The notes under the pieces: model-generated
Told to the model about the DNA's origin: nothing
What the model saw: the letters and a program-made list of their open reading frames with translations, nothing else
The model's database searches: none
DNA from: a virus
Strand: one strand, 5' to 3'
Length of the DNA: 24,659 nt
Virus record (IMG/VR): IMGVR_UViG_3300024999_000377
Coordinates: 1 to 24,659 of that record
Position numbers and translations under genes: made by a program
Part shown: positions 1-24,659 of the stretch, piece after piece
Layout of the letters: every line of letters starts with the position of its first letter
Numbering within the stretch: position 1 is the stretch's first letter

Positions 1-1501
1 AATATATTATTTTTTCGACTATAGAGGTTGTTGTTCTACTTAATCTATCATAAAATGCTCCATACTGTGTAAAATTACCAGTAGCAGTCCAGCTATCAAC
101 ATAACTCAATGGTGCTGCATTTCCACCCTGTGCCTGAACCGCATAATTTGTCACTAGCGGGGATCCGCCTCTAGGTTCCAAACCATTCACAAAATCTTTA
201 AAATTAACATTTGATACGGTACGATATCTACCGGCCATAGTATAACCATTGCCTGTCGCTGGAAAATATGTTTCCAAGAAGACTGAATCGTCCCATGTCT
301 CCGTAGTCGGAGCCGTTGGGAATGTTAAAACTGTCAATGGCATTTTTATCTCATACCCATTGACTGAATAGGTTGTTTCGGGGATTGTGATTGAGTTTAA
401 ATTTGCGGTTGAACCTGTGGTAATAGGTAAGTAATTGACAACTCCTGAGTGCTTTTGATTACGAACAATATATGCTTTCGCCTTATCAATATCGTTTAAA
501 GAAACAACTGTTGCAGCACCAGTTATGCTAAAATTACCTTTGTATTCCCATGTAGTTCCGCTATACCGATACCATTGGTTGTTATCCAAAGTTTGAGCAC
601 ACCAACCTGCAGAGGGGGCGGGGTAAGTGGATGCAAGGGCAGCAAAATTTGCTACAGGTGTTTGCCAAATTAGGATACCCGTGTTATAAGTTCCCTGGCG
701 ATTTGCTTCTTGTGAGATTCTGGTAGCTTCATTTGTAACCCTTGTCGACTCCGCACTAGCTCTTGAGGCTTCCGCGCCAACTCTTGCGCTTTCTACTGAA
801 ACCCTGCTAGTTTCACTTGTGAATCTTGCACTTTCAGAGCTATTTCTTGCTATTTCGGCTGTATTTCTGCTAGTCTCAGTCGTAATTCTAGTATCCTCTG
901 AGTCGACGCGAATAATTTCCGCACTGACTCTACCGCTTTCCTCCAAAACCCTTTCTGATTCAGCAGCTACACGCCCCTGCTCATTAGTCACCCTAATCGA
1001 CTCACTTGCTAATCTAGTCACCTCAGCACTCGACCTTGACCCTTCGTTGGCATTCATAGCCGTAAGCGCGTTAGTCGCTTCTACGATCTTAGCATCGATC
1101 AACGCGATCTCGTTGGTGCTAAGTAAACCAGCTCCGTTATCGATCGAACTCGAAACTGTAAAATTAAAAGTTCCGGTGCTTAGTTTCTTACCATCTAGAG
1201 AGAAACTTACTTCGGCTTTAACTATTCCTACGGCAGCAATGCTATTTGACTTTAGGATGCACTGAATTTTCCCATTTGGTCCATCCACGATACTAACCCC
1301 TGTGGTGCTATCCTGTATTACTAGCGTTTGGTCAGCCTTCAGGAAAGCGAACGAAACCGTTTGTCCTGTGACGTTTACCACTTGTCCGCCATCGGTTATG
1401 GTGATTTCTAGCACCCCAGTATCAATATTGTTTTGTACAAAATTAATATTGCTAAAAGATCGTTGTTTAAAATCAAGATTTATTTTATGCCTATTCTCCA
1501 T
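1..1501 (-). CDS. BppU-like baseplate / receptor-binding protein, 3' end cut by window edge
   Basis: A frame open from an ATG at 1501 to the left edge gives 500 residues with no stop, so the C-terminus is missing. The start has a strong ribosome site (GGGAGGTG, 6 bases upstream). Residues 1-125 resemble the N-terminal domain of lactococcal-type BppU baseplate proteins, which attaches the protein to the tail tip. Residues 160-271 are sixteen consecutive heptads of the form E-x-x-R-x-x-x, a likely trimeric coiled-coil stalk. After that comes a short module rich in W, Y and G (about 275-325) of a type common in phage fibres, then an unrecognised region that probably begins the host-binding part. 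It is the last gene seen in the tail-tip series Dit, Tal, DUF4376-like, BppU. The family call rests on the N-terminal pattern, the stalk and the position; the ligand cannot be read from sequence. Confidence 0.8.
   Translation of the reverse strand, partial: MENRHKINLDFKQRSFSNINFVQNNIDTGVLEITITDGGQVVNVTGQTVSFAFLKADQTLVIQDSTTGVSIVDGPNGKIQCILKSNSIAAVGIVKAEVSFSLDGKKLSTGTFNFTVSSSIDNGAGLLSTNEIALIDAKIVEATNALTAMNANEGSRSSAEVTRLASESIRVTNEQGRVAAESERVLEESGRVSAEIIRVDSEDTRITTETSRNTAEIARNSSESARFTSETSRVSVESARVGAEASRASAESTRVTNEATRISQEANRQGTYNTGILIWQTPVANFAALASTYPAPSAGWCAQTLDNNQWYRYSGTTWEYKGNFSITGAATVVSLNDIDKAKAYIVRNQKHSGVVNYLPITTGSTANLNSITIPETTYSVNGYEIKMPLTVLTFPTAPTTETWDDSVFLETYFPATGNGYTMAGRYRTVSNVNFKDFVNGLEPRGGSPLVTNYAVQAQGGNAAPLSYVDSWTATGNFTQYGAFYDRLSRTTTSIVEKIIY
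689..1024 (-). repeat. Sixteen 7-codon (21-base) tandem repeats encoding a coiled-coil stalk
   Basis: Within the BppU-like gene the codons repeat every 21 bases as E-x-x-R-x-x-x, for example ESERVLE, ESGRVSA, ETSRVSV and ESARVGA. Glu and Arg are nearly invariant while the other positions vary among Ser, Ala, Thr and Val. The phase is perfect over 112 residues, as expected for a continuous coiled coil. Such arrays can gain or lose units by recombination, which would change stalk length. Confidence 0.85.
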
Positions 1502-1552
1502 GGTAAGCACCTCCCATTTCTTAAGATCATCCCACAATCATATTCCATTTAC

Positions 1553-2026
1553 TTACCACTCTATGGAAACAATTGTGCCCATAGTCGACGCAGTTGTTAA
1601 TGCGATTTGATTTTCAAAATCATCCAATCTACTTATTTTTGTATTCCTAAAATCGTTAGCTTCTTTGAATAATTGGATAAATTGTGATCGATTATGAGGA
1701 ACCATTCCGGCATCTTTGGTTTTCCAATCAATTCCACTTAATGTGTCATCTAGAAGGAATGCCGTTGCTTGTTGAGTTAAATATCTTTGCCATTCTTCAT
1801 TGAATTCATAATCGTGTGCTGCTCCACTTGCCGATGAAGTGAATCCATTAAGTATTTCTTGATTACAATCGATATTCAATTCTTCTATTTTTGCTTGCTG
1901 CACATAAGGTAATTTTTCTGCGTCAGTAATCTCAACGACAGTTAAATTAGGAAAGTCATTTGGGGGATTGACGCTATTACCGTACCCCCTAATTGTACCA
2001 TCAGCTTCTTTATACATGTACAACAA
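1553..2026 (-). CDS. DUF4376-like small tail-tip protein
   Basis: A 157-residue protein between Tal and the BppU-like gene. The N-terminus (YKEADGTIRGYG then a P-P-N-D-F stretch) and the C-terminal half, with a D-W-K-T-K-D-A-G block followed by a helical segment, match the pattern of DUF4376-type proteins near phage tail fibre genes. Their role is not established; a structural or fibre-assembly role is an inference from position. The likely start is TTG at 2026: the GGGGTG at the end of Tal lies 9 bases upstream, good spacing for it, whereas an in-frame ATG at 2017 would be 18 bases away. Tal stops only 6 bases upstream, so translation is probably coupled. Confidence 0.7.
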   Translation of the reverse strand: MLYMYKEADGTIRGYGNSVNPPNDFPNLTVVEITDAEKLPYVQQAKIEELNIDCNQEILNGFTSSASGAAHDYEFNEEWQRYLTQQATAFLLDDTLSGIDWKTKDAGMVPHNRSQFIQLFKEANDFRNTKISRLDDFENQIALTTASTMGTIVSIEW

Positions 2027-2032
2027 ATTATA

Positions 2033-5000
2033 TCACACCCCTTTTGGTATAATAATTAATTCAGCTTTATACAATTTTGCTGTGTAACCGGAAGTGTTTG
2101 CTTTAAAAGCAACGCCTAATAAATCGCCGGCATTAAGATTGGTAAAATACGACGTAGCATCAGTTCTCAGCGTTTTTTGAACCGTATTATTACCCGACAC
2201 CCAAGTCAAGATGGAGACAGCACCAGCTCCTCCGTCAAGAAGACTTTGGTCTATTCTTATCAGTTCAACTTGAGCATAATCTCCGCTTCCGCTCGAACTA
2301 AGAGCTGCTTGGAAAGCAAACTGTGTTCCTTCGGGCCAGTTTTTTAGGATGGAAAGCACATTCGAATACGTTATTGTGCCAGTTATTATATCATCCAAAG
2401 TCGATGAACCTAAACGAACAGCTTTAGCGTGGGTGTAGGTTGAGGTACTGACATACGAAGTATTGTCTGGGTAATACAAAGGTACAACTATCTCTTTAAC
2501 TGTCATATTAGCAGCTAGTTTATTTAATAATGTCATTTTTGCACTATAATACGAAGTAAATTTTCCTCTAAAATACTCTCCATCTATGCTCGTTGTAACG
2601 TCCATATTTGTTAGAAGAACCGGATAAGTGTTGTAAGGAGCGATGTTATACAAATAATTATATAGATCAGAATGCATTGCTAAGTAATTATTGCTGTCAG
2701 TAGTTAAGTCGTAATTTACACCCTGATTATAAAGCGGTGAATACTCCGCATCGATTATTTGCCAATCTCTTAATACTGCTTTCTTCTCAACGGGAGTTAT
2801 CTTGCTATCATCGGCAATGTCAGCTAATAATGCATTTGCTGTGTCTGCATCTTGTTGTGCAGTATTAATTAAAACATCAATATCTTCTGGTGCTGCAGTC
2901 CAATCGGTAGCTTTATTCCCTTCTTCTAGTTTTATTTCACTAAACCATACTGAGCAGTTTACACCATTTGTTATAGTTGCATTATTATCTATTGCCACAA
3001 ACCCATCAACTATTACAGATGGAGTTGTGAATACGTATGTGCTTTTTGCGAAAGTTGTAGTGAGTTCGGAATATGGACTATGAATTATAATGTCGTAATT
3101 CGAAACACCTGTAGACGTTCTTCCAAGTACAAAAATATCATATGTTGTCGAATTTCCGTCTCCTTTAACTGATACTGATAACACATATTGAGTATTAGGT
3201 TTTAAATTGAATCTTATTGATGTGTATGCTCTTTTTTCTACTAATGTTGAATTATCTACTTGTAATGCTTGTTTACTATCAACCACTACAGGCACAGGAG
3301 ATCCAACCCAACCGAAAGTCCCCCTTAACCCTATACTATTTACAACTAAATTTCTCCCTCCAATTTTTACACTATCAACCTGAAGTGATGATATCTTATT
3401 AAGGAGAGTGGATTTCTTACTTTGTACATTCTCAAATTTTGCCTGTACATCGAGTTTTTGCGAAGCGGTTATGGCAATTGGGTACGCTGTGCTCGCTTTC
3501 CCTACCCAAGTATTGAGTAGGATTCCAAGGTCAGATAAAGCATCTTGATAATCTGTTTTTTCATTAGGTTTGATATTAGTCAAGCCCAGTGTCGTAGCGA
3601 TATCTATTAGTGGATTAGATTCAGCAATCACCAAACTTAGATCTGTCGCAAGACTTTTGGATTCCTTTTCAGTTACCAAACCGTCACTTAATGCGTTATT
3701 TATTTCCACAGCCAACCCGTCTATGGCTTCACTTAGTCCAACAACAGCGTCATCGATATATGTTTTTGCAACTGTGGCAATTGTTGTCAAAAGTGCTTGT
3801 CTCGCGTCAAAATAATCTTTAAATTTAATTTGAAATTCTACGGAATCAATAATCGAGGTGATTTTCATATTTACTAATAATGGTGAAATGTATAAATCTA
3901 AAGTGTCATATTTAGTTTGATAGATAACCCGTGCGCTAGGAATCGATGGATAATCAATTGTGCTATAAATAGTACCCTGACTTAAAATACCGTCCTTCTC
4001 AGCAATAATAATATTCCACTCTTTTAACACAGTTTTCTTTTCAGAAGAAGTGAATTTTCCACCTTGTGCAATATCAGTTATGATTTTATTCATAGCATCT
4101 GCATCTTCTTGAGCTAGATCCGCAGCCAATTGAGCTTCCGCAGCCAAATAAGAACTCCCCATAGCAATGCCGAATGGAGTTCCATCTACAATTTTAGTAG
4201 ATATATCAGCATAAGGCGCATTATTGTCACTTGATGAAAATACTTCCAATGCGGTTCCTTTGTAAATTCCGGGTATTCCCACTAAGGCATAGGGGAATTC
4301 ACCTATACCGGTATCCGTTCCTGTTCCACCACATCTTATTACAGAAGTTAACAGATTGAGGTTCCAACCAATAGAATTATAAGATGTCAGAACCACAATT
4401 ATTGAGTCGTCTAAGGTATCCAATTTTGTCGCTAATGCATCTCGCCCCGTATCATCTAAAAATGTATCATATAGCTGTGTAAATATGATAGACAAATCGT
4501 CTCTACTAATTACGGTTAACATTAATCCTCTGCCAGATGCACTACTAGCACTAATGGTCTTTTTATTTATTTTTAGTGCACGACTAGCGTTCCTATTCGC
4601 ACCTGTCCCTCGTACAAATAGTTCACCATCTATCGAATACTCAGGAGTCTTCAGTGATATAGAATTGGCCAAAGTAACTTTGGTGCTCATGACAGCTTTG
4701 AACTTGCCGAGCAGCGCTTTTTTTTCAGTGGTTTTCATCCTCTTGGGGTAACTATCCAGAGATAGATCAACCCATTTAGCAAGTTCAACTTCTAGTCCGT
4801 CCGTACCGCAAGAGGCTATAGTTCCAGTCAAAGAATTTTGATAAGCGTTAATAATAGTAGCGCTAACAACTAGCGTGTTTGCAGCCTCTATAACGTCAGC
4901 GCTTTCAGCAATAATTTTATCAAATGACGCTTTCAGCGAAACCGATTCATCGTAGGTAATTAAATTCCCCTTTGCGAATGTCGCGATATCCATTTGCATG

Positions 5001-6928
5001 GAAACAATTGCAACGTTAGCTTCAAAAACCTGTTGATCGGTATAATCAAGTTCGTTATCCTTTCTAATCTGAATAATTATGGTGTTTAATGCGGTTTTTG
5101 TTAATTCAACTTCCTTTAAATTGTTATTTACGATCTTCCCTTTATTGACGCTAATTCCGATTGGATAGGTAGCGGAAGATCTATCGAGCCACTCGTCGAT
5201 TGAGTCTAGGGTGTTGGTAATTGCGCTTTTATAACTATTTTCCGCCGATGTTAATCCTGATAAATCGGTTCCATCGATAATCAGTTTTAACTCATCGGAA
5301 ATCGCAATGACATCATCGGATTCCGTCTGAACGGCAACGAATAAAGTGTCTAATATGTTGGATTCGACTTCGGTAATTGATCCGTTCTTAATGTAGGTAT
5401 TCACTTGTGCCTGGAAGGCGCTTAGGGCAGTGTTCAGCTCCGTCACCTGATCCTCGACATATCGTTTTCCATCATCGAGCCTGGCTTTACCAATTGCATT
5501 CATGAGTAGAGACTTAGCCTTCTGTACATTCTTAAAAAGCTCACTAATAATGGACATTTCTCCTGGTAAAATCACAATCGGATAGTTAGGTTGGTCGATC
5601 CATTTACTCGTCAACTCAATGGTCAAGGTGGACAACGCGTCAGAATAATCGGCTTTTTCCGTAACGATTTCGAGTGTCTCCGCAAGATGTAAGACATCTT
5701 CGGATTCTGCCGTGAGTTGTGAAAGGTCAAGTTTCAAGGTCCTTGCCTCCGCTAACGAAATGTACCCGTCAGAAGAAAACTTATTTAAATCTTCGCTCAA
5801 TTCAAAAAGTTCCACGTCCAACTCCTGCACTTGTAGGTCCAGGTAATTCTTAGCCTTTACGAAATCTCGCTTTACCGTTTGAATGATGGAGGTAATGCTT
5901 GTGGCCATATTGGATTTGAAACTTCCTAATTCGATCTTTTCGAGCCTATTGGTTAGGCTATTTTTGGTTACCTTTATCACTTTAGCACTAAGATCAATGT
6001 TGAGTCTAGGATGTTTTACCGTAACTAAATCACCGAGAAGAACACTTTCTAAAATTGCATAATTCTTATATTCTTCTGTTTTTGATAACTCGATAAAATC
6101 AATTTTATAGTTAAATTGGGGCATATCGAGTTTAGAGGAAATCAGGTAATTGATGGCGACTGTTCTTAGTAGCTCAATCGCCATCGCCTCTGTAATTCCT
6201 AGTTCTTCATCCACCCCGATCTCGAAGAAATCCTCAGTTTTAATTCTTGGAAAAGGGTAGTTATTGATATATGGACTGTCAATATATTTCTCTGGAAGCA
6301 TTAAATTATCTTTACCGATTGCCATTAAGCGAGTACACATATCCTCTGTAGAGAGGGTTTCTTCGATCCCTTGAATATTCTTACCATAGCTAATTAGGAC
6401 GCCTCTATCAAGGCCTCTAGCCTCTAAGAGGGTGATTGTGAAGTTATCTCTAATCAGTTCTCCACCCCATGTAGCAATGATTCCTTCTGATCCCATGATC
6501 GCTTCGACAGGATTAACGAGGGTGAATGTCTTGCTCTTTATACCTCCGACATCGCTTGAGTTTGTAAAGTTGTGAGGGTATTGGGTATCATTCAAGACTT
6601 GATTAAGGGTCGAGGCCCCGGATAATTCCGTAGACTCAGAACTCTCAATTAGATTTCCAAGCAGATCGTAAAAAATATGACGAGCGTTAATTTTGATATC
6701 ACTTAGAGTCTTTACTTTTCTGTAGATCCTAAATAACTGCCCGTCGGCTTTAATGATGTTCTCTTCTAAGAGATATTGCCACTTCCCTCGCTCGTCAAGC
6801 GGGTAAGTCAATTCGAGCTCATACAGACCGTTAAGTTCTTCAGTTATAAGACAGGAAGTAGTCTCCGACAACACAACTAAACCGTTATTATCAAAGTTGG
6901 CACATTTGCTGTCGTACATATTAATCAT
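2033..6928 (-). CDS. Tail-associated protein (Tal / prophage endopeptidase tail family), multi-domain tail tip
   Basis: About 1630 residues. The first 345 or so match the N-terminal hub domain of siphophage Tal proteins (phage minor structural / prophage endopeptidase tail family), which closes the tail tube below Dit. The rest is modular (rough residue numbers from the TTG at 6943): helical repeats of one type at 389-490, 519-625, 657-765 and 1086-1188; an ILEI/FAM3-like domain at 772-930; a second helical repeat type at 935-1062 and 1357-1483; a beta-rich carbohydrate-binding-like domain at 1193-1352 ending in K-L-E-E-G-N-K-A-T-D-W; and an unrecognised beta-rich end from 1484. No clear peptidoglycan hydrolase motif is visible. 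I chose ATG at 6928 because it forms a TAATG overlap with the Dit stop and has GGCGGTGG 5 bases upstream; a TTG at 6943 would add 5 residues. The module borders are judged by eye. Confidence 0.88.
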   Translation of the reverse strand: MINMYDSKCANFDNNGLVVLSETTSCLITEELNGLYELELTYPLDERGKWQYLLEENIIKADGQLFRIYRKVKTLSDIKINARHIFYDLLGNLIESSESTELSGASTLNQVLNDTQYPHNFTNSSDVGGIKSKTFTLVNPVEAIMGSEGIIATWGGELIRDNFTITLLEARGLDRGVLISYGKNIQGIEETLSTEDMCTRLMAIGKDNLMLPEKYIDSPYINNYPFPRIKTEDFFEIGVDEELGITEAMAIELLRTVAINYLISSKLDMPQFNYKIDFIELSKTEEYKNYAILESVLLGDLVTVKHPRLNIDLSAKVIKVTKNSLTNRLEKIELGSFKSNMATSITSIIQTVKRDFVKAKNYLDLQVQELDVELFELSEDLNKFSSDGYISLAEARTLKLDLSQLTAESEDVLHLAETLEIVTEKADYSDALSTLTIELTSKWIDQPNYPIVILPGEMSIISELFKNVQKAKSLLMNAIGKARLDDGKRYVEDQVTELNTALSAFQAQVNTYIKNGSITEVESNILDTLFVAVQTESDDVIAISDELKLIIDGTDLSGLTSAENSYKSAITNTLDSIDEWLDRSSATYPIGISVNKGKIVNNNLKEVELTKTALNTIIIQIRKDNELDYTDQQVFEANVAIVSMQMDIATFAKGNLITYDESVSLKASFDKIIAESADVIEAANTLVVSATIINAYQNSLTGTIASCGTDGLEVELAKWVDLSLDSYPKRMKTTEKKALLGKFKAVMSTKVTLANSISLKTPEYSIDGELFVRGTGANRNASRALKINKKTISASSASGRGLMLTVISRDDLSIIFTQLYDTFLDDTGRDALATKLDTLDDSIIVVLTSYNSIGWNLNLLTSVIRCGGTGTDTGIGEFPYALVGIPGIYKGTALEVFSSSDNNAPYADISTKIVDGTPFGIAMGSSYLAAEAQLAADLAQEDADAMNKIITDIAQGGKFTSSEKKTVLKEWNIIIAEKDGILSQGTIYSTIDYPSIPSARVIYQTKYDTLDLYISPLLVNMKITSIIDSVEFQIKFKDYFDARQALLTTIATVAKTYIDDAVVGLSEAIDGLAVEINNALSDGLVTEKESKSLATDLSLVIAESNPLIDIATTLGLTNIKPNEKTDYQDALSDLGILLNTWVGKASTAYPIAITASQKLDVQAKFENVQSKKSTLLNKISSLQVDSVKIGGRNLVVNSIGLRGTFGWVGSPVPVVVDSKQALQVDNSTLVEKRAYTSIRFNLKPNTQYVLSVSVKGDGNSTTYDIFVLGRTSTGVSNYDIIIHSPYSELTTTFAKSTYVFTTPSVIVDGFVAIDNNATITNGVNCSVWFSEIKLEEGNKATDWTAAPEDIDVLINTAQQDADTANALLADIADDSKITPVEKKAVLRDWQIIDAEYSPLYNQGVNYDLTTDSNNYLAMHSDLYNYLYNIAPYNTYPVLLTNMDVTTSIDGEYFRGKFTSYYSAKMTLLNKLAANMTVKEIVVPLYYPDNTSYVSTSTYTHAKAVRLGSSTLDDIITGTITYSNVLSILKNWPEGTQFAFQAALSSSGSGDYAQVELIRIDQSLLDGGAGAVSILTWVSGNNTVQKTLRTDATSYFTNLNAGDLLGVAFKANTSGYTAKLYKAELIIIPKGV
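2495..4141 (-). repeat. Two ~127-residue helical modules (type B) in Tal
   Basis: Two related blocks at about 3758-4141 and 2495-2875. They share a D-A-D-A/T-x-N-x-(I/L)-(I/L)-x-D-I-A start, then K-(F/I)-T-x-x-E-K-K-x-V-L-(K/R)-(E/D)-W-x-I-I-x-A-E, and end with a (E)-(Y/F)-x-x-K-F-x-x-Y-(Y/F)-x-A helix. Modules of this kind are common in siphophage central tail fibre proteins and probably act as spacers. Confidence 0.75.
3380..5779 (-). repeat. Four degenerate ~105-residue helical modules (type A) in Tal
   Basis: Four protein-level repeats lie at about 5474-5779, 5069-5389, 4649-4975 and 3380-3688. Each starts with a G-x-I/L-(S/T)-x-x-E-(A/S) segment, continues with a helix containing A/T-E-S-(x)-D/P-(V/L), and closes with W-(I/V/L)-D/G...(T/S)YP followed by a helix of the type F-x-x-V-x-x-K-x-x-L-x-N. 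They are interrupted by the ILEI-like domain and one type B module. Divergence is high, so they are old duplications and not DNA-level repeats. Confidence 0.7.
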
Positions 6929-7614
6929 TATATCCACCGCCAATTAGGAGTAATTTCTACTTTACTTACAGCTCCGTTCCAACTAATCGTATTTAATCCT
7001 ATTTTGAATTTAGGAAAGTTACCACTCATGTTTTGATTCTGGAGAGTTGTATCCTTGAAACAATCCATTAGATCAGAGTCAATTGTGACGTATCCTGATA
7101 CGTTGGCGAGATGGATCACGGCGTCGTTAATGCTGAGATCAATTGCGCCGTCCCCATAAACCTTGATAATGGGTTTGCTCTCGTACGTCCCCCAATTATA
7201 AATGCTACTTGGTACAGCAAGGGTGGTTACGTTCGGATCAAGAGATAGACCAAATGGTTGACAATCAAAGATCACTATGAATTTATACCACTGCCGCATG
7301 ATTCGATTAAATGGGATCTGATTAATAATGCTTGCTTTATATTTCCGGTCTGGTTGATTTGAGAAGATAACTTCTCCAGAGCCATCTAACCAGGCTAGAA
7401 CTTGTTCGACCATCGCGATGTCTAAAAGAGTGCATTCACAAGTTTTGACTGTACTCCCGTACGTTTTAAGGTCTTCGGTTAGAAAGCCATCTCTTCCTGG
7501 TATGACTATCTTATTTATATCTCTATTGACTTTGATGATGGGTGGCACCTCGTTTACTAAAATCCCCATATCAATACTAGAAATGTTATTGTATATAAAA
7601 TATGGTTCGCTCAT
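6928..7614 (-). CDS. Distal tail protein (Dit)
   Basis: A 228-residue protein that fits the siphophage Dit family, whose hexamer forms the hub joining the tail tube to Tal and the receptor-binding proteins. Visible family marks are an I-P-G-R-D-G motif near residue 40, a central I-Y-N-W-G-T segment followed by P-I-I-K-V-Y-G near 145-155, and a C-terminal end of P-N-W-R-W-I, a pattern shared by many Dit proteins of Gram-positive phages. The length is close to the usual 220-260 residues, with no extra carbohydrate-binding insertion. The ATG at 7614 overlaps the tape measure stop as TAATG with GGGGTGG upstream, so the two are translationally coupled. Its own stop overlaps the Tal ATG the same way. 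Confidence 0.9.
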   Translation of the reverse strand: MSEPYFIYNNISSIDMGILVNEVPPIIKVNRDINKIVIPGRDGFLTEDLKTYGSTVKTCECTLLDIAMVEQVLAWLDGSGEVIFSNQPDRKYKASIINQIPFNRIMRQWYKFIVIFDCQPFGLSLDPNVTTLAVPSSIYNWGTYESKPIIKVYGDGAIDLSINDAVIHLANVSGYVTIDSDLMDCFKDTTLQNQNMSGNFPKFKIGLNTISWNGAVSKVEITPNWRWI

Positions 7615-10600
7615 TAGTTACCACCCCTTCCTGTTACTATTTGATTTCGGTAAAACTCAAGTTCCTCAGCGAAGGCTTGAACGTCTTGTGTCCGATTATT
7701 AACGAAGTTAGTGATGGTTACAGCCAACCCACCACCTTGATATCCTCCCGATACACTTTTTACTGATGGTTTATTTACGCTTAAATCCGAACCAATTCTT
7801 CGATTAGTATCCATACTAGAAATAGATTCGGTTTTACTTCTAATTCCATCAACGTTGATAACCTGAGACTTAGCGAATGTTGATCTAAGCCCTTTGACGA
7901 CGTTCGTCAAATCGAGAACTGGACGAATTGTTGGGACTAGCTCAAGATTCCCGCTTACGATATTTACAATGTTCGAAACAGCATCGCGTAATGATTCTTT
8001 CGCAATGATCCCAACGTTGCCAACCTCTTTAACAGCTAGATTAGCAAATTGTCGCAATCCTCCTGCGAAGCCAACCATTGAGTATTTGCCAATCTCAGCA
8101 AATTCTTTCGAAGGAGATTGTATACCAAGCGTCTCCTTAGCCGCATTCAAAGCCTGTTTAGCAGCATCGGCGGTGGCGTTTGATAACATGATGGCTTGGT
8201 TTCTAACACCGTTAATTATACCATCTATGATATTCTTACCAACACCTGCCCAATCCGGTTCTTTAAAAGTATTTTGGATGTCCGTTACAATTTTACCAAA
8301 ATCTTTATTAGTCTGAGTATTTAATTCTTGGGTTTTGGTCTCCCATTTTGAATTAAAATCTTCCAGTTGAACTTGTGTGTTTGCTGTTATTTCAGAAAGT
8401 CGCGTCTGGTATACATCAAACAGTTCTATCAAACTCACATCAGATTGATTATTTAAATCTGTAATTTTATTGTCAGATTCAATACGCATTCCTTCGAGCT
8501 CATTCACAGCGGCCTCTTTTGCTTGATCGTGTTTCTCTTCCCATAGGTTAGCGTACTTATCCAACTCCGGTTTGATTAATTGATTTAGCGCTTTAATTTT
8601 ACCTAACGCGGTTGGTCCCATATCCTGAAGTTCTTTGAGTAATCCGTCACTAATGCCTTTCTTCGCGAGCTCTGTTATGTTTTTCTGCCATTCATCAAAA
8701 GCCGCGACCTGTGTCTCCAGATTATTAATAAGCTCGGTGCCGGATGCCGAGTCTTCGTCTCGAATCTCATCAAATAGACCGTATGTTCTATACAAAGTGT
8801 CCGATCGGGAGGCGAGTGCTTGATTATACTCATCGTTTACAGACTGTATATCTTGTTTTAATTTTTCACTAATCTCTTTAGACTTTGTATAATACTCCTC
8901 CTCCGCCGTTCTTTGCTTCTCGATTAACTCCTGTTTGACTCGATAGGCTTCACGGTCTGCTTTATCACGCTCTTCAGTACCTTCTACGTACTTCTTCTGA
9001 AGGTTCTCCCAAGCAGTGAGTTCTTCAGAAAGACTGAGTTGTTTGTAGTATTTTTTATCATCGATCCACTTAACTGATTTATCAAATTCTGCTTTGCTAG
9101 CATCGGCTACTGCTTTAGCCATAGCTTTCGATTCCTTGACTGCTTTCGGGGTATTTTGTTTGATTCCTTTCGCCAAGCCCTCCGCGGAGTATTGGCCTAT
9201 CTCAGCGAATACTTTGGATGGGGAATGTATCCCTAAGAAATCTTTAACGCCCTGAACAGCATCTCCCACAATACCAACTGCCGCATCGACTAACACAGTT
9301 GCCATTTTTGCAAAACCCTTAACGAAGCCTCTAATAATATCTCCGCCAACTTCTATAATCTTAGGCATTAAATCTATAATAGCTACGACGATTGCCGTGA
9401 TAAGATTACCAACCGCAGAGTATAGGGCATCGTGATTATTCTTAATGGCCTCCGCTAGTCCATTGATAAATCCAATAATTACTTTGAATGCTGCATCGAC
9501 AATCTCTGATATTTTGGACATAATGCCCGAGATAAACTGTAGTATCACATCGATGGCGGTTTCGGTTATCTCTTTTATGTGATCTTTAATACCCTTTAAG
9601 AATCCTAGAATAAGTTTCATACCAGCCTCAATCATTTGAGGTATGTTGTCCGCTAACACTTTAAGTACCGTTGTTAGCAGTTTAACGAGAGCCTCGACCA
9701 CCATGGGTATCACAGTGGTTAACGCTGCCACGATGGATAGCGCAATTGCTATGAAAGCGTCTGCAACAATAGGTGCCCCTTCGCCTATAACTTTAACAAA
9801 ATCAATAACCCCTTGGGCTAAGGCTTTTAGTAGAGCTGGAATCAAACCCACAATAGATGATAAGATTGCTACTAACGCCACTGCTCCGGCGGCACCAGAT
9901 ACTGCCAACGCAGCGAGTCCCGCAGCGAGTAGGGATACACCAAGTCCGGCGGCTAAACAACCAGCCCCCAACAATCCTATTGCTAAAGCTAATGCCATAA
10001 TAGCCGGCGTTAATGGGGCTAAAAGTAAACCGGCTAATCCAATAATACCGAATGCCCCTGCCATAGCGAGTAAACTTACACCAATTTCTACTAATGACAT
10101 AGCACCTAGCATTTTCAATGCCACAGCCAATCCCATTATTGCACCCACGAGAATCATCAAGGCGGTCGCGTCAAGCATCTTGTTTTTCATGAGGGCGAAC
10201 GACGAGACTATAATAGCCATAGACCCGCCTAATGCGACTAAGCTTCTTTGTACCTCTGGCCATGACATTTTACTCATTATACCTAAAGCTTTTGATAACA
10301 TAAGTATGGCAGACGCCATATCCATAAACGCTAATGATTGTATGAATATATTTTTTGGCAATGCGATGAATGTGATCGCTATCATGGCTAACGCGCTTCC
10401 TAAAACGGTTAATCCTCTAGCTATCTCTTCCCAAGACATGTCTCCCATATTACTAATAGCTTTCCCAAATATAAGCATTGCTGCCCCAAGAACCGTGAGT
10501 GCTATGGCTGTAGAAAATACGTTCTTAACATTGCGTGTGGCATTAGCAAATATAGTTACTTCGGCTATTACAATTCCCATACTGGTTAACCCTTTGATCA

Positions 10601-13157
10601 GCGCGTTCCGGTCAATATCACCGAAACTCTTAACGGCGATAGCTAATACGTTTATAGCAGCCGCGAATATTAGGATACCAACCGATCTTATAACGCCCAT
10701 TCCGCTAAGATTTGACGCTTTCATAAATAAGGCTAATTCGGTCATTAATATACCGATACCAATAAGCCCTTTAGTTAATTTGTCTTGGTTGATGACACTT
10801 AGTCTCTCTACGGCAGAAACAAGAATTCGTATCGCTGCCCCAAGCAGAATGAATCCTAATGAGGCCCGTATTAGACTTCCGGAGCTAGTATCTAATAGTT
10901 TAGCTGATAACAATAATACGCCAGCTATACCAATGACTCCGGTTAGTCCTACCGATAAGCTATTCCAATCTAATTTAGCTAATCTGGTTAGCGCTACCGA
11001 TAGAATAAGAACCGCTGTGGATAAACCAATCATCGCAATTGTGGTTTTCGTCATTGTCAAGAAACCCAATCCACCTGAAAATCTTTCAAATAATGTCATG
11101 GCCCCGAAAAGCTCAACGAACATTGTGGTTAATGCGGCGAGAGAAACTGTAAGTTTTACCGAATCAATCGACGCTATAGCAATGAGTGAAACTGCCAATA
11201 TACCAATTGCGAATGCTATTTTGAGTAGAACACCGGCTTTCAATGATGATTGATATGAGGATAGACTCGCTTTAACTCCATCTAAGACGCCTGTGATCCC
11301 ACTGAAAATACCGCCACCGCTGCTAACTACACCCCCAAGGTTGAATATAAATTTTGATATGCCTGCCAGTATGACAGTGAATAAACCGGTGTTTAATGTA
11401 TCAAAGATCGCGTTGAAATCTGCAGTGTTAAATGCGTTGAGTATGCTATTCCTTATTCTATCAAGTGCTCCTCCTATAATACTAGCAAGTTTGTAGAACG
11501 TTGGAGCTACATTTTTTATACCCTCGAGTATACCTGAGAATGCCCTATCGGCGAGATCTCCGAGTTTCGTAAGGGGTTCGAATCTCGACTTGAGTTTTTC
11601 TGAGAAGGAATCAAGACCGGACGTATCCATTGAGCCAATGGCTCCAAACATTGCCGCTATACCACCTGTGGATATCTTAATACTATCGGCAATTGGTTTC
11701 AGAATTTTACCGATCTTTTCGATAGCTGAATTAAATGAGTCTGACGACTTTATGACAGTATTAAGCCTTACAAAGAAATCACCGATATTTCCAGTGAAAG
11801 AAAGAAGTCCACTACTAGCCGGGGAGATGTATTTTATTATTGAGGCTAGCCCGTTCGCGGTCGCAAATAAGGCCTGTTTGCCAATATCAAGAATGGCGAA
11901 TAAACCCTGGAACGAGCGTCTGAGATTAACGTTGGTTTCTGCTCCTATTTTGAAGTTCGTTGTAAGATCTCTAAACCGCTTAGTGATTTCAATTAATCTC
12001 TCGCCTGTAATGGCCGGAAAGATCTCTCTAAAAGCTTCGCCGATTGGTTTAAGAATACCGCCGAGACCCTTTAAGGCATTAGTGACACCCTCTATTAGAG
12101 CATCCCGTCCACCGTTCTGATTCCAGAATTTTAACATCTCGTTTCTGGCTTCAGTTGCCGGTCCAATAATCTCTCCGAATGCGTTGTTAAGCTTGGTTAA
12201 CATCTCAGCCGATTGACCTTTATCGCCAATAATGTTTTCCCAAGTTTGAGCCCAACCGGATTGAACCGATTCTTTCATGGTATCTAGCAATTGCGTGAAA
12301 GTTTTAACTTGTGTCGCGGCCTTTACTAATGATTCGTCGTCAGCGAATTTAGCCAACGTTTTTGTTAATACGGCGGTGGTTATCCATCCATCTTGTAATG
12401 AATCTCTGAATGATACGGCCATGTTTCGACCGTTTCCAAGTTCCTTAGCGGTCTTCTCCAAGGCTTTCTGAAATAGCTCACCGCCCATGCCCGCGTTAAC
12501 AACGGAATTCCAATCCATTAGAGATACTTTTCCTGCCGCCAAGGCTTGAGATAACTGATACATTGCAGTAGACGCTTGTTCAGAAGTTGAACCCGACCCA
12601 GCCGCAAGGTTAGCGATGCCTTTAATTGCTATGGCTGACTCTTTAAGTCCAACACCTGCGGCGGTGAATGTACCTATGTTCTTAGCCATCTCTGCAAAGT
12701 TATAAATGGTTTTGTCCGAATACTCGTTTAATTCATTTAATGCTTCGTTGATATCCTCTAAGGATGATCCTTTACTAGCCGTGTTAGTAAGAATTGTCTG
12801 AATTGCTCCCATTTTGGTTTCGTATTCCGTTAACCCCATTTTAATAGGGTCAATTGTAAGAGCCATAATGATTCGCTTACCAGAATTTACAGCACTGTCT
12901 GCGAGATTGGTAAGGGCGGTATCACCAATAATTCCGAGATTTGAAAACCTATCGGATATAAGCTCGATGTTTTCGGCTATACCTGCGAGGGAGAAACTTT
13001 TTCCAACTCGATCTAATTTGGATAAACTTCTTGTCGCTCCGTCTAAATCAAGACCGCTCTTAAGATTCTTAAGAGATTCAACACTGGTTCGAATCCCGTT
13101 CTCGAATTGTTGATTATATAACTTAAGTTCAACAACTCGTTCGTCGACGTTTGGCAT
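7614..13157 (-). CDS. Tail tape measure protein
   Basis: At 1847 residues this is the longest gene here; it sets tail length and is thought to be ejected ahead of the DNA. Residues about 95-310 resemble the tape measure N-terminal domain, with E-T-K-M-G-A-I-Q-T, N-E-Y-S-D-K-T-I-Y-N-F and D-W-N-S-V-V-N-A-G-M landmarks. Residues 590-1300 are very hydrophobic, with many potential membrane segments and a tandem array of ~60-residue units. Residues 1360-1620 are charged and coiled-coil-like. Two copies of an S-P-S-K-x-F-A-E-I-G motif sit at about 1312 and 1681. No lysozyme or peptidase domain is obvious. With the rule of about 0.15 nm per residue the tail would be roughly 270 nm if uncleaved. The start is ATG at 13157, overlapping the previous stop (TAATG), with GGGAGGAGG upstream. 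Confidence 0.95.
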   Translation of the reverse strand: MPNVDERVVELKLYNQQFENGIRTSVESLKNLKSGLDLDGATRSLSKLDRVGKSFSLAGIAENIELISDRFSNLGIIGDTALTNLADSAVNSGKRIIMALTIDPIKMGLTEYETKMGAIQTILTNTASKGSSLEDINEALNELNEYSDKTIYNFAEMAKNIGTFTAAGVGLKESAIAIKGIANLAAGSGSTSEQASTAMYQLSQALAAGKVSLMDWNSVVNAGMGGELFQKALEKTAKELGNGRNMAVSFRDSLQDGWITTAVLTKTLAKFADDESLVKAATQVKTFTQLLDTMKESVQSGWAQTWENIIGDKGQSAEMLTKLNNAFGEIIGPATEARNEMLKFWNQNGGRDALIEGVTNALKGLGGILKPIGEAFREIFPAITGERLIEITKRFRDLTTNFKIGAETNVNLRRSFQGLFAILDIGKQALFATANGLASIIKYISPASSGLLSFTGNIGDFFVRLNTVIKSSDSFNSAIEKIGKILKPIADSIKISTGGIAAMFGAIGSMDTSGLDSFSEKLKSRFEPLTKLGDLADRAFSGILEGIKNVAPTFYKLASIIGGALDRIRNSILNAFNTADFNAIFDTLNTGLFTVILAGISKFIFNLGGVVSSGGGIFSGITGVLDGVKASLSSYQSSLKAGVLLKIAFAIGILAVSLIAIASIDSVKLTVSLAALTTMFVELFGAMTLFERFSGGLGFLTMTKTTIAMIGLSTAVLILSVALTRLAKLDWNSLSVGLTGVIGIAGVLLLSAKLLDTSSGSLIRASLGFILLGAAIRILVSAVERLSVINQDKLTKGLIGIGILMTELALFMKASNLSGMGVIRSVGILIFAAAINVLAIAVKSFGDIDRNALIKGLTSMGIVIAEVTIFANATRNVKNVFSTAIALTVLGAAMLIFGKAISNMGDMSWEEIARGLTVLGSALAMIAITFIALPKNIFIQSLAFMDMASAILMLSKALGIMSKMSWPEVQRSLVALGGSMAIIVSSFALMKNKMLDATALMILVGAIMGLAVALKMLGAMSLVEIGVSLLAMAGAFGIIGLAGLLLAPLTPAIMALALAIGLLGAGCLAAGLGVSLLAAGLAALAVSGAAGAVALVAILSSIVGLIPALLKALAQGVIDFVKVIGEGAPIVADAFIAIALSIVAALTTVIPMVVEALVKLLTTVLKVLADNIPQMIEAGMKLILGFLKGIKDHIKEITETAIDVILQFISGIMSKISEIVDAAFKVIIGFINGLAEAIKNNHDALYSAVGNLITAIVVAIIDLMPKIIEVGGDIIRGFVKGFAKMATVLVDAAVGIVGDAVQGVKDFLGIHSPSKVFAEIGQYSAEGLAKGIKQNTPKAVKESKAMAKAVADASKAEFDKSVKWIDDKKYYKQLSLSEELTAWENLQKKYVEGTEERDKADREAYRVKQELIEKQRTAEEEYYTKSKEISEKLKQDIQSVNDEYNQALASRSDTLYRTYGLFDEIRDEDSASGTELINNLETQVAAFDEWQKNITELAKKGISDGLLKELQDMGPTALGKIKALNQLIKPELDKYANLWEEKHDQAKEAAVNELEGMRIESDNKITDLNNQSDVSLIELFDVYQTRLSEITANTQVQLEDFNSKWETKTQELNTQTNKDFGKIVTDIQNTFKEPDWAGVGKNIIDGIINGVRNQAIMLSNATADAAKQALNAAKETLGIQSPSKEFAEIGKYSMVGFAGGLRQFANLAVKEVGNVGIIAKESLRDAVSNIVNIVSGNLELVPTIRPVLDLTNVVKGLRSTFAKSQVINVDGIRSKTESISSMDTNRRIGSDLSVNKPSVKSVSGGYQGGGLAVTITNFVNNRTQDVQAFAEELEFYRNQIVTGRGGN
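8055..9236 (-). repeat. Duplicated S-P-S-K motif segments flanking the tape measure coiled coil
   Basis: Two 25-residue segments at 9162-9236 and 8055-8129 share L-G-I-(H/Q)-S-P-S-K-x-F-A-E-I-G-(Q/K)-Y-S followed by a Gly-rich helix. They bracket about 340 residues of charged helical sequence. The motif is common in the C-terminal parts of tape measure proteins of Gram-positive phages; its role is unknown to me. Confidence 0.75.
10050..11170 (-). repeat. Seven tandem ~60-residue hydrophobic units in the tape measure protein
   Basis: Units begin near residues 664, 729, 789, 848, 907, 964 and 1020, at spacings of 56-65 residues. Each opens with a short loop and helix such as MSWEEIARGLTVLG, MSWPEVQRSLVALG, IDRNALIKGLTSMG or INQDKLTKGLIGIG, then two hydrophobic helices. 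The hydrophobic stretch fits the portion of tape measure proteins predicted to interact with the host membrane. Confidence 0.75.
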
Positions 13158-13531
13158 TATCTAGTCGCCTCCTCCCATATCTCGTTTGTCACGCTGTCGA
13201 ATATCGGTCGCAATGCTGGATTTATATAGTCCCGGCCTTGAATATAACTACCATTTCGGGTAGCATGGCCGTATTGTATAATTATGGCTATTGGTACTCC
13301 GTCTACAACATTTGAATTTGTCCAGGTAATTGTTAATGAAGACCGCGTTCGATGAATTTCATACTTCCATGAATCGGCTGTTAAACCCGAATCAAAAGGT
13401 GTATTCGAGGCAAGGGCGATCACCCCGGCTTGTCCAATCTTTTTTAAAATTGCCGGGTAATTAATTTTTGATGCTTGAGTTAAGAACCTTTCTGTATTCT
13501 TAAAGTCCCCGCTAGTCTTAACATTAATCAT
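13157..13531 (-). CDS. HK97 gp10-like head-tail/tail completion protein
   Basis: A 124-residue protein of the HK97 gp10-like family of small neck or tail-completion proteins. The recognisable core is N-T-P-F-D-S-G-L-T-A-D-S-W near residues 58-71, then W-T-N-S-N-V-V, I-I-Q-Y-G-H-A-T-R and G-R-D-Y-I-N-P-A with a terminal amphipathic helix. The start is ATG at 13531 with AAGGGTG upstream. The stop overlaps the tape measure ATG, so the two are coupled. The position is odd: such genes usually sit with the connectors before the major tail gene, but here it lies after the tail chaperones. The family is fairly sure, the exact role less so. Confidence 0.8.
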   Translation of the reverse strand: MINVKTSGDFKNTERFLTQASKINYPAILKKIGQAGVIALASNTPFDSGLTADSWKYEIHRTRSSLTITWTNSNVVDGVPIAIIIQYGHATRNGSYIQGRDYINPALRPIFDSVTNEIWEEATR

Positions 13532-13537
13532 TCAACA

Positions 13538-14077
13538 TCACCCTTTTGTACCTAATGATTCTCTACGAGCAGCATTCAATGCCGCATTACGATTCATGAG
13601 TTCTTTTTTACCCCTCTTCTTAGGAGGTTGATTTTTTATGCTACATACATTGATGAGCGTTAATAACCTATTAAGATGCCATTTCTGACATTCAAATGGA
13701 ATATTCATTGCTATCATCCAATAATATATTATTTCCGCTGTTATAACTTCTCTATTAATTCCCCTTTTCTCGTTAGAGAAAGTTGTGGCTGTCATATCAG
13801 CTTCTATGTATTTTCTTACTTGAATGGTATTATCGTTAGATATAAAAGTGAAAACTTTATCATCCACATTTTGGGTTATGGTCATACATCTTATGTAATC
13901 GATTGTCTCGTCGACTGTTTTTTCTTCTTTAGAGAGGAACGGTTTGAGCCATTTTGACTCCCATTTTGAAAGGGAGACCAGCGAATGCTCTAATTGTAAT
14001 GTCTGTTCTTTTGACGAGACAAATTCGTTGTTCGCTTCGTCGTATTGCTCGACTGCTGGTATAGTGATCTTTAGCAT
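13538..14077 (-). CDS. Gp15-like / tail assembly chaperone T-type protein
   Basis: A 179-residue protein directly upstream of the gp10-like and tape measure genes and downstream of a G-type chaperone. It resembles the Gp15-type proteins of Gram-positive phages, with an L-x-x-S-(L/W)-x-x-W-E-(S)-K-W-x-K-P-F-L motif near residues 36-50, a central helical part, an H-L-N-R-L-L-T-L-I helix near 137, and a basic tail with R-N-A-A-L-N-A-A-R-R-E. By position it would be the T component that helps wrap the tape measure. It has its own good ribosome site (GGGAGGT, 7 bases before ATG 14077) and does not overlap the G-type frame in a way that allows the usual -1 fusion. Confidence 0.7.
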   Translation of the reverse strand: MLKITIPAVEQYDEANNEFVSSKEQTLQLEHSLVSLSKWESKWLKPFLSKEEKTVDETIDYIRCMTITQNVDDKVFTFISNDNTIQVRKYIEADMTATTFSNEKRGINREVITAEIIYYWMIAMNIPFECQKWHLNRLLTLINVCSIKNQPPKKRGKKELMNRNAALNAARRESLGTKG

Positions 14078-14100
14078 TCGTCTGACCTCCCGTATTAGAC

Positions 14101-14469
14101 TTATTTATTAGGGGTTATCGGCACAATCCCATTTACAAAAGCGGCAGCGGCATCAGCGTTAAGAGCTAGTTCCATGAACAGCTCGCTGTAGGCCTCAGTC
14201 TGCGAGAATGCATCTCTAAGGTCTTGTGTCTTTATGAACCTTTTCCCATCAGGGGATTTCTCGCCATAGGCCTTAAGGATTAGATCTTTGAACACTTCAA
14301 TAATTCGTTTTGAGTCCTGGGCGGACACGATCTTAGATAGCATCTTAGCTAGGCCGCCTTCAGTGGACATTTCCATTTCGGCAACTTCGGCTTTCGTGAG
14401 GTTAAAGTAGAAGTCCTCAGTTCTTTCGTTTCCATCGAAATCGATGTAAGTGATTTTTTTTATTAACAT
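14101..14469 (-). CDS. Tail assembly chaperone, G-type
   Basis: A 122-residue acidic, helical protein after the major tail genes. It starts with M-L-I-K-K-I-T-Y-I-D-F-D-G and a F-Y-F-N-L-T-K-A-E-V-A-E-M-E segment (residues 20-33), a common pattern in Gram-positive siphophage tail chaperones. The C-terminal part carries a D-L-R-D-A-F-S-Q-T-E-A-Y motif and an Ala-rich end. Such proteins coat the tape measure during tube assembly and are absent from the virion. The start is ATG at 14469 with GAAAGGGG 11 bases upstream. The gene ends 23 bases before the T-type start. Confidence 0.75.
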   Translation of the reverse strand: MLIKKITYIDFDGNERTEDFYFNLTKAEVAEMEMSTEGGLAKMLSKIVSAQDSKRIIEVFKDLILKAYGEKSPDGKRFIKTQDLRDAFSQTEAYSELFMELALNADAAAAFVNGIVPITPNK

Positions 14470-14501
14470 TTGGTGTTAACCCCTTTCAAAGTTTGGTGGT
14501 T

Positions 14502-14720
14502 TTAGTCGGCCGGTGTGATGTCGAAATAATAGGCCTTGTTTTCCTCGAATATGCCGGCGGCTTCAGCATTTACCGCATATAAAGCGATTTGTCCGGCTGG
14601 ATCGTATTTAAAGAATTTCTCATTCTCAGGACTACCTTCTGTCACCGTCTGTAGAGCGATATCGCAACCGCCCCTCGTCATTTGTTTCTTGACACATTTA
14701 AACTGTACTCGATTTGGCAT
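14502..14720 (-). CDS. Conserved small phage protein downstream of the major tail gene
   Basis: A 72-residue protein between the major tail gene and the G-type chaperone. I recognise the general pattern (E-N-E-K-F-F-K-Y-x-P-A-G-Q-I near residues 32-46 and a Y-Y-F-D-I-T end) from small proteins in the same place in other Gram-positive phages, but know no established role. There are two cysteines (9 and 19), no signal peptide and no membrane segment. The start is ATG at 14720 with AAAGGGG upstream. The 72-base gap to the major tail gene holds only a weak, imperfect inverted repeat. Confidence 0.65.
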   Translation of the reverse strand: MPNRVQFKCVKKQMTRGGCDIALQTVTEGSPENEKFFKYDPAGQIALYAVNAEAAGIFEENKAYYFDITPAD

Positions 14721-14792
14721 AGGATGCCCCTTTCAATTTAAAAGGAGAGCCCCCATATTTCAGAGAGCTCTTTAAATAAAGGAGAGGGTGGG

Positions 14793-15749
14793 TTACGCCG
14801 TTGTAAACTTCTTGACGGATGGAGCGAGGGTTTGACCATAAATATCCGATACACCGCTGACAATAACAAGATGTGTGGTGGCGGCTGCTAGGTTTGATGT
14901 TGGATCTAATGTTAGAATTTTACCTGCAGTATCCCAAGCTTTTGTTGCGGGTACAAGTACACCAGCTTGTGTAGTGATAACAATGGCTTCTTCGGCTACT
15001 TTGTTATTGAATGTGATAACAATGTTAGCGGCAACAGCAACTGCGGTAGCTGCGTCAGCAGGAACGATGGTCGACAGCGCTAATGCGGATGGAGCAGCCG
15101 ATGCAAATAGAGCTGTAATCTCATCAGGCAGTGGGAGACGTGGATCCACACCAGTGTTTCCATAAAGAATTAACTCAAGCGCAGCGAGTTTTGCCGCGTC
15201 TACCTTTGCCGAGTCGATTACCAAAGACGCCGTGGGTTTCTTTCCGGTAACTTCAACCGGCGTAGTGGTTACTTCCCAAGAGAATGTGATTGCTTCTGGC
15301 GAATCGTTTACCGTTTGATATCCTTTTTCGGATGGGGCAGCTAACGCACCATAGACTAGATGGAGTTTATATGCGTGATCGGCACCATCGGTATCGTTAC
15401 CCAATATCGTCTTATATGCCATACCAAATTCTTTTCGGATTTGTTGTCCGATCATGACTCCGGTAGCGAGTTCCGCCGAACCATCACATTGAGCGAACTG
15501 ATCCGGATAAGTGTAGGCTTCAATTGTGGCACCAAATTCCTCTGCCGATATAAGGTTAAGATATTTAACATCATCCGCGTAGAGTGGGGTGGGTTCTGCC
15601 CCCGAAGGACTTTCGGTAACACCGGTTAAACCGTTCCAAGCAACCCCTAATGGATAGGTTCCGTTTGACGCCTTGACATAGAGTACGCCGTTTTTAACAC
15701 CTGTTTCATAAAGTCTTTCTCCAACTACATCCCAAACAAGTTTACTCAT
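14793..15749 (-). CDS. Major tail (tube) protein with C-terminal Ig-like domain
   Basis: 318 residues. The first 215 or so match the major tail tube proteins of Gram-positive siphophages: a Y-E-T-G-V-x-x-G-V-L-Y motif at residues 14-24, G-V-A-W-N-G-L-T at 35-42, P-T-P-L-Y-A-D-D at 53-60, and an E-F-G-A-T-I-E-A-Y-T-Y-P-D-Q-F block at 71-85. Residues about 222-318 form an extra beta domain of the SbsA/Big-type bacterial Ig fold (I-V-P-A-D-A-A-T-A-V, I-V-I-T-F-N-N-K-V, then an L-T-L-D-P strand near residue 280). Ig-like domains on tube subunits decorate the outside of the tail and may bind surfaces weakly. The start is ATG at 15749 with AGGAGG 9 bases upstream. Confidence 0.88.
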   Translation of the reverse strand: MSKLVWDVVGERLYETGVKNGVLYVKASNGTYPLGVAWNGLTGVTESPSGAEPTPLYADDVKYLNLISAEEFGATIEAYTYPDQFAQCDGSAELATGVMIGQQIRKEFGMAYKTILGNDTDGADHAYKLHLVYGALAAPSEKGYQTVNDSPEAITFSWEVTTTPVEVTGKKPTASLVIDSAKVDAAKLAALELILYGNTGVDPRLPLPDEITALFASAAPSALALSTIVPADAATAVAVAANIVITFNNKVAEEAIVITTQAGVLVPATKAWDTAGKILTLDPTSNLAAATTHLVIVSGVSDIYGQTLAPSVKKFTTA

Positions 15750-15765
15750 GTATTAAATCCTCCTC

Positions 15766-16071
15766 TTAGTAATAAAGATTGTATACGTCGTGATTAAGAT
15801 TATCCGATGTATAGTGTCGTCCAAAAGAACACATGGGAAGTTCCGCAATTTTTCCCGGAATTAAACTATCCGGGTCTCTGTCGATTACGGTTACCTGATA
15901 TTCGGTTTGATGATTATATGGATTATCATCTGCGAATTTAGTTTTAACTGAACTTCGTGCGTAAATTATACACGGATATTTTAACTTAACGGTTTCGGGG
16001 GGTTGATAATAAACATTCGCGCCCCCCATGATACTCTCAAGAAGTACCTGAAGTTGGACCCTCTTCCCCAT
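15766..16071 (-). CDS. Probable tail terminator / tail completion protein
   Basis: About 101 residues in the neck gene slot, between the head-closure candidate and the major tail gene. Landmarks are Q-L-Q-V-L-L-E-S-I near the start, a (V/L)-K-Y-P-C-I-I-Y segment, Y-Q-V-T-V-I-D-R-D-P-D-S around residues 58-69, and a L-N-H-D-V-Y-N-L-Y-Y end, typical of tail terminator-like proteins of Gram-positive phages. I chose ATG at 16071, which has GGGGG 8 bases upstream; a TTG at 16086 has no visible ribosome site. Even so it overlaps the upstream gene by 35 bases. The role is assigned from position and pattern. Confidence 0.7.
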   Translation of the reverse strand: MGKRVQLQVLLESIMGGANVYYQPPETVKLKYPCIIYARSSVKTKFADDNPYNHQTEYQVTVIDRDPDSLIPGKIAELPMCSFGRHYTSDNLNHDVYNLYY

Positions 16072-16378
16072 TATACAAACCCCCAATCGATAGGATTAGG
16101 CGGGGTCTCTGAACATCTATTTTAACGATCTTCCAAGAGGCTCCCATCCATTTTATATAACGCATCGCATGAAAATTTTGATAGGCGAAAGGATCGGCTA
16201 ATATGCTGATTTCGTTATTTACGGTCAGATCATCATTTAGATTCTCCCCTGCCTGCCAACGTCTTGAGACTTTTACAACGTCGCCAGAATAGTTTCGCTC
16301 CGTTATAACCTCCGTCCACACGCCGATCGCCGTTTCACTAGTTTCACCGTATCCGATTATTCCATAAAACTTTGCCAT
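16037..16378 (-). CDS. Probable head closure / head-tail joining protein
   Basis: A 113-residue protein just downstream of the capsid gene. It begins F-Y-G-I-I-G-Y-G-E-T, a start often seen in small neck proteins of clostridial and lactobacillal phages. It has a central N-E-I-S-I-L-A-D-P-F-A block and a C-terminal P-R-L-I-L-S-I-G-G-L-Y-N-G motif typical of the same group. Its place between major capsid and tail terminator suggests head closure. The start is ATG at 16378 with AAGGAG upstream. The end overlaps the next gene. Confidence 0.7.
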   Translation of the reverse strand: MAKFYGIIGYGETSETAIGVWTEVITERNYSGDVVKVSRRWQAGENLNDDLTVNNEISILADPFAYQNFHAMRYIKWMGASWKIVKIDVQRPRLILSIGGLYNGEEGPTSGTS

Positions 16379-16421
16379 TTTGAAGCTCCTTCGGTACGAA
16401 GTGCGGTTTATCTTTTAATTA

Positions 16422-18074
16422 TTAACCAGCAGCGGCCTCTACAAACTCTAGCGCAATTGCAGCGTAAGGTTTGATTAGTGCTCCGGAACAACGAGTTTCA
16501 ATAAGATACTTCTGAGCATTATAATCAATGTCGAAATCGTCAAACATATTGACCGCTCCACCTTTATCGGCGCCAACATTGTAGTCGGTTAAGTTAACAA
16601 TGATTCCGGCAAGAGTATACGTTTTAGTGTCGGCTCCGACTCTAGTTTGACCCTCCATCACGGGGGCTGTGATAATCTCCTTAACCCGGAGAGCCGTGGC
16701 TAATTTATCAACAGAGTCATAAATCACCCGACCTGTTGTGTCCTCCATTAACAGGCAGTCGGTAAGGATATCCTCGGTGGCGTATAGGATTGGTGACCCC
16801 GAGCCTTTATAGTTTTTTCTAGATTTAACGGCTGCGCGGATGAACGCTTTTGCTTTTTGATCTGCGGTGGCATTAGCGGCATGCTCAACGGGGGTTTTAA
16901 TTGTATACAAATCCGCATCTGTCCAAATTGGTCGGATGTTTTGCTCATTGATCTTATCGTCGGAGGAATTTAGACGTCCATCTCCAACGAGAACTGCGCG
17001 AGCAAGTTCTTCATCAAGCATTGTTCTCATTTCGGACTTCAACCACGCAACGACATCAAAATCTGTGATATCCACGATATCGTCACGATCAAGTTTCTGT
17101 TTTTTATAAATAGTGGTTGGACTGGTAGTTCTCTTCAATAAAGAGAAAACCTCTTCAATTTTCAGATTACCCTTGACGTAACCTTTAGCCCGAGCGTCGG
17201 CCTCGGTGATATCGGCTAAGATTGATTTGATACGTGAGAAAGGCGTATTGTGTACAGCAGTCATTACTTTTCGTACCCAGCCCATATCCCGCTGGATGAA
17301 TTGTGGATCGTTCATTACGTTTTGTGCGTCTGGGAATAAATAATCAATGTTCTCGATACCGTGCGCTAGAACAGCGTCTCTCAGGCTTCCATACCGTTTG
17401 GCGTCAGCAATGATGCCCACCATATCAACGTGGCTAAGAGTGTCCTTTTTATCCTCTTTGTCAAATACATTTTGTTTCATTTCTTCATTTCCCCCTTCTA
17501 AATTTTCACCGAGAGCCTGTCCAAGCATAGCATATACTACGGTTTTCTGTTTCTCGGAAAGAGTATCAAATACATCGGCTATAGTTTCTTCATCATCGGT
17601 TTTATCGGTCTCATCGGCATGGAACAATGATAGCTTTTCACCCGTATAGATGAATGCTTCTTCGTCAGATTCTTCGCCATGACTCATGACAGAATCGATA
17701 AATGCTCCAGGATTTGCTCCGGCGAGCACTAAACTCACTTCGCGAATCGCCCCATGTAAAACACTACCGCCCTGTTGTTTAAGTTGATTGGCATATATAG
17801 ATAACGCCGAGACATCGCCATGTTGAACCAGAAGTTTTACATTCCTTCCTACTTCTGTATCGTTGAAAGTGCAATATGCATAAACACCCTCTTTACGATT
17901 TTCCAGCAACGCGTGCCCCAATACATTATGCGGATCGTTGTGTTGATGATTCCACACCATGGGGACCACTTGTCCATCATTATGTTTAAACGCATCTTTC
18001 AGAATGGTTCTTCCATCGGAACATTTAAGATTATTACGAGTGGCCCATCCACTAAAATCATAACTCTTTTCCAT
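16422..18074 (-). CDS. Prohead protease - major capsid protein fusion (HK97 type)
   Basis: 550 residues joining two proteins usually encoded separately. Residues 1-130 are a prohead serine protease: the likely catalytic His is in W-N-H-Q-H (42-45), the likely Ser in G-D-V-S-A-L-S (86-92), and E-V-S-L-V-L-A-G-A-N-P-G (112-123) is the usual closing motif. Residues 130-200 are an acidic, helical linker suited to a scaffold (delta-like) role. From about 199 on it is an HK97-fold capsid protein, with I-D-Y-L-F-P-D-A at 243-250, the S-R-I-K-S segment near 280, and Y-K-K-Q-K-L-D-R-D-D and D-I-T-D-F-D-V-V-A-W-L-K landmarks. Maturation would cut the N-terminal part away; the site is not visible. The start is ATG at 18074 with AAAGGAGA upstream. 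An in-frame ATG at 17480 could also make unfused capsid protein. Confidence 0.92.
   Translation of the reverse strand: MEKSYDFSGWATRNNLKCSDGRTILKDAFKHNDGQVVPMVWNHQHNDPHNVLGHALLENRKEGVYAYCTFNDTEVGRNVKLLVQHGDVSALSIYANQLKQQGGSVLHGAIREVSLVLAGANPGAFIDSVMSHGEESDEEAFIYTGEKLSLFHADETDKTDDEETIADVFDTLSEKQKTVVYAMLGQALGENLEGGNEEMKQNVFDKEDKKDTLSHVDMVGIIADAKRYGSLRDAVLAHGIENIDYLFPDAQNVMNDPQFIQRDMGWVRKVMTAVHNTPFSRIKSILADITEADARAKGYVKGNLKIEEVFSLLKRTTSPTTIYKKQKLDRDDIVDITDFDVVAWLKSEMRTMLDEELARAVLVGDGRLNSSDDKINEQNIRPIWTDADLYTIKTPVEHAANATADQKAKAFIRAAVKSRKNYKGSGSPILYATEDILTDCLLMEDTTGRVIYDSVDKLATALRVKEIITAPVMEGQTRVGADTKTYTLAGIIVNLTDYNVGADKGGAVNMFDDFDIDYNAQKYLIETRCSGALIKPYAAIALEFVEAAAG
17478..17499 (-). promoter_or_regulatory. 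Possible internal ribosome binding site and start for free major capsid protein
   Basis: Inside the fusion gene, AGAAGGGGG (17499-17491 on the minus strand) precedes an in-frame ATG at 17480 by 10 bases. This would start a 352-residue protein, M-K-Q-N-V-F-D onward, which looks like the N-terminus of stand-alone capsid proteins of related phages. The signal is clear in sequence; its use is an inference. Confidence 0.45.
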
Positions 18075-18089
18075 TTCATTCTCTCCTTT

Positions 18090-19298
18090 TTAATTTGTAG
18101 TTATCGGTTGTGCATTCTGATTATTTATATTTTTGTTAATCAGCGCATCCGATTTTGGGTCATCTGATGGTTTATAACCAATTATGGCCCGGACTTCATT
18201 GGATGAAAGTATCTCATTCCTAGTAAATTTATCAGCACTCTCGGCCAAGTCATTTATAGGCATAAGTCTAAATGGATCTCTAAAGAACGCTATCGATTGC
18301 TTTTGGGTTCGCGCTGTCTTTGTGAGAAATTTTCTTTTCATCTCATCAACAACTGCTGAGATAATAGGTTCAATGGTCCGATTATAATAGTTAAGCATCG
18401 TCTTCGCGTCGGCAGTCCCATCTAATATACTCTGAGTGAATCCTAACTGGCTATATAGCATACTCGTTAGGAATTCAATCTGACTCATTAGATTGTTCTC
18501 GACAGGGCGATTCAATTGAGTGATACGCTCTGTCCCATCAGTGTAAGCGATGCCATATTTAGAACCGGCCAATTGATTCTCTATATCCGTACGCCGAGTT
18601 TCGGCCTGTTGACGCCTCGCTTCTGTCTTAATGACATATGGTAATTGAATAATTAAATCCAATTTTCCAGACCCACTCTGGTTATCTATTGAATCTAATA
18701 AATTCAGTTTAGAAACCAATCGTTTTAGTGTTGAATTTGGTTCGTTGATAACAGCATATAGGGGATTCTCAACAATCGCCACTGTACTTTTAGGGACTGT
18801 AATATCCTCTTTCAACCCAGTTTTCTCGTTATAGACTCGGACTCGGACACTCTTTGGGAACCACTCTAAAATCTTACCAGTTCGCATCGAATTGATATCG
18901 TATGAGCCGGTTATCTTTGGGTCAAAAGTGGTATCCGTTGGAACAATAGCCACACACCCCTCATCAAGCATGGACATGACCACATCCTGCATAAAGGCCC
19001 GTCCTGTCTGATCGATATTGGATGAGGTTGTTAAACATTCATTTAATCCAGAGTCCACAACCGATACAAATCTATCATTTTGATCTAATCTGACGTGGTT
19101 GACAGCGATGGCCGATGCGTCTAATGTTATACGATTATAAATCGAAGTTACAATAGACTGTTCGTTACCTCTGGTTAGTCGAGCCCTATCTGGTCTATGT
19201 GAATACCCCACGCCATCGTCCCTGTAGTATTTATACGGGTCCTTGTTGAAGAAAACATCCCAGGCATGCTTTAATCTAGAACCAAATGTTTCATACAT
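18090..19298 (-). CDS. Portal protein (HK97 family)
   Basis: A 402-residue portal protein, the dodecameric ring through which the terminase packages DNA. The length and patterns fit the HK97-type portal family: S-I-Y-N-R-I-T-L-D-A-S-A near residues 52-63, W-F-P-K-S-V-R-V near 146, a long central helix (residues 225-250), Y-S-Q-L-G-F-T-Q-S-I-L-D-G-T-A near 285-299, and E-I-L-S-S-N-E-V-R-A-I-I-G-Y-K-P-S-D-D-P near 362-381. The start is ATG at 19298 with a perfect AAGGAGGTG site, the strongest in the area. The protease-capsid fusion follows after 15 bases. Confidence 0.92.
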   Translation of the reverse strand: MYETFGSRLKHAWDVFFNKDPYKYYRDDGVGYSHRPDRARLTRGNEQSIVTSIYNRITLDASAIAVNHVRLDQNDRFVSVVDSGLNECLTTSSNIDQTGRAFMQDVVMSMLDEGCVAIVPTDTTFDPKITGSYDINSMRTGKILEWFPKSVRVRVYNEKTGLKEDITVPKSTVAIVENPLYAVINEPNSTLKRLVSKLNLLDSIDNQSGSGKLDLIIQLPYVIKTEARRQQAETRRTDIENQLAGSKYGIAYTDGTERITQLNRPVENNLMSQIEFLTSMLYSQLGFTQSILDGTADAKTMLNYYNRTIEPIISAVVDEMKRKFLTKTARTQKQSIAFFRDPFRLMPINDLAESADKFTRNEILSSNEVRAIIGYKPSDDPKSDALINKNINNQNAQPITTN

Positions 19299-19351
19299 CT
19301 TTTCACCTCCTTAAGTCGAACATTCAAGGCTATCCTCATAATGTACCACCT

Positions 19352-19454
19352 TTACTTTTTAGATGCATAATCGTAATATTTCTTACCAGCAAGAGTCCCT
19401 TTTCCCCCAATGCATACCTAAGATGCCGTAGTGTTGTAGTTGATTATGGTTCAT
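19352..19454 (-). pseudogene. Frameshifted mini-gene with H-x-G-x-x-G-M-x-W-G motif
   Basis: In the 173-base gap before the portal, ATG 19454 opens a reading frame that ends after only 23 codons (TAA 19385-19383) with residues H-Y-G-I-L-G-M-H-W-G-K-R then D-S-C-W. Removing one G from the GGG at 19397-19399 gives a 34-residue product continuing T-L-A-G-K-K-Y-Y-D-Y-A-S-K-K to a TAA at 19352. The matching stretch at 22864-22895 has GG there and stays in frame, so the extra base looks like a frameshift mutation or a sequence error. G-M-x-W-G followed by an A-G-K-(K/R)-Y stretch is a familiar pairing in small phage proteins of unknown role. The ribosome site is weak (GAAAG, 11 bases upstream). Confidence 0.6.
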
Positions 19455-19471
19455 TTTGAATTGATACTTTC

Positions 19472-20458
19472 TTAATAAGCAGAACCAAGAGAAATACGTC
19501 TCCAATTTTTACCGGAAGTTGCATTTGCGGCTACACATTTATAAAGATAGGTATCGTCAATCATCATAGTATTTATAACTCCTACTGTACCGTCGATACC
19601 CCCTGATAACACAACGGCCCCTCCAGTAAATGCCCCGTTAGCCATCGTTTCGCCAATAACAATCGCATTACCAATAACCCCAGCGACATCTGCTGTAATA
19701 TCCACGCTGTCTCCTGCACCATCGGCGGCTCCAACTCCTTGTGTATCAGATGTAGTGATGGATGCTACGAGTGCAGTAACTGCATTTGCGGCCGTACAAT
19801 CTGCGCCGGATGTTAATGTTGCGCCAGCAAAAATGTTTGTTCCTGCCGCGAATGTCTCGGTTGTAGCAATAATGTCACCAGAGACGCCTCCAATTAAAGC
19901 TGTAATTATACAATCATCTACTACGAAATTAGCAGCAGAAACTAGGTTGTGTGACTCGTTAATTCCATCCACGCCATTGATCGCAGCTACAATCGCCAAT
20001 TTCGAGGTAGCTAAATCAGTTTCAATTGAAATTTCACCATCAGCGGTATTTGTTCCAACGGGAACGAAGGTGTACACTTTTGTTCCGATAGTCATGGTAT
20101 CGCCGCTCGTTGGTTGGACGGCGATGGTTAATACCCCGGATGGCTTTATGGTGTTAGCTGCGATGTTAACCGCGATATTCGTTGGTGCGGTTTTTGTTTG
20201 CGCAGTATCTGTTAGAAATTCATACACATCAGTTCCTGTGGCGGCTGGATTATTAATAGTCACAGTTTCCCCATGAATTACGACACCTGATATCGCCAGG
20301 TTTTCTGCGGCGTTTACAGCGTTTACGGCCGTACCCGAAACTACCACGTTATTAACAGCGTCAATGATTGATTTGATTTTTTCCCCTAACGTCATTCTTT
20401 GGGTATTGGTATTTATGTTGTTTAAATGCGCCACTTCCATGCTGGTTAAGTTGTTCAT
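19472..20458 (-). CDS. Repeat-built decoration- or fibre-like virion protein
   Basis: 328 residues, rich in Ala, Thr, Gly and Val, with few charges after the N-terminus. Residues 1-37 are a helical, polar head. Residues 107-219 and 221-290 hold related beta units: T-A-L-I-G-G-V-S-G-D-I-I-A-T-T-E-T-F near 186 resembles T-A-D-V-A-G-V-I-G-N-A-I-V-I-G-E-T-M near 255. A shorter copy (50-83) pairs with 107-132 through V-T-I...D-V-Y-E-F and M-T-I...K-V-Y-T-F. The end, G-K-N-W-R-R-I-S-L-G-S-A-Y, is a motif seen in other phage surface proteins. Its place between terminase and portal suggests a head-surface protein, but this is inference. The start is ATG at 20458 with AAAGGAGC upstream. Confidence 0.6.
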   Translation of the reverse strand: MNNLTSMEVAHLNNINTNTQRMTLGEKIKSIIDAVNNVVVSGTAVNAVNAAENLAISGVVIHGETVTINNPAATGTDVYEFLTDTAQTKTAPTNIAVNIAANTIKPSGVLTIAVQPTSGDTMTIGTKVYTFVPVGTNTADGEISIETDLATSKLAIVAAINGVDGINESHNLVSAANFVVDDCIITALIGGVSGDIIATTETFAAGTNIFAGATLTSGADCTAANAVTALVASITTSDTQGVGAADGAGDSVDITADVAGVIGNAIVIGETMANGAFTGGAVVLSGGIDGTVGVINTMMIDDTYLYKCVAANATSGKNWRRISLGSAY

Positions 20459-20478
20459 GGTTTATTCGCTCCTTTTTC

Positions 20479-20763
20479 TTAAAATAATTCATATGTCTTT
20501 TCGAATATATCTGGTTTACATGGGTAGAACTCGCCACTTACGCCTCTAATGATAAAGTCTCCCTTAGAAGCTGTCATATCCCCCTCCAATGTAGGAATGA
20601 TAATTGTATACGCCTCTTTTGGTATGTCTCTATCTAGTTCCATACTCCTGGGCGGGCAAGATACCTTTAGGTTTTTTCCAACAAATAATTTAATCTCTGT
20701 TACGTTATCTCCGCCCCATTGTATCGCCTCAATTACGACAGGTTTCTTTCTATAAAAAGCCAT
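20479..20763 (-). CDS. Conserved small phage protein (Y-R-K-K-P-V-V-I-E-A-I-Q-W type)
   Basis: 94 residues with an N-terminal Y-R-K-K-P-V-V-I-E-A-I-Q-W motif, a central I-P-T-L-E-G-D-M-T-A-S-K-G-D-F-I-I-R-G-V block and an end of E-F-Y-P-C-K-P-D-I-F-E-K-T-Y-E. This family is widespread in phages and prophages, including outside structural clusters; I know no proven function. It is predicted to be a small soluble beta-rich domain with no membrane segment. The start is ATG at 20763 with a weak ribosome site, 30 bases after the large terminase stop. Confidence 0.75.
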   Translation of the reverse strand: MAFYRKKPVVIEAIQWGGDNVTEIKLFVGKNLKVSCPPRSMELDRDIPKEAYTIIIPTLEGDMTASKGDFIIRGVSGEFYPCKPDIFEKTYELF

Positions 20764-20793
20764 TCAATTTATCCCGCTTTCTTAATAATATGC

Positions 20794-22539
20794 CTACTCA
20801 AAAGCTTCTTTATTTGCTTTATACGCTATATATGCGTCCATAAGTGCAGAAACGCTGTCGATCTTTTGCTCGTAACGCTTCTTTAATAATTTGCGATTAC
20901 CATTTGTATCCTCGAGCGTTATACTGTTGCCCATAGCAAACGACATAAGCACTTGATCGAATATTAATATGCGCTCTTCGGCCATAATTTTAAGTTCGCC
21001 CAATGGTACCGATTCAGTTTTAACGCCTTGTATTACCTTTTCAATTCCGTAAGGCCCGTTTTCATTCTCCCACCTTGTTACGAACTCTTTTGCATTATAT
21101 GGGTCGAAACCAAAACAACGCACATCGTAACTTTGATCTAGAATATACTTATCGAGATCGTCATACACTTCCATCATATCGAGAACTGTGCCCTCGAGGA
21201 CCATTAAACTACCTTCGTCTAAAAACTCGTTATATTTAATTCGCATGGCACCTGGTAGTTTCATAAGAGTTAACGATGTAATATAACATCTTGTCTTTAC
21301 ACCAAAGGTCCCATTCGATAATGGGAATAAAAATGTAAATGCGCAGAAGTCGTCACCTTGAGATAGGTCCCCGCCCAACGCGCATGGTAAAGACCAGAAA
21401 TTACGATTACGATGTGGTAATGTTTCTTCGTACGTGAAGAAGTATGTGTAGCCTTCCATTGGAATGCCAAATCTTTTTGCTAGAATATCATTTCTAGAAG
21501 CCGGAGCTTTCTCGGCTCTATCGACGTCTAATTGATAGGTCTCGTAAGTTACGGTTTTTCCAATATTAGGATTTGCCTTTAACCAAGTCGACGGATCATT
21601 GATTTCCTTAACGTCGTCTAACTTGTACCACCAAATAGAAACGTGAGGATTTATGTAATCCCCTTTTAGAATGTCTAACAATTCCATTTTGATTGTGTCC
21701 CCACTACCGTTTCGAACGGTTCCTTCGGAACTCGTAGCGATGATTAGATAGTCATCAAGTTTAGAAGCTCCTTGTTCGATTGCACCAACGACGTCTTCAC
21801 GAATATCACCAGAAAGCCACTCGTCAACGGTTGAGACTTTAGGTCTTAAACCTTGAAGTTTATCAATGCTCATAGGTCGAACTTCTATAACGGAACCAGT
21901 TAAAAAATTTTCAATACCTTTTTTTGTAGACGCAAGCTTCATGCGGTTAGCTCGTGAGCCAGTTGTATTTTGCAAAGAGCCCTCGGTTAAAAATTGGAAT
22001 AGAGGCCCTCTTGAGCGAATAATAGCAGTGCGAATTGGAGACATCACTTCGTCTGCTTGTTTCATTGTTGGCGCGGTAGTAATTTGATGGGTTGTTGTAG
22101 TATCCACATTATGAAAATAAGATTGAATGCAGGAGTCATATAGTGATTTAGCTGCCCCCCTACCCACTATCAAATACTGTTTATTTATCAAACGTTTCTT
22201 AATCGTCTTACGGATATATTTACCGCCATGATTATCCGGCGATGGTTTATAGATACTCCTCTCAACAAAATAGTACCACCCAAATATTTGCTCCGCCCAT
22301 AATTTAAATGAATCCAGTAACACTAAGTCTGCTCCATCTGTAAGGGTAAGTTCTTTCTCACAGTATTCGACGAAACCATCAACAGCTTTATCATCGTAAT
22401 ACATACCATGATTTTCTATGAGGGCATCGATCCGATTCATTTCCATGGAAATTTCCTTATTAACTGGCATCTCACCTTTTATCACAGAGTCACGAAACTG
22501 TTTATAGTATTTAGGTGTTGCTGTGTTTGATAATGTCAT
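20794..22539 (-). CDS. terL: Terminase large subunit
   Basis: A 581-residue packaging motor of the Terminase_1 type. The ATPase has a Walker A-like G-R-G-A-A-K-S at 126-132, a T-x-A-P-T coupling-type segment near 154-158, and Walker B V-S-T-V-D-E-W with the Asp-Glu pair at 239-240. The RNase H-like nuclease shows a candidate first Asp in G-G-D-L-S-Q-G-D-D (391), a middle acid in F-G-F-D-P (479) and a last Asp in K-I-D-S-V-S-A-L-M-D (561 or 568). Length and motif order are complete. The start is ATG at 22539 with AAGGTG upstream. The neighbouring HNH gene and small terminase candidate suggest a cos-type packaging machine. Confidence 0.95.
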   Translation of the reverse strand: MTLSNTATPKYYKQFRDSVIKGEMPVNKEISMEMNRIDALIENHGMYYDDKAVDGFVEYCEKELTLTDGADLVLLDSFKLWAEQIFGWYYFVERSIYKPSPDNHGGKYIRKTIKKRLINKQYLIVGRGAAKSLYDSCIQSYFHNVDTTTTHQITTAPTMKQADEVMSPIRTAIIRSRGPLFQFLTEGSLQNTTGSRANRMKLASTKKGIENFLTGSVIEVRPMSIDKLQGLRPKVSTVDEWLSGDIREDVVGAIEQGASKLDDYLIIATSSEGTVRNGSGDTIKMELLDILKGDYINPHVSIWWYKLDDVKEINDPSTWLKANPNIGKTVTYETYQLDVDRAEKAPASRNDILAKRFGIPMEGYTYFFTYEETLPHRNRNFWSLPCALGGDLSQGDDFCAFTFLFPLSNGTFGVKTRCYITSLTLMKLPGAMRIKYNEFLDEGSLMVLEGTVLDMMEVYDDLDKYILDQSYDVRCFGFDPYNAKEFVTRWENENGPYGIEKVIQGVKTESVPLGELKIMAEERILIFDQVLMSFAMGNSITLEDTNGNRKLLKKRYEQKIDSVSALMDAYIAYKANKEAFE

Positions 22540-22547
22540 AACGCACC

Positions 22548-22925
22548 TTATTTCATGTGGGTCTTTACAGCTTTAGCAAGGTCTTGGACTAGGGGGGTTT
22601 TAGAAAGGGCATAAAGCCCAGCAATCGTTGTTCCGGCAGCAGTTACTTTTTTAACATGGTTTAAGCCTTTTGTAACCTTACTCGGTTTGAGATCTCTAAA
22701 TTGTTTTTCAAGTTGAAGACGATTAGTAAACTCTCTTAATTGTTCATTACTCATTTCGTGTACTTTTTTACTCATAAGATTAGTTTTTTTAATATGATCT
22801 TCGCTTGATTTAAGAAGTACTTTATTTCCACGTGGACCGATAAGAGAAGGCTTAGCTGATTTTGTCCTTTTCCCCCAACGCATACCTAAGACGCCGACAT
22901 GATTTAAAAATTCTTGATTATACAT
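22548..22925 (-). CDS. Small basic protein with N-terminal H-x-G-x-x-G-M-x-W-G motif
   Basis: 125 residues, strongly basic. H-V-G-V-L-G-M-R-W-G-K-R lies at residues 9-20. Motifs of this shape recur in many phage head-region proteins, usually near a terminus, with no role I can cite. Residues 50-80 carry M-S-K-K-V-H-E-M-S-N-E-Q-L-R-E-F, a helix also common in such proteins, and about 90-110 is a small hydrophobic stretch (A-A-G-T-T-I-A-G-L-Y-A-L) that could be a weak membrane helix. The start is ATG at 22925 with AAAGGAG; the upstream gene stops 1 base before. Directly ahead of terL, it may be a packaging or head-assembly accessory. Confidence 0.65.
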   Translation of the reverse strand: MYNQEFLNHVGVLGMRWGKRTKSAKPSLIGPRGNKVLLKSSEDHIKKTNLMSKKVHEMSNEQLREFTNRLQLEKQFRDLKPSKVTKGLNHVKKVTAAGTTIAGLYALSKTPLVQDLAKAVKTHMK

Positions 22926-22926
22926 C

Positions 22927-23268
22927 TTACATTTCTCCTTTCTCTACTTGAACATTGAGTCGCCATTCAAACTCTGTTATCTGTCGTTCTATCGCCTCAA
23001 GAACGAAAGAGCTCGTTGGTGGATCGAATAACAATCGTACTTTTAAATAGATAAGCGTCTTGGTAGCTTCCAGGTCAATCCTATCGCCAAGTAAACCATT
23101 CCAGGTTTCCGACTCGCCGGTTACTATAAAACCACCAGAAGGACCTACTCCGATTTGCATCAGACCCATTAAGACCGCATTAATATCCAGTATAATGTCG
23201 GGGTCAAAGTGAGTGTATTCCTCGCCGACACCGAGCATTTTTTTAACCGAGACAAGGATACTGTCCAC
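22927..23268 (-). CDS. Probable gp6-like head-tail connector protein
   Basis: 113 residues, mostly helical, starting with GTG at 23268 behind a strong AAAGGAGG site. The pattern S-V-K-K-M-L-G-V, Y-T-H-F-D-P-D-I-I-L-D-I-N near 18-30, G-V-G-P-S near 40, then Y-L-K-V-R-L-L-F-D-P-P-T-S-S near 74-87 and a terminal E-F-E-W-R-L-N helix matches small virion proteins often labelled gp6-like connectors in Gram-positive phages. Connectors extend the portal ring. Its place upstream of terL is away from the neck cluster, so the role is tentative while the family resemblance is good. Confidence 0.65.
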   Translation of the reverse strand: MDSILVSVKKMLGVGEEYTHFDPDIILDINAVLMGLMQIGVGPSGGFIVTGESETWNGLLGDRIDLEATKTLIYLKVRLLFDPPTSSFVLEAIERQITEFEWRLNVQVEKGEM

Positions 23269-23269
23269 A

Positions 23270-23554
23270 CTAATCCTCCTTTATATATGCGCCCATAACA
23301 TAACCCTCTATACCAGAATTTGTCTTGATATGTGCCCAACCTTCGTGAATACTCCCTACAAAAATGGTATCACCGGCGTTTAAAACACCCGTTACGTCGC
23401 TAAGTTTATTAGGATCCGCACGAACATTCAAACGTGAACAGTTGGATACTGTAGCGAGTGTGGGTTCTTTAGGTATTTCTACGGTTGTTGGTTCTACGAT
23501 AGCAGTAATCACATCAGCGGTTACCGCCTTTGGTATCTTGTTATAGCTCCTCAT
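23270..23554 (-). CDS. Small SH3b-domain protein
   Basis: 94 residues: a Thr/Val/Pro-rich N-terminal stretch (1-37) and one bacterial SH3 (SH3b) domain from about 38 to 94 with L-N-V-R-A-D-P, V-L-N-A-G-D-T-I, G-W-A-H-I-K and I-E-G-Y-V-M landmarks. SH3b domains usually bind peptidoglycan or cell wall peptides. There is no signal peptide and no catalytic domain, so it is not a complete endolysin. Similar small SH3b proteins occur near head genes in other phages. The start is ATG at 23554 with GGGAGG 7 bases upstream. Confidence 0.75.
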   Translation of the reverse strand: MRSYNKIPKAVTADVITAIVEPTTVEIPKEPTLATVSNCSRLNVRADPNKLSDVTGVLNAGDTIFVGSIHEGWAHIKTNSGIEGYVMGAYIKED

Positions 23555-23578
23555 GATTTAGCCTCCCATTTTAATTTG

Positions 23579-24001
23579 TTAGCGCCACGGACAAGTATCA
23601 TTTGGTCTTCTTTCGTTTGGAAGTTGTGGTAGTAGTGACGCATCTCCATAGTGGATTGCGTTGTGGGTATTATGGGTTGTGCAAATTAAACTATCAGGGT
23701 CGTAAACAACATCGCGATCTTCCTCGACATCCTCGATTGTGATGGGATTCATATGATGAACTATTATACGACCATGGATCCTGTAATCTCCATCGCCGAG
23801 ATCGCAACCATCATCGCGGATGATAATGTTGTCTCGGGTTCGTTTCCATTTCTGAGATCCATACAACATCTGATTTAAATAACGGTCATACCCAAATGTG
23901 GGTTGTCCTATAGAACTACTGAGGCGTAAATAATTATATCTTTCTTCAAAAGTTTTAAATCTTAATAGTTCTCGATGCGTTTTTATCATAATTTTTTGCA
24001 T
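23579..24001 (-). CDS. HNH endonuclease next to the terminase genes
   Basis: About 140 residues of the phage HNH family. D-D-G-C-D (63-67 from this start), the metal-binding pair H-H-M-N-P (82-86) and C-T-T-H-N-T-H-N-A-I-H (107-117) are intact, and the end E-R-R-P-N-D-T-C-P-W is a usual finish. In HK97-type cos phages an HNH protein beside the terminase is needed for specific cutting during packaging; that role is likely here but inferred. I prefer ATG at 24001, with GGGG 9 bases upstream; the ATG at 24016 has AAGTGG almost touching it. Starting at 24016 would add 5 residues. Confidence 0.9.
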   Translation of the reverse strand: MQKIMIKTHRELLRFKTFEERYNYLRLSSSIGQPTFGYDRYLNQMLYGSQKWKRTRDNIIIRDDGCDLGDGDYRIHGRIIVHHMNPITIEDVEEDRDVVYDPDSLICTTHNTHNAIHYGDASLLPQLPNERRPNDTCPWR

Positions 24002-24034
24002 ACAATATGTCCCCATCCACTTTATTCGATTATC

Positions 24035-24250
24035 CTATTCATACGTTCCGAATCCATCTATAAAAATTTTTGCTAAATCATTTAGTGACCAGACACCTTT
24101 GACTTTATGGTTTGGACATCTTCTTTTATTTCCATCAGAGTCTCGTTTTACCTTCGTAGTCCACGCGTCACACGTGTACTTCGGGCCACCATTATATAGT
24201 CTTGGGTTCGATACCAGATAAGCTCTACCTTTATGTTGAATCCTTTTCAT
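24035..24250 (-). CDS. Small basic Cys-containing protein, function unknown
   Basis: 71 residues, rich in Lys and Arg, with C27, C45 and H48 (T-C-D-A-W and R-C-P-N-H-K), too few ligands for a clear zinc finger. It has a C-terminal helix (W-S-L-N-D-L-A-K-I-F-I). I do not recognise the family. The start is ATG at 24250 with GGAGG upstream. Its place between the small terminase candidate and the HNH gene suggests a packaging or DNA-related accessory, but nothing in the sequence proves it. Confidence 0.65.
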   Translation of the reverse strand: MKRIQHKGRAYLVSNPRLYNGGPKYTCDAWTTKVKRDSDGNKRRCPNHKVKGVWSLNDLAKIFIDGFGTYE

Positions 24251-24272
24251 ACCGTCCTCCTATCGGTACGTG

Positions 24273-24605
24273 CTAATCATTCATATCCTCCTGTCCACTA
24301 TAAGTTCTCATGGCAGAAAGTGCGTTGGCGTATAACTCTTCTACTTTTTTGGTGGATTGAATAGCGTCGGTCTTTGCCTGTATTAGTTCCTTTTGCTTTT
24401 CAAGAATCTCTTTCTCTATTCGCTCTTTCGTCGAGCCCATTTTTAGATAATGAGTTATAACTTGAGAAGAAGCCGTTCCTTTAGCGAGTTGTTTCTCCGC
24501 CAAGTCAACAGCAAGAGATATTAATTGATTTTCTCGAGCTTCCGGTGTTGTGGCTGGTGGACGTCTCCTTTTAGGAAGCTCATCTTCTTTTTTACTAAGA
24601 GACAT
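24273..24605 (-). CDS. Probable terminase small subunit
   Basis: 110 residues with a basic start (P-K-R-R-R-P-P-A-T-T-P-E-A-R-E-N-Q), then helices with A-V-D-L-A-E-K-Q-L near 32-40, T-A-S-S-Q-V-I-T-H-Y-L-K near 44-55 and a charged coil from 58 to 98. This pattern is common next to HNH and terminase genes in Gram-positive phages and is sometimes labelled small terminase. No classic helix-turn-helix is obvious, so the call rests on position and resemblance. The start is ATG at 24605 with GGGAG 11 bases upstream. Confidence 0.6.
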   Translation of the reverse strand: MSLSKKEDELPKRRRPPATTPEARENQLISLAVDLAEKQLAKGTASSQVITHYLKMGSTKERIEKEILEKQKELIQAKTDAIQSTKKVEELYANALSAMRTYSGQEDMND

Positions 24606-24612
24606 CTCGTAT

Positions 24613-24659
24613 TCATCTCCCTAGATTACTTAGTGTTGTTAGTAACTTTCTAGACACTT
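24613..24659 (-). other. Possible C-terminal end of an upstream gene cut by the right edge
   Basis: Only one minus-strand frame is open from the right edge; it ends at a TGA (24615-24613) that overlaps the ribosome site region of the next gene. The 15 codons seen are too few to identify a product, and the frame could be chance. Confidence 0.25.

What the first reader, a model, noticed from the sequence alone, without database searches (positions are those of the whole stretch)
19352..19454. A G-M-x-W-G mini-gene broken by one extra G just before the portal gene
The minus strand reads a 23-codon frame with H-Y-G-I-L-G-M-H-W-G-K-R and then stops. The near-identical stretch in the gene at 22548-22925 has one G fewer at the same spot. 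Deleting the extra G here gives a clean 34-residue peptide ending T-L-A-G-K-K-Y-Y-D-Y-A-S-K-K. A second tiny carrier of this motif beside the portal suggests the motif itself is a portable signal, perhaps a head-targeting or packaging tag. The frameshift could be decay, a sequencing error in a GGGGGAAAAGGG run, or regulated slippage.
Basis: partly seen in the sequence, partly recalled or inferred. Interest (0 to 1): 0.62.

Follow-up and report, generated by a model that had tools for sequence, protein, structure and literature searches.

The report
Deletion-scarred remnant of tagged phage genes
The tiny broken gene beside the phage portal gene is a leftover made when a deletion joined the start and end of normally full-length genes; the short tag it still carries marks many phage proteins encoded beside the portal, and may load them into the virus head.

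Summary
The minus-strand frame 19454-19383 reads MNHNQLQHYGILGMHWGKRDSCW* and carries a true Pfam DUF7211 motif (PF23847, 32.9 bits; cut-off 27). In the closest relatives the slot between the upstream 328-aa gene and the portal holds full-length DUF7211 genes: A, or A plus B. The window keeps the 5' context and tag of A and the 3' end of B: TLAGKKYYDYASKK* matches ...IIGGRKYYDYATNK*. The last 48 nt match gene B's end at 36/48, the best of 9,108 ORF ends (next 28). The extra G sits on the junction of a deletion of about 0.9 kb (or 0.2 kb if only B existed), so the frame break needs no slippage or sequencing error.

The portable-tag idea is supported. Tags head 61/86 genes between terminase and portal, against 1/395 downstream (replicate: 55/89 and 0/457). 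They precede unrelated domains, and some sit inside the portal C-terminus. A two-tag protein of phage 1706 is annotated structural. Loading into the head is inferred.

In passing: eight AT-rich relatives break the tag at the same point, TGG-C-GG, with a cargo frame continuing in +1: a candidate programmed frameshift at an avoided codon.

The parts
19352..19454 (-). Remnant: 5' end of a DUF7211 gene (A-like context) joined to the 3' end of DUF7211 gene B
   Evidence: upstream gene and spacer as before gene A in L003-L007; last 48 nt 36/48 identical to the stop-aligned end of gene B in L003/L004
19383..19454 (-). 23-codon frame MNHNQLQHYGILGMHWGKRDSCW*
   Evidence: Pfam DUF7211 32.9 bits (on the extended ORF 19383-19505)
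19405..19433 (-). HxGxxGMxWG tag (DUF7211 core)
   Evidence: 2 matches in window, 0 expected
19397..19400 (-). Deletion junction, the 'extra G' in AAAAGGGACT
   Evidence: best breakpoint after 54-57 nt of 103; the two ends of gene B in L007 share AGGGGC 209 nt apart
19352..19399 (-). Orphan C-terminus GTLAGKKYYDYASKK* of gene B
19472..20458 (-). Conserved 328-aa gene, 5' syntenic anchor (77-81% aa identity in L003-L007)
18090..19298 (-). Portal protein, 3' syntenic anchor
   Evidence: Pfam Phage_portal 2.8e-16
22548..22925 (-). Intact 125-aa DUF7211 gene upstream of TerL
   Evidence: Pfam DUF7211 29 bits; syntenic genes in relatives
20794..22539 (-). Large terminase (TerL)
   Evidence: Pfam TerL nuclease 2.8e-32
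16422..18074 (-). Prohead protease-capsid fusion
   Evidence: Pfam Peptidase_S78 8.4e-8; PHROG 3270 head maturation protease 7.9e-213

Best explanation
The feature is a deletion remnant (pseudogene) of DUF7211-tagged genes in the TerL-portal interval of a siphovirus-type phage whose closest cellular matches are mostly prophages of Clostridia. An ancestor had tagged gene A followed by tagged gene B, as L003, L004 and L007 still do. A deletion of about 0.9 kb, or a smaller one if only B was present, joined the tag end of one to the last 15 codons of the other, probably across a short AGGG repeat. Because the lost length is not a multiple of three, the two ends are in different frames. What remains makes at most a 23-residue peptide with an intact tag and no cargo (loss of function is inferred). 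The tag itself most likely works as a short docking signal that brings diverse cargo proteins to the portal or prohead so that they are packaged; that step is inferred from gene position, portal fusions, cargo variety and the 'structural protein' annotation of a tagged protein in phage 1706. Confidence 0.88 is for the deletion-remnant part; about 0.5 for the head-loading role of the tag.
For: Shown: (1) the 5' flank matches the 328-aa gene plus spacer ...TTCAAAATG found before gene A in L003-L007. (2) The 3' end matches the stop-aligned end of gene B at 36/48 nt, best of 9,108 ORF ends, next 28; protein IIGGRKYYDYATNK versus TLAGKKYYDYASKK. (3) The best breakpoint is nt 54-57, at the 'extra G'; joining the L007 AGGGGC repeats on paper gives the same anatomy and frame as the window. 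(4) Tag distribution: TerL-portal genes 61/86 and 55/89 tagged; downstream of portal 1/395 and 0/457; all 196 and 148 hits on the portal strand. In the eight complete named phages all copies above the cut-off lie in the packaging region. (5) Every gene from gp015 to gp021 in ReqiPepy6 is tagged, as are 9-11 in Esketit and 14-16 in Tanis. (6) Portal C-terminal fusions in L015, L016, L017, L021, L023, with at least two different trailing domains. (7) Cargo domains: papain-fold Gln_amidase, 2H phosphoesterase, GNAT acetyltransferase. (8) Phage 1706 gp07, annotated structural protein, has two tags.
Against: No near-identical intact sibling of the window was found; the closest portals are about 82% identical, so the exact deletion size (206-895 nt) and whether A was lost in the same event are not fixed. 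Gene B's N-terminus in L007 matches the window tag slightly better than A's (44 versus 40 of 57 nt). Raw reads are unavailable, so a chimeric assembly is not excluded. Head loading has no direct test here; 1706 gp07 rests on a GenBank annotation whose source paper was not held. 25 of 86 TerL-portal genes lack the tag, and so do two in the window.
Confidence: 0.88

Rival explanations
1. A real mini-gene of about 34 residues carrying just the tag, expressed through a +1 shift at AGG-G (regulated slippage), acting as a competitor or helper peptide.
For: The tag and the tail are both preserved in sequence; AGG-GAC could allow +1 re-pairing (inference). Eight relatives show a recurrent +1 break elsewhere in the tag, and L003/L004 hold another short tag-only frame.
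Against: The tail is the C-terminus of a gene over 100 aa. The window break is three codons away from the recurrent TGG-C-GG site and lies in a phage that uses CGG normally (21 in 6,924 codons). No relative with the same peptide was found.
Confidence: 0.05
2. Assembly chimera or sequencing error in the metagenomic contig: the phage really has intact genes here.
For: Metagenomic record, no reads available; the junction lies in a GGGGGAAAAGGG run next to repeated tag sequence that could mislead assembly.
Against: A base-calling error cannot remove 200-900 nt. Flanking genes are continuous and in syntenic order. Other tagged genes in relatives are also broken or truncated, so decay in this slot is not unusual.
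Confidence: 0.1
3. For the tag: it is not a targeting signal but a recombination-prone leader or an assembly or protease site with no role in packaging cargo.
For: The tag is short and predicted disordered (pLDDT about 50). The same tag precedes many unrelated cargos, as a recombination joint would.
Against: The residues, not only the DNA, are conserved across phages of Clostridia, Lactococcus and Actinobacteria, and some copies are internal to the portal or to an enzyme.
Confidence: 0.3

Closest known systems
Pfam PF23847 (DUF7211)
   Same: The window remnant (32.9 bits) and the 22548-22925 protein (29 bits) are members above the curated cut-off
   Different: Pfam gives no function; the remnant has lost its cargo part
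MuF polymorphic toxins of temperate phages / SPP1 gp7 (PMC5576092)
   Same: Variable effector-like C-terminal domains on proteins encoded next to the portal; SPP1 gp7 binds the portal and is in the capsid
   Different: MuF genes lie downstream of the portal, have a folded MuF domain and are usually single; DUF7211 is a short motif on 1-9 genes mostly upstream, and MuF was absent in 20 of 20 DUF7211 phages
T4 capsid targeting sequence of internal proteins
   Same: Short N-terminal peptide on several unrelated proteins that are loaded into the prohead (own knowledge; reviews listed)
   Different: No sequence relation tested; DUF7211 can be internal or in the portal; cleavage by the prohead protease untested
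Programmed +1 frameshifting at a poorly read codon (Ty3-type, own knowledge)
   Same: Eight relatives resume frame after a single C at TGG-C-GG with CGG nearly absent as a sense codon
   Different: The window itself lacks this site

Membership tests
DUF7211 (PF23847) | 25-residue profile with HxGxxGMxWG core above gathering score | tested here: met
   32.9 bits for window:19383-19505, cut-off 27; 29 bits for 22548-22925
Intact DUF7211 cargo gene | Tag followed in frame by a cargo domain | tested here: not met
   Stop after 23 codons; only the last 15 codons of gene B remain, in another frame
DUF7211 as a prohead/portal loading tag | Genes confined to the packaging module | tested here: met
   61/86 and 55/89 TerL-portal genes versus 1/395 and 0/457 downstream of the portal; named phages. 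A few metagenomic records (e.g. G004, G005) also hold copies elsewhere
DUF7211 as a prohead/portal loading tag | Tagged protein found in virions | tested here: inconclusive
   1706 gp07 is annotated 'structural protein' in GenBank and has two tags; source paper not held
MuF family | MuF domain (PF04233 or PF06152) | tested here: not met
   No match in 20 DUF7211 phages
T4-type capsid targeting sequence | Removal by prohead protease after loading | not testable with these tools
   No proteomic data at hand
Programmed frameshift gene (window locus) | Shift site conserved with an open downstream frame in relatives | tested here: not met
   The downstream frame is 15 codons from another gene's end; site not found in relatives

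The most novel reading that the evidence does not exclude
DUF7211 is a general loading signal for phage-carried effector proteins (an upstream-of-portal counterpart of MuF). In relatives that avoid the CGG codon, tag-to-cargo translation is gated by a programmed +1 frameshift at a CGG placed exactly between the tag's Trp and Gly (TGG-C-GGN), so that cargo is made only at a low or controlled level.
Probability: 0.35. Interest if true: 0.82.

Novelty: new member of a known kind. Interest (0 to 1): 0.5.

Why it matters
The remnant itself is ordinary, but it points to an unexplained tag shared by phages of Clostridia, Lactococcus and Actinobacteria. If the tag loads effectors into phage heads, every tagged gene becomes a candidate for a protein injected with the DNA, including counter-defence enzymes, and the tag could be used to place chosen proteins inside phage particles. 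The recurrent TGG-C-GG break would be an unusual case of translation control at an avoided sense codon.

Tried and rejected
Exact DNA copies of the window site in IMG/VR: none. Similar DNA in annotated phages over the 311-nt site: chance matches only. Motif strings and DUF7211 in the literature: nothing relevant. PDB by sequence: none for the 125-aa protein. AlphaFold of the 125-aa protein: tag disordered, mean pLDDT 64; Foldseek against PDB gave no match. AlphaFold of the natural portal-tag fusion L015: the tag segment (within 385-460) has pLDDT below 50, so no docking site can be read. Plasmids: no match. Pseudomonas phage 8P hit (E 7) was judged chance: it lies in a 4-kb gene well away from the portal. 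A/G/T versions of the TGG-C-GG site: only L207, a G-run difference; the Gln version of the tag with C: none. Host tRNA check for a CGG reader: incomplete, not conclusive. A scan of all codons for +1 switches in the eight contigs is too noisy to rank CGG by count alone.

Full report
1. The observation. The minus strand at 19454-19383 reads MNHNQLQHYGILGMHWGKRDSCW*. The motif pattern HxGxxGMxWG occurs twice in the window and never in shuffled copies. Both copies are real members of Pfam DUF7211 (PF23847): 32.9 bits for the small frame and 29 bits for the 125-aa protein at 22548-22925, with a cut-off of 27.

2. What it is. 80 relatives of the portal gene were fetched. In the nearest five (L003-L007; portal 79-82% identical) the window's 328-aa gene at 19472-20458 is present at 77-81% identity and is followed, after the same short spacer ending TTCAAAATG, by a DUF7211 gene called A here (about 200-230 aa). 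In L003, L004 and L007 a second DUF7211 gene, B (102-107 aa), lies between A and the portal. B ends ...GIIGGRKYYDYATNK* in L004 and ...GAIAGKTYYNHVTN* in L007. The window's other frame ends GTLAGKKYYDYASKK*, and its last 48 nt match the stop-aligned end of B in L003/L004 at 36 of 48 positions. Against 9,108 stop-aligned ORF ends the next best is 28. So the window holds the start of a tagged gene joined to the end of gene B.

3. The junction. The net loss is 895 nt if A and B were both present (as in L004 and L007) or 206-221 nt if only B was. Which of the two applies is open: the 5' spacer favours A, while the tag letters slightly favour B. A single-base error cannot explain it, and slippage is not needed.

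4. The tag. Counting genes in 62 distinct loci, 61 of 86 genes between TerL and portal carry the tag, 76 of 270 upstream of TerL, and 1 of 395 downstream of the portal. 72 loci from bacterial genomes give 55/89, 72/295 and 0/457. All hits are on the portal strand. Whole-record searches show the same clustering in cultured phages of Rhodococcus, Gordonia, Streptomyces, Arthrobacter, Lactococcus and Faecalibacterium. Tags go with unrelated domains: Gln_amidase (5 of 94 proteins), GNAT acetyltransferase, and a 2H phosphoesterase upstream of an internal tag. In L015, L016, L017, L021 and L023 the tag lies in the portal's own C-terminal extension, with at least two different trailing domains. Lactococcus phage 1706 gp07, next to TerL and annotated structural protein, has two tags. 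AlphaFold leaves the tag disordered, consistent with a docking peptide. The inferred mechanism is recruitment of cargo to the portal or prohead. SPP1 gp7 (MuF), reported to bind the portal and to be present in the capsid, is the closest working parallel (PMC5576092); MuF domains are absent from 20 of 20 tagged phages.

5. Decay elsewhere and a lateral lead. Other broken or truncated tags lie in the same interval: L003/L004 and, among genome loci, L169, L171, L172, L178 and L192. L004, L169 and L178 break in or near runs of eight or nine A. L171 and L172 break at ATGAAATGG-C-GG, with the cargo continuing in the +1 frame. A scan of IMG/VR for that site found nine contigs; six (L199-L203, L206) show the same +1 continuation with different cargos, while three read the site in frame. 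The +1 contigs hold 1 CGG in about 15,000 sense codons; the three in-frame contigs use CGG. A search for +1 switches at CGG finds the tag site in each contig with enough upstream sequence and almost nothing else. Between L199 and L200 the cargo differs at 10, 8 and 28 first, second and third positions of the +1 frame, so that frame looks to be under selection. Low-GC Firmicutes without any standard CGG-reading tRNA are documented (PMC8629427). This is a candidate programmed +1 frameshift; internal initiation is not excluded, low GC alone lowers CGG use, and L172 and L201 are the same phage.

6. Verdict. The given locus is an ordinary deletion remnant. The exact site of function, and any packaging, remain to be tested.

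Noticed in passing
L171:4073, L172:4579, L199:605, L200:6017, L201:4733, L202:5101, L203 near 50, L206:1317: Recurrent +1 frame break inside the DUF7211 tag at ATGAAATGG-C-GGN, in contigs that almost never use CGG; the cargo frame continues in +1 for 67-168 codons (some cut by the contig end). Candidate programmed frameshift.
   Followed up: partly
L004:3527-3945 (also L003): Tag gene after TerL broken at a run of eight A; the other frame carries on with a KADAKW..KI stretch as in intact genes. L169 and L178 break at runs of nine A. Transcript slippage, phase variation or decay.
   Followed up: partly
L015:5992-7623, L016:4579-6219, L021:5215-6894, L023:5983-7641, L194:4947-6626: Portal proteins with a DUF7211 tag and exchangeable C-terminal domains of at least two kinds.
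   Followed up: partly
L013:1489-2283, L028:2162-3250, L061:968-1792, L076:1644-2462: DUF7211 proteins with a papain-fold glutamine deamidase-like domain (Gln_amidase).
   Followed up: no
L083 gp013 (10681-12276) and L086 gp12 (5240-6805): Tag following a 2H phosphoesterase (2_5_RNA_ligase2) domain in gp013; gp12 is annotated RNA ligase/phosphoesterase and also carries a tag. Possibly a packaged counter-defence enzyme.
   Followed up: no
window 20479-20763: 94-aa gene matching PHROGs 419, 1810 and 4159 (the last named nucleotide pyrophosphohydrolase), untagged, in the TerL-portal interval.
   Followed up: no
window 19472-20458: 328-aa conserved protein of unknown role between TerL and portal, anchoring the slot in close relatives; no Pfam match.
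   Followed up: no
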